From the NCBI RefSeq assembly GCF_000423485.1, contig NZ_AUIB01000006.1, positions 62,001 through 126,000 of the forward strand: a stretch of 64,000 bases of DNA, in the 5' to 3' direction. The notes below the pieces were generated by a model that did not search any database, was not told the DNA's origin, and was given only the letters and a program-made list of their open reading frames with translations. The stretch's first letter is position 1, and each line of letters starts with the position of its first letter. This stretch comes from Propionimicrobium lymphophilum DSM 4903. GTDB taxonomy: Bacteria > Actinomycetota > Actinomycetes > Propionibacteriales > Propionibacteriaceae. Shown piece after piece: positions 1-64,000 of the stretch. The translations under genes were made by a program, and so were the position numbers.

Positions 1-1
1 C

Positions 2-1252
2 GACAAAAACGCCGAGTCGCTTCGCCCAGGAATTCTGTGGCTGGACGGCCGCGCAGCGGATCAGGTTCACAAGTACGGCAGCGAGCGGGTGCACGAGATC
101 TCCGGTTTCCAGCCGGACACCACGCCGTCTATCTACAAGATCGCTTGGCTGAAGGAGAACGAGCCCGAGAGCCTGCAGGCGGCCCACAAGATAGTCGGCG
201 TTCACGGCTATCTCACATATGCAATGACGGGCGAATGGGTCGATTCGGTGGCTACCGCCGATTCGCTCGGGTTGCTGGATTCGGCAAAGCTGGAGTATTC
301 CGACGAACTAATCGATCTGATCGGAATTCAGCGTAGCCAGCTGGCTGATCTAGTTCCCGCCGCCTCCGTGATAGCGCCGATAAAGAAGACCGTCCTTAGT
401 GGTTGGGGGATCAAGCACCCTGTTCAGTTGGTCGCCTCTTGCGGTGACGGCCAGGCCGCCGCACTTGGGGCCGGCGCCATTGGAACCGACGAGGCCTATC
501 TGAATATGGGTACCGCTTTGGTGGCGGGAGTTCACTCTCCGAACTACCTGACTGCCGACGTATATCGAACCGACGTCGCTGGCATTCCGGGTCAATACGT
601 CCTGGAGATCGTGCAGAACTCGGGCGCTCACCTTGCCGGTTGGTTCCGTCAGGAATTGGGCGATCCCGCACTCGGGGGCAGGCCAGATCCGGCGTTAGAC
701 GCGGCTGCGTCGAAGGTTCCGGCCGGATGCGGTGGCTTGGTGACGATGCCGTATTGGAACGCGGTTCAGTCGCCGTATTGGGATCCGATCGCTCACGGCG
801 CCATCGTCGGTTTGGCCGGAGCTTACGGGCGTGCCGAAATCTACCGATCGATACTTGAAGGTATCTCGCTGACCATGGCCTCGAACCTGCGTCAGCTGGA
901 GGAGTCGACAGGTGTGCCGATCAAGTCCGTTCGCGTTATGGGCGGTGGGCAGCGCTCGACTTTGTGGCGCCAGATCATGACAGACTGCATCGGTGTGCCG
1001 CTCACAGCCTGCGAAACCGAGGAAGTCTCGGCGATGGGAGCTGCGGTGATCGCGATGTCCAACACGGACGCCTTCGATTCGGTCCAGGACGCTGCGAAGG
1101 CGATGGCCGCGCTCGGCGGCACTTCTGAGCCCAACCAGAAGACTCACGAGATTTATCGCGAGTTGGCGGAGATTCAAGATCAGGTCTATCCGGCATTGAA
1201 GGATGTCATGGTTAGGCAATATGAATTTTCGCAGAAGTATCCGTTGCGCTAG
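2..1252 (+). CDS. FGGY-family carbohydrate kinase (xylulokinase-like), 5' end outside window
   Basis: ATP-dependent kinase of the FGGY family, phosphorylating a pentulose or related polyol-derived sugar in the cytoplasm. The reading frame is open from base 2, so the N-terminal part of the first domain, including its ATP-binding start, lies upstream of the window. Visible landmarks are the substrate-domain WLDGRA near the start, a SCGDGQAAALGAGA stretch that resembles the conserved FGGY signature area, and the C-terminal ATPase motif VMGGGQRSTLWRQ followed by SAMGAAVIA. About 416 residues are visible, against roughly 500 for the family. It converges on an AraM-type dehydrogenase across a strong hairpin terminator. 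The exact sugar cannot be read; xylulokinase is the nearest general label. Confidence 0.85.
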   Translation, partial: DKNAESLRPGILWLDGRAADQVHKYGSERVHEISGFQPDTTPSIYKIAWLKENEPESLQAAHKIVGVHGYLTYAMTGEWVDSVATADSLGLLDSAKLEYSDELIDLIGIQRSQLADLVPAASVIAPIKKTVLSGWGIKHPVQLVASCGDGQAAALGAGAIGTDEAYLNMGTALVAGVHSPNYLTADVYRTDVAGIPGQYVLEIVQNSGAHLAGWFRQELGDPALGGRPDPALDAAASKVPAGCGGLVTMPYWNAVQSPYWDPIAHGAIVGLAGAYGRAEIYRSILEGISLTMASNLRQLEESTGVPIKSVRVMGGGQRSTLWRQIMTDCIGVPLTACETEEVSAMGAAVIAMSNTDAFDSVQDAAKAMAALGGTSEPNQKTHEIYRELAEIQDQVYPALKDVMVRQYEFSQKYPLR

Positions 1253-1275
1253 TATCTGGTGATTGCGCGACCAAT

Positions 1276-1312
1276 AAGAGGGTGCCTGGAAAATTAATCC
1301 AGGCACCCTCTT
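1276..1312. terminator. Bidirectional rho-independent terminator
   Basis: A 14-bp perfect stem (AAGAGGGTGCCTGG / CCAGGCACCCTCTT) encloses a 9-nt AT-rich loop, with T-rich sequence after the stem on the plus strand. It sits between two convergent genes and can serve both. Confidence 0.9.
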
Positions 1313-1345
1313 TTATTCGCTAAGGTCTAGGCCTAGCTGTTTTGC

Positions 1346-2731
1346 TTACTGCTTTGCCGGGTTGATGAAGCCCTCGGTCGGAACCTCTGCCTCTGCCCAG
1401 TAGCCGCCCGGTGCGAACAGGCTCTCGACTACGTCGGAGTAGATGCCCAGGTCGTATAGCACATCCGTGATGTTGTAGCGGGCACGAATGGTCTGCGACT
1501 GGTAGTAGGTCAGCTTCATCTTTTCCATGTCGACGTCCAGCTGTGCCGGGTGGTAAGGAGCGCCACAGCGCTTCAGGATGTCGGCGATTTCCTTAGCCGG
1601 CATAACCTGCTTCTTGGACTCTTCGAGGATCCTCGACCAGTTGTCCTTGATCAGCTGAACACGCTCGGGCAGCTTGTCTGCCGGAACATACTTCTGCATG
1701 GACTGATCGACTGCTGCGTCGCGGATGGCCTTGATGGGCTGCAAGTCCTCGACGCGCTTCTTGTTATCTTCGGGGCTCAGCTGCTTGGCTGCGACCTCCT
1801 GCGGGTCGATCGCGTCGATGTCGATGCTTGCCAGAGCGTCGTAAAGTGCGCAAGAAGCGACGGTGCCGATGCCAACCTTCTGACCGTGCGATAGCGGGGG
1901 CTCCCAGTCGAGGCCGTGGCCCTCCATCTCCCACTGGTGGGAGAAGTTGTGGCCGGCACCCGATGCCGGACGCGAAGACTGCATGGACTGCATAGCCAGA
2001 CCGGAGAGGATGAGCTCCTGAGCCAGGCCGTGCAGGGCATCAGGGTCGGAAGCCTTGATGCCCTCTGGGTCGCTGAGCGCCTCGCGCAGCGGGGGCTGGA
2101 CTAGGTTCCAGGACTGCTCGTGGATTGCCTCGATGCCCAGAATGTCGGAGATAATCCAGTCGGCGCCTGCGGGGACCTTTTCGATCAGGTCGCCGACGCC
2201 GGTAGCGGTCAGCCTGTGTGGGGCGTGGGCCATGATGTCCAGGTCGCCGATCAGGCCTGCCGGAGCGGGGCAGTTGCGGGTGATCTTGAAGCCGTCGCGG
2301 GTGATCGACGCGCCGAACGCTGCGTAGCCGTCCATAGAGGCTGCGGTGCAGACGTTCATGTAAGGACGGCCGAGCTCGCCGTTTGCCAGCTTGACTAGGT
2401 CATTCAGCGTGCCGCCACCGATGGAGACGCAGCGAACATCCATGTCCTTGACGTGGTCGCGCACGCGCTCAACGTTCTCGTAGCCGGCGTACAGTGTCGG
2501 GGTGCCGGGGAAGATGAAAGGCTCGACGAGCTCGACGCCCGCCTCTTCCAGAGATGCCTTGACCTGTTCGCCTGCAACCTCCCAAGTGTTTCCGTCTGCG
2601 ATGATGATGCCTTTGGCGTCGCCGAAAAGCTCCTTGAAGATCCTGCCGGTCTCCTTGATGACGCCACGGCCGAAAGCGATTGCTTTGGTGTCGGTGGATG
2701 TCTTGAGAGCTTCTTGGATCAGATCTGCCAT
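1346..2731 (-). CDS. sn-Glycerol-1-phosphate dehydrogenase family protein (AraM/EgsA-like)
   Basis: NAD(P)-linked, metal-dependent dehydrogenase of the iron-alcohol-dehydrogenase/dehydroquinate-synthase fold. Family members reduce dihydroxyacetone phosphate to sn-glycerol 1-phosphate (Bacillus AraM). The nucleotide-binding motif SIGGGTLNDLVK is visible near residue 110, followed by TAASMDGYAA and a histidine-rich metal area containing GHNFSHQWEMEGHGL. Length is 461 residues, normal for AraM-type proteins. The start at 2731 is chosen because GGAGG lies 5-6 nt upstream; a longer frame to 2812 lacks such a site. Its convergence with an FGGY kinase suggests a shared sugar or polyol phosphate pathway, but that is inference. 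Confidence 0.85.
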   Translation of the reverse strand: MADLIQEALKTSTDTKAIAFGRGVIKETGRIFKELFGDAKGIIIADGNTWEVAGEQVKASLEEAGVELVEPFIFPGTPTLYAGYENVERVRDHVKDMDVRCVSIGGGTLNDLVKLANGELGRPYMNVCTAASMDGYAAFGASITRDGFKITRNCPAPAGLIGDLDIMAHAPHRLTATGVGDLIEKVPAGADWIISDILGIEAIHEQSWNLVQPPLREALSDPEGIKASDPDALHGLAQELILSGLAMQSMQSSRPASGAGHNFSHQWEMEGHGLDWEPPLSHGQKVGIGTVASCALYDALASIDIDAIDPQEVAAKQLSPEDNKKRVEDLQPIKAIRDAAVDQSMQKYVPADKLPERVQLIKDNWSRILEESKKQVMPAKEIADILKRCGAPYHPAQLDVDMEKMKLTYYQSQTIRARYNITDVLYDLGIYSDVVESLFAPGGYWAEAEVPTEGFINPAKQ

Positions 2732-2988
2732 CTTTCCTCCATTTGTTTTATGTTCGAACTGTCTTTGTTCGGATAGATTCTTTAGCGAATCGTCTTGTAA
2801 CAATCCTCGCACTTTCTAGCGCGAAAGTTTAGCGATCACAGTTAGTTCATAGAGCTTGCACAGCCGGCCCTAGAAAATTCTCAGTCGCGGGGAACTCTAA
2901 TAATAATGTGTTGACTCTGCTCGACTAGTGTTGAGATTCGTGACGATTAGGTTTTCGAGCTGAGGCAAATACGAGGAAAGGGAATGAA

Positions 2989-3570
2989 TTGCTAACTTTG
3001 CTCCAGGCTGTTGTCCTGTTTGCGACTACGAATATTGATCACCTCGTGATTCTGAGCATGTGGTTCGCCCGTGGCCACGGCCGTCCCGGCACGACCCGCA
3101 GAATCTTGGCGGGGCAGTACCTGGGCTTCGGCGCGATAATAATTCTGACTTTGGCTCTCGCGGCTGGCATTAATCTCGTTCTTCCCGTGGAGGCGCTTCG
3201 TTGGCTAGGCCTGATCCCGCTGATCATCGGCTTGAAGGCTGCATGGCAAGCATGGAAGTCCAGGGGCGAGGATGAAGATGACGACGAATTGATCCAAGGA
3301 AAGCTGACCAGTGTTTTATCTGTTGCGGCGGTGACCTTCGCGAATTCTGGTGACGAAGCCGCCGTCTATCTGCCCGTATTCTCGGTCTCCCAGCCTTGGC
3401 AGCTAGCGGTCTATGTAGTTGTCTTTTTGCTTTTAGCCGCCGTGGTCGTTTTCCTTGCCAAATACATAACATCGCGAAAGGCCATTGCCGAGTACCTAGA
3501 AAAGTGGGAAAGCATCCTGTTCCCAGTCGTGATGATAGTTCTCGGCCTGATGATCTTGATCTTGGCCTGA
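2989..3570 (+). CDS. CadD-like cadmium/cation resistance transporter
   Basis: Integral membrane protein of 193 residues with five predicted hydrophobic segments. It matches the CadD/LysE-like exporter family by its N-terminal TTNIDHLVIL motif and the internal FANSGDEAAVYLPV motif; the buried acidic and asparagine residues of these motifs are family hallmarks. The start is TTG at 2989, supported by GAGGAAAGG 8 nt upstream; the ATG at 2984 is in another frame and stops after three codons. A cytosolic acidic loop (about residues 92-100) separates the two halves. No metal-sensing regulator is adjacent, so induction by cadmium cannot be inferred here. Substrate assignment is by family only. Confidence 0.8.
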   Translation: MLTLLQAVVLFATTNIDHLVILSMWFARGHGRPGTTRRILAGQYLGFGAIIILTLALAAGINLVLPVEALRWLGLIPLIIGLKAAWQAWKSRGEDEDDDELIQGKLTSVLSVAAVTFANSGDEAAVYLPVFSVSQPWQLAVYVVVFLLLAAVVVFLAKYITSRKAIAEYLEKWESILFPVVMIVLGLMILILA

Positions 3571-3739
3571 TGGCTAATCACAAAATTAGATCTTCAAACT
3601 TAGACCGCAGTAACTGTGTGAATCTTAGAGCGCAAAGACTAACTATTTAACTTTACTTGTCTGGGCTGTGATAAGCTCAATGACAGGAAATCGGAGTGTA
3701 GGCTCTGCTGGTTCGTGACCAGGGATTTCCACAGAATAG

Positions 3740-3805
3740 GGGAGACTCAGGTTCGAGTCCTGGCCCATGCATTAAGTTTGGCGTAGCTCAATAGGAAAGA
3801 GCCCC
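3740..3805 (+). other. tRNA-like debris at the left edge of the accessory island
   Basis: Two tRNA-like pieces lie here in the order 3' part then 5' part. Bases 3747-3763 form a T-arm: a 5-bp stem closing the 7-nt loop TTCGAGT, followed by 7 nt and an A at 3771, like an acceptor 3' strand. Bases 3784-3802 (TAGCTCAATAGGAAAGAGC) form a D-arm-like hairpin with a 4-bp stem. The acceptor-like strands do not pair with each other and no anticodon arm is found between or beside them. I read them as remnants of broken tRNA genes. The remaining bases of 3571-3812 show nothing else I can identify. Confidence 0.35.
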
Positions 3806-3812
3806 CTATTTT

Positions 3813-4697
3813 TTATTTCCAGGCAGCGATGGTCCAAAATCCTAACTTTCTGGCTGCTTGCTCGATATCTCCCTCTGTGATTCCTGCGAGACTGTAATAC
3901 TGTCTCGCGAAACCGATTGCAGATCTCCTCCACCCAGAAGAATTTCGTATTTTCGTTGTTGACTTATGGAAGTCACTAATCGCTAATCGCGCCCATTCTG
4001 TAGTATCCAGCCGGTTAGCCAGTGCACGATTAATCTCACGGCCCAACCGCTTAGTTACTGCAAGTGACGTAAAAACATTTTCTGCTGTCAAGGCCAGTCG
4101 GCCTTTGCTATCGATCGTAGCTTCCGGTAAAGCGTTGCGGTTAAGTTTTGACCAGCCATGGCGAGCATCATCGCCCATGCGAGATATAGCTTCATTGAGC
4201 CTGCTGTCGGAAAGTTCGCCAGAGTGGATTATAGAATTTCGTATCTCTCGGATCACGTGAAATGTCTCTAACCACTCGACCGGTTTCAAATAGCCACAAG
4301 TCTCGAAAAGCACTTCATGCATGTTCCAAGCCTTGACTTGTCTGCCATGTGTTATCGGCCTTACACCTTCACTCTCTAAGAGATGAAGCATTTTTATGAC
4401 AAAATCCTCGTGCGTCGCCAACGCGTAAGGAATCGTGACAGAGGCGATGTATTGATCAGCATCATTAAGAAGGTCGCGAGCTGAGTCACTTCTCAAATTG
4501 AAGCGCTTAATGTGTTCGACTGTAGGAAAAACCTCAGCCAAAGTCGAGTTTGAGCCCGATGTCAGAGACAGCGTGTGCGCTGCTAGTTTCGAACCGGCTA
4601 GCAGCGCCATCATCGCATTGTTTACTCTGACTCTATTCTCAATGTAATCTCGATATTCGCGGAACATTATTTCGCCCATAAAATAAATGGTTATCAT
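3813..4697 (-). CDS. Uncharacterised protein with HEPN-type RX4H motif, putative defence RNase
   Basis: A 294-residue, largely helical, soluble protein with no signal peptide or membrane segment. I do not recognise the full-length family. Residues 150-158 read REIRNSIIH, containing Arg153-Asn154-(x3)-His158, which is the RX4-6H catalytic signature of HEPN-domain ribonucleases common in toxin-antitoxin and phage-defence systems. It sits beside a type I restriction-modification locus in an AT-richer accessory segment, which fits defence. No small antitoxin gene is visible immediately next to it. The start is uncertain: ATGs at 4697, 4679 and 4667 all have weak ribosome-binding sites. The HEPN call rests on one short motif and predicted helicity, so it is tentative. 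Confidence 0.5.
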   Translation of the reverse strand: MITIYFMGEIMFREYRDYIENRVRVNNAMMALLAGSKLAAHTLSLTSGSNSTLAEVFPTVEHIKRFNLRSDSARDLLNDADQYIASVTIPYALATHEDFVIKMLHLLESEGVRPITHGRQVKAWNMHEVLFETCGYLKPVEWLETFHVIREIRNSIIHSGELSDSRLNEAISRMGDDARHGWSKLNRNALPEATIDSKGRLALTAENVFTSLAVTKRLGREINRALANRLDTTEWARLAISDFHKSTTKIRNSSGWRRSAIGFARQYYSLAGITEGDIEQAARKLGFWTIAAWK

Positions 4698-5520
4698 GTT
4701 CTTCGGCGTTCACCAAGGGGTTCTGCGTATGGAGATTCGAGGATCGAGGCGATCCAGGATCTCCTTTTTCTGAGCAATGTTATGCACAGGCGGGCAATAG
4801 TGAGGTTGTCTACTGTTCCATTGTTATTTGCAATCATGGGGATTGGCCAGAATACTTAAAACTTCCCGCCTGTTCCAAACGCTTATTTAGGACTAATAGA
4901 GGGATCTTAATTTTTCCGCTCAGCGCTTATTTATTGGACATTTTTTATCAATATAAAAAGAAACAAGGTATTCACCGTCGACAGCATAAGGCTGTATTTA
5001 TTCGTACATTCTTGTCCGTTTTATTTAAAGAGATTTCTTGAAGAAAGTAACTAACCATAGACAACCACTTAACTGTTATCCACAGGCTCTATTCCGAATC
5101 ATGGATTTAAAAGTTGGGCGGGCTGCTGTTTCCGCGATTCCTCATGGGGCAAAAGCACTTAATAAAAAATGACCAGGTCAGATGACCTGGTCATTGCTAT
5201 CTGGTTATCTAGTTGCTGAAGATGATACGGGTACGTGTTGGCTCTCTGGGCACGTTGTGTCTGTTTCTGCTGGTTATGGCGGCTTTTGATTTCGTTGCAG
5301 TGTTGCTCGGCGATCTCCACGGGTCATTAACTGGCCGTGGACTGTCTGTTGTGCTCGCGCGTGTCCGCTTTGGGAACTGGGATGAGTGTGCTTGCTCGGG
5401 TTACGCGTAAAGGTTGTTTCATTTGCGCTTATGGAGCGTGCTCGTCCTAGGAGAGTATCGCGTTAGATAAGATGGAGGTGTGCGGCGTGCGCGTTGGGCG
5501 CTTGAGCGTGGAGGTGTGTG
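4698..5520. other. 823-bp AT-rich gap between the HEPN-like gene and hsdR
   Basis: No convincing gene is visible. About 4840-5100 is clearly richer in A+T than the flanks, as expected for acquired DNA or a promoter region. A perfect hairpin lies at 5169-5194 (separate entry). A short TTG-started hydrophobic frame at 5213-5410 has no ribosome-binding site and is not called. The promoter of the hsd operon is presumably in 5195-5500, but I cannot place its boxes. Confidence 0.6.
5169..5194 (-). terminator. Perfect 12-bp hairpin, terminator-like on the minus strand
   Basis: ATGACCAGGTCA and its exact reverse complement are separated by 2 nt. Read on the minus strand, the stem is followed by TTTTTTATT, the form of an intrinsic terminator. 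No minus-strand gene is present upstream of it (at higher coordinates), so it is either a relic of a lost gene or an operator-like palindrome. Confidence 0.55.
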
Positions 5521-7902
5521 ATGGCGCGTCTTACTGAGGAAGATGTGAAGCAGCGCCTTATTACTCCTGCGATTGTTGATGGTGCGGGTTGGGCTCGTGA
5601 ACAGTTGTTTATGGAGGCGTTCACTGACGGCCAGATTATTGTGCAGGGCAGGTCTACTCGTCGCGGTAAGCGCGGTAAAGCTGATTATGTTTTGAAAACT
5701 TCCATAGGTAAGGCCTTAGCCGTTGTTGAGGCTAAGGATGCGTCTCACTCGGTGGGTGCTGGTTTGCAGCAGGCGATGGGGTATGCGGTGAAGCTAGACG
5801 CCCCGTTTGCGTATTCGTCTAACGGTTACGGGTTTGTGGAGCATGACTTTCTCACCGGTGCAGAGCGGGAAATAACAATGGATGAGTTCCCGACTGAAAT
5901 TCAGCTTTGGCACCGTTATGTGGGAGCTAAGCGGCTCGATTCGCATGCTCAGCAGGTTGTGTGTGAGCCGTATTATTTTGATGCTTTCTCAGGTAAAGCT
6001 CCGCGTTATTATCAGCAGGTTGCTGTTGATCGGACGGTGGAGCGGGTAGCGCAAGGCGATAAGCGCTTGCTGCTGGTGATGGCTACTGGCACAGGGAAGA
6101 CTTTCACGGCGTTTCAGATTATTTGGCGCTTACTGGAAGCGGGCGCTGTGAAACGGGTGTTGTATTTAGCGGATCGTAATGTGTTGTTGGATCAGACGAT
6201 TTCGCGTGATTTTGCTCCGTTTGGTAATCGTGTGGTGAAGGTTGCTCACCGCAGCCTGGATTCTTCGCGTGAAGTGTATTTGAGTTTGTATCACCAGCTT
6301 GCCGGGGATGAGGGGTAGGAGCCTTTCCGTCAGTTTAAGCCTGAGTTTTTTGATTTGGTGGTGGTTGATGAGTGTCACCGGGGTTCTGCTAGGGATGAGT
6401 CTAGGTGGCGTAGGGTGCTGGATTATTTTTCCGGCGCTATTCATCTTGGGATGACGGCTACCCCGAAGGAGACTAAAGAGGTCTCGAATATTACGTATTT
6501 TGGTGACCCGATTTATACGTATTCGCTTCGTGAGGGTATTGAGGACGGGTTCCTTGCCCCGTATAAGGTGCTTCGAGTTGGTATCGATATTGATCTTGAG
6601 GGCTGGCGGCCCTATGAGGGTCAGCGTGATGTGGATGGTCAGCTGGTAGAGGATAGAGAATATAACGTTAAAGATTATGACCGGGATTTGGTGATTGATG
6701 ACCGTACTCGGCTGGTCGCTAAGTATGTGGCGGCGTGGTTGAAGAAGAACGGTCAAGACTCGAAAACTATTGTGTTTTGTGTTGATATCGACCATGCGGA
6801 GAGGATGCGTCAGGCATTAGCGAATGAGTGTCTTGAGCAGGTGGTGGAAGATTATCGCTATGTGATGCGTATCACCGGTGATGACGCTGAGGGTAAGGCT
6901 CAGTTGGATAATTTCGCTGACCCAAGCGAGAAGTATCCCACGATTGTGACGACCTCGAAGTTGTTGACGACCGGGGTTGATGTGCGAACTTGCAAATTGA
7001 TTGTGTTGGAATCGAATATTCAGTCGATGACCGAGTTTAAGCAGATTATTGGTCGGGGAACCAGGCTTGCGCCTGAGTATGGCAAAGAGTTCTTCACGAT
7101 CATGGATTTCCGGGGTTCTACCCGTCTGTTCGCTGATCCTGATTTCGATGGGGAACCTGCCGTTATCAATACCGTCACGGCAAAGCCCGGCGATGAGCCG
7201 ATCATTCCAGACGATGATGAAAATACCGATGGACCACAAGATGGTGGCGATGAGCCACCGGCAGTAAGCATCCCTGTAGGTACTACCTGTGGCGGTAGTG
7301 GCAAGCCCGTCCAGCCACCTGGGCCGAGACGCAAGGTTCGGGTATGCGGTGTGGAGGTGGCGTTGCTTAATGAGCGGGTGCAGTTCATTGATCCACAAAC
7401 CGGCAAGTTGGTTAATGAGTCGGTTACTGATTTTTCTCGTAAAAGCCTGCTTGGCCAGTATGCGACGTTGGAGGATTTTCTGCACGGCTGGTTATCGGCT
7501 GACCGTAAGGCAGCGTTGGCTGAGGAACTGAAAGATAGCGGGGTGTTTTTGGATGCACTGCGGGAAGAGGCAGGCGCTATTGGGGCCGAGTTGGACGATT
7601 TTGATTTGATCTTGCATGTGGCCTACGACAAGCCACCGCTTACTCGCGGCGAGCGAGTGAAGAATGTGCAAAAGAGAGGCTACCTGCATCGCTATTCTGG
7701 CGAATGCGTGAAAGTACTGCAGGCTCTGCTCGACAAGTACGCCACGATAGGAATCAGCCAGGTTGAAGATATTCGGGTGCTAGCTAATGACCCGTTTATT
7801 CATCTTGGCTCACCTGCGAAAATCATTAGCTTGTTTGGTGGGAAAACGAGCTATCAACAGGCCGTCCAAGAACTCATCAACCAGTTGTATGCAACGTCCT
7901 AA
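5521..7902 (+). pseudogene. hsdR: Type I restriction endonuclease subunit R (EcoEI-like) with in-frame TAG
   Basis: Motor and nuclease subunit of a type I restriction enzyme, 793 codon positions. The N-terminal PD-(D/E)xK nuclease shows Asp55, Glu70 and Lys72 (ADY...VVEAK). Walker A is ATGTGKT around residues 188-194. The DECH box is at 282-285, followed by GMTATPKE. Motifs V-VI (TTGVDV, QIIGRGTRL) and an EcoEI-type C-terminal domain follow. A TAG at 6316-6318 (codon 266) interrupts the frame between Walker A and DECH. The frame resumes with no shift and all downstream motifs are conserved, so the change is a single recent nonsense mutation or a read error. The ATG at 5521 is preferred over GTG 5518 because GTGGAGG lies 7 nt upstream. 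Without readthrough neither fragment can cut DNA. Confidence 0.9.
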
Positions 7903-7927
7903 CTAGCCGGGGAGAACACGAAAACAC

Positions 7928-9406
7928 ATGGGTCTTAATTCATTCATCTCTACTTCGCGTAACATAATGCGCGGGGATGCGGGTATTAATGGTGACGCGC
8001 AACGTATCGAGCAGCTCACTTGGATGCTGTTTTTGAAGGTTTATGACGCGAAAGAACAAGACTGGGCCGCGCTAGAAGATAACTACACCTCAATTATCCC
8101 CGCTCATCTGCAGTGGGGAGCGTGGGCTGTTGACCACAAAGACGGGCAGGCGTTGACTAGTGACAAGCTACTTGATTTTGTCAACAACGAGCTATTCCCA
8201 ACGCTTAAAACCCTGCCCATCACGCCTAAAACCCCTATCCGTAAGGCGATTGTTCGGTCGGTGTTTGATGATGCTAACCAGTACATGAAAGATGGGGTGC
8301 TTATCCGCCAACTGGTCAACCTGGTTGATTCCATTAACTTCGATGACTACAACGAGAGTCACTCGTTCGGTGAGATTTATGAGACCCTGCTCAAAGACCT
8401 GCAAAGCGCAGGCAGCAGTGGCGAGTTCTACACCCCGCGGGCTGTCACCGATTTCATGGTTAAAGCCACCAACCCCACGCTGGATGACACTATCGCTGAT
8501 TTCGCGGCAGGCACAGGCGGGTTCCTCACTTCAAGCCTCAAACACCTAGAAACCCAGATCAAAACCGTTGCGGATCGGCAGCGCTACAACGAGATTGTGT
8601 TTGGTATTGAGAAGAAACCAATGCCGTATCTGCTGGGGCTTACTAATCTGCTTTTGCATGATGTGTCCTCACCGAATTTCTATCACGGTAATTCGCTGAC
8701 CAGGAATGTGCGCGAATATAAAGACCACGAGAAGTTCTCGCTGATCCTTATGAATCCGCCATACGGGGGAACCGAACAGAAAACTATTCAAACGAACTTT
8801 CCTGCCGCGCTGCGTTCCTCAGAAACCGCTGACTTGTTCATCGCGCTCATCATGTACCGGCTGAAAGCTGGTGGGCGGGCCGCCGTCGTGCTTCCAGACG
8901 GGCTCCTGTTTGGCAGTGACCGGGCTAAAACCGAGATCAAAAAGAAACTCTTAAACGAGTTCAATCTCCACACCATCATCCGGCTACCCGGATCGGTGTT
9001 TTCCCCATACACCTCGATTGCTACGAACCTTTTATTCTTCGATAATACCAAGGCGACTGAGAAAACCTGGTTCTACCGGGTAGACCTACCTGAAGGCTAC
9101 AAAGCATTCAGCAAAACCCGGCCCATGCAACTCGCTCATTTCGACGAGTGCTGGCAGTGGTGGAACAACCGCACCGAAATCAAAGACATCAACGGTGAAA
9201 CCTACAAGGCACGTGCCTTCAGCGCACAAGGACTAGCCGATTTGGGCTACAACCTTGACCAATGCGGCTACCCACAAGAAACCGAAGAAATCCTCACCCC
9301 TGAAGAAACCATCACCCGCTATAAAAAACGCCGCGCCGAACTAGACAAGGCTATAGATGAGCAAATCGCACTCATAGAACAAATCCTGGCCGAGGCAAAA
9401 GCATGA
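7928..9406 (+). CDS. hsdM: Type I restriction-modification DNA methyltransferase subunit M
   Basis: Adenine-N6 DNA methyltransferase that works with HsdS as M2S. The N-terminal HsdM helical domain (GDAQRIEQLTWMLFLKVYD) is followed by the AdoMet motif DFAAGTGGFL near residue 190 and the catalytic NPPYGG near residue 276. Length is 492 residues, full size, with no interruption. It begins 25 nt after the hsdR stop and overlaps hsdS by the four bases ATGA, so translation of the specificity subunit is probably coupled. The C-terminal tail is coiled-coil-like (about residues 460-490). Codon choice shifts from T-ending codons in hsdR to C-ending codons here, hinting at a mosaic origin. Confidence 0.95.
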   Translation: MGLNSFISTSRNIMRGDAGINGDAQRIEQLTWMLFLKVYDAKEQDWAALEDNYTSIIPAHLQWGAWAVDHKDGQALTSDKLLDFVNNELFPTLKTLPITPKTPIRKAIVRSVFDDANQYMKDGVLIRQLVNLVDSINFDDYNESHSFGEIYETLLKDLQSAGSSGEFYTPRAVTDFMVKATNPTLDDTIADFAAGTGGFLTSSLKHLETQIKTVADRQRYNEIVFGIEKKPMPYLLGLTNLLLHDVSSPNFYHGNSLTRNVREYKDHEKFSLILMNPPYGGTEQKTIQTNFPAALRSSETADLFIALIMYRLKAGGRAAVVLPDGLLFGSDRAKTEIKKKLLNEFNLHTIIRLPGSVFSPYTSIATNLLFFDNTKATEKTWFYRVDLPEGYKAFSKTRPMQLAHFDECWQWWNNRTEIKDINGETYKARAFSAQGLADLGYNLDQCGYPQETEEILTPEETITRYKKRRAELDKAIDEQIALIEQILAEAKA

Positions 9407-10197
9407 TCGCAGAAAAACTCCGCCAAGCTGTGCTCCAAGCTGCTGTAAGCGGCCAGCTCACCGATCAACGCGAAGAAGACGGCACCGCAGCAGAATTACT
9501 CGAAAAAATCGCTACCGAACGTAACGCCTTAGTCAAGGCGGGCAAACTCAAAAAACAGAAGCCCCTGCCAGTCATTGCTGATTCAGAGAAGCGATTTGGT
9601 ATACCAAACACTTGGTCTTGGGCACGGTTGTCAGATCTATTCGGGCTGATACGTGGAATTACGTTCCCAAGCTCGGAGAAATCTTCGATTTTTCTTCCTG
9701 GGTCAGAACGTTGCCTGACTACTGGGTCGGTTCAGCGGGAATACTCGGAGCTGGCAGATGTTTTTGTGGGCTCAAAATATTTAAAACGCGATGATCTTCT
9801 GCTCAGGCAGGGCGACATAGTCATATCTACCGCTAATTCTAGAGCTCTAGTGGGGAAATCAATATTTTGGAATGAAGAAGAACGGGCAACCTTCGGTGGA
9901 TTCTTAACAGTAGCTAGAGCATATTCGCCGCTCGTGTTTTCTCTTAGATTTGGCCATTATGTTATACGCCAGCTCTTTATTTCTGGGGTATTTACAAACA
10001 ATGCAACTCAAACAACCAATATTGCGAATTTGAGCAATAAGGTGCTGAGCCTAATCACAGTTCCGGTACCTCCACGTGCCGAACAAGATCGAATAGTAGC
10101 TAAACTCGATCAGGCCATGCCGCTCATTGATCGTCTTGCTGAACTCGAGAGAGAGAGAGAGAGAAGATCTAGACCGCAAGCTCGTCATGGAGTTTGA
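9403..10197 (+). CDS. hsdS: Type I specificity subunit S, N-terminal half in the frame-off state
   Basis: DNA-recognition subunit of the type I system. The 264 residues comprise an N-terminal conserved helix (EKLRQAVLQAAVSGQL), the first target-recognition domain (about 65-215) and the central conserved region with PVPPRAEQDRIVAKLD. The frame then enters a (GA)9 tract encoding alternating Glu-Arg, leaves the correct frame and ends 12 codons later at TGA 10195. Full-length HsdS proteins have two recognition domains. The missing half lies directly downstream in the +1 frame (10187-10903). The truncated form keeps one recognition domain plus the dimerising helix, so it might act as a half-subunit that pairs with itself; that is inference from the NgoAV precedent. 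Confidence 0.85.
   Translation: MIAEKLRQAVLQAAVSGQLTDQREEDGTAAELLEKIATERNALVKAGKLKKQKPLPVIADSEKRFGIPNTWSWARLSDLFGLIRGITFPSSEKSSIFLPGSERCLTTGSVQREYSELADVFVGSKYLKRDDLLLRQGDIVISTANSRALVGKSIFWNEEERATFGGFLTVARAYSPLVFSLRFGHYVIRQLFISGVFTNNATQTTNIANLSNKVLSLITVPVPPRAEQDRIVAKLDQAMPLIDRLAELERERERRSRPQARHGV
10147..10164 (+). repeat. (GA)9 dinucleotide tract inside hsdS, candidate phase-variation switch
   Basis: Nine uninterrupted GA units lie in the helix between the two recognition halves of HsdS. The upstream frame needs two extra bases, or four fewer, to join the downstream frame. Ten or seven units therefore give one continuous HsdS of about 500 residues, and nine units (here) or eight give truncation. 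Each change of three units would also add or remove an Arg-Glu pair in the spacer helix. Confidence 0.85.
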
Positions 10198-10903
10198 GAG
10201 TATCTTGCCGTCGTTTATCATCAATCAACCCGGCACTCATGAATTATCTGGTGAGTATGCGTGGGATGACGGGAGCATTGAGCGCAGTAGAGGTTCTATT
10301 TCGCGTCGGATGCAGCGGTTGCGACGAGTAGCAGTGGATTCTGAATCAGCGTGGAGTAGATCGCCCTGGCCGTTGGTACCCTTAGGGTCGTTGTGCGTGC
10401 ATATAGCTTCTGGCAGTACTCCCAAGGGTGGCAAAGCGGTCTACCAAGATAAGGGTGTTATCTTTCTCCGCTCTCAGAATGTTCACAATGATGGCCTGCG
10501 ACTTGAAGGCGTTGCGAGGATCTCACCGGCTTTGCATGAAGGTAAAAAGAATAGCCACGTACGTCCACTTGATGTACTGCTTAATATTACGGGAGCTTCA
10601 ATTGGGCGTTCTGCGGTTGTACCGCAAGATTTTGAGTCGGCTAACATTAATCAGCACATATTGATTTTGCGTCTTGAAGATAGCCGTCTATCAGAATATC
10701 TACACCAGATTTTAATTGCTCACCCCACCTATCAAGACATTATGCGTCTTCAGAGTGGTTCGACGAAGGAAGGCCTGAGCGGAGAGAAAGCCGCTACTTT
10801 AGCTATTCCGATGCCGCCAGAATCTCGAAGGCGCAAATTGGTAGATTTGCTCGAGACTCTAGCTAGAAGTCTTTTGGCTTTGCGATCTTTTGTCTCTAAT
10901 TAG
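10187..10903 (+). pseudogene. hsdS: Type I specificity subunit S, C-terminal half (out of frame with the first half)
   Basis: This frame continues HsdS after the GA tract: EDLDRKLVMEFE, then the second target-recognition domain (WPLVPLGSLCVHIASGSTP, GVIFLRSQNV, NITGASIGRSAVV) and a terminal conserved region (AIPMPPESRRRKLVDLLE). It is uninterrupted to TAA-like stop TAG at 10901. The only nearby ATG, at 10187, precedes the stop of the first half by 6 nt, so reinitiation by terminating ribosomes could produce a separate 238-residue half-subunit; there is no independent ribosome-binding site. The open frame itself extends upstream through the GA tract to about 10127. I treat it as the second exon-like half of one phase-variable gene rather than as dead sequence. 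Confidence 0.8.
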
Positions 10904-11026
10904 TGGTCGGCCAGTCCCGATGCGACAGAAATCCATGAGGTTGATCAACTCATCGAAAGCGCACAACTCCCGATTAAGTTTGACTACGTTTCAAATTTTC
11001 ATGTGTCTTGTAGCTGCAAGCGAAGT

Positions 11027-11350
11027 TTATCTTTGCCTAAGTGTACTCCGCACGACCTTGGCGCGAGAGTCTGGGAAAGGCAAAGGTGTCCAGTTCGGGA
11101 AGTATCCATCTTTTGATATGGAAATGCAGTCGTTTGAAAGCAAAATTTCAGCGAGTTCTTCGATAGAGTCGCAAAGTTTCTTCTTGTTATGGTCGTATAA
11201 AACATCATTCATGTCGAAGTACCAGCCACTGTTTTCGGCGTATGCTCTTGCTGCTTCTGTTATCGAACATTTATGCAGACCCGGGCTGGTAATTTTAGGC
11301 CCCTGAACAGGAAACAAGTCATCGTCTTCTTCGACGTTTTCAAAGCTCAT
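11027..11350 (-). CDS. Small acidic protein of unknown function beside the restriction locus
   Basis: A 107-residue soluble protein that I do not recognise. The N-terminus is strongly acidic (ENVEEDDDLFP) and the rest is mixed, with a SIEELAEIL helix in the middle. The start is well supported: AGGAGGAG lies about 10 nt upstream of ATG 11350 on the minus strand. It faces hsdS tail to tail with a 123-nt gap. The position next to a restriction-modification locus and the acidic N-terminus would suit an accessory or anti-restriction-like role, but no motif proves it. Confidence 0.65.
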   Translation of the reverse strand: MSFENVEEDDDLFPVQGPKITSPGLHKCSITEAARAYAENSGWYFDMNDVLYDHNKKKLCDSIEELAEILLSNDCISISKDGYFPNWTPLPFPDSRAKVVRSTLRQR

Positions 11351-11549
11351 CTAAGAATCTCCTCCTGCGGCGCTACCTAAAAAAGCCAGGTTTAGTGTGT
11401 CGGTTTTAATGGTCAGCCTGCTAATTTTGTTAACGTTTGCTGCTTAAAAAGCTTTAATGCATTTCCTTAACGCGGTGAGCCCCTCAGACTCGAGTCCCCT
11501 GCGTTAATTTGAGTGGGGCGAAATGTTTTGTTTCTGCGACCTACTCGGG
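11351..11549. other. Intergenic stretch between the island and tRNA-Ala
   Basis: No gene is visible. Bases 11480-11515 contain CAGACTCGAGTCCCCTGCGTTAATTT, which loosely resembles the T-arm-containing debris near 3745-3780 at the other edge of the island. The match is too poor to call an attachment repeat. Confidence 0.4.
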
Positions 11550-11622
11550 TGGAGCTAGGGGGATTCGAACCCCCGGCCTTCTCATTGCGAACGAGACGCG
11601 CTACCAACTGCGCCATAGCCCC
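11550..11622 (-). tRNA. tRNA-Ala, anticodon CGC
   Basis: A 73-nt cloverleaf on the minus strand: acceptor GGGGCTA/TAGCTCC with one G-T pair, D-stem GCGC/GCGC, anticodon stem TCTCG/TGAGA with loop TTCGCAA (anticodon CGC), and T-stem GGGGG/CCCCC around TTCGAAT. The discriminator is A and CCA is not encoded. Its 3' end faces the accessory island, the usual orientation for tRNA-targeted integration. Confidence 0.95.
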
Positions 11623-11681
11623 TCGACAGATGTTCAGATTAGCACCGCTTGCGGGCTAGCTCAAAACCTTCGTCTTAAGTG

Positions 11682-12428
11682 TTATTCACCAACGGCGCGA
11701 GGCAGGTCGTTGTCGAGAATTTCGGTTTCTTCGTCGTCGAAGATGGTCTTGACGTCCGGGTGTGCGGAAGTGACCGGCTTCTGCTCAACCATGGGTGCCG
11801 ACAGGTCGACTGTGCGTACGGAACGGGGTAGCAGAGGTTTGCTGACGTACGTCGTCGGGGTGACGGGAATAGGCGCGAGCAGAGAATCCAGCGTCTCCTC
11901 AAGGCGGATTCGAATGGAGCGCTCACCGGAATCGCGGCCACGATTCAATTCGGACTCTTCGATGACGACGGTGGGCTCGTCACCAATGAGCTCGCAGCGC
12001 GCTAGGATGCGCTTGGAAACCCTGTCCATTGCGCATACAGAGTAGCGAGACAGTGTCAGCCATGCGATCAGAACCAGGGCACCACCGAGCGTGATCCAAT
12101 GCGAAAACGAAGTGAAAAACGGCAGCACGATCGTCGCGATGAAGATCAGCGTGTTGCCGATCAGGCCAACCCTGCGTCGCCTCGCAGCAACCTGCTTGCC
12201 GCGTCTAATCTCGTACTTCACTGCCCTGCGAATCAGCGGTGTGGAAACCTGGTATTCGCTTTCGGAGTCTCCGGATGAACAGTCTCGAACTAGTTGAACC
12301 GATGCGTTGAAATTCGACATCGAGTCGTCGTCTAACTTCACCCAACCTCGATCGCGGCGAGTTCCCCTCGGCACCAGATACGCAGCCCACAAAATCGCAA
12401 TCGCTGCGAAGATCAACCCCGTAATCAT
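11682..12428 (-). CDS. glpR: Membrane receptor of gephyrin-like Glp (GlpR/SepX-like)
   Basis: A 248-residue membrane protein. A hydrophobic N-terminal segment (about residues 2-18) is followed by a charged cytosolic stretch, a hydrophobic hairpin around residues 88-125, and a long acidic, disordered cytoplasmic tail. This layout and its place directly after a MoeA-like gene match GlpR, the membrane partner of Glp in corynebacterial division, related to SepX of Streptomyces. A TAGATT box lies exactly 7 nt before ATG 12428 and no ribosome-binding site is visible, so a leaderless transcript separate from glp is likely. The function is inferred from synteny and topology; sequence conservation in this family is low. 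Confidence 0.7.
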   Translation of the reverse strand: MITGLIFAAIAILWAAYLVPRGTRRDRGWVKLDDDSMSNFNASVQLVRDCSSGDSESEYQVSTPLIRRAVKYEIRRGKQVAARRRRVGLIGNTLIFIATIVLPFFTSFSHWITLGGALVLIAWLTLSRYSVCAMDRVSKRILARCELIGDEPTVVIEESELNRGRDSGERSIRIRLEETLDSLLAPIPVTPTTYVSKPLLPRSVRTVDLSAPMVEQKPVTSAHPDVKTIFDDEETEILDNDLPRAVGE

Positions 12429-12435
12429 ACGGATG

Positions 12436-12441
12436 AATCTA
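12436..12441 (-). promoter_or_regulatory. -10 box (TAGATT) for leaderless glpR
   Basis: TAGATT on the minus strand is separated by 7 nt from the glpR ATG, placing the expected transcription start at or next to the A of the start codon. Confidence 0.5.
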
Positions 12442-12504
12442 GGGCAAAAATTTACTAATTCTGGGAGCCCTTACGGAGTGTCAGCCAAACAGCCTGAGAA
12501 TTTA

Positions 12505-13725
12505 TTAAATTCGCTCCTCTGCGAGCCTAATGAACCCCACAGGATCGCCTTCGTTGACGCTCGTGACGTGATCAGGCAGGCAGATCAACCCGTCGCAGCT
12601 CGCGATGTCAAGAAGTAGTCCATTCTCGGCGGATGCGAGAGCAACCGCTTTGCCGTCGATGATTTTGGCGGTCAGGAACTGAGTCATTCCGGCTGGCGAT
12701 TCCAGCCTTTCGGCAGAAGGGTATTCCTCGGATGCTGGAACGAAAGTTTCCAGCCCCATCAGCTTGGCTACCACCGCACGAACGAGGGTTAGATAAGTGA
12801 CGTATGCATCGGTCGGGTTGCTTGGCAGTAAGAACATCGGGATAGCGTCTTCGCCGATTAGTCCGAAGGCCGCCTTGCCGCCGGGGGACACGGCGATATC
12901 GGCGACGTCGACCAGACCCATGGAGTCGACGACCTGGACCATCTGGGAAGTAGCCAGTCCGGCTGCTGACACAATCAAGTCGGCGCGGATCAGCTGGTCG
13001 CTGACCATGTCGCGCAGCTGTTCGTCGGTGCCAGCCGGAATATCTACTCGCCAGACCTGCGCTCCATCGGCCTTCAAAGCTGCGGCGATCAGGTGGGAGT
13101 TGACCTCGCTGACCGCCCGTTCGCTGACCGAAGTCGCGGCGGAATCCACCACATCCAGCACAACGACGCGCGGCCTGGGCCTAGCCAGAACGCGGTCGAA
13201 GCCTGCGCCTGCTAGCAGCCCGCTTAATCGCGCATTCAAGACGGTTCCGTTCTTGATCAGCAATTCGCCCTTACGAACCCCGGACCCTGAGACGCGAACG
13301 TTTAAGCCGGCGTTGACCTGCTTGGTAACGTCCACGATGCAGTTGGCGTCGGCATGCGTCACTACGGCGTCAGTTCCGGACGGCATTTCCTGGCCGACGG
13401 TGACGGGCACTCCGCGCACCCTAGAGCCCGGAAGCGCGAAGGACGACGAAATGGCGTATCCGTTGGAGTCGGCCACGTCCGTCGGCGGCAGGTCCGCGCT
13501 GGCGTGAATGTCTTCGCAAATTGGCATTCCCCACGCGTCGAGGAGATACATCCCGAATGCGGGCAGGGGCTCGATCAGGCTGAGCAGGTACTGCCGCTGA
13601 TCGTCCAGGCTGCGTCGCCCGAACTCATTCGCCTCGGGAGGCTGCGGAAGGCTGGGACGCAGTTCCTGTGCCTCCTCGGAAGAGGTGTTCTGCTCGATTT
13701 TCTTTGAGCGTCGGAAAAATGCCAT
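12505..13725 (-). CDS. glp: Gephyrin-like molybdotransferase Glp (MoeA family)
   Basis: A 406-residue protein of the MoeA/gephyrin fold, with an N-terminal MoeA domain, a central MoCF-binding domain (RPRVVVLDVVDSA near the domain start, SAAGLATSQ) and a C-terminal beta domain. MoeA enzymes insert molybdenum into molybdopterin. The actinobacterial Glp branch is instead linked to FtsZ and the divisome through its receptor GlpR, whose candidate gene follows. No other molybdenum-cofactor gene is present nearby, which favours Glp. The start at 13725 (MAFFRRSKK) is chosen because a TATCGT box lies 6 nt upstream; the frame extends to 13785 but overlaps the divergent gene. Divergent from fcl with 17 bp between start codons. 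Confidence 0.8.
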   Translation of the reverse strand: MAFFRRSKKIEQNTSSEEAQELRPSLPQPPEANEFGRRSLDDQRQYLLSLIEPLPAFGMYLLDAWGMPICEDIHASADLPPTDVADSNGYAISSSFALPGSRVRGVPVTVGQEMPSGTDAVVTHADANCIVDVTKQVNAGLNVRVSGSGVRKGELLIKNGTVLNARLSGLLAGAGFDRVLARPRPRVVVLDVVDSAATSVSERAVSEVNSHLIAAALKADGAQVWRVDIPAGTDEQLRDMVSDQLIRADLIVSAAGLATSQMVQVVDSMGLVDVADIAVSPGGKAAFGLIGEDAIPMFLLPSNPTDAYVTYLTLVRAVVAKLMGLETFVPASEEYPSAERLESPAGMTQFLTAKIIDGKAVALASAENGLLLDIASCDGLICLPDHVTSVNEGDPVGFIRLAEERI

Positions 13726-13730
13726 GGCAC

Positions 13731-13737
13731 TACGATA
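13731..13737. promoter_or_regulatory. TACGATA: shared -10 element of divergent leaderless genes fcl and glp
   Basis: On the plus strand TACGAT (13731-13736) is 6 nt before the fcl ATG at 13743. On the minus strand TATCGT (13737-13732) is 6 nt before the glp ATG at 13725. The whole intergenic region is 17 bp and has no ribosome-binding site in either direction. Confidence 0.55.
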
Positions 13738-13742
13738 GGCGA

Positions 13743-14339
13743 ATGAGCAAGATTTGTGCTGCCAAGCGCGCCGAGGCGCGTGCACTATATCGCGATAGGC
13801 GCTCAGCTATATCAGATGAGACGCGAAAGAGATTCGACGAAGCCCGTCGCCAAAACCTGGAAAAGATTATTGGCTATGCGCAAAAAGTGGCGATATACCT
13901 GTCCACTCCGCCCGAGCCGGACACCATAGGCTTTGTTCGGTCTTGGCCAAGGCCTTTATACGTGCCAGTCTTGAGAACTTTTCCGAAGACCAAATCCCCG
14001 GATTGGGTACTGCTGGACCCCGGTCGATTCGACGAACTCACAAGACCTGGGTGGCAGGGGATACCAGAACCGACTCTGGAGCCGCTTGCAGACGAAATCT
14101 CACCGGACGTGATCGTGGTCTCGGCGCTGGCAGCTGACAAGGACGGCAACCGCCTCGGCACGGGTGGCGGCTGGTTCGACCGTGCGTTGTCCCGTCTTCC
14201 CCAAAGCTGTCTTCGGGTCTGTCTGCTCTACGCTGATGAGATTGTGGACGAGGTTGAAGCGCTGCCGCACGACAATTCCGTTGACGTCCTAGTTACGGAA
14301 AGCGGCTGCGAATGGTCTACAGTTAGCAGTCGTATTTAA
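13743..14339 (+). CDS. 5-Formyltetrahydrofolate cyclo-ligase
   Basis: Cytosolic enzyme that converts 5-formyl-THF to 5,10-methenyl-THF with ATP, returning storage folate to one-carbon metabolism. The N-terminal basic helix (KRAEARALYRDRRSAIS) and the C-terminal signature LGTGGGWFDRAL, with its glycine-rich phosphate-binding turn, identify the family. Length is 198 residues, typical. ATG 13743 is used because TACGAT lies 6 nt upstream and the longer frame to 13668 would run into glp. The neighbourhood of UGPase, MoeA-like glp and mscL matches the conserved actinobacterial gene order. Confidence 0.9.
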   Translation: MSKICAAKRAEARALYRDRRSAISDETRKRFDEARRQNLEKIIGYAQKVAIYLSTPPEPDTIGFVRSWPRPLYVPVLRTFPKTKSPDWVLLDPGRFDELTRPGWQGIPEPTLEPLADEISPDVIVVSALAADKDGNRLGTGGGWFDRALSRLPQSCLRVCLLYADEIVDEVEALPHDNSVDVLVTESGCEWSTVSSRI

Positions 14340-14362
14340 AGAGTGCCAAACAGGAAGTGAAG

Positions 14363-14617
14363 ATGCCTACCTATCAGTATCGTTGCAGGGATTGTGGAAC
14401 CGATCTGGAAGTTTTCCAGAAGTTCAGCGATGACGCCCTGACGGTCTGCCCCGAGTGTAAGGGTGAGCTACGCAAAATCTTTAGCCCATCGGGAATCATC
14501 TTCAAAGGGTCCGGTTTCTACTCAACCGATAACAGTTCTTCCAAGGCTGCCAGCCCGCGTAACAGCCCGAAGCCTGCGGAAAAGAAAACGGAATCCAAGC
14601 CCGCGGCAAGTAAATAA
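14363..14617 (+). CDS. FmdB-family zinc ribbon protein
   Basis: An 84-residue putative regulatory protein. The first half is a zinc ribbon with CxxC pairs (YRCRDCG at residues 7-11 and VCPECKG further on), followed by IFSPSGIIFKGSGFY, typical of the FmdB family. The C-terminal third is a low-complexity Ser/Lys/Pro tail. ATG 14363 is preferred over the in-frame GTG at 14357 because AGGAAG at 14351-14356 gives proper spacing only to the ATG. It starts 23 nt after fcl and may share its transcript. The molecular role of the family is not established. Confidence 0.85.
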   Translation: MPTYQYRCRDCGTDLEVFQKFSDDALTVCPECKGELRKIFSPSGIIFKGSGFYSTDNSSSKAASPRNSPKPAEKKTESKPAASK

Positions 14618-14665
14618 TCTTTGAACGGGTGAACTTTTTGGCGTTTCGCGTCAATAGTTCAATAC

Positions 14666-15286
14666 GTGAGCACTAAGAAAAGTCAACCCGTCGCGCGCCT
14701 TCGCCACCTTTTTCTCTGGTACAGAAGAGAGGTGGCGGCGCTTTGTGCGGTGGCAAGTGTCTTTTGCATCGTTTATGCGTTGGCTCCGCGCCCCGCAAAA
14801 AGCACCCAGGTCTTCGTTGCCGCTTCTTCGCTTAGTGCCGGAACAAAGCTAAGCGCCCAAGACTTCACCGCCAGAGACGTCCCGGACGAGTACCTTCCCG
14901 AGGACGTCATTTCCGATTCGAGCCAACTGGTTGGACGCACCCTGACCGCAAACCTGGGCTCTGGAACCATGCTCACAAATTCGGTCATATTTGGTTCGCA
15001 ACAATCCTCGGGATCAGAGAAACTCGTGCCGTTCCGCGTCGACGACACCCAGGTCGTGTCTCTACTAAAAGTGGGCGATGTCATCTCGGTCGTGGCGAAT
15101 TCCTCAGACGGCACCAGTCAGACCGTCGCCAGCAACGTGAAGGTCGCAGCTTTGCCCGAAGTCGAGACGGCAGAATTCGGCGGAGCGCAGACGGGTGCCC
15201 TAGTCGTGGTTTCTGCCGACGAACAGACGGCTAATGCACTAGCTTCCGCGTCCGCGCAGTCCAAGTTGGGCATTGTCTTCGGTTAG
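14666..15286 (+). CDS. SAF-domain membrane-anchored protein (CpaB/RcpC-like)
   Basis: A 206-residue protein with a cytosolic basic N-terminus, one transmembrane segment around residues 25-42, and an extracytoplasmic SAF domain (FVAASSLSAGTKLSAQDFTARDVP), followed by a second beta-rich part (VGDVISVVANSSDG). SAF/CpaB proteins can be pilus-assembly components, but no Flp/Tad genes are present here, so that role is unsupported. Similar lone SAF proteins lie beside fcl and mscL in other actinobacteria. The start is GTG at 14666; no good ribosome-binding site is seen. Expressed in the same direction as fmdB and mscL, with gaps of 48 and 72 nt. Confidence 0.75.
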   Translation: MSTKKSQPVARLRHLFLWYRREVAALCAVASVFCIVYALAPRPAKSTQVFVAASSLSAGTKLSAQDFTARDVPDEYLPEDVISDSSQLVGRTLTANLGSGTMLTNSVIFGSQQSSGSEKLVPFRVDDTQVVSLLKVGDVISVVANSSDGTSQTVASNVKVAALPEVETAEFGGAQTGALVVVSADEQTANALASASAQSKLGIVFG

Positions 15287-15358
15287 ATTGCAAAGGCTTT
15301 GTCACTATCTTGATAGGCAGGTAGCTTGATTGTCGTCGTATCTAAGAAAAGGGGAGAA

Positions 15359-15730
15359 ATGAAAGAATTCAAGGAATTCATTATGCGAGGCAACCTCGTC
15401 GAACTGGCAGTCGCTTTCATCATGGGTGCTGCGTTCAGCAAAGTTGTTGACTCGTTCACCAACATCTTCTTAAGCCTGATATCTCTTATTTTCGGTAAAG
15501 AGCCAAATTTCGACGCATTCCAGCCATTTGGACTTCCGCTCGGGGAATTTTTGACCGCAGTTGCTTCGTTTTTGATCGTCTCGGCTGTTTTGTTTTTCCT
15601 GGTCGTAAAGCCGATGAACGAGTTAAATCGTCGAGTATCCAAGGGCAAGGAAGAGAAAGAACTGCCGCCTACGGACAACCAGCTGCTTACCGAGATCCGC
15701 GACATCCTAAGCGAGAAAGCAAGCAAGTAA
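15359..15730 (+). CDS. mscL: Large-conductance mechanosensitive channel MscL
   Basis: Homopentameric membrane channel that opens under membrane tension and protects cells from hypo-osmotic bursting. The 123 residues show the N-terminal amphipathic helix (KEFKEFIMRGN), TM1 with VELAVAFIMGAAF, the periplasmic loop, TM2 (FLIVSAVLFFLVVKP) and a charged C-terminal helix. The ATG at 15359 has GGGGAG 3-8 nt upstream and gives the conserved family N-terminus; an upstream ATG-like start at 15326 would add 11 unsupported residues. Confidence 0.95.
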   Translation: MKEFKEFIMRGNLVELAVAFIMGAAFSKVVDSFTNIFLSLISLIFGKEPNFDAFQPFGLPLGEFLTAVASFLIVSAVLFFLVVKPMNELNRRVSKGKEEKELPPTDNQLLTEIRDILSEKASK

Positions 15731-15743
15731 TTTTTTTATTGCG

Positions 15744-15781
15744 CTGCCGTCTCACCCGACTTTTCCGTGGTGAGGCGGCAG
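15744..15781. repeat. Stem-loop between mscL and the 15752 gene
   Basis: CTGCCGTCTCACC pairs with GGTGAGGCGGCAG over 13 bp (one G-T pair) around a 12-nt loop. The T-run lies before, not after, the stem on the plus strand and no U-tract follows on the minus strand, so it is not a classic intrinsic terminator. It overlaps the last codons of the minus-strand gene. Confidence 0.55.
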
Positions 15782-16114
15782 TTGCGCTATCAACTGAGCA
15801 TCGTGGGCGCTGAGCGGCATTCTTGCGTCTCGAAGTTTTTGCTTGTCGTTTAGCTCAAGCTCTAGGCAGACCTGTTGAATGAAAGCATGAGCCTGCGCCG
15901 GGCCGACGTCGCCCCTCGCTCTCGGCGATACCGGGAATGGCCAGCGTCGTTCTTGCTCGTGGGCCTCGTCTCGAAGGGCTAAAAGTTTCTCCCTGCTCCA
16001 ACCGTTCTCTACGATCTTCTTCGCAACCGCGGCAGCAGTTTTTAGATTTGCCTGCTCGCCAGGATCGCAATCTTCACCACTTAGCGCGCTAAAAGCAGCG
16101 GAATAGAGGCTCAT
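15752..16114 (-). CDS. Conserved-looking small protein translationally coupled to UGPase, unknown function
   Basis: A 120-residue soluble protein with no recognised domain. It is rich in Ala, Glu and Arg, with helical stretches (AAVAKKIVENGWSREKLLALRDEA) and a Pro/Arg turn in the middle. Its ATG overlaps the stop of the upstream UGPase gene (ATGA, 16111-16114), so it is almost certainly translated after UGPase from the same transcript. That makes a role tied to UDP-glucose supply possible but unproven. There is no signal peptide or membrane helix. Confidence 0.7.
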   Translation of the reverse strand: MSLYSAAFSALSGEDCDPGEQANLKTAAAVAKKIVENGWSREKLLALRDEAHEQERRWPFPVSPRARGDVGPAQAHAFIQQVCLELELNDKQKLRDARMPLSAHDAQLIAQLPPHHGKVG

Positions 16115-17490
16115 CGGTTCTCCTCGATTACCTCTTTGTCTGGAATCTTTGTGGGTTTGGGCGCCTCGATTTTTACGTCCCCGATTATCTCGACGTTTTC
16201 TCCGAAACTGACGTCTCCTTTCACGCTCAAGGCGCTAGCGCGTGAAAGATGCAGTGGTTTAGGAAACCTAGCGTCGAAGTCTTGGATCAACTGATAGTAA
16301 TCAGGGTCAAGATCGACCTTCGGCGCCTTCGCATTGGCAACCAGGTGGTACGAGTCGTCCAAGTTGTAGCAGTCGGAGCGCAGGATAAGCAGCTCGTTCG
16401 TTTTCTTCACGGGCACGAAGCGATCGCGGTCGATTTCTACAACTGCAGACTTCTTGAAGATCTCGATCGCTGCGCCCATCGCGGTCTCGATCTGGACCAC
16501 CTTGGTGCTGCTCGGATCTGTGGGGTCAACTGTTTTAGTGTTTTTGATCAAAGGAAGCCCAAGGACGCCGTGTCGATCATTTAAGCGCTCGCGCAGAGCC
16601 GCTAGATCCAGCCACAGGTTGTTCGAGTTGAACATCGCGTGGCGATTTTCGTCGGAAAAGTATTGGAAGTCTTCTTCACGGGTCTGAGCCGATTCACGCA
16701 AAATTATGTGCTGGTCGGATCTTCTTACCGCCAGGTGACCTCCCTTGCGGTCGTTGGAGGTGCGGCGGCAGACCTCGCAAGCGAACTCGGCTCCGCTGCT
16801 AGCGAACCAGCCAGCGAGCCTGGCATCTGGACGCGCGCCCAGATTGTCGACGTTCGAGACGGCGGCGTAGCGGTATCCGCCTTCGATCAGCTGATCCAGC
16901 ACTCCGGAGTCGCGAAGGGACGGATATATGTCGCCGTGGCCGGGAGGGCACCACTCGAGGGACGGATCCGCGGGCCACGAGACGGGGGACAGGTCGCTCG
17001 CGTCCAGCTTCGGTTCGCTTGACTGCTCGAAGTCGATGGGGAGCCCATCGACGGTAAGCTCGGGATACTCCGAGAGCGCGTCCAGGCAAGGTTTGCGGGT
17101 GGCGAAAGAGTGCATGAAAATAATCGGCAGTCTGACGTCGTATTGTTTGCGCGCAGCGAGCACCTGCCGAACGGAAATGTCCAGGAAGGTGAGTCCGTCA
17201 CGCACGTGCAGCAACGACTTGGGTCCGTCCAAGCCCATGGACGTGCCGAGACCGCCGTTCAACTTGATGATGACGGTTTTTGCCAGCGCATCTTTCGCCG
17301 AGGCTTTGTCGACCTCTATGTCGCGTAGGGCGGGTACGCCGGTGAGCGGTTCTATGTCTTCTTCGCGGATCGTGCCTATCTTGCCGTCTTGTAATTGCCG
17401 GTAGTAGAAAGTGAAGCTTTCGATAGCCGACGCACCTATTTCGGCCTGCTGCATCTTCGCAATCGCGGCCTGGAGCCCATTTTCTGCCAT
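16111..17490 (-). CDS. UTP-glucose-1-phosphate uridylyltransferase, UDPGP (eukaryotic-like) family
   Basis: Makes UDP-glucose from UTP and glucose 1-phosphate for cell-envelope and glycogen-type polymers. The nucleotide-binding motif KLNGGLGTSMGLDGPKS (about residues 74-90) and the later SNVDNLGA and FNSNNLWLDL motifs are diagnostic of the UDPGP family, not of the common bacterial GalU fold. Length is 459 residues. The start at 17490 (MAENGL) is chosen because TACCGT lies 6 nt upstream; a TTG-started frame to 17556 has no support. The C-terminus has a left-handed-beta-like run (SVKGDVSFGENVEIIGDV). It occupies the place of galU in the conserved fcl-galU-glp neighbourhood. Confidence 0.9.
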   Translation of the reverse strand: MAENGLQAAIAKMQQAEIGASAIESFTFYYRQLQDGKIGTIREEDIEPLTGVPALRDIEVDKASAKDALAKTVIIKLNGGLGTSMGLDGPKSLLHVRDGLTFLDISVRQVLAARKQYDVRLPIIFMHSFATRKPCLDALSEYPELTVDGLPIDFEQSSEPKLDASDLSPVSWPADPSLEWCPPGHGDIYPSLRDSGVLDQLIEGGYRYAAVSNVDNLGARPDARLAGWFASSGAEFACEVCRRTSNDRKGGHLAVRRSDQHIILRESAQTREEDFQYFSDENRHAMFNSNNLWLDLAALRERLNDRHGVLGLPLIKNTKTVDPTDPSSTKVVQIETAMGAAIEIFKKSAVVEIDRDRFVPVKKTNELLILRSDCYNLDDSYHLVANAKAPKVDLDPDYYQLIQDFDARFPKPLHLSRASALSVKGDVSFGENVEIIGDVKIEAPKPTKIPDKEVIEENR

Positions 17491-17581
17491 GTGGATACGG
17501 TAGTAGAAAAAGCGCGTTGACGCCCAAGCGACACTGTCGTCTTGGGTATAAAGCAAAAAACCGGCTATTGTAGTCCGAGAT

Positions 17582-17657
17582 GGCCCCGTAGCTCAGGGGA
17601 TAGAGCAGTGGTTTCCTAAACCATGTGTCGTAGGTTCGATTCCTATCGGGGCCGCCA
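17582..17657 (+). tRNA. tRNA-Arg, anticodon CCT
   Basis: A 76-nt cloverleaf with encoded CCA. Acceptor GGCCCCG/CGGGGCC, D-stem GCTC/GAGC, anticodon loop TTCCTAA (anticodon CCT, reads AGG), T-arm GTAGG-TTCGATT-CCTAT, discriminator G. Confidence 0.95.
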
Positions 17658-17775
17658 TTAAATAGCCCTCTGACTAGGTGAAACGGTTTTACGCTTCACC
17701 AGCAGGAGGACAATAGCCCGCCTTGGTTTTTTCGACCTGCTGTCAAAGGGGATGAAACTTTTACCCGGTAAAGAT

Positions 17776-17810
17776 TTTTCTGCCGTGAAAAATAGTTCGG
17801 CGGCAGAAAA
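17776..17810. repeat. Inverted repeat downstream of the MFS gene
   Basis: TTTTCTGCCG and CGGCAGAAAA form a 10-bp perfect stem with a 15-nt loop. The U-tract needed for intrinsic termination would be on the wrong side for both strands, so I list it as a repeat. Confidence 0.5.
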
Positions 17811-17832
17811 GTGCACCTAGTGCGTACCTCGG

Positions 17833-19083
17833 TTAGCCATTATTTTGGCTGCTGGGGCACAGGCTTCTGCTATTTTCTTTGGATTTTTCTTTGGCTGGAT
17901 TCCTCCAAGCCGACGTAGCTAGCACTGCGAAGACCAGCGTCGTAACAGCGAATACAATAGCGGTCAGCGGCGTCTGGATTCTGGCGCATAAGAATCCCGC
18001 CATCGGATAAAGGACTAAATAACACGAGTGCGAGAGTGCGAACTGAGCGGTGAACAGCTGCGTGGAGGTGTGCTCGTCGCAGTTCCTTTTGATTATGCGC
18101 GCAGAAGGCGTCATCACTAGCGAGGAAGTGGCGCCGAGAATTAACCAGCAAAGACAGGCCGCGATCCAGCTGCTGGTGAAGGTGAAGATGAATCCGGTGG
18201 CTGCAAGTGTGAGAGCTATCGCGAACGCACCAACGATTAGAACCAAGCGGTCGGATACACGATCTAGAATTTTGGGCAACAGCAAAGCAGACATCATGGA
18301 GCCTGCCCCGAAGGCGGCGAAAAGAATCGCCACATCCGAGCCGTCCCTGCCGAGCTCGACCTTTACCAAATTCGTGGTGGTGATGATCGATAGAGCGATG
18401 GGCGCTGCAGCGCAAACATTAAGCGCCATCAGCGAACGTAGCTCCGGAACCCTCAAGAACTTTTTGGCGCCGCCAGCCACGCGGTCTAAGAAAGGGGGCT
18501 CTTCCACGTGTTGGTGCTGCGGGAAAGCAGTCGAAGTTACGAGCGCGAGAGAACCGAAAAAGCCAATTGCGGTGCCCACAAATAGTTGGTTGTAGCTCAT
18601 GGCTAAAAGCGCCGCAGCTGCCAACCCTGGGCTGATCAAAGATTCCACGTTGTATGCCAGCGACGAGAGTGAGAGCGCTTTGGTGTATTCGCGCTCATCC
18701 GGCAAAATCTCGGGGATGACGGATTGGAAAGTCGGGGTGAACGTCGCGGATGCCGCCTGAAGAACGAAAATGAGTATGTAGATTTCTAGCGGATTCGCGA
18801 CAAAAGGCAAGCAGAAGGCGACGAGCGCGCGAATCAGGTCGGCACAGATGAGAACAGCTTTTTGGGGTAAAGGGGCAACCAGCGCTGAAATGAATGGCGA
18901 GATGCCAACGTAGGCGATCATCTTTATGGTCATGGCTATGCCCAGAACCATGCTCGCTTGCGAGCCCGCGACGTCGTATGCGAGCAATCCGAGGGCAACG
19001 GTCAATAGGCCGGTCCCGACCAGTGCTATGAACTGAGCCGAGAATAGCTTGGCGTAAGACACGTTTCTGAAAACGCTGAGCAT
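17833..19083 (-). CDS. MFS efflux transporter paired with an ArsR/SmtB sensor
   Basis: A 416-residue inner-membrane transporter with about 12 hydrophobic segments. The N-terminus (FRNVSYAKLFSAQFIALVGTGLLTVALGLLAY) and overall layout resemble the NreB-like and drug-exporter branches of the major facilitator superfamily. Its ATG follows the stop of the ArsR gene after a single base, so the two are co-transcribed and probably translationally coupled. The context suggests metal-induced export, with nickel or cobalt the most likely substrate given the sensor's histidine-rich, cysteine-free sequence. The substrate is inference. Confidence 0.8.
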   Translation of the reverse strand: MLSVFRNVSYAKLFSAQFIALVGTGLLTVALGLLAYDVAGSQASMVLGIAMTIKMIAYVGISPFISALVAPLPQKAVLICADLIRALVAFCLPFVANPLEIYILIFVLQAASATFTPTFQSVIPEILPDEREYTKALSLSSLAYNVESLISPGLAAAALLAMSYNQLFVGTAIGFFGSLALVTSTAFPQHQHVEEPPFLDRVAGGAKKFLRVPELRSLMALNVCAAAPIALSIITTTNLVKVELGRDGSDVAILFAAFGAGSMMSALLLPKILDRVSDRLVLIVGAFAIALTLAATGFIFTFTSSWIAACLCWLILGATSSLVMTPSARIIKRNCDEHTSTQLFTAQFALSHSCYLVLYPMAGFLCARIQTPLTAIVFAVTTLVFAVLATSAWRNPAKEKSKENSRSLCPSSQNNG

Positions 19084-19084
19084 T

Positions 19085-19429
19085 TTAGCCTGCCCTGTGG
19101 TGGCGAGGGATGTCCTCGACGCTGTGTTCTGCCTGGTAGAGAGCGTCGATGGCCAGTTGAGATACGTGCTCGTTAGCCACCCGGTAAAAGACGCGCTGGC
19201 CCTCCTGGCGGGTCTGAACGATTCTCGCCATCCGCAGCTTGGCGAGATGCTGGGAGACCGATGCGGGCTGCTTGCCTAGCATGCCGGCGATCTCGTTTAC
19301 TGAACGCTCTGAGTCATTCAATATCATCACTATTCGAAGGCGAGTAGGATCCGCCAGCATCGAAAAGACCTCCACCGCCAAGTCGATGTATTCGTTATTC
19401 AGATCGAACGATTGCTTATCTGCGTTCAT
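19085..19429 (-). CDS. ArsR/SmtB-family metal-responsive repressor
   Basis: A 114-residue winged-helix repressor. Residues 22-33 (VFSMLADPTRLRI) and the recognition helix (PASVSQHLAKLRMARIV) are characteristic. There is no cysteine anywhere, so a thiolate site for arsenic or cadmium is excluded. The C-terminal helix carries AEHSVED and ends RHHRAG, a pattern that fits the alpha-5 His/Glu sites of nickel-cobalt sensors such as NmtR/KmtR. The start at 19429 is chosen because the operator palindrome lies directly in front of it; a longer frame to 19558 is AT-rich and without family similarity. Expected to repress itself and the adjoining MFS gene until metal binds. Confidence 0.85.
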   Translation of the reverse strand: MNADKQSFDLNNEYIDLAVEVFSMLADPTRLRIVMILNDSERSVNEIAGMLGKQPASVSQHLAKLRMARIVQTRQEGQRVFYRVANEHVSQLAIDALYQAEHSVEDIPRHHRAG

Positions 19430-19447
19430 ATGCAGATACTTGCATAT
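19428..19447 (-). promoter_or_regulatory. Palindromic operator of the ArsR-MFS operon
   Basis: ATATGCA and TGCATAT are perfect inverted 7-mers separated by 6 nt, overlapping the start codon of the repressor gene. This is the usual form of SmtB/ArsR operators and would block a promoter placed here. Confidence 0.7.
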
Positions 19448-19639
19448 CTTCTCAGCAAAACCAAAGGAAAAGGGGAAAAGAGGGTAATGGAACCGAATTT
19501 TTTTAAAGTGGTAGCTTCTAAGTAATAGGTAAAACAGTCTGACGAGGCGCTTGGGCAATGACGTGCAACGGCTTCGCGAAATGCTTCGAAGCCTTCATAA
19601 CGCCTGCCAAAGCCGAATCGGGCGATAGGTTACGAAAGA

Positions 19640-20209
19640 ATGAATATGGTCAAAAAAATTTCTGTTTTGGTCGGCAGTCTGCGCAGAGAATCAATTGCGC
19701 GGAAAATCGCACACAATGTAATAGACCTTTTCCCCGAAGGGTATAAGGCTGAGATCGTCGAAATCAGGGATCTGCCTCTATACGATTTCGATTACGACGA
19801 TCCAGAGGTAACAGACAAGAGCCTGCCTGCCGAATACACCAAATTCCGCGAAACAATCAAAGCCAGCGACGGCGTGTTGTTCGTTACTCCTGAGAATAAC
19901 CGCTGCATTCCTGCCTGCCTGAAAAATGCGGTCGATGTTGGCTCTAAACCGAATTCTGATGTGGCTTGGAAGAACTTGCCGGCCGGCATAATCAGCCATT
20001 CTGTTGGACGAATGGGCGGCTACAGCTCGCAGAAGAATCTGCGTCTAGCCTTGAGCTACTTCGACATGACCTTACCCGGCCAGCCAGAAATTTTCCTGGG
20101 GCAGTCGCCGACGCTGCTTGACGATGAGGGCAAATTTAATAACGAAAAGACTATCGAATTCGTTAAGGGATATATCAATAATTTTGTCGAAATCGTTGAA
20201 AATAACTAG
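19640..20209 (+). CDS. NAD(P)H-dependent FMN reductase (ChrR/YieF-like)
   Basis: A 189-residue flavodoxin-fold flavoprotein that reduces quinones, azo compounds or chromate with NAD(P)H in this family. The FMN-phosphate loop is visible at the N-terminus (VLVGSLRRESIARKIA), with FVTPENNRCIPACLKNAVD in place of the usual PEYN-type motif. It is divergent from the ArsR gene with a gap of about 210 nt and ends just before a strong terminator. The ArsR neighbour suggests, but does not show, a link to metal or oxidative stress. Only a weak ribosome-binding site precedes ATG 19640; the second ATG (19646) is an alternative. Confidence 0.85.
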   Translation: MNMVKKISVLVGSLRRESIARKIAHNVIDLFPEGYKAEIVEIRDLPLYDFDYDDPEVTDKSLPAEYTKFRETIKASDGVLFVTPENNRCIPACLKNAVDVGSKPNSDVAWKNLPAGIISHSVGRMGGYSSQKNLRLALSYFDMTLPGQPEIFLGQSPTLLDDEGKFNNEKTIEFVKGYINNFVEIVENN

Positions 20210-20216
20210 TTAAGAA

Positions 20217-20258
20217 AATGTGGTGGCGGTTGCTATTAAAGGCAACCGCCACCACATT
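20217..20258. terminator. Bidirectional hairpin terminator
   Basis: A 17-bp perfect stem (AATGTGGTGGCGGTTGC and complement) with an 8-nt loop lies between two convergent genes. A short T-containing stretch follows on the plus strand and TTTTCTT on the minus strand. Confidence 0.85.
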
Positions 20259-20269
20259 CTATAAAAGCC

Positions 20270-22045
20270 TTAGACGTTTAGTTCGAGCCATTTATCCTCG
20301 AGCTCAGATATTTGCTCCTGGAGCTCAACCAGCTTCCCGCCCTGTTCTGTCAGCCAGACGTAGTCGCTAGGGTCATGATCTTCCATCTGAGCTTCCAGCT
20401 TCTCCTGCGATGCGCTCAGACGTTTGATCTTGCGTTCCACAGCCTCTATCTCTTTTCGCTGGGCGCGGAGATCAACGCTGGAAGGCCCGAGCTGTTTCGT
20501 CGGTTCCTCCGCAGCCAGGGGAGCGGGGACCTCACCGTCATCGAGCTTCTTTGCTAACCGGAGGTATTCGTCGACGCCGCCGGGCAGGTGGCGGAGCGTG
20601 CCACCCAGGATTGCGTACTGCTGATCTGTGATGCGCTCGATCAGGTATCGGTCGTGGCTTACCACCAGCAGGGTGCCCGGCCAGGTGTCTAGCACGTCTT
20701 CCATGGCCGCAAGCATGTCGGTGTCAACGTCGTTGGTTGGCTCGTCGAGAACCAGGACGTTCGGTTCGGAAAGCAGCACCATCAGCAACTGAAGCCGGCG
20801 CTTCTGGCCGCCGGAAAGATCGTTGACGAATGCGCTGAGATGTGCAGACGAGAACCCTAGCCGCTCCAAAAGTTGAGCCGGGGTGAGTTCCTTGCCCCCG
20901 ATGTCGAAAGTTGCTTGAGTGCGGCTGAGCACCTCACGAACCCTGTCCGTGCCGATTTCGGCTAGGGCCGAGAACTGTTGGTCGAGCACACCAAACTTGA
21001 CGGTCTTGCCTCGCCTGACGCTGCCGCTGGATGCCTCGATCGTCCCGCAGATCAGCCCGAGAAGGGTAGATTTGCCCGCGCCATTAGCCCCCAAGATTCC
21101 AGATCGCTCGCCAGGCGCGATCTTCCAGTTGACACCATGAAGCACCTGATGGTCGCCGTAAGAAACGTCCACGTCAAGAAGATCGACGACCCTCTTGCCC
21201 AGACGAGCCATCGACAATCTGGAAAGCTCAATCTTGTTGCGGGGCTCCGGTACATTGGCGATTAGTTCGTTGGCGGCCTCAATGCGGAACTTCGGTTTGC
21301 TAGTACGCGCAGGTGCGCCACGGCGCAGCCAGGCGAGTTCCTTGCGCATAATGTTTTGGCGTTTTGCCTCAGTAGCCGCTGCGATTCGATCGCGTTCGAC
21401 GCGCTGCAAAACATATGCCGCGTAACCGCCCTCGAAAGGCTCGACGATCTGATCGTGAACCTCCCACGTCGTGGTGGCTACCTCGTCCAAAAACCATCTG
21501 TCGTGGGTGATTACCAGAAGCCCACCGGTGTTCTTTGGCCAGCGATTCTTCAGGTGCTCGGCCAGCCAGTTGACGCCCTCAATATCGAGGTGGTTTGTCG
21601 GCTCGTCAAGCGCGATGACTTCCCATTCGTCCACCAGCAACTTCGCCAGAGCGACCCTTCGCCTCTGGCCACCGGAGAGCTGGCCCACGGGCTTTTCCCA
21701 GTCGAGATCGGGAACCAGGCCGGTGATGACGTCCCTGATTCTTGGGTCAGAAGCCCATACGTATTCCTCAACGTCACCGACGATCGAGCGGCCGACGCTG
21801 ATGTTCCCATCGAGTTCGTCGCGCTGCGTTAGCTCGCCCACACGCAAGTCGGAGCGGTATGTCACCTGTCCCGAATCGGGCTCGACTCGGCCTGTGAGCA
21901 TTCCGAGCAGACTGGACTTTCCATCGCCGTTTCTGCCGACGATACCCACTCGATCTCCGTCAGAGATGCCTAGCGTGACCGAGTCGAAAACCTGCTTGGT
22001 TGGGTAGGAAAGGCTCAGATTCTGAGCCCCAAGTAAGTGCGCCAT
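20270..22045 (-). CDS. ABC-F family ATPase (Uup-like)
   Basis: A soluble protein of 591 residues with two ABC ATPase domains and no membrane segments. Walker A motifs are GRNGDGKSS (about residue 38) and GANGAGKST (about 320). ABC signatures are LSGGQRRRVALAKLL and LSGGQKRRLQLLM, and both Walker B regions read LDEPTN. A linker of arginine-rich helix joins them and a C-terminal coiled coil (about 525-591) follows, as in Uup. ABC-F proteins act on ribosomes or branched DNA intermediates rather than transport. Its ATG directly abuts the stop of the upstream DUF4191 gene, indicating one transcript. Confidence 0.9.
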   Translation of the reverse strand: MAHLLGAQNLSLSYPTKQVFDSVTLGISDGDRVGIVGRNGDGKSSLLGMLTGRVEPDSGQVTYRSDLRVGELTQRDELDGNISVGRSIVGDVEEYVWASDPRIRDVITGLVPDLDWEKPVGQLSGGQRRRVALAKLLVDEWEVIALDEPTNHLDIEGVNWLAEHLKNRWPKNTGGLLVITHDRWFLDEVATTTWEVHDQIVEPFEGGYAAYVLQRVERDRIAAATEAKRQNIMRKELAWLRRGAPARTSKPKFRIEAANELIANVPEPRNKIELSRLSMARLGKRVVDLLDVDVSYGDHQVLHGVNWKIAPGERSGILGANGAGKSTLLGLICGTIEASSGSVRRGKTVKFGVLDQQFSALAEIGTDRVREVLSRTQATFDIGGKELTPAQLLERLGFSSAHLSAFVNDLSGGQKRRLQLLMVLLSEPNVLVLDEPTNDVDTDMLAAMEDVLDTWPGTLLVVSHDRYLIERITDQQYAILGGTLRHLPGGVDEYLRLAKKLDDGEVPAPLAAEEPTKQLGPSSVDLRAQRKEIEAVERKIKRLSASQEKLEAQMEDHDPSDYVWLTEQGGKLVELQEQISELEDKWLELNV

Positions 22046-22828
22046 TTAGCGCCCACGCATGGCCCGGTGCGCGCCCTTCATGTTGGGCATTGGGCCCTTG
22101 GGTATTGGCATGCGAGGCTTGCTGGCATCCAGCGCCTTCAGACGCGAGCTCAGATCGATAACTTGGGTCTTGTCCAGCTTCTTGGGCATCCTCTGGATGT
22201 GCTTTGCCAGCTCATTTAGCGGCACCTGGCCCTCGCCGTAGCCGATGACGATTGTCTTGACGTCGACGTTGTAGGCGATTGCGGAGTGACGGTTCGCCTC
22301 GGTCTTAAGCAGCTTGCGGATGGCGCCGGTCTGGCCATCGCCAACCAGAACCAGGCCGCATGGGCCGACAACGCGGTGCACGACGTCCTTGTTGCGGTTG
22401 AATGCGATGGCCGGGGTGTACTGATACTTCTTCTTGTTCAGCATCGAAAGAGCAACCTCGCCGGAACCGGCCTGGCCCTCGTAGCGGGTGTACGTGGCCT
22501 TCTTTAGGCGATTGGTAAACACCAGCATCGCAACGGTCATGCCAAACAGGACGCCGAAGATCAGGAACCACAACCAGCTGAAGGAGCTGCCTGTAGCCGT
22601 ACTGATGATCAGGCCGATAACTAGACCAACGACGGCCGTCAGCGCCCACGCGCCGAACACGAAGAGCGGCAGCTTCTTGTCGAACTCGTACGTGGCCTTC
22701 CACGCCTCGTGCAGCTGCCTGATGGTTCCCCAGTCGCGAGGGTTATCGGAATTGCGTTTCTTCGCTCGCAGCGCCTTACGTTCCGCGCGCTGCTTGGCGG
22801 CTAATTCCTTTGACCGTTCGCTTGCCAT
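22046..22828 (-). CDS. DUF4191 membrane protein
   Basis: A 260-residue actinobacterial protein of unknown function. A charged N-terminal helix (AAKQRAERKALRAKKR) is followed by two transmembrane segments (about residues 55-105), a cytosolic domain with VVGPCGLVLVGDG, and a basic proline-rich tail. DUF4191 genes usually lie beside lipoate-synthesis or lipoyl-enzyme genes; here a lipoylated E2 gene lies immediately upstream, matching that context. The stop is directly followed by the ATG of the ABC-F gene. Confidence 0.8.
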   Translation of the reverse strand: MASERSKELAAKQRAERKALRAKKRNSDNPRDWGTIRQLHEAWKATYEFDKKLPLFVFGAWALTAVVGLVIGLIISTATGSSFSWLWFLIFGVLFGMTVAMLVFTNRLKKATYTRYEGQAGSGEVALSMLNKKKYQYTPAIAFNRNKDVVHRVVGPCGLVLVGDGQTGAIRKLLKTEANRHSAIAYNVDVKTIVIGYGEGQVPLNELAKHIQRMPKKLDKTQVIDLSSRLKALDASKPRMPIPKGPMPNMKGAHRAMRGR

Positions 22829-22911
22829 TATCGCTCCGTAACTAGATTGCTTAACGTGTCGATTCTACATATAACGAAAACCAAGTTCATCCTGCGCGGT
22901 TTACGCAAAAA

Positions 22912-22941
22912 CTTGGGGCCCGACGATGGTCGAGCCCCAAG
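22912..22941 (-). terminator. Intrinsic terminator of the E2 gene
   Basis: On the minus strand, CTTGGGGC / GCCCCAAG with an inner CGAC/GTCG extension is followed by TTTTT. It lies 17 nt past the E2 stop. Confidence 0.85.
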
Positions 22942-22957
22942 AATTTTAGTTGTTTAA

Positions 22958-24625
22958 CTAAGCGCCGAATTCAGCGCCGAAATCACCGGATTCCAGGCGT
23001 GCCTTGATTGCAGAGAGGAAGTCTCCGGCCAGCGCACCGTCGATCAGGCGGTGATCATAGGTCAAAGAGATGTACATCATCTGACGAACCGCGATCGTGT
23101 CGTTGCCAAACTCGTCCGTGACGACGACCGGACGCTTCACTAGAGCGCCGGTGCCCATGATCGCCGAGTTCGGCTGGTTGATGATCGGTGTGTCGAACAG
23201 CGAGCCGTTGCCGCCGTAGTTGGTGATGGTGAACGTGGAACCCGAAAGCTCATCCGGCTTGATGGAGTTGGAGCGGACGCGCTTGGCCACGTCGGCGATT
23301 GCTTTCGCCAGACCGCCAACATTCAGGTCTCCAGCCTCCTTGATGACCGGAACCATCAGACCCTTCTCGGAGGCAACCGCGATGCCGAGGTTCTCCGAGC
23401 CGTGGTAGGTGATGGTCTTTTCTTCCAGGCTCATCGATGCGTTGAAGATCGGGAACTTCTGCAGGGTCTCGACGGTCGCCTTGGCGATGAACGCCAGGTA
23501 AGTCAGGCCGACCCCCTCTCGGGAGCGGAAATCGTCCTTGACTTTCTTGCGCAGGTTCGCAATGCCGGTCAGGTCCACCTCGACGGTGGCGGTCAGCTGG
23601 GCAGCGGTCTCGAGCGACTCGTTCATGCGCTGTGCGATGATCTGACGCATCCTCGGCAACTTCTCGGTGGTGCCGCGCTTGTCCTCGTCGTGACCAGCCG
23701 GCGTGCCTGCTGCGGGCTTGGTTTCGGGTGCGGCCTGAGGTGCGGGGGCCTTTGCTGCCTCGGCGGCTGCCTGGACGTCCTGCTTGCGGATGCGGCCGCC
23801 AACGCCGGTGCCCTCGATGGTGCTCAGGTCGACGCCCAAGTCCCTAGCCATTTTGCGAACCAGCGGCGTTACGTAAACTTCCTTGCTGCCAGCGGCGCGA
23901 GGCGCTGCGACGGGTGCGGGAGCCGAAGCAGTCGGGGCCGCAGGAGACGGAGCGCTCGGACGTGGTGCAGGTGGCTGCGGGGCCGGAGGCTGTGGTGCCG
24001 CGGGAGCTGCCTGCTGAGGAGCGGGCGCTGTGGGCTGCGGAGTCGGGGCAGCGGAAGCGTCGCCGATGATGCCCAAAACGGAGCCGACGGTGACTTCCTC
24101 GTCCTCGTTCGCGCGAACCTCAAGTAGCGTGCCTGCTGCGGGAGCGGGAATCTCGGTGTCAACCTTGTCGGTGCTCACCTCTAGGACGGGCTCGCCTGCC
24201 TCGACCTCCTCGCCGACCTCCTTGAGCCAGCGTGCGATGACCGCTTGATTGACGCCTTCGCCCAACTCGGGAAGCTTGATCTCGGTGCCGCTCGCCTGAC
24301 CTGTTGGCGCCTGCTGGGCCTGTGCCTCAGGAGCTACTGCCTGCGCGGGGGCTGGAGCCGCCGGTGCAGGGACGGCGGGGGCCTCGTTGGCGTCACCGAT
24401 GATTGCGATGACCGCGCCAACCTCGGCGACATCATCCTCGTTGTACTTGATTTCTAACAGTGTGCCGCTTGCCGGGGACGGCACTTCGGTGTCCACCTTG
24501 TCGGTGCTCACCTCGAGCAGCGGTTCCTGTGCCGAAACCTGCTCGCCAACTTCTTTAAGCCAGCGCGAAATGGTTCCTTCGGTGACGCTTTCGCCCAGAG
24601 CGGGCAGGGTTACTTCGGTCGACAT
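22958..24625 (-). CDS. sucB: Dihydrolipoamide acyltransferase (E2) of a 2-oxoacid dehydrogenase complex, two lipoyl domains
   Basis: Core subunit that passes acyl groups from E1 via lipoyl-lysine to CoA. The order is lipoyl domain 1 (1-80, modified Lys43 in STDKVDTE), an Ala/Pro linker, lipoyl domain 2 (about 120-197, again STDKVDTE), a second linker, the E3-binding domain (about 245-285, VTPLVRKMARDLGVDL) and the catalytic domain with DHRLIDG near the end. Length is 555 residues. Start 24625 is supported by AAGGAG 9 nt upstream. In actinobacteria this type is annotated as SucB and serves pyruvate and/or 2-oxoglutarate dehydrogenase; which one cannot be decided here. Confidence 0.9.
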   Translation of the reverse strand: MSTEVTLPALGESVTEGTISRWLKEVGEQVSAQEPLLEVSTDKVDTEVPSPASGTLLEIKYNEDDVAEVGAVIAIIGDANEAPAVPAPAAPAPAQAVAPEAQAQQAPTGQASGTEIKLPELGEGVNQAVIARWLKEVGEEVEAGEPVLEVSTDKVDTEIPAPAAGTLLEVRANEDEEVTVGSVLGIIGDASAAPTPQPTAPAPQQAAPAAPQPPAPQPPAPRPSAPSPAAPTASAPAPVAAPRAAGSKEVYVTPLVRKMARDLGVDLSTIEGTGVGGRIRKQDVQAAAEAAKAPAPQAAPETKPAAGTPAGHDEDKRGTTEKLPRMRQIIAQRMNESLETAAQLTATVEVDLTGIANLRKKVKDDFRSREGVGLTYLAFIAKATVETLQKFPIFNASMSLEEKTITYHGSENLGIAVASEKGLMVPVIKEAGDLNVGGLAKAIADVAKRVRSNSIKPDELSGSTFTITNYGGNGSLFDTPIINQPNSAIMGTGALVKRPVVVTDEFGNDTIAVRQMMYISLTYDHRLIDGALAGDFLSAIKARLESGDFGAEFGA

Positions 24626-24710
24626 TTGACGGACGCTCCTTCGCAGCACGTTAATCTTTCGAAACCTAGCCTAATAGCAAAGTCGGAATGTTCGGGCAAT
24701 AATTAGCCAG

Positions 24711-25058
24711 GTGGGACTTATGAGATTTTTTAGACGAGGCCGGCGCCGGGCACAGATAGCCCGAGCCGAGGCGACGATACCCGACGCCACGAAGACTCAC
24801 CTCGAGGACTTCATCGCTAGTAGGCAGGGGGTGGAGGCTTGGGTAGAGTGCGCCGCGGGGTTCAACAAGGCCTCAATCCTGCTGATAGATAAAGAAGGCG
24901 AATCGACGCGCAGATCAGTCGAATCAGAAAGCTGGGCATTCGATTTCGCCAAGAAAAATGGGATACCGGCTTATCAGGCGGGTGTTGTGCCGTATCCCCA
25001 GCGCAAGCGTGACTTCGACGCCAAGTCTAGAGGGCGCAAACACCCGCCGATTAATTAG
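24711..25058 (+). CDS. Small conserved actinobacterial protein, unknown function
   Basis: A 115-residue basic protein without signal peptide or membrane helix. An arginine-rich start (RFFRRGRRRAQ) is followed by a mixed domain with GVEAWVECAAGFNKASILLIDKEG and FAKKNGIPAY, and a basic C-terminus. I do not know its role. Start may be GTG 24711 or ATG 24720; the CAGGTGGG upstream fits ATG 24720 better. The last four bases (TTAG) are shared with the stop of the convergent pepA gene, and it runs divergently from the E2 gene with an 85-nt gap. Confidence 0.65.
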   Translation: MGLMRFFRRGRRRAQIARAEATIPDATKTHLEDFIASRQGVEAWVECAAGFNKASILLIDKEGESTRRSVESESWAFDFAKKNGIPAYQAGVVPYPQRKRDFDAKSRGRKHPPIN

Positions 25059-26566
25059 TTAGCCATCTGCTGGGCAACAGCTATCAGTGTGCGAACGCTG
25101 GTGCCAGTCGATTCCTTAGGAATGTAGCTATAGGCAGAGTCGCTCCAAGCCGGGCCGGCGACGTCCATGTGAGCCCAGTTGCCGCCATCGGCGACGAAGT
25201 GCTCAAGGAACGCTGCGGAGTAGATCAGGCCGCCGATGCGAGAACCGGAGGACAGCAGGTCTGCAACCTCGGACTTCTTGATCTCGGCACGGAGGTGATC
25301 GGTGATCGGCAGCTGCCAGAATTGTTCGCCCGAAATCTCGGCGGCATCCAACACCTGGTCGGCGACCTCATCGGAGCTCGCGAACAGGCCAGAAACGCGG
25401 TCGCCCAGAGCCGAGACGCATGCGCCAGTAAGGGTGGCGACGTCGATGATCAGGTCGGGCTTGTCCTGGTTCGCGCGGGAAATTGCGTCCGCCAAAACTA
25501 TGCGGCCCTCCGCGTCGGAGTTGCCGTTCTCGACGGTCGTGCCGTCGTGCATGGTCATGACGTCGCTAGGACGGTAGGCGCGCCCGGAAACCAGCGACTC
25601 GGCCATCGCGCCATAAGCGGTCACCTGAACGTTCAGCCCGAGCTCGGCAATGGCGTGGATAGCTGCCATCACGTCGGCTGCACCGGACATGTCGTTCTTC
25701 ATGGTGATCATGGAGCCGGCCGGCTTCAGGTTGTAGCCGCCCGAATCGAAGGTGATGCCTTTACCGATCAACACCAGATGTTTCTTGGCGCCCCGCGGGT
25801 TGTAGCTTGCGCGGACTAGACGCGGGGGACGGTCAGAACCGCCGCCGACGGCCAATATTCCGCCAAAGCCCTGTTTAGCAAGAGCCTTCTCGTCGAGGAT
25901 CTCGACGTCTACCTTGACGTCCTTCATGTATCCGCTTACCTGGGAGGCGAATTCCGGCGGGCCCATCAGGTTCGGAGGGAGGTTGGTCCAATCGCGGGCC
26001 ACGCAAACGGCGCTGGAGGTCTTCTCCGCGCGCTCAATTGCCTCATTGTTGGCGTCGGTCTTGGTGGTGACGATCAGGATTTCGCCTATCTGCTGTTTGA
26101 CGGGCTCGCCACTGATCTTGGCGAACTTGTTGGCCGCCAGGAGGGCGCCTTCGGCAACCGCCTGGATCTGCTCCGGGGAAACCGCGTCAAGCGAAATAGC
26201 CACCTTGCGCGGGTTGGCGTAGCTGGCCGAACCGATTGCGCGGACTGCGGAGCCTGCGGCGCGGCGCAGCTGTTCGGGGGAGACGTCGACGTCGTCGCCG
26301 AGACCGATGGCCAGCAGGCGAAGGTTGTGCAGCGTCAGGGAAGTGATCTTGCCCACGCCGGAGCTGATGCCCTGTTTAGCGAAGAAATCGGCGATTACCT
26401 CCGCTTTGATCCCGTCCACAGATTCCGGCAGACCGATGAGCTGCGGTTTGCTGCCCACGGCACCGATGACGACGTCGTCGGCCTCGAATTTATCAGTCAG
26501 CGAGACCGGTGGAAGGGCGTGACGATTGGGGTTGAACTTCTCAGCATTGAAACTGCTGTCAGTCAA
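25055..26566 (-). CDS. pepA: Leucyl aminopeptidase (M17 family)
   Basis: Cytosolic hexameric metallo-aminopeptidase releasing N-terminal residues from peptides. The catalytic C-terminal domain shows GKGITFDSGGYNLK, the metal-binding DMSGAADVMAA and the family signature NSDAEGRIVLADA. Length is 503 residues with the usual non-catalytic N-terminal domain. The start is TTG at 26566, fixed by AGGAGG 5 nt upstream; no ATG or GTG is better placed. It lies 13 nt after a small protein gene and probably shares its transcript. Confidence 0.93.
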   Translation of the reverse strand: MTDSSFNAEKFNPNRHALPPVSLTDKFEADDVVIGAVGSKPQLIGLPESVDGIKAEVIADFFAKQGISSGVGKITSLTLHNLRLLAIGLGDDVDVSPEQLRRAAGSAVRAIGSASYANPRKVAISLDAVSPEQIQAVAEGALLAANKFAKISGEPVKQQIGEILIVTTKTDANNEAIERAEKTSSAVCVARDWTNLPPNLMGPPEFASQVSGYMKDVKVDVEILDEKALAKQGFGGILAVGGGSDRPPRLVRASYNPRGAKKHLVLIGKGITFDSGGYNLKPAGSMITMKNDMSGAADVMAAIHAIAELGLNVQVTAYGAMAESLVSGRAYRPSDVMTMHDGTTVENGNSDAEGRIVLADAISRANQDKPDLIIDVATLTGACVSALGDRVSGLFASSDEVADQVLDAAEISGEQFWQLPITDHLRAEIKKSEVADLLSSGSRIGGLIYSAAFLEHFVADGGNWAHMDVAGPAWSDSAYSYIPKESTGTSVRTLIAVAQQMAN

Positions 26567-26579
26567 TTTTCCTCCTAGA

Positions 26580-26792
26580 TTATTCGGCAGCTAGTGCCAT
26601 TTTGTAGAGCAGTTCTTCGCCTTCATAAAGGCTCACTGCCTCCACGCCGAGTTCCTCGAGGAGTTCGTAGTTTTGGGTTACCCATTCCTCGGCCTCGGCG
26701 CGGCTATCAAATTCCTTATCAATCCCGGTGTCTGCGAGGTCCTCGACGTCATAGAGCGGGCCGTCCATCATTTGCGGTTTCCAGGTGAACAT
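26580..26792 (-). CDS. Small acidic protein upstream of pepA
   Basis: A 70-residue, strongly acidic soluble protein with alternating helices (FDSRAEAEEWVTQNYELLEELG). Similar short proteins accompany actinobacterial genomes but I know no function. It is the first gene of a likely two-gene unit with pepA (13-nt gap). No metal or nucleotide motif is visible. Confidence 0.65.
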   Translation of the reverse strand: MFTWKPQMMDGPLYDVEDLADTGIDKEFDSRAEAEEWVTQNYELLEELGVEAVSLYEGEELLYKMALAAE

Positions 26793-26844
26793 GATTCAAG
26801 TATTCCACCTAGATAAGGCTGCCGGGGTCGAATGAGCTTAGGGA

Positions 26845-27399
26845 TCAGTACGGATCGCCGCGGTTGATTGCGGTGCCGGGGCGTCGCCAACGGCGAGGCT
26901 GCATCATGCGGCTCCATATGTAGCCGAGCATGCCGCGCTTATCCGCATTGGGGTAGCGCGAGTAGAGCACCTTCTTGAATTTGCTCCAGCACCAAGCGAC
27001 CTCGACGATCATGGCCAACACCATCGCCCACAGGGCATAGGTGGCGATTTGAACCAGCCAGAAGAGGCGCACTCCGAACATGCTCACCGCGAGCACAATC
27101 AACATGCCGGGCATGATGAATTCGCAGAGGCTCCAGCGGGAATCGACGAAGTTGCGGGCTAGGACGCGCTCGGGCTGATTCTCGATCTCGGCCCACCGAC
27201 GCTCGCGCTGGCGTGCCTGGATCTCTCGCTTGCGACGCTTGAATTCTTTGCTGTTGGGCTGCGGGTGAAGGCGATTCATGCGATCGGCCTCGGCCTGCTT
27301 GCGCGTCGGTGTCGGCTCGGATTTGCCCACAGTAGGCGAGCTGTCCTTAGTTTCTTCCTCTGAGCGACCATCGCGCTTATAAGGCCTGAAAAGTCCCAT
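26845..27399 (-). CDS. DUF3043 membrane protein
   Basis: A 184-residue actinobacterial protein. A long charged N-terminal helix (KEFKRRKREIQARQRERRWAE) and ARNFVDSRW precede two transmembrane segments (about 94-140) and a basic tail (MMQPRRWRRPG). This is the DUF3043 layout; the function is unknown. Divergent from erpA with a 171-nt intergenic region that should hold both promoters. Confidence 0.8.
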   Translation of the reverse strand: MGLFRPYKRDGRSEEETKDSSPTVGKSEPTPTRKQAEADRMNRLHPQPNSKEFKRRKREIQARQRERRWAEIENQPERVLARNFVDSRWSLCEFIMPGMLIVLAVSMFGVRLFWLVQIATYALWAMVLAMIVEVAWCWSKFKKVLYSRYPNADKRGMLGYIWSRMMQPRRWRRPGTAINRGDPY

Positions 27400-27570
27400 G
27401 GGGCTCCATTCTAGCGAGAAGTTAGTGCTTAATAATAAGTCTACCTATCGTGAAATTCATTCAAGCCTAGCCAGTAGTTGCACCAGCTTCATTCGAATGT
27501 GTTTTGAGTCGGGGAATCAAACTAGATTTTTAGGTGTTGAATATTTTTGTTAACCGATTGGAGCTAGATA

Positions 27571-27921
27571 ATGACTAATCCCAAGACCAACACCGGCGTG
27601 ATCCTGAAGCCGGCAGCAGTCGAAAAGGCCGCCTCTTTGCTGGCTGCCGAGGATGGCGACACCAGCGGCATTGCCCTGCGAATCGCAGTACAGCCAGGCG
27701 GCTGCTCTGGACTGCGCTATCAGCTGCAGTTTGACGACACCAAGCTGGACGGCGACATCGTCGACGAATACGAGGGCATCAACCTCGTCGTCGACAAGAT
27801 GAGCCAGCCATACCTGATGGGCGCGAGCATCGACTTCGTCGACACCATCGAGGCTCAGGGCTTCACCATCGACAATCCGAACGCGCAAAACACCTGCGCC
27901 TGCGGCGACTCATTCCACTGA
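27571..27921 (+). CDS. erpA: Iron-sulfur cluster insertion protein (HesB/IscA family, ErpA-like)
   Basis: A-type Fe-S carrier that delivers clusters to apo-enzymes. The three conserved cysteines are present in GGCSGLRY and in CAC near the C-terminus (NTCACGDSF). Length is 116 residues. ATG 27571 has GGAGC 8-12 nt upstream. It faces guaB1 tail to tail with only one base between the stops. Confidence 0.93.
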   Translation: MTNPKTNTGVILKPAAVEKAASLLAAEDGDTSGIALRIAVQPGGCSGLRYQLQFDDTKLDGDIVDEYEGINLVVDKMSQPYLMGASIDFVDTIEAQGFTIDNPNAQNTCACGDSFH

Positions 27922-27922
27922 T

Positions 27923-29386
27923 CTAGCGCCAACTGGTGTCTAGCGGTCGCCCTTCATCGTAACCGGAGGGCGACTGAGCGCCGACCACTGCGTACTCGGC
28001 CAATTCGCGCATGTTCGAGGCCCCCGCATAGGTGCAGGAGCTGCGAACTCCGGACGTGATGAAGTCGACCAGGTCCTCAACGCCAGGCCTTTCGACGTCC
28101 AGATACATCTTCGACGAGCTGATGCCTTCCTCAAAAATCGCGGCACGCGCCCTCTCGAATGCGGTCTTTTCTCTGGTCCTGTTGCGAACTGCACGTTTCG
28201 AGGCCATCCCGAACGATTCCTTGTAATAGCGGCCCTCGGAATCTTGCAGCATCTCTCCGGTGGACTCGTGCGTGCCGGCGAACCAGCTGCCGATCATCAC
28301 GGAGCCGGCGCCCGCGGCGAGCGCTAACGAAACGTCTCTGGGATATCGGATTCCACCATCGGCCCAGATGGATTTCCCGAAGTCTTTAGCTGCGGCCGCA
28401 CACTCTACAACCGCAGAAAACTGCGGACGTCCAACGCCGGTCTGCATTCTCGTCGTACACATAGCGCCCGGGCCGATGCCCACCTTTACGATGTCTGCGC
28501 CGGCCTCTATCAGGTCGATCACTGCACCTCTTGTGACGACGTTGCCTGCAACGATCGGCACTCGCTTCTCCGCGACCAGCTCGAAAGCGTCTCGAGCCTC
28601 GAGGGCCTTGGGTAGCGCATCGATCATGCGGTCCTGGTGGCCGTGGGCGGTGTCGAGGACGATCACGTCTGCGCCAGCCTCCAAAAGCGCGAGCGCGCGG
28701 CGCTGGACGTCGCCGGAAATGCCGATGGCACAGCCAACCTTGAGCCGGCCATCAGCGTCTAGTGCCGGGCGGTAGATAGTAGATCGGAGCGCCCCTTTTT
28801 TGGTCATCACGCCGATCAGGCGCCCATCGTCGTCGACGGCTATGGCCAGGTGCTCGTGATTTTCCTCGAGGGCCTCGAATACTTCCTGCGGGCCCGTCTG
28901 CGACGAAACGGTCGTCCGCACCGGGAACATCACCTGATGAACCTGGCAGAAACGATCCACGTTCTGCGCCTCGGCCTTGGTCATGATGCCGAGCGGGCGC
29001 CCGTCTTGGTCGACGGCGACAACGGCGTTGTGTGCCCGCTTCGGCATGAGCGTGAGCGCAGTGGCGATCGTGTCGTTCGGTGAGACGGTCACCGCGGTCT
29101 CAAAAACGGTCGGGGAGCTCTTCACCTTTTTTATGGTGCGGGCAAGAACGTCAACGGGAATGTCCTGGGGGAGAACCGCTATGCCGCCTCTTCGTGCGAT
29201 TGTTTCGGCCATCCTCCGTCCGGAAATCGCGGTCATGTTAGAGATAACCAAGGGGATGCCTAGTGAAAGCCCATCGTTTGAGGTGAGGTCGACGTCCATG
29301 CGTGAGGGCACCGAACTGCGCGACGGCATCATGAACACATCGTTATAAGTAAGTTCATGCCCCAATGGAGAGGAAATGAAATGCAC
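27923..29386 (-). CDS. guaB1: GuaB1-family IMP dehydrogenase-related protein (GMP reductase type)
   Basis: A TIM-barrel enzyme of the IMPDH/GMP-reductase family, 487 residues, with two CBS domains inserted after the first barrel strands (about residues 95-215). The catalytic loop is GPGAMCTTR with the active Cys, preceded by DTAHGHQ and VKVGIGPG, and followed by WADGGIRYPRD. Actinobacterial GuaB1 was shown in mycobacteria to work as a GMP reductase rather than an IMP dehydrogenase. The start is GTG at 29386, with only GAGG very close to it; leaderless translation is possible. CBS domains in this family bind purine nucleotides and tune activity. Confidence 0.88.
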   Translation of the reverse strand: MHFISSPLGHELTYNDVFMMPSRSSVPSRMDVDLTSNDGLSLGIPLVISNMTAISGRRMAETIARRGGIAVLPQDIPVDVLARTIKKVKSSPTVFETAVTVSPNDTIATALTLMPKRAHNAVVAVDQDGRPLGIMTKAEAQNVDRFCQVHQVMFPVRTTVSSQTGPQEVFEALEENHEHLAIAVDDDGRLIGVMTKKGALRSTIYRPALDADGRLKVGCAIGISGDVQRRALALLEAGADVIVLDTAHGHQDRMIDALPKALEARDAFELVAEKRVPIVAGNVVTRGAVIDLIEAGADIVKVGIGPGAMCTTRMQTGVGRPQFSAVVECAAAAKDFGKSIWADGGIRYPRDVSLALAAGAGSVMIGSWFAGTHESTGEMLQDSEGRYYKESFGMASKRAVRNRTREKTAFERARAAIFEEGISSSKMYLDVERPGVEDLVDFITSGVRSSCTYAGASNMRELAEYAVVGAQSPSGYDEGRPLDTSWR

Positions 29387-29520
29387 ACCTCATTGTGTCA
29401 TTAACTTGAACTATTTGACCTAATAATCTGAACTTTTGTGCTAAGGCTTTAGTCCGATGGGTTATGGTACTGCAGTCGCAGTTTTAATCTAGAAAATAAA
29501 ACATGAGGTAGAGTTCAAGC

Positions 29521-30009
29521 ATGAGCGCTTCGAAGACGCAGCAGAACATGTCAGGCGAAAAGTTGCGAGTAGTCCTCTACTCGTCAGACAGAACAGTTCG
29601 TGAGCAGGTGCGCACCGTTTTGGGTCGTCGCATTGCTCCAGACCTGCCCGAACTCGAATATTTCGAGTTCGCGACTCAGCCGGCGCTTTTTAAATCATTG
29701 GATAAGGACGCTTACGACGTCGCAATTCTGGACGGCGAGGCAGTTCCGGGCGGCATGGGAATTTCGCGTCAGATGCGCGAAGAGTTGGCCGATCCGGCCC
29801 CTGTGGTGCTGCTGGTTGCTAGGCAGGCCGACTCGTGGATGGCCGCTTGGAGCAAGGCGGAAGCGGTCGCGCCATATCCGCTCGATCCGCTAACCCTGCC
29901 GCAGGTCGTTGCCCAGGCGGTAAGAGATCATCGCAGTGGACGCCGCACGCCGTTGTCTAGCGACCGCATCAAACCTGGCGTTTCCAGCCGACACGTCGAA
30001 CAAAGCTAA
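29521..30009 (+). CDS. Stand-alone receiver-domain protein (Rv3143-like)
   Basis: A 162-residue protein with one CheY-like receiver domain and no DNA-binding output. The phospho-acceptor candidate is Asp in DVAILDGEAVPGG (about residue 71), preceded by a divergent acidic pocket (LYSSDRTV has one Asp). The conserved Thr/Lys positions are weak, so it may be a degenerate receiver. Stand-alone receivers of this kind occur in actinobacteria near trpD or respiratory genes. It is followed after 59 nt by trpD. No histidine kinase is nearby. Confidence 0.75.
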   Translation: MSASKTQQNMSGEKLRVVLYSSDRTVREQVRTVLGRRIAPDLPELEYFEFATQPALFKSLDKDAYDVAILDGEAVPGGMGISRQMREELADPAPVVLLVARQADSWMAAWSKAEAVAPYPLDPLTLPQVVAQAVRDHRSGRRTPLSSDRIKPGVSSRHVEQS

Positions 30010-30068
30010 TCGCAGACACCGCTCGGACTGGGACTTGCCGCATAGCCCGAATGTGGTATTCGTGAAAT

Positions 30069-31151
30069 ATGGAAAATTCTCAGACAGTAACAAATTCTCA
30101 CAAGGCTCCGACGTGGCCAGACCTGCTGACTAGCCTCATCAACGGCGAAGACATGACGCAGGAAAACACCGCTTGGGCTATGTCTGAGATTCTTTCGGGC
30201 AATGTTTCGCCAGCGATCATGGCCGGATTCATGGTTGCTCTTCGCGCGAAGGGTGAAATCGTCGAGGAGGTCGCAGGCCTCGCCGACGGAATGCTTGCTA
30301 AAGCGCGTCCCATCGAGCTTTCCCGCAACGCGGTTGACATCGTCGGCTCTGGCGGCGACCGTGCCAACACCGTGAATATTTCCACGATGGCCGCCGTGGT
30401 TGCGGCCGCCTCGGGCGCCAAGGTCATCAAGCACGGTAACCGTGCTGCCAGCTCCATGTGCGGCACAGCAGACTGCCTCGAGGCGCTCGGTCTTGAGTTG
30501 ATGGTAGCCCCTGAAAATCAGCAACGCGTGCTCGACGAATGCGGCATCGTCTTCCTGTTTGCGCCCATGTACCACTCTTCTTTGCGGCACACGGCCCCGA
30601 CGCGTCGCGAACTTGGCGTGCAGACCACTTTCAACTTCCTTGGGCCGCTAACCAACCCTGCTCGACCGAATGGCCAAGCAATCGGTATGGCAAACAAGTA
30701 CATCGCCGATCTGGTAGCCGGAGTGCTGGCTGGCCGTGGCGATCGCGGTTTGGTCTTCCACGGCGAAGACGGTCTGGACGAGCTGACCACCACGATGCCG
30801 TCCGATGTCTGGCTGTTCGACGAAGGCAAGATCGTCACTACTCAGCTAGACCCAGCCGAACTGGGCCTTCGCGCTGCGGAGCCTCAAGAGCTCGTCGGCG
30901 GAGAGCCGAAGATGAACGCGCAGGTAATGCGCGATCTGCTTGCCGGAAGGACCGGCCCCATTCGCGACATCGTGTTGCTGAACGCAGCTGCAGTCCTTCT
31001 CGCCTGGGATGGCCCCGACCTGGAGGCCCCGATCGTCGATCAGATGAAGGACAAGCTGGATCGCGCAGCCAAAGCAATCGACGATGGCAGCGGTGAAAAG
31101 CTCTTGGAAAAATGGATCAGCCTGACCCAGGAAATCGGTCCCATTAAGTAA
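30069..31151 (+). CDS. trpD: Anthranilate phosphoribosyltransferase
   Basis: Transfers phosphoribose from PRPP to anthranilate, the second step of the tryptophan branch. The PRPP-binding GSGGDRANTVNIST, KHGNRAASSMCGTAD and HHSSLRHTAP-like MYHSSLRHTAPTRRELG motifs are intact. Length is 360 residues, normal. No other trp gene lies in the window, so the pathway is split, as is usual for trpD in actinobacteria. No trp-leader attenuator is visible upstream. Confidence 0.95.
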   Translation: MENSQTVTNSHKAPTWPDLLTSLINGEDMTQENTAWAMSEILSGNVSPAIMAGFMVALRAKGEIVEEVAGLADGMLAKARPIELSRNAVDIVGSGGDRANTVNISTMAAVVAAASGAKVIKHGNRAASSMCGTADCLEALGLELMVAPENQQRVLDECGIVFLFAPMYHSSLRHTAPTRRELGVQTTFNFLGPLTNPARPNGQAIGMANKYIADLVAGVLAGRGDRGLVFHGEDGLDELTTTMPSDVWLFDEGKIVTTQLDPAELGLRAAEPQELVGGEPKMNAQVMRDLLAGRTGPIRDIVLLNAAAVLLAWDGPDLEAPIVDQMKDKLDRAAKAIDDGSGEKLLEKWISLTQEIGPIK

Positions 31152-31216
31152 GTTTCTAACCTGGCGGTGCCGGCGATAATTTTTTGTCGGTGGCAGACAT
31201 TATGCTTGAGGGCGAA

Positions 31217-33616
31217 ATGATGAATCAGCAGTCACCGTTCTCAATATTCGATCAGCCGGCGCCGCAACAGCCTCAGGCCGCGCCGCAGTCTAGTCCTGCC
31301 CCTGTGGATAGCGACGAGCTTTTGGATGGCCTCAACGATCAACAACGCAAGGCAGTCCTTCACGAGGGTGGGCCTGTTCTAGTTGTCGCGGGCGCTGGCT
31401 CGGGCAAAACCCGAGTGCTGACCAGGCGAATCGCTTACCTGGTCGGGGCCCGTGGTGTCCATCCCGGCTCTATCTTGGCCATCACCTTTACCAACAAGGC
31501 CGCCGCGGAGATGCGCGAAAGGGTTCAAGATCTAGTCGGAAACAGGGCTAAGTCGATGTGGGTTTCGACGTTCCACTCTGCATGCGTGCGAATCCTGCGC
31601 AGCGAAATCGATGCCCTGGGCTTCAAAAAGAATTTCTCGATTTACGACAGCACCGATTCTAAGCGGTTGATGACCATGGTGCTCAAAGACCAGGGCACCG
31701 ATCCGAAAAAATTCCCGGTAAAGCAAGTGCAAAACTGGGTCAGCAATTGCAAGAACGAGTTGATCGGCCCGGCTGCTGCTGCAGAAAATGGCGAAGGCCC
31801 GAGCGGAAACGTCGAGATTATGGCCGAGGCATACAAGGAGTACGCGCGGAGGCTGAAGGCGGCAAACGCACTAGATTTCGACGACTTGATCATGCTCACG
31901 GTCGAACTTTTCGAAAAGTTCCCGGACATCCGCGAAAAGTATCGCAGGCGTTTCCGTCAGGTATTAGTGGACGAGTATCAGGACACAAACCACGCACAGT
32001 ACATGCTGATCAAACAGCTCTGTGGACAGTTCCCGACGCCCGAGGGTGAGCCGGTAATTGTGCCTAGTGAGCTCATGGTAGTGGGCGACTCCGACCAGAG
32101 CATTTACGCGTTCAGGGGTGCCACAATTCGCAATATTCTCGACTTCGAGAAAGACTTCCCGGGCGCGGAAACAATTCTTCTCGAGCAGAACTACCGCTCC
32201 ACGCAGACCGTGCTTTCCGCGGCTAACGCGGTTATTAAGCACAACTCTGGGCGTCCGGAAAAGAATCTTTGGTCCGACTCTGGCGACGGCGAAAAAATCG
32301 TCGGCTACGTTGCCGACACCGAGCACGATGAGGCTCGCTATATTGCGCAAGAGATCGATCAGCTTGTGGAAGATGGCCACAAGTATTCAGACGTGGCGGT
32401 TTTCTATCGTACGAACGCCCAGTCGAGGCCGATTGAGGAAGTTTTCATCAGGGTCGGCCTGCCATACCGGGTGGTCGGGGGAGTGCGCTTCTACGAACGA
32501 AAAGAGGTTCGCGACGCCATCGCATATCTGCGGGCGATCTCGAACCCCGCGGACGACGTCTCGCTGCTTCGGGTCATCAACACGCCGAAGCGAGGCATCG
32601 GCGACCGCGCACAGCAGGCTCTGCAAGACTACGCCGCTTACAACCAATCGAGCGTGAGCGAGGCGATCGCCAACCTCGACGAAATTCCTGGCATCGCCAC
32701 CAGGTCGAGAAACCAGATAAAGGCTTTCAGCGAATTGCTGGCACATTGGCGTCAACTGGATGCTGACGGCTCGGTAGCCAGCGACGTCCTCCAAGCCGTC
32801 CTCACAGAATCTGGCCTTTTGGACGAACTGAAGGCCTCGAAAGATCCGCAAGACGAGACGCGCGTCGAGAACCTCGTCGAGCTCGTCGCCGTCGCCCAAG
32901 AGTTTGTTGCCCAGGCCGGGGCAGTGGATTTAGAAGAGGTGGATGAGCACCTCGAGGCCGGTGGTCTGGCTGGCGGAATGGCGGAGCCGGACCAATCTCT
33001 GGCAGCATTCCTTGAGCGGGTGGCGTTGGTGGCCGATTCCGATCAGATCCCCGATGCGGGCGACGGCCTCGGAGTGGTGACGTTGATGACGCTGCACACC
33101 GCGAAGGGCCTTGAATTCGACACAGTGTTTTTGACTGGGCTCGAAGACGGTGTTTTCCCGCACAGTCGTTCAATGGGGGACAGGTCAGAGCTATCCGAGG
33201 AGCGCCGGCTCGCCTATGTGGGCATCACGCGCGCTCGCAAGAGGCTGTACCTGACTCGGGCTTCTGTGCGTTCGGTTTGGGGCTCGCCCAGCTACAACCC
33301 GGTTAGCCGTTTCGTCGAGGAGATCCCCGATGAGCTGATCGATTGGCGACGCACGGGCCACGATGTGTCAGCATGGCAGAACAAGCCGACCAGGCCCAGT
33401 CACGATGAGGGGGCCTCGGTGTTTGGTTCCGGCCGGGGCAAACCGAAGGTCGAGGACCAGTTGCGGGTTGGCGACAGGGTGTTACACACCAGCTTCGGAA
33501 TGGGCGACGTGCTAGCCGTCAACGGCTCTGGCTCGAACGCCACGGTTGATGTCGACTTCGGGTCTCTCGGCAAGAAGCGCCTCGCGCTTCGCTATGCTCC
33601 GATGGAAAAGCTCTAG
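31217..33616 (+). CDS. pcrA: ATP-dependent DNA helicase UvrD/PcrA
   Basis: Superfamily 1A 3'-5' helicase for repair and replication restart. Motifs in order: Q-motif LNDQQRKAV, Walker A GAGSGKT, TFTNKAA, DEYQDTN, GDSDQSIYAFRGA, QNYRST, TLHTAKGLEFD and VGITRARKRLYL. A C-terminal Tudor-like RNA-polymerase-interaction segment (GDRVLHTSFGMGDVL) is present, as in PcrA/UvrD1. A proline/glutamine-rich linker of about 40 residues precedes the helicase core. ATG 31217 has GAGGG just upstream; the GTG at 31184 would add 11 residues. Around 800 residues, typical. Confidence 0.93.
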   Translation: MMNQQSPFSIFDQPAPQQPQAAPQSSPAPVDSDELLDGLNDQQRKAVLHEGGPVLVVAGAGSGKTRVLTRRIAYLVGARGVHPGSILAITFTNKAAAEMRERVQDLVGNRAKSMWVSTFHSACVRILRSEIDALGFKKNFSIYDSTDSKRLMTMVLKDQGTDPKKFPVKQVQNWVSNCKNELIGPAAAAENGEGPSGNVEIMAEAYKEYARRLKAANALDFDDLIMLTVELFEKFPDIREKYRRRFRQVLVDEYQDTNHAQYMLIKQLCGQFPTPEGEPVIVPSELMVVGDSDQSIYAFRGATIRNILDFEKDFPGAETILLEQNYRSTQTVLSAANAVIKHNSGRPEKNLWSDSGDGEKIVGYVADTEHDEARYIAQEIDQLVEDGHKYSDVAVFYRTNAQSRPIEEVFIRVGLPYRVVGGVRFYERKEVRDAIAYLRAISNPADDVSLLRVINTPKRGIGDRAQQALQDYAAYNQSSVSEAIANLDEIPGIATRSRNQIKAFSELLAHWRQLDADGSVASDVLQAVLTESGLLDELKASKDPQDETRVENLVELVAVAQEFVAQAGAVDLEEVDEHLEAGGLAGGMAEPDQSLAAFLERVALVADSDQIPDAGDGLGVVTLMTLHTAKGLEFDTVFLTGLEDGVFPHSRSMGDRSELSEERRLAYVGITRARKRLYLTRASVRSVWGSPSYNPVSRFVEEIPDELIDWRRTGHDVSAWQNKPTRPSHDEGASVFGSGRGKPKVEDQLRVGDRVLHTSFGMGDVLAVNGSGSNATVDVDFGSLGKKRLALRYAPMEKL

Positions 33617-33630
33617 GCGGGGGATTGGAC

Positions 33631-34980
33631 ATGGCTAAATTCGGCTTCGGCAAGCGCGGCGATGATTCAGGAATGAAGATTTCCAGTAAGTCCTCGCTTA
33701 AAGCCAGGAAGGCCAAAGAACAGTTTCGGGCCAAGACCAGCCAAGTTGTGGGCTTGGCGAGGGTCAGTGATTTTCGGGGATCTGCAAAGAACATCCCCTG
33801 GTATATCTCGGGGCCCGGGGCTGCAGCGAGCGTCGTATTGGTGTCCCTGATGGCCATCTTGATTTCTTCCGTGATCGCGTGGTTGCCCTACTCCGAATAC
33901 ACCGAATCGGTCCCGTTCGCGGTCTCGGGGCACATCTGGCTGCTCGTCAGCGGGGTGCCGATAGGCCTAGAAGCCGGGCAGATGAGTCTTTTCCCGCTAT
34001 TGCTCACGATTTTGCTTTTCGTCCTTTCCCACGTCGCTTGCCAGCTGGTTTTTCCCCGCACCCTGGGCTCGAATGAGTTGAGCGACGACGATAAAAAGAT
34101 GCGCTTCGTGGCTAAGCTGACCGGCGGGTTTGCTCTGACATACGCTGCAATCGGGCTGCTCGTCTTGGCGCTTAGCGGTCAGGCGTCGTGGGGTGCTCTT
34201 TTGCGGGTGGCGATCGTCGGAGTGCTGTTGAGTTTCTTTAGTCTGAAACACGCCGCACACTGGTCAATCGTTCCGAGGGCGATCAGGGATTTAGGGTGGG
34301 CAGTGCTTTCCGGCATCTTCACATTGTTGTTCTTTTCTTGTCTGGCATTAATCGCTGCGCTAATCGGCGGGCGCGAAAAGGTCGCAACTATCGCTGCATC
34401 CTTGGGCGTTGGTGGTCTAGATTCGGTTCTGCTGGCCCTGACGCAGTTGGCTTGGCTGCCGAATGCCCTAATCTGGGTGATGTCTTGGGTGAGCGGGGCT
34501 GGCTTCAGCTTCGGCGCGGATTCGGTGATCACGCCAGCAGCAACCGAGGTTGGATTGCTTCCCGCGCTTCCGCTGCTCGGTGCTTTTCCAGATCCCGGCG
34601 GCACTCCGGCCGGCTTTAGTGCTTGGTTGGTGGCGCCAGTCTTGGCAGGTGCCGTTTGCGGCTACGTCTTTATTCGCCGTCAGATGAAGCAGGTAGATTG
34701 TCTCTTCAGCGCCGCTGTGTGGGGAGCAGTTGCGGGAATTTTCGCTGGCATGGCGCTAGTTGTGCTCGGTTATCTTTCTTCCGGAGACCTTGGTGGCGTC
34801 AGGTTGGTAGACGTCGGGCCGAGGCTTCCGGAGCTAGCGACGTTCGCTCCCGCACTGCTCGGTTTAGGCTCGCTGTGCGCTTCGACTCTCACCGCTTCGT
34901 TATTAGGGGTTCGTCGAATCCTGCCGAAAGTCCAAGTCGCAAAGCCCACCGAGCTACCCGAAGAGAGCTCGGATGGCTAG
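33631..34980 (+). CDS. DUF6350 integral membrane protein (PerM-like)
   Basis: A 449-residue protein with a basic cytosolic N-terminus (about 50 residues) and around ten hydrophobic segments. In mycobacteria the gene immediately before purN-purH encodes PerM (Rv0955), a membrane protein linked to division and envelope stability; position and topology match. ATG 33631 is preferred over TTG 33625 because GCGGGGGA gives 7-nt spacing. It overlaps purN by 8 nt. The function is inferred from synteny only. Confidence 0.75.
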   Translation: MAKFGFGKRGDDSGMKISSKSSLKARKAKEQFRAKTSQVVGLARVSDFRGSAKNIPWYISGPGAAASVVLVSLMAILISSVIAWLPYSEYTESVPFAVSGHIWLLVSGVPIGLEAGQMSLFPLLLTILLFVLSHVACQLVFPRTLGSNELSDDDKKMRFVAKLTGGFALTYAAIGLLVLALSGQASWGALLRVAIVGVLLSFFSLKHAAHWSIVPRAIRDLGWAVLSGIFTLLFFSCLALIAALIGGREKVATIAASLGVGGLDSVLLALTQLAWLPNALIWVMSWVSGAGFSFGADSVITPAATEVGLLPALPLLGAFPDPGGTPAGFSAWLVAPVLAGAVCGYVFIRRQMKQVDCLFSAAVWGAVAGIFAGMALVVLGYLSSGDLGGVRLVDVGPRLPELATFAPALLGLGSLCASTLTASLLGVRRILPKVQVAKPTELPEESSDG

Positions 34981-35557
34981 ACTTGGCCAAGTGAGAATGG
35001 TGGTTTTGGCGTCCGGTACGGGAACGCTTCTGCAATCTTTAATTAATGCCCAAGAAGATGGGCAGCTGGCGGGGCAAATAGTTGCGGTCGGTTCTGACGT
35101 GCCCGGCTGTGGAGCAATCACTCGGGCTAAAAATGCCGGTCTGGAGACTTTCGAGTTGCCCCTAGCTAAGGGCGCAGACCGCGAAGAATGGGATCGAAAA
35201 CTTAGCGCCAAGGTTGCCGAGTTCTCTCCCGATCTAGTGGTTAGCGCGGGTTTCATGAAGCTCTTGGGCGCTAACTTCCTGAATGCCTTCGGCGGTCGCT
35301 GCATAAACACCCATCCTGCCCTTCTGCCAAGTTTTCCCGGAATGCACGGTGTCCGCGACGCGCTCGCAGCCGGAGTAAAGGTCAGCGGTGCAACGGTCTT
35401 TATGGTCGACGACGGAGTCGACACCGGAAAGATCATCGCGCAACGCCCCGTGGAGGTGCTGCCAGAAGACGATGAGGCGCAGCTTCACGAGCGCATCAAG
35501 GTTGTTGAGCGTCAACTGCTCAAAGAAGTAGTGAACGATTTCGCGAAGAATTTTTAG
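34973..35557 (+). CDS. purN: Phosphoribosylglycinamide formyltransferase
   Basis: Folate-dependent GAR transformylase of purine synthesis. The GAR phosphate loop ([13 protein letters not shown]), catalytic SAGFMKLL context, [15 protein letters not shown] and [11 protein letters not shown] are clear, including the Asn/His/Asp catalytic set. Length is 194 residues. ATG 34973 overlaps the preceding gene; a GTG-type start is possible a few codons later at GTGAGAATG. Followed by purH after 19 nt. Confidence 0.95.
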
Positions 35558-35576
35558 CAAAGGAAGGCAGCAACAA

Positions 35577-37133
<1,557 letters not shown>

Positions 37134-37150
37134 TTCATCAGGAGACTGAA

Positions 37151-37993
37151 TTGAGTGCGAACAAGCTAGATGGCAAGGCGCTAGCCGCCGATATTAAGGT
37201 GGAGCTGTCCCAGCGGGTCGAAAAGCTCGCTGTCGCAGGGGCTCGTCCCGGCCTGGCAACAGTTCTCGTCGGCGACGATCCAGCCAGCCAGAGCTATGTT
37301 CGCATGAAGCACAGGGACTGCGAGCAGGTCGGCATCCGTTCCGTGCGGGTCGATCTGCCCGCAGACACCACCGCGAGTCAGCTCGAAGAAGCGATCGAGG
37401 GACTGAACGAAAATCCCGATGTCACCGGCTACATTGTTCAGCTGCCGCTGCCTAAAGGGCTGGATCAGAATCGCTTTTTGGGCCTGGTCGATCCGGCTAA
37501 AGACGTCGACGGTCTGCACCCGGTCAACCTCGGCAAACTTGTCCTAAACGAGCCAGCTCCGCTGCCATGTACTCCGCGCGGAATCGTGGAACTCCTGAGG
37601 CACAATCAGATTGTTCTCGACGGGGCAGAAGTTTGCATCGTCGGTAGAGGGATCACCGTAGGGCGTCCGTTGTCATTATTGCTGACCCGGCGCAGCGAAA
37701 ACTGCACCGTTACCCAGTGCCACACCGGCACCAAGGAATTGGCGGCGCACACCCGTCAGGCGGATATCATCATCACTGCTGCAGGCAAGCCGGATACCGT
37801 CACGGCAGACATGATCAAACCCGGTGCGGTGCTGGTGGACGTAGGTGTTAGCCGAGTCGACGGGAAGATCCGCGGAGATCTCTCCGATGACGTTTGGGAG
37901 AAGGCATCTTGGGTTACGCCCAATCCGGGTGGAGTTGGCCCGATGACTAGGGCCATGCTGCTGCGCAACGTCGTCGACATCGCGCAAGGCTAG
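37151..37993 (+). CDS. folD: Methylene-THF dehydrogenase / methenyl-THF cyclohydrolase
   Basis: Interconverts one-carbon folates and makes 10-formyl-THF for PurN and PurH. The catalytic Lys lies in [11 protein letters not shown], followed by [21 protein letters not shown] and the NADP-binding [11 protein letters not shown]. Length is 280 residues. The start is TTG 37151, supported by AGGAGA 6-7 nt upstream. Spacing to purH (17 nt) and DUF3017 (13 nt) indicates one transcript. Confidence 0.96.
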
Positions 37994-38006
37994 GAGCGGA
38001 TCCTAG

Positions 38007-38330
38007 ATGAACGACGAAATCGAGCAGATCGAAAAGATCGAGGCAAAGGGGCATCAGAAACAACCCGAATATCCGTCCTTCTGGGCCCTAGCCTTCATCA
38101 TCGCGATCTTTTCCGTCGGCGTCGTTCTGGTCATTCTTAAGTACTGGCGCAAGGGGACCTTCATCATGGGATTCGCGCTTGTGTGTGCCAGTGCTTATCG
38201 CGCGGTGGCTGCACCCGAGAGGGCGGGGTTGCTAGTCGTGCGCGGTAAGCGTTTCGATGTTGCATTTTTGCTGCTTGGCGGGGCATCGCTAATGGCACTA
38301 GCGGTGTTGGTGGCTGGCATATACATTTGA
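38007..38330 (+). CDS. DUF3017 small membrane protein
   Basis: A 107-residue protein with an acidic N-terminus and three hydrophobic segments (about 27-47, 50-65, 85-105) separated by AAPERAGLLVVRGKRFD. DUF3017 proteins follow folD throughout Actinobacteria and have no assigned function. It has its own GGAGCGGA ribosome-binding site. Confidence 0.8.
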   Translation: MNDEIEQIEKIEAKGHQKQPEYPSFWALAFIIAIFSVGVVLVILKYWRKGTFIMGFALVCASAYRAVAAPERAGLLVVRGKRFDVAFLLLGGASLMALAVLVAGIYI

Positions 38331-38373
38331 TCCCACTCGTTGGAAGCGTCCGAAGCTATGGCTAGGACGTATT

Positions 38374-38379
38374 TATGAT
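38374..38379 (+). promoter_or_regulatory. -10 box (TATGAT) for leaderless azlC
   Basis: TATGAT is 8 nt before ATG 38388, with no ribosome-binding site between them, as expected for a leaderless transcript. Confidence 0.5.
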
Positions 38380-38387
38380 TGTGCAGC

Positions 38388-39056
38388 ATGGCGACTACTG
38401 ATTTGCGGCTTGCCGTGCGAGAAACGTTGCCGATTGGCTTGGGCTACGTGCCCCTGGGAATAGCGTTCGGGTTATTCGCGGTCAGCCAAGGGTTTCCTTT
38501 GTGGTTGGCGACTATAACCGCAATGATCATCTATTCGGGTTCGATGGAGTTCATTGCTGTCGGGCTGATCACCGGCGGAGCATCTTTCTTTAATACCGCT
38601 TTGACAACTTTCTTCGTCAGTTTCCGGCACATTTTCTATGGCCTTTCCGTCCCGATTCGGCAGGTTAATCCTGCGGCTAGGCCATACGCTGTGCATGCGC
38701 TGACGGACGAGGCCTGGGCTTTACTTAGCCATCCAAGCGCGAAGGATTTCAGCGGCAAACGAATAATTCTTACTGAGCTTTTCTGCCACTTGTACTGGGT
38801 ATTTGGAACGACTCTGGGCGCAGTCGTCGGCTCAAAGCTTCCCTGGGATCTTTCCTGGATGGGGTTTGCCCTGACCGCGCTATTCGTTGTGCTCTCGATC
38901 GAGGCCCTGGAAACTGCCCGGCAGCCTGCCTTATTGTTCTCGATCGCCCTGGTATGCGGGGTAGCCGCCCAACTCTTAATACCCGATTACATGATGGTAG
39001 GCGCGATGACGTCATATGCGGTCATCTCGGTGGTAGGCGGAAGGTGGCTGAAATGA
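38388..39056 (+). CDS. azlC: AzlC-family branched-chain amino-acid exporter, large subunit
   Basis: Integral membrane protein of 222 residues with about seven hydrophobic segments. The N-terminal motif PIGLGYVPLGIAFG and the SGSMEFIAVGL segment mark the AzlC/YgaZ/BrnF family, which with AzlD exports branched-chain amino acids or their analogues. ATG 38388 is favoured by the TATGAT box 8 nt upstream; a TTG at 38379 would overlap that box. Overlaps azlD by the four bases ATGA. Confidence 0.9.
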   Translation: MATTDLRLAVRETLPIGLGYVPLGIAFGLFAVSQGFPLWLATITAMIIYSGSMEFIAVGLITGGASFFNTALTTFFVSFRHIFYGLSVPIRQVNPAARPYAVHALTDEAWALLSHPSAKDFSGKRIILTELFCHLYWVFGTTLGAVVGSKLPWDLSWMGFALTALFVVLSIEALETARQPALLFSIALVCGVAAQLLIPDYMMVGAMTSYAVISVVGGRWLK

Positions 39057-39382
39057 TTCCCGCACAACTCGAGATCAACGCGCATACCTGGATCCTCATC
39101 GCGATCATGTTTGCCGGCACTTTCGGACTGAGGCTGACCCCGTTCGTCGTGCGCGCGTGGCTCGCCGACAACGAGACATTAAACACACTGGGGCGGCTAA
39201 TGCCGGTTGGCGTGATGGTGATTCTCGTCGTCTATTCGTTCTCTGGCATCGTCGACGACGGCTTGGTGCCGGCCGTAATCGGCATCGTCGTCACCGCAGC
39301 GCTGCACCTTTGGCGCCACCAGATGCTGATCTCTATCGTTGGTGGCGTTGGTGCGTACGGGCTCGCTTTGCTTCTGTTTTAG
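39053..39382 (+). CDS. azlD: AzlD-family branched-chain amino-acid exporter, small subunit
   Basis: A 109-residue membrane protein with four hydrophobic segments. GLRLTPFVVRAWL and LGRLMPVGVMVILVVYSF are characteristic of AzlD/YgaH/BrnE. It starts inside the azlC stop (ATGA) and so is translationally coupled for 1:1 assembly. Its stop shares the bases TTAG with the stop of the convergent permease gene, leaving no room for a separate terminator. Confidence 0.88.
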   Translation: MIPAQLEINAHTWILIAIMFAGTFGLRLTPFVVRAWLADNETLNTLGRLMPVGVMVILVVYSFSGIVDDGLVPAVIGIVVTAALHLWRHQMLISIVGGVGAYGLALLLF

Positions 39383-40926
39383 GCGTGCCTGGAAAGGTCT
39401 GCGTCTTGCGGGTGGACCTTCGGGGACCGCGTAACGATCTTGTGGCCGATCCAGATGCCAAGGAACAAGAAGAGTCCGAGGTAGATGCTGAAGAACTGCA
39501 GGAACGAGAAGTCGCTGCGGATGATGTCTAACGACTGACCAACGACCACCACCGCGCACATGCCCAGTGCGATCAGCGGGCCGGCCGGGTACCAGGGGGC
39601 CTTGAACGGCAGCTCGGAGAGGTCGTGGCCTTGCGCTCGGAATGCCCTGCGGAACTTGTAGTGCGACCAGGCGATGCCCATCCAGGTGATGAAGCCCGCC
39701 AGGCCAGAAGCGTTAACTAGCCAGACGTAGACTGTTCCGGACCCGATCCTCGACGTGGCGAAGCAAGCGGCACCAACCAAGCAAGTGGCGATCAGTGCGG
39801 CCAGCGGAACGCCGTGCTTGGTGACTTTCGCGAACAACTTCGGAGCTTTGCGCTCCTTAGCGAGGGCGTAGAGCATGCGCGTCGAAACGTACACGCCGGA
39901 GTTGCCAGCGGACAGGATGGAAGTGAGGATGATCGCGTTCATCACCGCGGAAGCTCCGGCGATACCGGCACGCTCGAATACCAGAGTGAACGGCGAGGTG
40001 GTGACCGCCTGCGTCAGGCCCTCGGCGGTTGAGGTGTCTGCGGTCGCTGACTGCAGCAGGGACGGCTCGGTGTAGGGCAGCAGGAAACCAATGACGGCGA
40101 TGGCGCCGATGTAGAACAGCAGGATGCGGTAGAACACGGCTCTGGTTGCCCTCGGGACGTTCTTTTCCGGCTCGTCGGTTTCGCCCGCTGCGATGCCGAT
40201 CATCTCGGTGCCCTGGAACGAGAAACCGGCGATCATGAAGACGCCCATGATGCCCCAGAAACCGTTGACGAACGGCGCCTCGCCGATCGCCCAGTTGCCG
40301 AAGCCAGGGGAGGGCCCGCCCAAAATTCCGAAGATCATAAGCACGCCCAGAATCAGGAATGTGATGACCGCGATCACTTTGATCGCGGCGAACCAGAACT
40401 CGGACTCGCCGAATCCTCGAACGGTAAACGCGTTGAGAATGAACAGGAACGCCAAGAATCCGGCCGACCAGATCCACGGCGGAACAACGTCTGCGGGCAC
40501 CCAGTACTGCATGACGATCGCGGCCGCCACCAATTCCGCGGCGACGGTGATCGCCCAGTTGTACCAATAGTTCCAGCCCTGCGCGAAGCCGAAGGACTTG
40601 GAGACATAACGGCTGGCGTATACCTCGAAGGCTCCGGAAGCTGGGCAGTAAGTAGCCATCTCTCCCAGAGACTGCATCAGGAAGTAGACCATGACGCCGA
40701 TTGCGCCATATGCCAGAAGCGCGCCGCCCGGGCCTGCCCCGGCGATGGTGCCACCGGATGCCAAGAACAGGCCGGTGCCGATTGCGCCGCCAATGGCAAT
40801 CATGTTTAGGTGTCTGGCGTGAAGAGACTTCTTCAGCTTGCCGCCCGCCTTGGACTTGTCGGCACTTTTTGAAACGTGCAAGGCGTTATTCGTGTCGTCG
40901 AACGACGTGCTAGCTGCTTCGGCCAT
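39379..40926 (-). CDS. Amino-acid permease, APC superfamily (LysP-like)
   Basis: Secondary amino-acid importer of 515 residues with 12 hydrophobic segments. The AAT-family motif HLNMIAIGGAIGTGLFLASGG and GEMATYCPASGAF follow a 40-residue cytosolic N-terminus; FSFQGTEMIGIAAGE in the middle matches lysine and related permeases. The ribosome-binding site AAGGGAG precedes ATG 40926. An importer placed tail to tail with an exporter pair (AzlCD) suggests balanced amino-acid flux, but lysine specificity is by resemblance only. Confidence 0.9.
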   Translation of the reverse strand: MAEAASTSFDDTNNALHVSKSADKSKAGGKLKKSLHARHLNMIAIGGAIGTGLFLASGGTIAGAGPGGALLAYGAIGVMVYFLMQSLGEMATYCPASGAFEVYASRYVSKSFGFAQGWNYWYNWAITVAAELVAAAIVMQYWVPADVVPPWIWSAGFLAFLFILNAFTVRGFGESEFWFAAIKVIAVITFLILGVLMIFGILGGPSPGFGNWAIGEAPFVNGFWGIMGVFMIAGFSFQGTEMIGIAAGETDEPEKNVPRATRAVFYRILLFYIGAIAVIGFLLPYTEPSLLQSATADTSTAEGLTQAVTTSPFTLVFERAGIAGASAVMNAIILTSILSAGNSGVYVSTRMLYALAKERKAPKLFAKVTKHGVPLAALIATCLVGAACFATSRIGSGTVYVWLVNASGLAGFITWMGIAWSHYKFRRAFRAQGHDLSELPFKAPWYPAGPLIALGMCAVVVVGQSLDIIRSDFSFLQFFSIYLGLFLFLGIWIGHKIVTRSPKVHPQDADLSRHA

Positions 40927-41080
40927 GATTAACTCCCTTTCGAGCCAGACTGTTTAGAAGCTTATTATGCGATGCTCGACTAGGAGAAATAACTTGCCTC
41001 ATATCCACCTGCAAAGTTCAGATTTCGGCTGCTGATTAGGTATCTGTGGTGCGGGACGGTTGTTTCTAGTTGGCGCTTGT

Positions 41081-41086
41081 TAATAT
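41081..41086 (+). promoter_or_regulatory. -10 box (TAATAT) for leaderless lipoprotein gene
   Basis: TAATAT is 7 nt before ATG 41094, with no ribosome-binding site. A possible -35 (TTGTTT) starts at 41060. Confidence 0.5.
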
Positions 41087-41093
41087 TCGTCCC

Positions 41094-41465
41094 ATGCGGT
41101 CTCGTAAAGGTATTAGCTTCAGCAGCTTAATTAACCTGGTAGTTGCGGTGTGTTTAGTTGGTTCCCTCAGCGCCTGTTCTTCGGAATCGGAGTACAGCGA
41201 TTTTAAGTCCAGACAAAATATTCCCTGGGATAGCTACAGCGTTACCGATGACCACACAATCACGTTTAAGGTGACCACTGGCGACGAACGTTGCTATTAC
41301 GTGGCCACCGGCAGTGCGGAGAGTGAAGGCCTGCTGAAGGTGAAATTCGTGCAGGGAACGCGTAAAGACGCGCCTGACGAATGCACCGCGATTGGTGTCA
41401 TTAAAGAAATTAAGATCCGCACTAAGCGTGTGGCCAGCACATTAAAAGTAGAGGAAATGAAGTAG
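41094..41465 (+). CDS. Small secreted lipoprotein, unknown function
   Basis: A 123-residue precursor. A type II signal peptide has a basic start (MRSRKG), a hydrophobic core and a lipobox LSAC, so the mature protein should begin with a lipidated Cys on the outer face of the membrane. The roughly 95-residue mature part is beta-rich and has two Cys (ERCYY and DECTA) that could form a disulfide. I recognise no family. ATG 41094 fits the TAATAT box; a TTG start at 41070 would put charged residues in front of the signal. A strong terminator follows. Confidence 0.75.
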   Translation: MRSRKGISFSSLINLVVAVCLVGSLSACSSESEYSDFKSRQNIPWDSYSVTDDHTITFKVTTGDERCYYVATGSAESEGLLKVKFVQGTRKDAPDECTAIGVIKEIKIRTKRVASTLKVEEMK

Positions 41466-41469
41466 TAGC

Positions 41470-41515
41470 TATTGAGTCGTTTTTGGTTCTTAGACGAGCC
41501 AAAAACGACTCAATA
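41470..41515. terminator. Bidirectional terminator between lipoprotein gene and map
   Basis: A 17-bp perfect stem (TATTGAGTCGTTTTTGG and complement) with a 12-nt loop lies between convergent genes. AT-rich flanks on both sides give short U-tracts. Confidence 0.85.
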
Positions 41516-41516
41516 A

Positions 41517-42437
41517 TTAAATCCCGATCGCGTCCTTTTCCTTCTGGGTGACGCGGCCGCCGGTGATTGGCTCACCCGTGCTCGGCAAGGTCAAGATCTC
41601 GACGCCATTTTCGCGGGCAACCATCGTCTGCTCGAACTGAGCGCAACGCGACTTGTCCTGGGTGACGACGGTCCAACCGTCATCCCACTGCTCGGTGCGT
41701 GCGCTGCCTAGGGTGAGCATCGGCTCAATGGTGAACGTCATGCCTGGCTTGATGATCGGCAGGGATGTCGGTTCATCGTAGTGCAGCACAATCAGGCCAG
41801 AGTGGAATGCGGTGTGCACACCGTGGCCGGTGTATTCGCGCACAGAGTCGTAGCCAAAGCGGTCAGCGTACGCCTGAATGACTTTGCCGATAACGTTGAA
41901 GCGCCTGCCCGGAGCGACCGCCTTGATGCCTCGGTTCATCGCGTTCTGGGTGCGCTCGGTCAGCAGGCGAGACCCCTCGTCGACGTCGCCACAGAAGAAG
42001 GTTGCGCAGTTGTCGCCGTGCACACCATGGATAAAGGCGGTGACGTCGAGCTTAACCAGGTCGCCGTCCTCGAGCGGGCGAGCATCGGGGATGCCGTGGC
42101 AGATCACTTCGTTAACCGACGAACAGATGCTCTTGGGGAAACCCTGATACTGCAGAGAAGACGGGTAGGCGCCGTTGTCGCACATGAACTCGTGGGCGAC
42201 CTTATCAAGATGATCGGTGGTCACGCCGGGCTGGATTTCGGCTGCTGCAACCAAGATTGCGTCCGCAGCGATGCGGCCAGCAATCTTCATCTTCTCGATG
42301 GTTTCTTCATCCATCACGTCAGGGCCGTCGTAGGTTTCCCTGGCCATCACTCCGACATAGTCCGGCTTTTGCACCGAACCAGGAACGTGACGGAGCGGAC
42401 TAACTGCATAAGGCTTTACTGGAGAACTCACAAGCAC
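41517..42437 (-). CDS. map: Methionine aminopeptidase, type I
   Basis: Removes the initiator Met from nascent proteins. Metal ligands sit in KLDVTAFIHGVHGDNCATF (two Asp), the catalytic EYTGHGVHTAFH (His), TIEPML (Glu) and the terminal FEQTMV (Glu). The 306-residue length includes an N-terminal extension of about 40 residues with PLRHVPGSVQKPDYV, as in the mycobacterial MapB type. The start is GTG at 42437 with a second GTG two codons on; neither has a clear ribosome-binding site. It begins 7 nt after the DUF2510 gene on the same strand. Confidence 0.95.
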   Translation of the reverse strand: MLVSSPVKPYAVSPLRHVPGSVQKPDYVGVMARETYDGPDVMDEETIEKMKIAGRIAADAILVAAAEIQPGVTTDHLDKVAHEFMCDNGAYPSSLQYQGFPKSICSSVNEVICHGIPDARPLEDGDLVKLDVTAFIHGVHGDNCATFFCGDVDEGSRLLTERTQNAMNRGIKAVAPGRRFNVIGKVIQAYADRFGYDSVREYTGHGVHTAFHSGLIVLHYDEPTSLPIIKPGMTFTIEPMLTLGSARTEQWDDGWTVVTQDKSRCAQFEQTMVARENGVEILTLPSTGEPITGGRVTQKEKDAIGI

Positions 42438-42444
42438 AAGACTA

Positions 42445-43290
42445 CTAGCGATCCACTCGCAATGTGGTCAGCGCATCGGCCACCAGCTTCGCCCGGGGCC
42501 CGTCGCCGATGGTGATGCAGCTTATGAAGATGCCCATGCTCTCGGGATCGCCAGTGTCGATGACAATGACGGTGACCGTGTCACCGGGGATCCCAGGCAG
42601 CTCCCTGGGTTCGCTGATCCGAACGTTCATCTGGTAAATCCAGCCGTTGAAGGCACCTACGTTGTAGGCCTCGTCCTTAATGGTCTCGACCCCGGTGACG
42701 CCGTAATAGTAACCCGAGATGGACATGCATTCTGCAGACTGCCTAGCCGTGGTGGCCATATCCGTGAAACCGTCGACGGTGTTCACTGCGCCAACGGCCA
42801 TGTTCGACATCCACCCGTTAGAAACCGCGTCGTATTGGCTTTGCAGGTCTGAAATCCAAGGCAAATGGAACATGTGGCTGTCCCAGCCGGGGATCTTTTC
42901 GATGCTCAGGTTTCCGCCGTGCAGCCTGGAATCGTTTGGGTAGTCGATGTCTCGAGAGACAGCCGTATAGGGGCAGGCGATCATGCTTTGGTCGGGCGAA
43001 GGAGATTCTTCGGTGGGAGGAGATTTTTCGTCCCAACCGGAGATAGTTGGCTTGGAGCTGTTCGTGTCTTCCACGACGGGGGAGGAGGGCTTGGACCTAG
43101 TTGGTCCGGAACCGATAAGCCAGATCACTAGTCCGATCGCGCAAAGCACAGCGATAAGGACGATCACCAAGTTCCAGTTCGGGCGGATTGAGTTGCGGGA
43201 CATCGAAGTCCACGACGTTCCATCCCAATAACGCTCGCCACGCCCATCCGGGTCGGGGTACCAGCCTGCGGGAACCTGCTGATTTCGCAT
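42445..43290 (-). CDS. DUF2510 membrane-anchored protein with extracytoplasmic domain
   Basis: A 281-residue protein. The N-terminal DUF2510 motif (PAGWYPDPDGRGERYWDG) is cytosolic, a single transmembrane helix follows (about 40-62), then a Ser/Pro-rich linker and an external domain of about 180 residues with three Cys (MIACPY, AECMSI, ISCITI). It ends with DALTTLRVDR. The function is unknown. A TAGAAT box lies 6 nt before ATG 43290, suggesting a leaderless transcript that continues into map. Confidence 0.75.
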   Translation of the reverse strand: MRNQQVPAGWYPDPDGRGERYWDGTSWTSMSRNSIRPNWNLVIVLIAVLCAIGLVIWLIGSGPTRSKPSSPVVEDTNSSKPTISGWDEKSPPTEESPSPDQSMIACPYTAVSRDIDYPNDSRLHGGNLSIEKIPGWDSHMFHLPWISDLQSQYDAVSNGWMSNMAVGAVNTVDGFTDMATTARQSAECMSISGYYYGVTGVETIKDEAYNVGAFNGWIYQMNVRISEPRELPGIPGDTVTVIVIDTGDPESMGIFISCITIGDGPRAKLVADALTTLRVDR

Positions 43291-43296
43291 ATTGCA

Positions 43297-43302
43297 ATTC
43301 TA
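43297..43302 (-). promoter_or_regulatory. -10 box (TAGAAT) for the DUF2510-map unit
   Basis: TAGAAT on the minus strand is 6 nt before ATG 43290, with no ribosome-binding site between. Confidence 0.5.
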
Positions 43303-43338
43303 TGGTCGATGCTCAGCGCGAATGGCAAACTAGAGATC

Positions 43339-44673
43339 ATGGATCGTCAAACCGAATATGTGCTGCGCTCGGTCGCCGAGCACGATGTTCAATTCATCCG
43401 CCTGTGGTTCACGGACGTGCTCGGATTCTTGAAATCCGTGGCTATCTCGCCCGCAGAGTTGGAGAGCGCGCTCGCCGAAGGCATCGGTTTCGATGGTTCT
43501 GCGATCGAGGGCTTCGCCCGAATTTTCGAGGCGGACATGATCGCTCACCCAGATACAGCGAGCTTCCAGATACTGCCCTGGCGCAAGAACGCCCCGACGG
43601 CGAGAATGTTTTGCGACATTTTGATGCCGGACGGCTCGCCTGCGCTTTCCGACCCCCGAAACGTGCTCAAGCGGGCCATGAACCGGGCAGCGGACATGGG
43701 CTTTACCTTCTACCTGCACCCGGAGATCGAGTTCTTCCTTTTCCGCGAACCAGTCATCCCCGGCGAGGTGCCAACCCCGCTTGATGCAGGCGGCTACTTC
43801 GACCACACGATCATGGACGAGGGCACTGAATTCCGCAGCGTAGCCATCGAGATGCTTGAGCAGCTCGGCATCTCGGTGGAGTTCAGCCACCACGAGGGCG
43901 CGCCCGGCCAGCACGAGATCGACCTGCGCTACGCAGACGCCCTAACCATGAGCGACAACATCATGACGTTCCGCGTCGTGCTGAAGGAGGTTGCGGCCCA
44001 GCAGGGCATCCACGCGTCGTTCATGCCGAAGCCATTCACGGATCAGCCTGGCTCCGGAATGCACACCCACATGAGCCTCTTCGAGGGTGATACCAACGCC
44101 TTCTACGACGCGGCCGATGAGGTTCGCCTAAGCAAGATCGGCAAGCACTTCGTCGCCGGACTGCTGGCGCACGCTCGCGAGATCACCGCTGTTACCAACC
44201 AGTGGGTGAACTCGTACAAGCGGTTGAACTGGGGCGGGGAGGCGCCCAATTACGTCTCGTGGGGACGCAGCAACCGTTCCGCTTTGGTGCGCGTACCGCT
44301 GTTCAAGCCGCAGAAGGCTAGCTCGGCGCGAATCGAATATCGCTGCCTGGACTCAGCGACGAACCCGTATCTAGCGTTCGCCCTGTTGCTCAACGCTGGC
44401 CTCGACGGCATCGAGCGCGAGCTACCGCTGCCTGATGAATCTGAGGACGACGTCTGGTCGTTCAGCGAGCGCGAACGTCAGGCGATGGGCATCGAAAATC
44501 TGCCCCGCAGTTTGGGGTCGGCGATCGACCTGATGGAAAAGAGCGAACTGGTTGCAGACACCCTCGGCGAGCACGTCTTCGACTACTTCCTGCGAAACAA
44601 GAAGGCTGAGTTCGACGCCTATCGCTCGCAGGTTACCCGCCACGAGTTGGCCACGATGCTGGGCAGGGTCTAG
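43339..44673 (+). CDS. glnA2: Glutamine synthetase, GlnA2 type
   Basis: ATP-dependent ligase of glutamate and ammonia, 444 residues. The active-site blocks GFDGSAIEGFARI, HPEIEFFLF, the ammonium-site region NWGGEAPNYVSWGRSNRSALVRVP and EYRCLDSATNPYLAFA are complete. The region that in adenylylated enzymes holds the target Tyr (LYxLPP) reads DDVWSFSERERQ, so this enzyme should not be a GlnE substrate. In mycobacteria glnA2 sits next to glnE and glnA1, as here. The start at 43339 (MDRQTEY) fits GlnA2 proteins; the frame runs up to 43309 but without better signals. Confidence 0.9.
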   Translation: MDRQTEYVLRSVAEHDVQFIRLWFTDVLGFLKSVAISPAELESALAEGIGFDGSAIEGFARIFEADMIAHPDTASFQILPWRKNAPTARMFCDILMPDGSPALSDPRNVLKRAMNRAADMGFTFYLHPEIEFFLFREPVIPGEVPTPLDAGGYFDHTIMDEGTEFRSVAIEMLEQLGISVEFSHHEGAPGQHEIDLRYADALTMSDNIMTFRVVLKEVAAQQGIHASFMPKPFTDQPGSGMHTHMSLFEGDTNAFYDAADEVRLSKIGKHFVAGLLAHAREITAVTNQWVNSYKRLNWGGEAPNYVSWGRSNRSALVRVPLFKPQKASSARIEYRCLDSATNPYLAFALLLNAGLDGIERELPLPDESEDDVWSFSERERQAMGIENLPRSLGSAIDLMEKSELVADTLGEHVFDYFLRNKKAEFDAYRSQVTRHELATMLGRV

Positions 44674-45416
44674 GGGCGAACCTGGTAGATAGGCAGCATC
44701 CGTTCCGTCTCGTCGGCGTGCGCTCCGGAGACGGAAAGCCTGCCGGAAGAGAAGACACGGTCCCAATCGTCCAGCCCGGTGGCAAGCGCCAGGAAGGTTT
44801 TCGCGTCCGTCTCTACGACGTTGGGCGGTGTGCCGCGCCGGTGGGTTGGGCCGTCGCCAAACGCGCCGACCTGGACAGCCGAGTATGGCGGGACCCTAAC
44901 CTCAATGGATTGTCCTGGGTAGCGCTCTGCAAGCACGGACAGTAGCGCCCGGATGGCCTCCCCAAGCAGCTGCCTGGTCGGGGTTTCGCCCGCGCCGTAA
45001 ATGAGCACGCAAAGTTCGATGATGTTGGCGCGCAGATAGTCCATCAGCCTAGCGATGCCGTACTGAGTATTAACGGTGTTCGGCAGCGAACTATCGTTTA
45101 CCGTAGAGAGTAGGTCGCCGCTCAGCGGGGCGAGCTGACGGAGTAATACCGGTGTGGTGGTTGCTGCCAATTCTTCGATGCTCTCCTGAGTGGCATCGGA
45201 TTGCAGCTCCCTTTGGTAAAGGTGATCGCTAAGCGTTCCGGGATAGCCGGAGGTCGGATTGTTTAGCGACAACAGGCAGGTGTTTGCCATGTATAGGAGA
45301 GTGGCGGCTTCTTTGGCTTCGCAGCGGCCGCTATTGGCGACTTCTGCGAGTTGCAGGCAGAAGGTATCGGCAACCCGCTCCAAGGCTGCTTTTGCTCGCG
45401 TTGCCAATAATGCCAC
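44670..45416 (-). CDS. Actinobacterial sterol-carrier-family (SCP-like) protein
   Basis: A 248-residue soluble protein. The first half is helical, resembling the mycothiol-maleylpyruvate/DinB-like helical domain arrangement seen in this family. The C-terminal domain carries VRVPPYSAVQVGA, GPTHRRGTPPNVVETDA and LALATGLDDW, which match actinobacterial sterol carrier family proteins. The ligand is unknown. The start is GTG 45416 with GAGG close upstream. Its stop shares CTAG with the stop of glnA2. Confidence 0.7.
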   Translation of the reverse strand: MALLATRAKAALERVADTFCLQLAEVANSGRCEAKEAATLLYMANTCLLSLNNPTSGYPGTLSDHLYQRELQSDATQESIEELAATTTPVLLRQLAPLSGDLLSTVNDSSLPNTVNTQYGIARLMDYLRANIIELCVLIYGAGETPTRQLLGEAIRALLSVLAERYPGQSIEVRVPPYSAVQVGAFGDGPTHRRGTPPNVVETDAKTFLALATGLDDWDRVFSSGRLSVSGAHADETERMLPIYQVRP

Positions 45417-45572
45417 CCTCTAAAAATAAAAATGTAATGTCGCAGTTTCGTAACAATTCGGTTAACGTCTAGAGAATTATTTCAACTGCTTCGATTCGTT
45501 AATGCTATCTCGTCTGACTAGCCATTGCGCGCTAACTACAATTGAAAAACCAAGGCACTAAAGGGAAAGCTA

Positions 45573-48485
45573 ATGGATCGGTTGAATACTGCCGCGGGCG
45601 AATTCGCCAGGCTCGGCTTCGTAAACGTGTCGGCTGCGATAAAACTTTTTTTCGACGAAGTCGTCGACGTGCTTCCGCAAGTTAGCTTCGACCCGGGCGA
45701 AATCGCGCTTGGCGCGGTGCCCGATTTGGCTCTGGCGGGTGTCGCGGCCCTTGCCCAAACTGCCCCAGAAAAGCTCCGTGAGGTCTGGCAGGACGATGGT
45801 GCACGATCCCGGCTGATCGCCGTGTTGGGCGGAAGTGAGGCGCTGAATCTTCATCTTCGCGCGCACCCCGACCAGCTAGACGCATTTTTCGTCGAACCGG
45901 TCAGGTCCAAAAAGATCGCCGAGAGACTCGCAAAAACTGTAGCCACCGACGATGGCAGTCACGCCCCAATCGACAGGCTGAGGCTGGCCAACAAGTGGGA
46001 GCTGCTACGCATCGCGGCGCGCGACCTCATCGAGAAGGAGCCCCTGGAGATCCTCGAGGACGTGGCAGCAGAGCTGGCAGATCTTGCCGACGCGGTCGTC
46101 GAGGGCGCCCTGGAGGTGGCGAAGGAATTTGTGCCCGACTGGGAGAAGGTCAGGCTGGGTGTCGTCGCCATGGGTAAGTGCGGCGGTCAGGAACTCAATT
46201 ACCTTTCTGACGTAGACGTTATCTTCGTCGCTGAACCTGCCGGCGATGCCTCCGTGAGCGAGGCGATGCAGATCGCCAGCAAATGGGCGGGGGCGGCGTC
46301 GAGGGTCTGCTCTGAGTTCACTAGCACCGGATCGATCTGGCAGTTGGACGCTGCGCTTCGTCCCGAGGGCAAGTCGGGGCCGCTGGTTCGCACCCTGGAG
46401 TCGTGCCAGGCCTACTACGAAAAATGGGCGGAAAATTGGGAATTCCAGGCCATGCTGAAGGCTCGTCCCCAAGCCGGCGACATGGATCTGGCCCAGAAAT
46501 TCTGCGACATCGTCTACGAAAAGGTTTGGCAGGCCGGCGGCCAAGAAAACTTCATTACCCAAATGCAGGCCATGCGCAAACGAGTGGTAGATAACATTCC
46601 CGAGCGCCATCGCTCGCGGGAAATTAAACTCGGTTCAGGTGGGCTGCGAGATGTCGAATTCACCGTCCAGCTTTTGCAGCTAGTCCACGGCCGGGCCGAT
46701 GAAAGGCTTCGCCAGAGGGGCACGCTGCCTGCGTTAAGGGCGCTCGTCGAACACGGCTACATCGGCAGGGTTGACGGTGCCATGCTCGAGCGCGCCTACA
46801 AATTCGCCAGGGTTTTAGAGCATCGTGAGCAGCTATTCAGGCTTCGCAGAACTCACCTGATGCCCATCGACGAGGAATCGCTGGGGCGGTTGGCCAGGCA
46901 GGTGGGTTCTGAATCTGGCAAGGCGCTGTTCGAGGATTGGAAGTCTTCAACTAGGACCGTCCTTCGCCTGCAGCAGAGGGTTTTCTATTCGCCGCTTTTG
47001 GATGCGGTGAGCAAGCTCAGCACGGATTCTCTGCGGCTTTCGGCGAAGGCCGCGCAAGACAGGCTGTGGGCGCTCGGCTTCTCGGACGCCAAGGCTGCGC
47101 TCGGCCATATCGAAGCGCTGACGGAGGGCTTCACCAGGGCCGCAGAGATCCAGCGGCAGCTGCTGCCAGCCATGCTGCAGTGGTTCAGCGAGGGCCCGAA
47201 CCCGGATCTTGGCATTTTGTCGTTCCGCAGACTGAGCGAGGACATGGGCAAGACGAGCTGGTATCTGCGAGCGCTGCGCGACGAAGGTTCCATGGCGGAA
47301 CGACTCGCTAAGATTCTCTCGGCAAGCCGGTACGCCAGTGATTTGCTGCGCAGGGACGCCTCGATGGTTCAATTCTTGTCGGACGATTCTCTCTTGGTGC
47401 CGAGGGCGCGAGAGGATCTCGTCTCGTCGATGCTGATGGCGGCGAATCGGCATCGCAAGCCGGAGGATTCTGCCGCAGCCGTTCGTGCGCTGCGCAGGAG
47501 GGAGCTGTTCAGGCTTGCGGTCGGTGACGTCTTGGGCATTATCGACCTTGAGGCTCTCGGTCGCGGGTTGTCCGATCTCGCTGACGCCACGATCGAGGCC
47601 GCCCTTGACATTGCTAGGCGGGTCGAGGACGTCGACGTACCGATAGGCATTGTCGCCATGGGACGCTGGGGCGGTGGGGAGCTGAGCTACGCTTCAGACG
47701 TTGATGCCATGGTGGTGGTCGGCAACGATGCCGACAGCGAACAGATTTCTGCCGCCGGCAGGGTAATCGCGACCGCGCGCAAGATACTTAATGCGCCCGG
47801 CCCCGACCCGTCGCTGGAGATCGACCTTGGGCTTCGTCCCGAGGGTAGAAAAGGCGCGATGGTGCGCACTGTGGGCAGCTATCAGGCCTACTACGACAAG
47901 TGGAGCGACACTTGGGAGGCGCAGGCGTTGGTCCGGGCCAGATACGGCGCGGGCGACGAGGCCTTGGTCGACGAACTGCTGCAGTTCATCAACCCACTCA
48001 GGTGGCCGGAAGGTGGGCTGAGCGACAAGCAAGTGACGGCGATCCGCAAGCTGAAGGCAAGAATGGAGACCGAGCGTGCGGGTCGAAACGCCCAGCGAAA
48101 CTTGAAGCTTGGGCCAGGTGGGTTGAGCGACGTCGAGTGGACGGTTCAACTCATCCAGATGCAAAAGGCCGCCGAGGTGGAAGAGCTCAGGGCGACGGGT
48201 ACGCTGCCTGCGCTGCAAGCCGCGACAGACGCCGGACTGGTAGATCCTGATGATGCACACCATCTCGCCGAGGCCTGGACGTTGGCTTCCGAACTTCGAA
48301 ATAGCGCGATGCTAGTACGGGGCAGGGCTTCGGATCTCCTTCCCGGCGACTACCGAGATATCGCAGCCATGGGCATGCTCCTGGGCTACGGGCGAGGCGA
48401 GTCGTCCACGCTCATCGGGAAGTGGGAACGCACGGCTAGGCTCGCAGATAAGGTCGTCGAGCGAGAGTTCTGGGGTAGAAAGTGA
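45573..48485 (+). CDS. glnE: Bifunctional glutamine-synthetase adenylyltransferase/deadenylase
   Basis: Controls GlnA1 by adding AMP to, or removing it from, its regulatory Tyr according to nitrogen status. The 970 residues hold two nucleotidyltransferase repeats: MGKCGGQELNYLSDVDVIF (about 203-221) for the deadenylase half and MGRWGGGELSYASDVDAMV (about 695) for the adenylylating half. Each is followed by the GlnD-type helical domain (KLGSGGLRDVEFTVQ; KLGPGGLSDVEWTVQ). AAGGGAAAG precedes ATG 45573. No PII gene is present in the window. The stop overlaps the next gene by GTGA. Confidence 0.96.
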   Translation: MDRLNTAAGEFARLGFVNVSAAIKLFFDEVVDVLPQVSFDPGEIALGAVPDLALAGVAALAQTAPEKLREVWQDDGARSRLIAVLGGSEALNLHLRAHPDQLDAFFVEPVRSKKIAERLAKTVATDDGSHAPIDRLRLANKWELLRIAARDLIEKEPLEILEDVAAELADLADAVVEGALEVAKEFVPDWEKVRLGVVAMGKCGGQELNYLSDVDVIFVAEPAGDASVSEAMQIASKWAGAASRVCSEFTSTGSIWQLDAALRPEGKSGPLVRTLESCQAYYEKWAENWEFQAMLKARPQAGDMDLAQKFCDIVYEKVWQAGGQENFITQMQAMRKRVVDNIPERHRSREIKLGSGGLRDVEFTVQLLQLVHGRADERLRQRGTLPALRALVEHGYIGRVDGAMLERAYKFARVLEHREQLFRLRRTHLMPIDEESLGRLARQVGSESGKALFEDWKSSTRTVLRLQQRVFYSPLLDAVSKLSTDSLRLSAKAAQDRLWALGFSDAKAALGHIEALTEGFTRAAEIQRQLLPAMLQWFSEGPNPDLGILSFRRLSEDMGKTSWYLRALRDEGSMAERLAKILSASRYASDLLRRDASMVQFLSDDSLLVPRAREDLVSSMLMAANRHRKPEDSAAAVRALRRRELFRLAVGDVLGIIDLEALGRGLSDLADATIEAALDIARRVEDVDVPIGIVAMGRWGGGELSYASDVDAMVVVGNDADSEQISAAGRVIATARKILNAPGPDPSLEIDLGLRPEGRKGAMVRTVGSYQAYYDKWSDTWEAQALVRARYGAGDEALVDELLQFINPLRWPEGGLSDKQVTAIRKLKARMETERAGRNAQRNLKLGPGGLSDVEWTVQLIQMQKAAEVEELRATGTLPALQAATDAGLVDPDDAHHLAEAWTLASELRNSAMLVRGRASDLLPGDYRDIAAMGMLLGYGRGESSTLIGKWERTARLADKVVEREFWGRK

Positions 48486-49222
48486 AGATTTTGGTGCTCG
48501 GCGGAGCAAGTCAGATCGGGGTCGCGATAGCTAAACGGGCGGCGAAGGGCTCGCCAAGCACGGCGATCTTGGCTGCGCGCCCAGGATCTAGCCACATCGA
48601 ACAGGCGGTGGCGCAACTCAAGGCGAGCTCGATCGAAGTCGAGACGATCGATTTCGATGCCACCGATATTGCCTCGCACCCCAAGGTGATCTGGGAAGCT
48701 TTCAAGACTCGAGTCGATCTCGCCGTCGTCGCGTTCGGTGTGCTGGGCGACGAAGAAACCTGGCGAGACCACTCGGAGACGGTCCAACTCGCACAGGTGA
48801 ATTTCACCGCGGCGCTGAGCGTTGGCGCGCTGCTCGCAGAGGCGATGAAGGCCCAAGAAAAAATTGCTGGTAGCAGGGGAAAGATCGTCGCGATCAGCTC
48901 GGTAGCAGGGGAGCGTGTTCGTCGTTCCAACTTCGTGTACGGCGCAACCAAGGCCGGCATGGACGCGTACTACCGAAAGCTCGGGGACGCACTTGGTGAC
49001 GACATTCAGGTTCTAGTCGTGCGCCCTGGAGCCGTCTCGACCCGAATGGTCTCTGGGCGCAAGCAGGTGCCGCTCACCTCCTCGCCCGAGCACGTCGCAG
49101 ATCGTGTCGTCGACGCGCTGAAAAAGAACAAGCGTATGATTCGAGTGCCAAGGATATTCGGCGCTGTGATGACAGTGTTCAAGCTGATTCCTGACGCGAT
49201 CGCCCGCCGGTTCGGGTTGTAA
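48482..49222 (+). CDS. Short-chain dehydrogenase, DprE2-like
   Basis: NAD(P)-dependent SDR of 246 residues. The Rossmann start VLGGASQIGVAIAKR has a GxSxIG-type loop; the catalytic set is Ser in ISSVAGERVRRSN and Tyr/Lys in YGATKAG. VVAFGVLGDEE and the C-terminal half resemble decaprenylphosphoryl-2-keto-ribose reductase (DprE2), which with DprE1 makes the arabinan precursor of the cell wall. The DprE1 partner is not in the window, so the assignment is tentative. The start is GTG 48482 inside the glnE stop (GTGA), so it is translationally coupled to glnE. Confidence 0.7.
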   Translation: MKILVLGGASQIGVAIAKRAAKGSPSTAILAARPGSSHIEQAVAQLKASSIEVETIDFDATDIASHPKVIWEAFKTRVDLAVVAFGVLGDEETWRDHSETVQLAQVNFTAALSVGALLAEAMKAQEKIAGSRGKIVAISSVAGERVRRSNFVYGATKAGMDAYYRKLGDALGDDIQVLVVRPGAVSTRMVSGRKQVPLTSSPEHVADRVVDALKKNKRMIRVPRIFGAVMTVFKLIPDAIARRFGL

Positions 49223-49258
49223 ACCGCTCGATTCACTCGTCAATTCGGACAATAAAAA

Positions 49259-49293
49259 TTTATGCCCCCCGGCAGAGGGCCAGGAGGCATAAA
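49259..49293 (-). terminator. Intrinsic terminator of glnA
   Basis: On the minus strand TTTATGCC / GGCATAAA with an interrupted inner GGC/GCC stem is followed by TTTTTATT. It lies 17 nt beyond the glnA stop. Confidence 0.75.
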
Positions 49294-49309
49294 AGCTGAT
49301 CGAGATTAT

Positions 49310-50731
49310 TTAGATCTGGTAGTACAGCTCGAACTCGTAGGGGTGCGGACGCTGCTGCATGTCAGAGATCTCCCTGCGCTTCATCTTGATCCAGATGTCG
49401 ATGAGGTCTTCGGTGAAGACGTCACCGGCAAGCAGGAAATCGCGGTCCTTGTCGAGTGCGTCGAGCGCCTCGCCCAGCGACGCGGGAACCTGAGCGACCT
49501 GTTCGTGCTCCTCCGGAGGCAGCTCGTAGAGGTCTTTGTCGATCGGATCGTCAGGCTCGATGCGGTTCTGGATGCCGTCGATGCCGGCGAGCAAAATCGC
49601 TGCGAACGCCAAATACGGGTTCGCCGACGGGTCGGGGCAGCGGAACTCGACTCGTTTTGCCCTCGGGTCGGGGCCGGTCAGCGGGATGCGGATGCAGGCC
49701 GAACGGTTGGAGGCCGAGTAAACCAGGTTGACCGGTGCCTCGAAGCCCGGAACCAGGCGGCGATAACTGTTGATGCTCGGGTTGGTGAAGGCCAACAGCG
49801 CAGGGCCGTGTTTCAGCAGGCCGCCGATGTACCAGCGAGCAATGTCGGAAAGCTGACCGTAGCTGGTCTCGTCGAAGAACAGCGGCTTGCCGTCGGCCCA
49901 CAGCGAGCTGTGCACGTGCATGCCGGAACCGTTGTCGCCGAAAACAGGCTTGGGCATGAAGGTTACGGTCTTGCCAAGTTCCTTGCCGGCGTTCTTGGAG
50001 AGATACTTGAAAAGCATCATGTTGTCCGCGCTCTTCAGCAGCTCGTCGAAGCGCCAGTTGATCTCGGCCTGGCCGGCGGCGCCAACCTCGTGGTGTGAAC
50101 GCTCGATCTTCAGGCCCGCGGCCTGGCAGAGTTGAACCATGTAGTCGCGCAAGTCACCGTAGTGGTCGGCGGGTGCAACGGGGAAGTAGCCGCCCTTCTG
50201 GCGAACCTTGTAACCCAGGTTGCCGCGCTCCTCGACGCGTGCCGAGTTCCAGCCTGCGGACTCGGAATCGACCGAGTAGAAGGAGGTGTGCCCGTTGTTT
50301 TCGTAGCGCACGTCGTCGAAAACGTAGAACTCGGCTTCAGGGGCAAGGTACGCGGTGTCTGCGATGCCGGTGGTCTTCAGGTAGTTCTGGGCCTTGCGGG
50401 CAACGTTTCGTGGGTCGCGGCTGAACGGTTCGGCGGTCAGCGGATCCTGCACGAAGAAGTTCATGACCAGCGTCTTAACCTTGCGGAACGGATCGATGTA
50501 GGCGGAATCCGTGTCGGGCAGCAGGGTCATGTCGGACTTGTCGATGGTCGCGAAGCCCTCCACCGACGAACCGTCGAAGGCTAATCCCTGCTCGAAAACT
50601 TTCTGGTCGATCTCGCTGGCGGGCACCGTGAAGTGCTGCATTACTCCGGGTAGATCACAGAAACGGACATCGACGTTTTCGATGTTCTCTTCCTTCAGAT
50701 ATGCCTGTAGTTCGTCGGCATTTTTGAACAT
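49310..50731 (-). CDS. glnA: Glutamine synthetase type I (GlnA1)
   Basis: Main ammonium-assimilating enzyme, a cytosolic dodecamer, 473 residues. Active-site blocks include [18 protein letters not shown], the [11 protein letters not shown] region and NRSACIRIP. The adenylylation target is Tyr402 in [10 protein letters not shown], the site modified by GlnE, encoded nearby. Start 50731 has GGAGGG 5 nt upstream; the longer frame to 50791 is unsupported. With glnA2 and glnE it forms a nitrogen-assimilation cluster. I see no clear GlnR or AmtR box upstream. Confidence 0.96.
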
Positions 50732-50821
50732 AAACCCTCCATTGCTGGTTGCTAGGGGTAACGATAGTCGCCTAATACCGGCTAACGCCACATGAATGTT
50801 GCAGTTTTGGTTGCGACCTGG

Positions 50822-51343
50822 CTAGTCGAGAGCGGTGTGCATCCTGATCAGACGCAGGTGGTTGCCTTTTTGATCTCCAACCTCTTCGTGTGCGCCATCG
50901 GGTGCCCAGCCGGTTTCCGTCAGCCAGGTGCGCAACTCGTCGTCTGTGCTCGGAATCCACCAGGTTGCACGTTCGAAGCCGTCAATTCGTAGGGTGTCGA
51001 CGACGGCGTGCAGCAGCCGGTCTGCGTGGCCGTCTTCCTCGATGACTCGAAATTCTGTGACAACAGCGTCGGAGTCCTCGGAATCAGGATCGTCGGCGGG
51101 GCCGATGGCCGCGAAACCTGCTACGACTTCGCCTGCGAGAGCCACCAGCACCCTGTAGGTGGCAAGCGGGGGAGTGGAGATCGCCTTTCGCCAGGCCTCC
51201 TGCATCTCTTCTAGGTTCAAATTTGCAGATGCCGCAGCTAGCCGGGAATCGGAGCGCATTTGCGCGAGTTGGAGATCGGCGATCGCCGCGGCCTCTGAGG
51301 GCAGCGCGAGACGGACGCGGAAAGCTGATTCATTGTCTCTCAC
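50822..51343 (-). CDS. GNAT-family N-acetyltransferase
   Basis: A 173-residue protein with the GNAT layout: FRVRLALPSEAAAIADLQ at the start, a central beta strand pair (YRVLVALAGEVVAGFAAIG), and a C-terminal WWIPSTDDELRTWLTETGW with the typical late Trp/Gly. The acetyl-CoA loop is poorly conserved (DGHADRLLHAVVD in place of RGxGxA). The acyl acceptor is unknown. Divergent from rnj with about 80 nt between starts. Confidence 0.75.
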   Translation of the reverse strand: MRDNESAFRVRLALPSEAAAIADLQLAQMRSDSRLAAASANLNLEEMQEAWRKAISTPPLATYRVLVALAGEVVAGFAAIGPADDPDSEDSDAVVTEFRVIEEDGHADRLLHAVVDTLRIDGFERATWWIPSTDDELRTWLTETGWAPDGAHEEVGDQKGNHLRLIRMHTALD

Positions 51344-51408
51344 CCCGCCAGTCTAGGTGGGCTAGCTAGCTAAGTGTCGATTTAAGATGCGTCTTTTCTG
51401 AATGTTCG

Positions 51409-51414
51409 TAGAAT
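51409..51414 (+). promoter_or_regulatory. -10 box (TAGAAT) for leaderless rnj
   Basis: TAGAAT is 8 nt before ATG 51423, with no ribosome-binding site. Confidence 0.45.
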
Positions 51415-51422
51415 GAGTGTTG

Positions 51423-53102
51423 ATGAATGCTCTAAAACTTCCTCCCAAGCTTGAAGATAATCAACTTCGGATTATTCCGTTGGGCGGCCTCGGTGATGTC
51501 GGTCGCAACTGCACTTGTTTCGAAATCAACGGCAAAATTTTGATCGTCGATTGTGGTGTCCTCTTCCCCGAAGATCGGCAGCCAGGCGTTGATTTGATCT
51601 TGCCGGGAATCGACTATCTGAATGAACGCATGGAGGACATCGTTGCGATCGTCCTCACTCACGGCCACGAGGATCACATCGGTGGCGTGCCGTACTTGCT
51701 GCGCAGGCGTCCTGACATCCCCCTTTATGGCTCCAAGCTGACGCTGGCTCTGGTCGATTCCAAACTGCGTGAACACCGGATCAAAGGGGCCCGCCCGCAC
51801 ACCATCCGTGAGGGCGACACCGTGCATGTCGACGGTTACGACCTGGAATTTTTGGCCGTCAACCACTCGATTCCGGACGCGCTCGCGGTGCATATCTCCA
51901 CTGCCGCAGGCACGGTTCTTGTGACCGGCGACTTCAAGATGGATCAGCTCCCGCTCGACGGGCGCATCACGGACCTTCGCGGCTTTGGCCGACTAGGCTC
52001 AAACGGCGTCGACGTGTTCATGGCCGACTCGACCAACGCAGAGGTGCCCGGCTTCACCCGCAGCGAGCGCGACCTGATGCCGGCGCTGGAGAAGGTCTTC
52101 GCCGAAAGCCGTCAAAAGCTGATCGTTGCCTGTTTCGCCTCGCACGTTCACCGCGTCCAGCAGGTGATGGATTTGGCCGTTGAGCACGGTCGCAAGGTTG
52201 CTTACGTTGGCCGTTCGATGGTCAAGAACATGGGCATCGCGGCCGAGCTCGGCTATCTGAAGGTGCCGGGCGGGACGCTGATCGAGCTAAAAGACATCGA
52301 TAAATATCGCGACGAAGAAGTAGTCGTTATCTGCACCGGTTCGCAGGGCGAGCCGTTGTCCGCGCTGAGCCGAATTGCTAACCGCGAGCACCCGGTTCTG
52401 GAGGTCGGTCCAGGCGATACTGTGCTGCTGGCCAGCTCGCTGATTCCTGGCAACGAGAACGCCGTGTCGAGAGTTATCAATGGGCTCACCAAGCTTGGCG
52501 CGAACGTCGTGCACAAGGGCAACGCGTTCGTGCACGTTTCTGGACACGCCTGCGCTGGCGAGCTGCTTTACGCCTACAACATGGTGCAGCCGAAGAACGC
52601 CATCCCGATTCACGGTGAGCCGCGCCACCTGCACGCTAACGCTCAGCTCGCCATCGCCACCGGCGTGCCGGAGGACAACGTGATTGTTGCCGCCGACGGT
52701 GACGTCGTAGATCTGATCGACGGGAAGATCGTTTCCAGGGGAGAGATCGACGCGTCCTATATCTTCGTGGATGGCTCCACGGTGGGCGACATCAGCGAGT
52801 CGAGCCTCACAGATCGTCTGATCCTGGGCGAGGAGGGCTTCATCTCGGTGGTGGCTGCCGTCGATTTGCGCACGAGTTCGATAGTCGCGGGGCCAGACGT
52901 CTCGGCTCGAGGCTTCATCGAGGACTCGCACGTCTTCGACGAGGTCACCGAGCAGATTCGTGAAGGCATCCAGGACGCCCTCGACAAGGGCCAAGACGAC
53001 ACGTTCCGACTGCAGCAGATCGCCAGGAGAATCATTGGCAAGTGGGTTTCGCGTACTTACAGGCGTCGCCCTATGATTGTGCCGGTGGTTATCGCAATTT
53101 AG
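51423..53102 (+). CDS. rnj: Ribonuclease J
   Basis: 5'-3' exo- and endoribonuclease for mRNA decay and rRNA maturation. The metallo-beta-lactamase signature THGHEDHIGG, the further ligands NHSIPDA and VTGDFKMD, and the beta-CASP region with ASHVHRVQQ, CTGSQGEPLSALSRI and HVSGHA are intact. Length is 559 residues, the actinobacterial norm without a long extension. ATG 51423 is favoured by the TAGAAT box; GTG 51417 and TTG 51420 are in-frame alternatives. Confidence 0.95.
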   Translation: MNALKLPPKLEDNQLRIIPLGGLGDVGRNCTCFEINGKILIVDCGVLFPEDRQPGVDLILPGIDYLNERMEDIVAIVLTHGHEDHIGGVPYLLRRRPDIPLYGSKLTLALVDSKLREHRIKGARPHTIREGDTVHVDGYDLEFLAVNHSIPDALAVHISTAAGTVLVTGDFKMDQLPLDGRITDLRGFGRLGSNGVDVFMADSTNAEVPGFTRSERDLMPALEKVFAESRQKLIVACFASHVHRVQQVMDLAVEHGRKVAYVGRSMVKNMGIAAELGYLKVPGGTLIELKDIDKYRDEEVVVICTGSQGEPLSALSRIANREHPVLEVGPGDTVLLASSLIPGNENAVSRVINGLTKLGANVVHKGNAFVHVSGHACAGELLYAYNMVQPKNAIPIHGEPRHLHANAQLAIATGVPEDNVIVAADGDVVDLIDGKIVSRGEIDASYIFVDGSTVGDISESSLTDRLILGEEGFISVVAAVDLRTSSIVAGPDVSARGFIEDSHVFDEVTEQIREGIQDALDKGQDDTFRLQQIARRIIGKWVSRTYRRRPMIVPVVIAI

Positions 53103-53202
53103 TGTTGCGCGAGTTTTGCGTGAGCGCGCGATGCTGGATATGCTAGCCAGGTTGCGTCTTTAGGGGCGCCTCTAACTATCAATCGCTGCAAGGAGTGTTC
53201 CC

Positions 53203-53388
53203 ATGGCTGCCAGGTGTGAAATCTGCGGTAAGGGCCCGAGCTTTGGCCACAATGTGCCTTGGTCGAAGAAGAAGACGCCGCGGCGCTGGAACCCGAACAT
53301 CCAGCGTGTACGTGCGGTTGTCAACGGCACCCACAAGCGTCTGAACGCCTGCACTGGCTGCATCAAGGCCGGTCGCGTCACGCGCTAA
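53203..53388 (+). CDS. rpmB: 50S ribosomal protein L28
   Basis: A 61-residue large-subunit protein. It retains a zinc ribbon: CEIC near the start and CTGC near the end, so this is the zinc-dependent form. NVPWSKKKTPRRWNPN is typical. GGAGTG precedes ATG 53203. A near-perfect 16-bp palindrome (TTAGGGGCGCCTCTAA, 53160-53175) lies in its leader, after a plausible TATGCT -10 box. Confidence 0.95.
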   Translation: MAARCEICGKGPSFGHNVPWSKKKTPRRWNPNIQRVRAVVNGTHKRLNACTGCIKAGRVTR

Positions 53389-53401
53389 TTTTAAGCATTT
53401 G

Positions 53402-53433
53402 AAGGCCCATCCCTTTTGGGGTGGGCCTTTTGC
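53402..53433 (+). terminator. Intrinsic terminator of rpmB
   Basis: A 12-bp stem (AAGGCCCATCCC / GGGGTGGGCCTT) with a TTTT loop is followed by TTTTG. Confidence 0.85.
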
Positions 53434-53470
53434 TGTGCAGGAGACGTTAAAAATTGTCGGTGGGGCTGGC

Positions 53471-53476
53471 TAAAGT
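53471..53476 (+). promoter_or_regulatory. -10 box (TAAAGT) for leaderless recG
   Basis: TAAAGT is 7 nt before the GTG start of recG, with no ribosome-binding site. Confidence 0.5.
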
Positions 53477-53483
53477 TTAAGAC

Positions 53484-55697
53484 GTGCAATCAGATTATCG
53501 ACTGTCGACGTTTAGGCGCTTCGCGGAGCCGCTTAGCGAGGTGCTAGGCGGCAAGACTGCCAAGCCGTTGGCTAGCCTGGGGCTGGAGACGGTCGGTGAT
53601 TTGCTGCGCCATTTTCCTAGGCGCTATTTATCGGGCACGCAGGTTACCGATCTTTCGAAGGTGATTCCAGGTGAAGAGGTTGCGTTGGTGGCCAGGGCCT
53701 CGAATATGCAGAAGTATGTCGACGGTCAGCGTTCGTATTTCCAGGACGAGATTGCTTCCCAAACCGGCACGAGGGCAAGGTCCTCCGCTAGAAAGGGGCG
53801 CATGAGTGGCACACTGCTGGGCGGTTCCGGCGAAATGTCTGTGACGTTTTTCGGTCGCGAATACATGCTGGACTATTGGCATAAAGAACTGGTCGGTGGA
53901 AAGACGGGGATTTTCGTCGGCAAAGTCGGCATCTGGCAGAACCGTCCGCAGATGACCAACCCGCAGTTCATCATGCTGGATTCGGCGGGTAAGCCGATTG
54001 GCAAGGGCAAACAAGACAAAATTCGGTTGGTTAATAGGGTCCAGCGTTCCAGCTTTGTCGGCATCTACCCGGCCACCAAATCGGCCAGCACTTGGCTGAT
54101 CGCGGACGCTGTCGAGGCTTTGCTCGAACTTCTTGTGGATTTGGAGGATCCGCTGCCGGCCGGGCTCAGAAAAGAGCTCGGGTTGATGGAAATTAACGAG
54201 GCAATCAATCAGATCCATCGTCCGGAGAATCTGGACGAAAACGACGACGCAAGGTATCGGCTGAAGTTCGACGAGGCCCTCGCGCTGCAGGTCGCCATGG
54301 CGGATAGACGTGCCGCCACTCGCGCCAACGAGGCTGCGCCAATTCAGTTGAAAGACGACGGGTTACTGGCCAAGTTCGATTCTCAATTGCCCTTTGAGCT
54401 GACCGGGGGGCAGCAGAAGGTTGGTGAAGAGATATTCGTGGACATGGCCAAGCCAGCTCCCATGCAGCGGCTGCTGCAAGGCGAGGTGGGTTCGGGCAAG
54501 ACGGTCGTTGCGCTGCGTGCCATGCTCGCCGCGCTTGACGCTGGCAAACAGGCCGTTCTGATGGCCCCAACGGAGGTGCTCGCCACCCAACATGCGGAGT
54601 CGATGTCGAAGCTTTTAGGCTCGCTCGGCCTTGATGTGGAGTTACTTACCGGTTCGATGGCAGGTTCGCAGGCGAAGACCGTGAGGTCGCGCATTGCGTC
54701 CGGACAGGCCCGGATAGTCGTCGGCACCCATGCGCTGATTTCCGCAGCAACCGAATTCCAAGACCTCGGCCTGGTGGTCATCGATGAGCAACATCGCTTC
54801 GGGGTTGCTCAGCGTGAAGCCCTGCAGCGCAAGGTGGGTCTTTGGCCGCACACGTTGGTGCTAACTGCAACCCCAATTCCGAGGTCTATCGCCATGACGA
54901 TCTTCGGCGATCTGGAGGTCTCGACTCTTCGGCAGTTGCCTGCTGGACGTCAAGAAATTCAGACAACCGTTGTGAACAGGGCGCAGAATCCGGGATGGGT
55001 GCCGAGGGTTTGGCAGCGGGTGCGCGAGGAAATCGAGAAGGGCCGTCAGGCATTCGTCGTCTGCCCGAGAATCTCCTCGACTGATGACGAATTGCCAACC
55101 GATTCCGAGGCTTCGCTCAGCGCGGCCGTCGAAGACGTCTTCGACGAATTATCCGCCGGCCCGCTTGCCGGTTTGCGGTTGGCCAAACTGCACGGGCGAA
55201 TGCCTGCGGAGAAGAAGGCCACGGTGATGGCCGATTTCGCTGCCGGGAACCTGGATGTGTTGATTTCAACCACGGTCATCGAGGTCGGCGTCGACGTGCC
55301 TAATGCCTCCGCGATGATCATCATCGATGCGGACAGGTTCGGCGTCGCCCAGCTTCATCAGCTTCGTGGTCGCATCGGGCGTGGCGGTTACGCGGGGCTT
55401 TGCCTGCTGTTGACGAATTCGGCTCCGGACAGCCCATCCTTGGAGAGACTCAACTGGGTTAGTGCCACCAGGGACGGCTTCCAGCTAGCCGAATACGATC
55501 TTGAGGTTCGTCGTGAGGGCAACATCATGGGGCCGGAACAATCCGGCGGCAGATCCGCGCTGCGGCTTCTTCGTGTCGTGACTGATTCCGATCTGATCGA
55601 GCGCAGCCGCGAGGTAGCCGAAAAGATTGAGGAGCTGGAAGATTTCGCTGATCTGCGTCACGATATGGCGCTTTCGATCGAAAGCCAGGACGCCTGA
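53484..55697 (+). CDS. recG: ATP-dependent DNA helicase RecG
   Basis: Remodels stalled forks and Holliday junctions. The N-terminal wedge domain (OB fold, about 60-250) contains LSGTQVTDLSKVIPGE; the helicase core has Walker A GEVGSGKTVVA, DEQHRFG, TATPIPRS, and the C-terminal TTVIEVGVDVPNA and QLRGRIGRGG motifs. Length is 737 residues. The start is GTG 53484, placed by the TAAAGT box. It follows rpmB and precedes rsmD and coaD, a common actinobacterial order. Confidence 0.95.
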   Translation: MQSDYRLSTFRRFAEPLSEVLGGKTAKPLASLGLETVGDLLRHFPRRYLSGTQVTDLSKVIPGEEVALVARASNMQKYVDGQRSYFQDEIASQTGTRARSSARKGRMSGTLLGGSGEMSVTFFGREYMLDYWHKELVGGKTGIFVGKVGIWQNRPQMTNPQFIMLDSAGKPIGKGKQDKIRLVNRVQRSSFVGIYPATKSASTWLIADAVEALLELLVDLEDPLPAGLRKELGLMEINEAINQIHRPENLDENDDARYRLKFDEALALQVAMADRRAATRANEAAPIQLKDDGLLAKFDSQLPFELTGGQQKVGEEIFVDMAKPAPMQRLLQGEVGSGKTVVALRAMLAALDAGKQAVLMAPTEVLATQHAESMSKLLGSLGLDVELLTGSMAGSQAKTVRSRIASGQARIVVGTHALISAATEFQDLGLVVIDEQHRFGVAQREALQRKVGLWPHTLVLTATPIPRSIAMTIFGDLEVSTLRQLPAGRQEIQTTVVNRAQNPGWVPRVWQRVREEIEKGRQAFVVCPRISSTDDELPTDSEASLSAAVEDVFDELSAGPLAGLRLAKLHGRMPAEKKATVMADFAAGNLDVLISTTVIEVGVDVPNASAMIIIDADRFGVAQLHQLRGRIGRGGYAGLCLLLTNSAPDSPSLERLNWVSATRDGFQLAEYDLEVRREGNIMGPEQSGGRSALRLLRVVTDSDLIERSREVAEKIEELEDFADLRHDMALSIESQDA

Positions 55698-55712
55698 TTT
55701 TGGGCTCAAAAA

Positions 55713-55746
55713 AATTGCCGGTTGGCGCCGTTGCCAACCGGCAATT
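55713..55746. terminator. Bidirectional terminator after recG
   Basis: A 14-bp perfect stem (AATTGCCGGTTGGC and complement) with a 6-nt loop lies between convergent genes. The minus strand carries TTTTTTT after the stem. Confidence 0.85.
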
Positions 55747-55754
55747 GATGGTTT

Positions 55755-56174
55755 TTATTCGGCGGGTTCTTCGCCGAATGTGAAGGTGCGTCCGGAGATC
55801 TCTTTGGCAGGGGTGACTCGAACGTAGTTCGGCTTAACCGTCGGAACCCAAGGCAGCAGAGGCAGCTTGTCGAGCAGCTTCAACTCGACCTCATCGGTCA
55901 CGACCTCGCCGCGGCCGTCAACAATGACACTCCAACCGGTCTCCTCCGTCCAGCCGTCGGCCTCGAAGCAGACGTGGCTGTTAGTGGCCAGCGCGTCGAG
56001 CTTGCTGCCCGCAGCGCTGCGGAAAACGATTGATTCGCCGTCGACGGCGTAGTTGATCGGGAAAATCTCGGGCGTGCCGTCCTGATCGATGACGGCGAGA
56101 CGACCCAGAGACTGGGATGCAAGGTAACCCCAGCAGGATGCTTCGGGGATTATCGATACGGGAGATTCAGTCAT
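55755..56174 (-). CDS. Pyridoxamine-5'-phosphate-oxidase-family protein
   Basis: A 139-residue split-barrel flavin-binding-like protein. ASQSLGRLAVIDQDGTPEIFPINYAVDGE and the following SKLDALATNSHVCFEADGW are typical of the actinobacterial PPOX family, which may bind FMN or F420. The substrate is unknown. It has a poor ribosome-binding site and runs divergently from rsmD with a 53-nt gap. Confidence 0.82.
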   Translation of the reverse strand: MTESPVSIIPEASCWGYLASQSLGRLAVIDQDGTPEIFPINYAVDGESIVFRSAAGSKLDALATNSHVCFEADGWTEETGWSVIVDGRGEVVTDEVELKLLDKLPLLPWVPTVKPNYVRVTPAKEISGRTFTFGEEPAE

Positions 56175-56227
56175 GGTTTAATCATCTCTCATTTTTGCCT
56201 GGTTTGTTAGCCAGATAGCCTACTTAT

Positions 56228-56800
56228 GTGAGCAGAATTATTGCCGGTGCTGCGAAGGGTGTCAGACTCAAGGCTCCCGCCGGGGCTAATACCCGTCCGA
56301 CCACCGATATAACTCGCGAGGCATTTTTTAACTCGTTGGCCACCTGGTTCGACTGTGCGGGCGTCGAAACTTCTCAGCAGATGGCAGGCGTGGCCATGCT
56401 CGACCTGTATGCGGGCAGCGGGGCCATCGGTCTGGAGGCGGTCAGCAGGGGAGCGGACGCGACTCTCGTAGAGAAAGCCAGGCCGGCATCGGCCGTCATC
56501 GCGGAGAACATGCGCTTGGCCCGTCTAAAAGCTGCCCTCGTCACCTGCTCCGTCGAGTCTTATCTGGCCGGTCAACCGAAATCCTTCGACCTGGTCTGGC
56601 TGGATCCGCCCTATGATGTCACCACGGCACGAATCAACGAGTTGGTGGCTAAACTGACTAGAGGCTGGTTGACGCAAGACGCGCTGGTGGTCATTGAAAG
56701 GTCCGTTCGCGACGAGCCCCCCACCTGGCCTAGTGAATACGACGAGGTGTGGGATAAGCGCTACGGCGAAACTGCGCTGTACTACGCCAGGTTTAGTTAG
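56228..56800 (+). CDS. rsmD: 16S rRNA (guanine966-N2)-methyltransferase
   Basis: Methylates G966 of 16S rRNA with AdoMet. IIAGAAKGVRLKAP and RPTTDITREAFFNSL start the protein, the AdoMet-binding DLYAGSGAIGLEA is at about residue 60, and the catalytic LDPPYD follows near 125. Length is 190 residues. The start is GTG 56228 with TAGCCT 6 nt upstream. Adjacent coaD follows after 6 nt. Confidence 0.94.
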   Translation: MSRIIAGAAKGVRLKAPAGANTRPTTDITREAFFNSLATWFDCAGVETSQQMAGVAMLDLYAGSGAIGLEAVSRGADATLVEKARPASAVIAENMRLARLKAALVTCSVESYLAGQPKSFDLVWLDPPYDVTTARINELVAKLTRGWLTQDALVVIERSVRDEPPTWPSEYDEVWDKRYGETALYYARFS

Positions 56801-56806
56801 GAAGCT

Positions 56807-57289
56807 ATGGAAAAGTCAGTGATTGCTGTGGTTCCGGGGTCTTTCGACCCGATCACGCTAGGCCACCTGGACATCATTAATCGTGCCGCTGACGTGTTTA
56901 ACGAGGTCATCGTCGCGGTCGGGCGCAACACCACTAAGAACTACATGTTTGAGCCGAACAAGCGTTTTGAATTGGTTTGCGACGCTGTCAGCGGAATCAA
57001 GAATGTTCGCGCAGCGAGCATCGGGGGTTTGTTGATCGATTTTTGCCGCGAAAATGGGGCCTCCGTCATCGTCAAGGGTGTGCGCTTTGGCTCGGATTTC
57101 GACTACGAACTTCAGATGGCGCAGATGAACCGCGCGCTGGGTGGGATCGAAACGGTGCTGCTGCCGGCAGGACGCGAATTCGGCACGGTCTCCAGCTCAA
57201 TCCTGCGCGAGGTCGCTCACAATGGGGGAGATATCAGCCAGTTCGTGACGCCAGCAGTGAACCAGGCGGTTCTTGAGCGCCTTTCTTAA
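56807..57289 (+). CDS. coaD: Phosphopantetheine adenylyltransferase
   Basis: Fourth step of CoA biosynthesis. The nucleotidyltransferase motif PGSFDPITLGHLDII and the C-terminal SSSILREVAHNGGDIS are diagnostic. Length is 160 residues. It lies 6 nt after rsmD and is co-transcribed with it, as in many bacteria. Confidence 0.96.
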   Translation: MEKSVIAVVPGSFDPITLGHLDIINRAADVFNEVIVAVGRNTTKNYMFEPNKRFELVCDAVSGIKNVRAASIGGLLIDFCRENGASVIVKGVRFGSDFDYELQMAQMNRALGGIETVLLPAGREFGTVSSSILREVAHNGGDISQFVTPAVNQAVLERLS

Positions 57290-57340
57290 AGTTTTAGCGC
57301 TTGTCTGAATATTTTGTTCCGATGTGCTTGGCTAGCTGAC

Positions 57341-57844
57341 ATGAGAGATCCATATGAAGGTATTCCCGCACCAGCGAAGCTGAACGTCACAAGCAAGGAC
57401 TTCGAGGACGGTGCGCCGTTACCCGTAGATACCACCGCCAGCGAGGGCGGCAAGAACATCTCTCCGCAGCTTTCCTGGAGCGACGTGCCTAAGGGCACGA
57501 AGGTTTTCTACGTCCACTGCTACGACCCCGACGCGCCAACTCCGTCCGGTTACTGGCACTGGTCGCTGGTCAACATTCCTGCATATGTGAACAGCTTAGA
57601 CCGGGACGCGGCGAAGAACCCGCCGGCAGGCGCCATCACGCTGAGGAACGACAACGGGCAGCGGGAGTACATGGGCGCAGCCCCGCCAGCCGGCCACGGC
57701 CCGCACCGCTACTTTTTCACGGTCTATGCCCTCGACGCTCCGCTAGATATCAACGAGAGCACCACCGCCACTACCGCATCTTTCATGGCGAGGATGCACA
57801 CGTTGGCTCGCGGCAGCGTTGTTGGCACATTTGAAAACAAGTAA
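57341..57844 (+). CDS. YbhB/YbcL-family (PEBP, Raf-kinase-inhibitor-like) protein
   Basis: A 167-residue phosphatidylethanolamine-binding-like protein. The fold motifs ISPQLSWSDVP, YDPDAPTPSGYWHWSLVNIP and GPHRYFFTVYALD are complete, including the anion-binding pocket residues. No signal peptide. The ligand in bacteria is unknown. ATG 57341 gives the usual family start; the frame is open to 57314. Confidence 0.9.
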   Translation: MRDPYEGIPAPAKLNVTSKDFEDGAPLPVDTTASEGGKNISPQLSWSDVPKGTKVFYVHCYDPDAPTPSGYWHWSLVNIPAYVNSLDRDAAKNPPAGAITLRNDNGQREYMGAAPPAGHGPHRYFFTVYALDAPLDINESTTATTASFMARMHTLARGSVVGTFENK

Positions 57845-58028
57845 TTTAACAAGGCTTCGTAGCGGCTGATATAGTCGCTCGACGCATTAGTTTTAGCTAC
57901 ACGCCACCAGTTGCGGTTAATAATTTTGACCCAAAATGGTTGTCGCGTTATGCTAGAGCGCTGTTGCACGCTAGCCGCGTGCCGATGTGAAATTGAACTT
58001 ATTATCTAGTGGAAGAGGGCTCGCGACC

Positions 58029-58472
58029 GTGCCTACATACAGCCCAAAGCCTGGTGACTTGACCAGGAACTGGCTCGTCATTGACGCTGAGGACGTTGTC
58101 CTCGGCCGGTTGGCGACCACTGTTGCCAATTTGCTCCGCGGCAAGCACAAGCCGACTTTTGCGCCGCACATGGACGGCGGCGACTTTGTCGTCGTTATCA
58201 ACGCTGGCAAGGTGTCGCTTTCTGGCAAGAAAGCTGAAGAAGATTTGCGTTACTCAGTTACCGGTGCTCCTGGTGGCATGAAGGTTGCTACCGCTGGCGA
58301 ATTGCGTGCCAAGGACCCGCGCAAACTGGTTGAGCGCGCTGTTTGGGGCATGATGCCGAAGAACAAGCTGAGCCGTCGCCAGATGGGCAAGCTGAAGGTT
58401 TACGCAGGCGCGGAGCACCCGCACGCCGCACAGAAGCCTCAGCCGTACGAGATTAAGCAGGTCGCGCAGTAG
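58029..58472 (+). CDS. rplM: 50S ribosomal protein L13
   Basis: A 147-residue large-subunit assembly protein. [28 protein letters not shown] and [13 protein letters not shown] are characteristic. GTG 58029 (PTYSPKPGD) is used because actinobacterial L13 proteins begin there; the frame is open back to 57987. The 57845-58028 leader is AT-rich at 57915-57950 and may hold a promoter and control region for the L13-S9 operon. I see no recognisable leader-peptide or binding structure in it. Confidence 0.94.
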
Positions 58473-58493
58473 GCGCGAAGGTAAGGACGTACT

Positions 58494-59024
58494 GTGACCG
58501 AAACGCAGACTGAAGACCTCTCAGTAGAGGCCACCGGAACCGAAGGTTTCGTTGACGAAAATGACCGTAACATTGCTTACCGCTCGGATTCGGCCCCGCA
58601 GACAGCTGTCGCTGGCGCCGACCGTTCCGCTGTGATCGCTCCAGGTCACGGCACCGGCAGGCGCAAGCAGGCTGTTGCTCGCGTTCGCCTGATCCCCGGC
58701 ACCGGTAACTTCACCATTAACGGGCGTACCCTCGAGGACGTTTTCCCCGACAAGCTGCACCAGCAGACCGTCAAGGAGCCGCTGGTTGCTCTCGGTGTCG
58801 AGGACGCATACGACGTCGTCGTTCGCATTAACGGTGGCGGCATCACCGGTCAGGCTGGCGCACTCCGCCTGGGCATCGCCCGTGCGCTGAACCAGATCGA
58901 CCGCGACGCCAACCGTCCGGCCCTGAAGAAGGCCGGTCTGCTGACCCGCGACGCACGTAAGAAGGAGCGCAAGAAGGCTGGTCTGAAGAAGGCCCGTAAG
59001 GCTCCGCAATACTCGAAGCGTTAA
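58494..59024 (+). CDS. rpsI: 30S ribosomal protein S9
   Basis: A 176-residue small-subunit protein. The usual S9 core begins [17 protein letters not shown] and ends in the universal SKR tail that reaches the P-site tRNA. About 50 acidic residues precede the core, an extension often seen in actinobacteria. The start is GTG 58494, with AAGGTAAGG upstream. It lies 21 nt after rplM and ends before a strong terminator. Confidence 0.95.
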
Positions 59025-59036
59025 GACTTCAAAAAT

Positions 59037-59072
59037 ATGCCGTCGTCCCTTCCGGGCGGCGGCATTTTTTTT
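59037..59072 (+). terminator. Intrinsic terminator of rplM-rpsI
   Basis: A 12-bp stem (two G-T pairs) with a CTTCC loop is followed by TTTTTTTT. Confidence 0.9.
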
Positions 59073-59170
59073 GGGACCTTTGGCAATAATCGTTGTTATT
59101 TGGCGCTCGTTACGAGATTTAGCATGGGTCTTGTTGTACATTTTTCTTTGCGAAATTGAGAGGACGCGAT

Positions 59171-59899
59171 ATGCAAACAGAGATTCAACAGCCCGCCTGG
59201 TCGCTGAGCAGAAGGCTCGGTGCGTGGGGAGTGCATTTCTTCACCATGAGCGGCCTAATCTGGGCTGTCCTTGCCATCGGCGCGTTAAATGCTGGCCATC
59301 TGAAGCTGATGTGGCTCTGGTTGGGCATCTCTCTGGTCGTCGACTCGATTGACGGCCCGATGTCTCGAAAGATCCGGGTCACCGAGGTCTATCCCTGGTT
59401 TTCCGGTGCGATGGTGGACAACATCGTAGACTACATGACTTGGACCCTCATTCCCGCGCTTTTCATCGCTGCCCAGGTGCCGCTCGGCACTAAGCCCCTG
59501 GTCTATGTCGCCCTTGCGATGATCCTGATGTCCTCGATGTTCTGCTACGCAAACACAAAGATGAAATCGAGCGACTGGTATTTCGTCGGTTTCCCGGCGG
59601 CCTGGAACGTGATCGCCGTCGTCATGTGGATTTTCCAGACGCAGGTCGCCCTCAACTGGGTCGTGATTGTGGTCTTTAGCGTGCTGGCGGTCATTCCTTG
59701 GCAGTGGGTGCACCCGTTTAGGGTTCGCAAGTTGCGGTCGGTCACGGCCACATGCGCGTGCATTTGGGTCGCGGCTACGGCCTTTATGGTGGCTCTTCAG
59801 CCTGTTCACCCCTGGTGGCTCGTCGCTATCTGGTTGGTTGCCGGTCTTTGGATCATCCTCGTCGGCGCGTTGAAGAGCTTCACATCGTTTCTGGACTGA
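59171..59899 (+). CDS. Phosphatidylcholine-synthase-like CDP-alcohol phosphatidyltransferase
   Basis: A 242-residue membrane enzyme with about eight hydrophobic segments. The CDP-alcohol phosphatidyltransferase motif is present with Asp58, Asp61-Gly62, Arg66, Gly79, Asp83 and Asp87 (DSIDGPMSRKI ... SGAMVDNIVDY). The longer gap before the Gly and the IDGPMSR wording match Pcs enzymes, which condense CDP-diacylglycerol directly with choline to give phosphatidylcholine. GAGAGGAC lies upstream of ATG 59171. No choline-uptake gene is nearby. Its end overlaps the convergent gene by 20 nt. Confidence 0.78.
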   Translation: MQTEIQQPAWSLSRRLGAWGVHFFTMSGLIWAVLAIGALNAGHLKLMWLWLGISLVVDSIDGPMSRKIRVTEVYPWFSGAMVDNIVDYMTWTLIPALFIAAQVPLGTKPLVYVALAMILMSSMFCYANTKMKSSDWYFVGFPAAWNVIAVVMWIFQTQVALNWVVIVVFSVLAVIPWQWVHPFRVRKLRSVTATCACIWVAATAFMVALQPVHPWWLVAIWLVAGLWIILVGALKSFTSFLD

Positions 59900-60761
59900 C
59901 CCGACGAAGGTTGTTGGAGACCCGCTTGTCCATCCAGGCCTTCGTTCCCTCGAGCAGGATGGTGCTTGCGATGAGCAACGCGATGACGACGATGACGATC
60001 GGCGGATAATGCTTTCCGTTCAACGCGAAGTAGACGTATGGCGCGGTGAAGGTGACGACAGTCGTCACCATCCCTGCAAGACGCATCAGGAATTTTTTCG
60101 CGGTGAACATCGTTAAGATGCCCCAGGTGTAGGGGATTGCCGTGCCCAGATCGATGGCCCACAGCGCCCATAGGGAGCCCTCGAATTGTTCGACGAAGGA
60201 AACCGGTAGCACCCTGAGGGCTGAATAAACCAGCACCACCACGTAGGCCCAGAACTTAAAGTTTGTCGCTATCCGTACTAATGTCGAGCGTCGGATAAGC
60301 CGGATTCCTTGGTTAGTTAGCTCTCTTTCGTGCCTTGCCGAGACTAACAACCCGTCCTGCCCGTCGAGCACTCGATGCAGCAGGTCAAGATCATCCGTGC
60401 CTGCTTGTTTGAGCAGGTGATCGAGGAAAATTCTGGGGGCGATTCCCACTGGGGTTACTAGTCGGCCATTGACTTGCTGCTTTGGGCCGAGCTCACTAAG
60501 CGGCCATTTCTTTCGCCATTGTTCGATTTGGGCGTCGTTCATAGGCGCCAGCCAAAGCCGTTCCCTTTTCCTGAAGGAATCTCTCATCAGCGCGCAAAAA
60601 TCTGCGTATTCGCCTTCCGTTTCCGGCACCCTCATTTTGGGCAACTCCCGGATGTGCCAATCGCGAAGGTCGCCCAGTCGGTCGATTCCGGCAGCGTTTT
60701 TTACCGCTTCTGGCCACAGCTCGAATGAGGTGCCCGCTGAGGGACTTAGCGAAAGTTTCAC
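59880..60761 (-). CDS. Membrane protein with cytosolic N-terminal domain, unknown function
   Basis: A 293-residue protein that I do not recognise. About 165 soluble residues (WPEAVKNAAGI, RDWHIRELPKMR, EGEYADFCALMRDSFRKRERLW) are followed by four hydrophobic segments (about 168-275) and a basic tail. The last 20 nt overlap the 3' end of the phosphatidylcholine-synthase-like gene, so the pair forms antisense 3' ends. No catalytic motif is visible. Confidence 0.65.
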   Translation of the reverse strand: MKLSLSPSAGTSFELWPEAVKNAAGIDRLGDLRDWHIRELPKMRVPETEGEYADFCALMRDSFRKRERLWLAPMNDAQIEQWRKKWPLSELGPKQQVNGRLVTPVGIAPRIFLDHLLKQAGTDDLDLLHRVLDGQDGLLVSARHERELTNQGIRLIRRSTLVRIATNFKFWAYVVVLVYSALRVLPVSFVEQFEGSLWALWAIDLGTAIPYTWGILTMFTAKKFLMRLAGMVTTVVTFTAPYVYFALNGKHYPPIVIVVIALLIASTILLEGTKAWMDKRVSNNLRRVSPETM

Positions 60762-60810
60762 CCGATTAACCTACCTGTTAGTTAGCTATCTAGCGCATGG
60801 GGAATCGCCG

Positions 60811-60816
60811 TATGCT
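60811..60816 (+). promoter_or_regulatory. -10 box (TATGCT) for the leaderless thiamine-binding-like gene
   Basis: TATGCT is 6 nt before ATG 60823, with no ribosome-binding site. Confidence 0.5.
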
Positions 60817-60822
60817 GGATGC

Positions 60823-61125
60823 ATGTTAGTTGCTTTCTGTATTACCCCATCCACTTCTGGCGAAGACGGCTCCGTGCACGACGCAGTGGCGGCGGCGGTC
60901 AAAGTTGTTCGCGATTCTGGGCTACCCAACGAGACCACGTCCATGTTCACCACAATTGAGGGCGAGTGGTACGAGTGCATGAAGGTCGTCAAGGACGCCT
61001 GCGACGCCGTCGCCAAGTTCGGTCCGAGAGTCGCCCTTGTGCTTAAAGCCGACATTCGCGGAGACCGCACGGGAGAAATGCAGGGCAAAGTCGACCGCTT
61101 GGAGAAGGCGCTAGAAGAACTCTGA
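60823..61125 (+). CDS. MTH1187/YkoF-family thiamine-binding-like protein
   Basis: A 100-residue ferredoxin-like-fold protein. MLVAFCITPSTSGEDGSVHDAV, a TMFTTIEGEW-like core (SMFTTIEGEWYECM) and VALVLKADIRGDRTGEMQGKVD match the small family once called DUF77, some of whose members bind thiamine. ATG 60823 is set by the TATGCT box; the frame is open far upstream but overlaps the divergent gene. It ends 2 nt before the stop of the convergent DUF2252 gene. No TPP riboswitch is seen. Confidence 0.82.
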   Translation: MLVAFCITPSTSGEDGSVHDAVAAAVKVVRDSGLPNETTSMFTTIEGEWYECMKVVKDACDAVAKFGPRVALVLKADIRGDRTGEMQGKVDRLEKALEEL

Positions 61126-61127
61126 GG

Positions 61128-62570
61128 CTAGATGCCGTCGATGGACGCGATCCGTCCGTCCTTAATGGCTTTCACGAACTTTTCGTGGTCCGACTCGTTC
61201 TGGTCTGCATAGGCCCGGGCGAAGTTGGACATCGCCTCCGCGAGCTTGTCGGACTTGCCGATGTATCCGATGATCATTGACGCGCCGGAGGTCCTGGCGT
61301 GGGACTTGGCCAGCAGCAACCCTAGCACCCCCGCGTAGTCGGCGAGTGCCTTCGGGTCTAGGTCGTCGATCAGAATGGCGCCCTTCATGTTTCGCCACTG
61401 GCGGACGTAGAACTGAACGGGGCCAGATCCCTCGTCGAGTCCTTCATCGTCCGGGTCGTATTCCCCGAGAGCGGGCGTCGAGGTCCAGCCGAGCAACGGA
61501 TCACTGACCGTCTGCAGACACTGCTGATATTCCACGACCCGCTGGCCTTGGTGAGAGTGCAACGGGACGTCGCCGTGCACGTGCTTTGCTAGTACAGAAC
61601 GCCTTGCCTGCTTCAACTGTAGGAATAGAACGTCTTCTGGGCTCGAGCCCTGCAGCAGTGCCAGGTAGCTGCGTAGCCCGACAGAACCGACGCCCACCAC
61701 CTTGTGCGCGACATCCACGAGTGTGTAGCCGTCCAGCAGGCGTTGCCACTGGGGCTGCAGAGTCTCTAGGTAGTTATCCAGCGCCTTCCCTAGCTGTTCC
61801 GCACGCGCGGGGGAGGTGTGGATGAAAAGCGGGGGATCGTCGATGATCTTGCGCTTTCCGTCAGATTCTTCTTTCGTGATCTTCGGCAAGGATCGGTCGG
61901 AGGTGCGCTTGCGGGCCTTCTTCACCGCGCGCTCTATTTCCGAATGCAACGCGGTCTCATTGACGGTCTCCTTTAGCCGGTCGACGTCGAGGCGGTTGAA
62001 AGACCTGCGAAGCAGCGGCTGGGTGGCGAGCCAGCGAAGCTCGTCGCGATATTCGATGACGCAGGTCATGACCGCCTCGTGGCAGTCATCCTCGCTGACG
62101 CCGTTCTCTCGACCGGCGATCCATAGGCTGGCCACCAGACGACGCAAATCCCATTCCCAAGGGCCAGGGTGCGCTTCGTCGAAGTCGTTGACGTCCATGA
62201 CTAGCTCACCCTCTGGGGAACGATAGAAACCGAAATTCCCCATGTGGGCGTCGCCGCAGACAATCGGCTTGATGCCGGTGTACGGCAGGGTGGCGCAGTC
62301 ATCGGCGAAGATGCTCGCTGCACCTCGGAAGAATCCGTATGGCGAGGTTGCCATCCGGCCGTGACGCAGCGGAATTAACATCCCGACGCGCCCGTAGTCT
62401 GATTCGATGACCTGGCGTACTGGGTCAACCCGATCCGGGCTGGCCTGCCAGCCTCCAAGGTCCTCCCTGGAAACTTTTTCGCGTAGCCCCTTGCCGTAGG
62501 CAAGTCTCTGCGGCCTGGTTGACCGCTGCCTGGTTAACGTTGGCTTGGCTAGATCTTCGAGAGGTTCCAT
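61128..62570 (-). CDS. DUF2252 protein (kinase-like fold)
   Basis: A 480-residue soluble protein. The family markers RMATSPYGFFRGAA, CGDAHMGNFGFY, VMDVNDFDEAHPGPWEWDLRRL and the later VVGVGSVGLRSY are complete. The HxxN and DxND-like pairs (DAHMGNF, DVNDFD) resemble the catalytic loop and Mg-binding Asp of kinase-like proteins, so phosphotransfer is possible but unproven. The start at 62570 is chosen because AAGGA lies 7 nt upstream; a GTG at 62606 adds 12 residues. Confidence 0.82.
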   Translation of the reverse strand: MEPLEDLAKPTLTRQRSTRPQRLAYGKGLREKVSREDLGGWQASPDRVDPVRQVIESDYGRVGMLIPLRHGRMATSPYGFFRGAASIFADDCATLPYTGIKPIVCGDAHMGNFGFYRSPEGELVMDVNDFDEAHPGPWEWDLRRLVASLWIAGRENGVSEDDCHEAVMTCVIEYRDELRWLATQPLLRRSFNRLDVDRLKETVNETALHSEIERAVKKARKRTSDRSLPKITKEESDGKRKIIDDPPLFIHTSPARAEQLGKALDNYLETLQPQWQRLLDGYTLVDVAHKVVGVGSVGLRSYLALLQGSSPEDVLFLQLKQARRSVLAKHVHGDVPLHSHQGQRVVEYQQCLQTVSDPLLGWTSTPALGEYDPDDEGLDEGSGPVQFYVRQWRNMKGAILIDDLDPKALADYAGVLGLLLAKSHARTSGASMIIGYIGKSDKLAEAMSNFARAYADQNESDHEKFVKAIKDGRIASIDGI

Positions 62571-62702
62571 ACGCACATCCTTGCACTTGGCCGGAGTCAT
62601 TTCCACCGAGTCGATGGTGAACGTCGCTGTGACCTAGCTGTGAGGACATTGGTTTGTGCCATATCCACACTTAAACTTGATGGTGAAGCGAAAGGTGGAT
62701 TA

Positions 62703-63467
62703 ATGCGAAGCAGTAACCCGGTCTTGACCAGAACGGATTTCGGCGCTGATCAGCGCGGTTACGGTTACGACACTGAACCGAGATTGGCCGACTACGAGTC
62801 GATGACGCTGCAGGACGTCGTCAACAAGTCTTTTATCCTGCTGATCTTGCTTGTCGGGGTGGCGATCGCCACCATAACGATTGTTCCTGTCCAAGCTCTT
62901 AGTGGTGTCGCCGTGCTGTGTTCTGTCGCAGCGCTGGTTGCCGCGTTAGTGGTTTCTTTCCGCCGCAAGGTGTCCGCCGCTGGCGTGGTCGTATACACGG
63001 TTCTCGAGGGCGCGGTCATCGGCGCCTGGAGCTACATACTCGAGTCCATGTACCCTGGCATCGTCTTCCAGGCTGTGCTCGGGACGTTCATGGCCGCCGC
63101 AGCGACGTTTGTCGCCTACCGCTTTGGGGGAGTACGAGTGCGCGGTAAGTTCGCGCGCGGAGTGGTAATCGGGATGTTCGCCTACGTCGGCGTAGCCCTG
63201 GTTAACCTGGTGTTTTCTTTCTTTGGCAACAGCTTCGGCTGGGCTGGCGTTGGAGCCGGCGCGGGTGCCATCGCCTGGGTATCCGCTGGGATCGGTGTTT
63301 TTCTCGCCGTGGCCAGCCTGGTGATGGACTTTGACGAGATCGAGCGTGGGGTTCGCATGGGGGCGCCCAGGCAGGAGTCTTGGCGCGCAGCATTCGGCCT
63401 GATGGTCACAATGATCTGGCTCTACACTCAGATTTTGAGGATCCTGAGCTTCTTCAGGAACGATTAG
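62703..63467 (+). CDS. Bax inhibitor-1/YccA-family membrane protein
   Basis: A 254-residue protein with a polar N-terminus of about 55 residues and seven hydrophobic segments. SNPVLTR near the start, and the C-terminal MDFDEIERGVRMGAPRQESWRAAFGL with its buried acidic pair, are typical of the actinobacterial Bax-inhibitor-1 branch, which may act as a pH-sensitive calcium leak. ATG 62703 has AAAGGTGGA 4-12 nt upstream; the longer frame from 62640 is unsupported. Confidence 0.88.
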   Translation: MRSSNPVLTRTDFGADQRGYGYDTEPRLADYESMTLQDVVNKSFILLILLVGVAIATITIVPVQALSGVAVLCSVAALVAALVVSFRRKVSAAGVVVYTVLEGAVIGAWSYILESMYPGIVFQAVLGTFMAAAATFVAYRFGGVRVRGKFARGVVIGMFAYVGVALVNLVFSFFGNSFGWAGVGAGAGAIAWVSAGIGVFLAVASLVMDFDEIERGVRMGAPRQESWRAAFGLMVTMIWLYTQILRILSFFRND

Positions 63468-63517
63468 TCCTCGTCGAGTAAAAATTTTTTGACGTCCAGT
63501 GGCGGGCGCCAAATTTG

Positions 63518-64000
63518 TTAACTGATTTCCGGCACTTCGGATAAGTGCTTGTCGAGCATAGACCGCACCCACGACGACCACGCCAGGTGACGCCAGCGGT
63601 TTTCGGGCACCCAAGTGGCGGAAGAAGTGGTCCCGCCCACCTCGAGCACGCGCGGCTTAGTCGGGTTCTTGCAAGTTGCGCTGTAGACGATCCGAACGGC
63701 CTGGAAGTCCTCGAGTGTTCCGTTTGGTGCCCTGCCGACCCAGTGGTCGGATTGAATGTCGATTAGCCTGTCCAGTTCGACCGACTGAGCGGTTTCCTCA
63801 TTTATCTCGCGCAGCACACCCTCGCTGGGGCTCTCCCCGAGTTCGACGCCGCCACCTGGAAGCTGCCAAAAATCGGGAATCGACTCGTGCGGTGAGCACA
63901 CGGTGCCAAGAACTCCGTACTTGGAGCGCACGATAGCGTACGCAGCGATACGTTGCCTGACGATCGGCTTCTCACCCTGCTGAACGACCAGTTGCGGGTC
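63518..64000 (-). CDS. NUDIX hydrolase, 5' end outside window
   Basis: The frame is open to the window edge, with RQRIAAYAIVRSKYGVLG typical of the first NUDIX strand, so the real start lies beyond base 64000. The Nudix box runs GGGVELGESPSEGVLREINEETAQ and keeps the catalytic REINEE glutamates. At least 160 residues. Such enzymes cleave nucleoside diphosphates linked to other groups; the substrate is unknown. The GTG at 63931 is inside the domain and is not the likely start. Confidence 0.85.
   Translation of the reverse strand, partial: DPQLVVQQGEKPIVRQRIAAYAIVRSKYGVLGTVCSPHESIPDFWQLPGGGVELGESPSEGVLREINEETAQSVELDRLIDIQSDHWVGRAPNGTLEDFQAVRIVYSATCKNPTKPRVLEVGGTTSSATWVPENRWRHLAWSSWVRSMLDKHLSEVPEIS

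What the first reader, a model, noticed from the sequence alone, without database searches (positions are those of the whole stretch)
9403..10903. Phase-variable type I specificity subunit switched by a (GA)9 tract
The two halves of HsdS are intact in different frames and the switch point coincides exactly with nine perfect GA units at 10147-10164. Counting frames, 10 or 7 units join both recognition domains; 9 (present) or 8 truncate after the first domain. Slippage would therefore toggle full-length HsdS, and multiples of three units would also change the spacer helix by an Arg-Glu pair. Spacer-length changes in EcoR124-type HsdS are known to change the gap in the target sequence, and a tract-controlled HsdS exists in Neisseria (NgoAV). 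A GA-dinucleotide version combining on/off control with spacer tuning in an actinobacterium would be new to me.
Basis: partly seen in the sequence, partly recalled or inferred. Interest (0 to 1): 0.85.

Follow-up and report, generated by a model that had tools for sequence, protein, structure and literature searches.

The report
Repeat-switched DNA-targeting subunit in actinobacteria
A run of GA repeats sits in the middle of the gene that tells a bacterial DNA-marking enzyme where to act, and because its length varies between related bacteria it probably flips that gene between a full and a half protein, a known kind of switch found here in a new group of bacteria.

Summary
Confirmed: hsdS (9403-10903) is split exactly at (GA)9, 10147-10164. 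Ten genomes of different species (Rothia, Boudabousia, seven unnamed members of Boudabousia's family, the window's) carry the same EcoAI-family system with a perfect GA tract at the same point of the central helix. Four with 7 units, and one with 8 and a different base context, encode full-length HsdS; four with 8 and the window with 9 are truncated. The ten form one HsdM clade (99/99) needing at least five state changes. In nine it is the genome's only (GA)6+ tract; the tenth has one more, in another methyltransferase gene. No GA tract was seen there in the more distant relatives examined. Slippage-driven phase variation is the best explanation, though no reads or methylomes could be checked. 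Spacer tuning is not supported: all five joined alleles have one helix length. The kind is known: NgoAV poly-G hsdS, MmyCI AG-repeat mod, dinucleotide repeats in Ca. Mycoplasma girerdii hsdS.

The parts
5518..7902 (+). hsdR, EcoAI/FtnUII family (type IB), interrupted by an in-frame TAG at 6316-6318, shortly before the DECH motif (motif recalled)
   Evidence: one open frame in 9 of 9 tract-bearing relatives
7928..9406 (+). hsdM, intact (492 aa), N6 DNA methylase
9403..10197 (+). hsdS first half as now read: N-terminal conserved region, TRD1, first half of the central helix, then a 10-residue out-of-frame tail after the tract (264 aa)
   Evidence: AlphaFold2 mean pLDDT 89.5, pTM 0.86
10147..10164 (+). 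(GA)9 tract, the proposed slippage switch
10165..10903 (+). hsdS second half (rest of central helix, TRD2), open in the other frame
10170..10172 (+). TAG met one codon after the tract in the frame reached with 8 units; a TAG at this spot in one wrong frame is present in 10 of 10 tract-bearing genomes

Best explanation
This is an EcoAI-family (type IB) modification system whose specificity gene is phase-variable. Slipped-strand changes in a perfect GA tract, placed at the boundary of the two half-subunits in the middle of the central helix, alternately join TRD1 and TRD2 into one HsdS or end translation just after TRD1 and its helix. Shown: the tract, the frames, the unit-number differences between species, and conservation of the half that is not translated in the split state. 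Inferred: that slippage occurs within a population, and that the joined form makes an active methyltransferase with an asymmetric bipartite target. The split form gives either no type I methylation or a TRD1 homodimer with a palindromic target; I rate these about 60:40 for the window, whose two dimerisation helices are dissimilar. With hsdR interrupted in this isolate, switching here would change methylation only, not restriction.
For: (1) Same tract at the same codon position in 10 genomes of different species: joined with 7 units (Rothia nasimurium, Boudabousia liubingyangii, G955, G954) and with 8 in a different base context (G897); split with 8 (G889, G833, G903, G963) and 9 (window). (2) The ten form one HsdM clade with 99/99 support; on the topology copied from that tree at least 5 changes of state, and 5 of unit number, are needed. 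Sisters differ in state: window/Rothia, G954/G963, and G889/G897 (the last pair both have 8 units and differ in the bases after the tract). (3) (GA)6+ occurs nowhere else in the draft genomes of 9 of the 10; in the tenth, G903, the only other one is in an EcoRI-family adenine methyltransferase gene. (4) In all 5 split alleles the second half remains open for 239-257 aa from the tract; over its first 85 alignment columns, in the 7 genomes compared, dN is below dS in all 21 pairs, and dN/dS of split-split pairs is about 0.25-0.38 in the 5 of 6 pairs where dS could be computed. (5) All tract arginines are AGA against 8 of 270 in hsdM. (6) A TAG one codon after the tract in one wrong frame in 10 of 10, through a CTA or TTA leucine codon in the open frame. 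(7) The tract encodes the middle of a 48-residue helix, 211-258, in the model of a joined HsdS (G955, mean pLDDT 91.8, pTM 0.68). (8) Precedents: NgoAV; MmyCI with AG12 off and AG10 on (PMC3498834, abstract and one section).
Against: No reads, no second isolate of any one species and no methylome were available, so slippage itself is unseen. The window's second half is atypical: its mid conserved region matches the N-terminal one at 6 of 45 positions at best, and helix D1 matches D2 at 6 of 32, against 24-33 of 45 and 10-18 of 32 in six of the eight genomes from Boudabousia's family (of the other two, G897 has 11 of 45 and 18 of 32, Boudabousia 7 and 5; Rothia 8 and 8). The interrupted hsdR would also fit a decaying locus in this isolate. 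In G897 hsdM and hsdS are on different contigs, so that pairing is inferred, and its joined state depends on the bases after the tract, not on unit number alone. Tract-bearing species are few (8 of 213 genomes of Boudabousia's family had an HsdM above threshold), and ten related loci are not ten independent events.
Confidence: 0.87

Rival explanations
1. The locus is decaying in this isolate: hsdR carries a nonsense codon, hsdS a frameshift, and the split is a fixed mutation, not a switch.
For: In-frame TAG in hsdR of the window only (0 of 9 relatives); split hsdS; diverged second conserved region.
Against: The same site is split in four other genomes whose hsdR is open; hsdM and both hsdS halves are open; the tract is pure and kept across the clade. 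Decay of hsdR in this isolate may still be true alongside a working switch.
Confidence: 0.1
2. The unit number in the assembly is wrong and hsdS is joined in the real genome.
For: Short repeats can be miscounted in assemblies (general knowledge); reads were not available.
Against: 18 bp is well within a short read (general knowledge); five assemblies are split and five joined. An error would not explain the tract itself.
Confidence: 0.06
3. Programmed ribosomal frameshifting on the GA/AGA run makes both products from one allele, so unit number matters less.
For: Rare AGA codons in the tract; both halves retained in split alleles.
Against: Across the ten genomes the second half lies in each of the three frames relative to the first, and half of the genomes are simply joined; I know of no slippery motif of this form.
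Confidence: 0.04
4. The tract tunes target gap length (3 units = Arg-Glu pair in the spacer helix), as TAEL repeats do in EcoR124.
For: The tract lies in the central helix; one more TAEL repeat lengthens the gap by 1 bp in EcoR124 (PMC3874165, passages).
Against: All 5 joined alleles encode the same helix length; no joined allele 3 units longer or shorter was found.
Confidence: 0.05

Closest known systems
NgoAV (Neisseria gonorrhoeae), type IC, poly-G tract in hsdS
   Same: Tract near the junction of the two halves of hsdS; unit number decides truncated or fused HsdS (PMC9577141, passages)
   Different: Homopolymer G, type IC, described in gonococci; there the truncated form is active with palindromic GCAN8TGC. 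Here GA, type IB, ten species, split form untested
MmyCI (Mycoplasma mycoides), type III mod with AG repeats
   Same: AG dinucleotide tract, stop immediately after the repeat in the off frame, AG12 off and AG10 on (PMC3498834, abstract and one section)
   Different: Type III methyltransferase gene, not a specificity subunit
hsdS dinucleotide tandem repeats of Candidatus Mycoplasma girerdii
   Same: Dinucleotide repeats in type I hsdS, with length variants seen within a population (PMC5476646, passages)
   Different: Mollicute; two length-variable repeats per hsdS locus; consequences called difficult to predict; repeat unit not seen in the passages
Simple-repeat-bearing type I hsdS genes in REBASE (7.9% of hsdS)
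   Same: Simple repeats in hsdS (figure as quoted in PMC7394358, passages)
   Different: Original survey (Atack 2020, FASEB J) not held, so whether it lists GA tracts in actinobacteria is unknown
EcoR124I/II TAEL spacer repeats
   Same: Repeat in the central region between the TRDs (PMC3874165, passages)
   Different: In-frame 12-bp unit that changes gap length, not frame; type IC

Membership tests
EcoAI (type IB) family of type I systems | HsdR matches the EcoAI/FtnUII equivalog over its curated cut-off | tested here: met
   NF046051, 681 bits against cut-off 550, using the part after the TAG
EcoAI (type IB) family of type I systems | hsdR-hsdM-hsdS gene order with HsdM and two specificity domains in hsdS | tested here: met
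   hsdS split by frame
Working restriction system in this isolate | Uninterrupted HsdR | tested here: not met
   in-frame TAG 6316-6318; not filed as a restricting system
Simple-sequence-repeat phase-variable gene | Perfect repeat in the ORF whose unit number sets the frame | tested here: met
Simple-sequence-repeat phase-variable gene | Unit number differs between related genomes, both frames found | tested here: met
   5 joined, 5 split of 10, different species
Simple-sequence-repeat phase-variable gene | Length variants within one strain or culture | not testable with these tools
   no reads, one genome per species
Phasevarion (methyltransferase switching that alters gene expression) | Different methylome and transcriptome between states | not testable with these tools
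   none
NgoAV-like specificity switch | Truncated HsdS is a complete half-unit able to fold and dimerise | tested here: inconclusive
   264-aa product is modelled confidently with N-terminal helices, TRD1 and helix 225-256; dimerisation not tested, D1/D2 similarity low in the window (6 of 32)
NgoAV-like specificity switch | Truncated form methylates a palindromic target | not testable with these tools
   none; PMC3874165 (2013, passages) says such homodimers were reported for no family but IC
EcoR124-like gap tuning | Active alleles differing in helix length | tested here: not met
   all 5 joined alleles the same length

The most novel reading that the evidence does not exclude
A type IB specificity subunit that switches between two real specificities: joined (asymmetric bipartite target) and half (TRD1 homodimer, palindromic target). 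Homodimers of this sort were said in 2013 to be known only for type IC. The system would be one part of a wider set of GA-tract switches aimed at DNA-modification genes in Actinomycetaceae: of 22 tracts of 7 or more GA units returned from 213 genomes, 12 lie in such genes, of at least five kinds (this hsdS, other hsdS, type III mod, EcoRI-type methyltransferase, IIG-like methyltransferase).
Probability: 0.27. Interest if true: 0.72.

Novelty: new member of a known kind. Interest (0 to 1): 0.52.

Why it matters
To my knowledge phase-variable DNA modification has been studied mainly in Gram-negative pathogens, streptococci and mycoplasmas. A repeat that is the only one of its kind in 9 of 10 draft genomes, kept at one codon of one gene across ten actinobacterial species with both states present, is a clean natural experiment. 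It makes two questions directly testable: whether the half-HsdS of a type IB enzyme is inactive or has a new target, and whether these actinobacteria run methylation-controlled gene switches. The recurrence of GA tracts in unrelated methyltransferase genes of the same bacterial family suggests repeated selection for switchable methylation.

Tried and rejected
More distant relatives: one search found 155 HsdM relatives and kept the best 80. Of these 80, only the two actinobacterial ones with the tract (Rothia, Boudabousia) have a dinucleotide run of 5 or more units within 1.9 kb downstream of hsdM (11 of the 80 contigs end within 1 kb of hsdM). A motif scan read a segment in 64 of the 80; a few of its rows are false motif hits, and one locus (L056) seems read only by such a hit. 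The longest GA run was 7 in L010 and L011 and 2 or less in all other rows. G1208 (family of Rothia, HsdM 63%) has a 492-aa frame with an ordinary spacer and no tract.

Own genus and family: only the window's genome is held for its genus. Of 197 other family genomes 27 have an HsdS match, the best-scoring at 32% identity; of 390 other order genomes 8 have an HsdM above threshold, the best at 49%. Their hsdS were not examined for tracts. A stricter tract pattern with conserved flank found only the window among 394 class genomes. Plasmids and viral contigs gave HsdM relatives at up to about 60% identity; their hsdS were not examined either.

Independent translation of the second half: an in-frame ATG lies at 10187-10189 near the stop of the present product, but none is at that place in Boudabousia (read by eye); not pursued. 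Programmed frameshifting was considered and rated low.

Rows chosen: the tree has the 10 tract genomes, G1208, 16 of the 80 genome-contig loci and 3 of the 8 order hits; none was lost. dN/dS used 7 of the 10 genomes (window, Rothia and Boudabousia left out because their second halves align poorly) and the first 85 alignment columns. The pattern required a non-A base before the tract, so it missed at least G903's hsdS tract; '12 of 22' counts only tracts it returned. Of the 10 tracts outside modification genes, three in G952 were seen only with 1.5 kb or less of flank on each side. Paper searches were judged from listings; some searches listed 15 of 31, 10 of 139, 12 of 61 and 12 of 154 papers.
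Full report
OBSERVATION. hsdS starts at 9403, overlapping the end of hsdM, and reads through (GA)9 at 10147-10164 to a stop at 10195-10197 (264 aa). The rest, with the second recognition domain, is open in the +1 frame to 10903. Both halves score as type I specificity domains. The 12-mer (GA)6 occurs 4 overlapping times, all inside this tract, against 0.02 expected in shuffles of the window, and nowhere else in the 2.04-Mb draft genome.

THE SYSTEM. hsdM is intact. hsdR is interrupted by an in-frame TAG at 6316-6318, shortly before the DECH motif (motif recalled); the part after it scores 681 bits against a cut-off of 550 for the EcoAI/FtnUII family, which is type IB (PMC3874165, passages). 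Nine of nine tract-bearing relatives have hsdR as one open frame of 800 or more residues, and the stop falls at a position where they differ among themselves. So the window's isolate has most likely lost restriction while keeping a possible methyltransferase.

RELATIVES. A scan of the named species genomes with HsdM found 155 relatives and kept the best 80. The two closest, Rothia nasimurium (82%) and Boudabousia liubingyangii (77%), both have (GA)7 at the same place in a full-length HsdS. Boudabousia is in Actinomycetaceae and Rothia in Micrococcaceae. Of 213 genomes of Boudabousia's family, 8 (itself included) have an HsdM above threshold, at 67-78% identity; of 35 genomes of Rothia's genus only the first; of 395 drawn from Rothia's family one more, G1208, at 63%, without a tract. 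With the window that makes ten tract-bearing genomes. For G897 hsdM and hsdS lie at ends of different contigs and are paired by inference.

STATES. Joined: Rothia, Boudabousia, G955 and G954 with 7 units, and G897 with 8, where the bases after the tract differ so that 8 is the open register. Split: G889, G833, G903 and G963 with 8, and the window with 9. Every joined allele encodes the same ELERERE-x-LD stretch, so no length variation of the helix was seen. In every split allele the second half remains open (239-257 aa from the tract). In one of the wrong frames all ten meet TAG one codon after the tract, made by a CTA or TTA leucine codon and the base after it in the open frame; CTA plus TTA make up 74 of 530 leucine codons in the ten hsdM frames, and AGA 8 of 270 arginine codons (sums of the rows).

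EVOLUTION. On an HsdM tree of 30 rows the ten form one group with 99/99 support, found in 98% of 200 bootstrap trees. Parsimony on the topology copied from that tree needs at least 5 changes of state. The sister pairs window/Rothia, G889/G897 and G954/G963 differ in state, the second of these by bases beside the tract at equal unit number. In the first 85 alignment columns of the second half dN is below dS in all 21 pairs of 7 genomes; the six split-split pairs give dN/dS of 0.22/0.58, 0.24/0.94, 0.32/1.26, 0.35/1.21, 0.40/1.12 and one with dS saturated. This points to recent or recurrent use of the joined protein in species whose sequenced isolate is split. The target domains themselves differ widely between the genomes.

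STRUCTURE. In the AlphaFold2 model of the joined HsdS of G955 (mean pLDDT 91.8, pTM 0.68) the tract encodes the middle of one 48-residue helix, 211-258. The window's present product is modelled as a half-unit with a helix at 225-256 (pLDDT 89.5, pTM 0.86). Foldseek's best PDB match for both is the S subunit 1yf2 (E 4.9e-23 and 5.3e-11), with modest TM-scores by query length (0.37 and 0.57). TRD1 of the window is closest in PDB sequences to that of EcoKI (E 3.1e-17), whose N-terminal TRD reads AAC (PMC3874165, passages); that is a lead for its half-site, not a prediction.

MECHANISM. Most likely: slippage changes unit number, and translation gives either full HsdS or a TRD1 half. The second step is open. 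For type IC enzymes a half S dimerises and reads a palindrome; a 2013 review says this was reported for no other family and links it to similarity between the two dimerisation helices (PMC3874165, passages). By best ungapped match those helices agree at 10-18 of 32 positions in seven of the ten genomes, but at 8 in Rothia, 6 in the window and 5 in Boudabousia. So a second specificity is plausible in those seven and less so in the window.

WIDER PATTERN. In the 213 genomes a search for (GA)7 preceded by a non-A base returned 22 tracts in 17 genomes. Seven are this hsdS (G903's is an eighth, missed by the pattern). Five more lie in other DNA-modification genes: another hsdS in G808 and in G945, both split at the tract; a type III mod in G851, split near its start; an EcoRI-family methyltransferase in G903, in frame; and a IIG-like methyltransferase in G858, in frame. 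The other ten were judged only roughly: an OmpA-family protein, some surface- or secreted-looking frames, and unassigned or non-coding DNA.

KNOWN OR NEW. Frame-switching of hsdS by a simple repeat is known (NgoAV). A survey quoted in PMC7394358 gives 7.9% of hsdS with simple repeats (passages). An AG tract with a stop right after it switches MmyCI mod. Dinucleotide repeats with length variants in hsdS are reported for Ca. Mycoplasma girerdii (passages). I saw no actinobacterial case in the listings of nine searches of the open library, some of them cut short, and the central survey was not readable here. I therefore file it as a new member of a known kind, with its type IB setting and clade-wide conservation as the new parts.

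Noticed in passing
window 6316-6318: In-frame TAG in hsdR, absent from 9 of 9 relatives; restriction probably lost in this isolate.
   Followed up: yes
L169 5967-5986 (G903:C40): (GA)10 inside an EcoRI-family adenine methyltransferase gene, in frame; with the hsdS tract these are the only two (GA)6+ tracts of that draft genome.
   Followed up: partly
L199 5051-5078 (G945): (GA)14 between two halves of a different type I hsdS, split state.
   Followed up: partly
L195 4549-4562 (G808): GA tract (read as TC on the coding strand) between two halves of another hsdS, split state.
   Followed up: partly
L196 3201-3224 (G851): (GA)12 near the start of a type III mod gene, split state.
   Followed up: partly
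L197 5012-5031 (G858): TC10 on the coding strand inside a 1379-aa frame of a IIG/PglX-like methyltransferase.
   Followed up: partly
L202 2755-2770 and L200 3387-3402 (G952, G951): (GA)8 tracts at the start of a large surface-looking frame without a Pfam match and just upstream of an OmpA-family, lipoprotein-like frame; possible phase-variable surface genes.
   Followed up: no
window 11548-11622: tRNA-Ala gene shortly downstream of the system, a possible insertion point for a mobile R-M island.
   Followed up: no
L001/L002 (G000:C1:301491-302597) and L003/L004 (G000:C14): The window's genome holds other hsdS-like genes in single open frames of 414 and 402 aa; they carry no (GA)6 tract.
   Followed up: no
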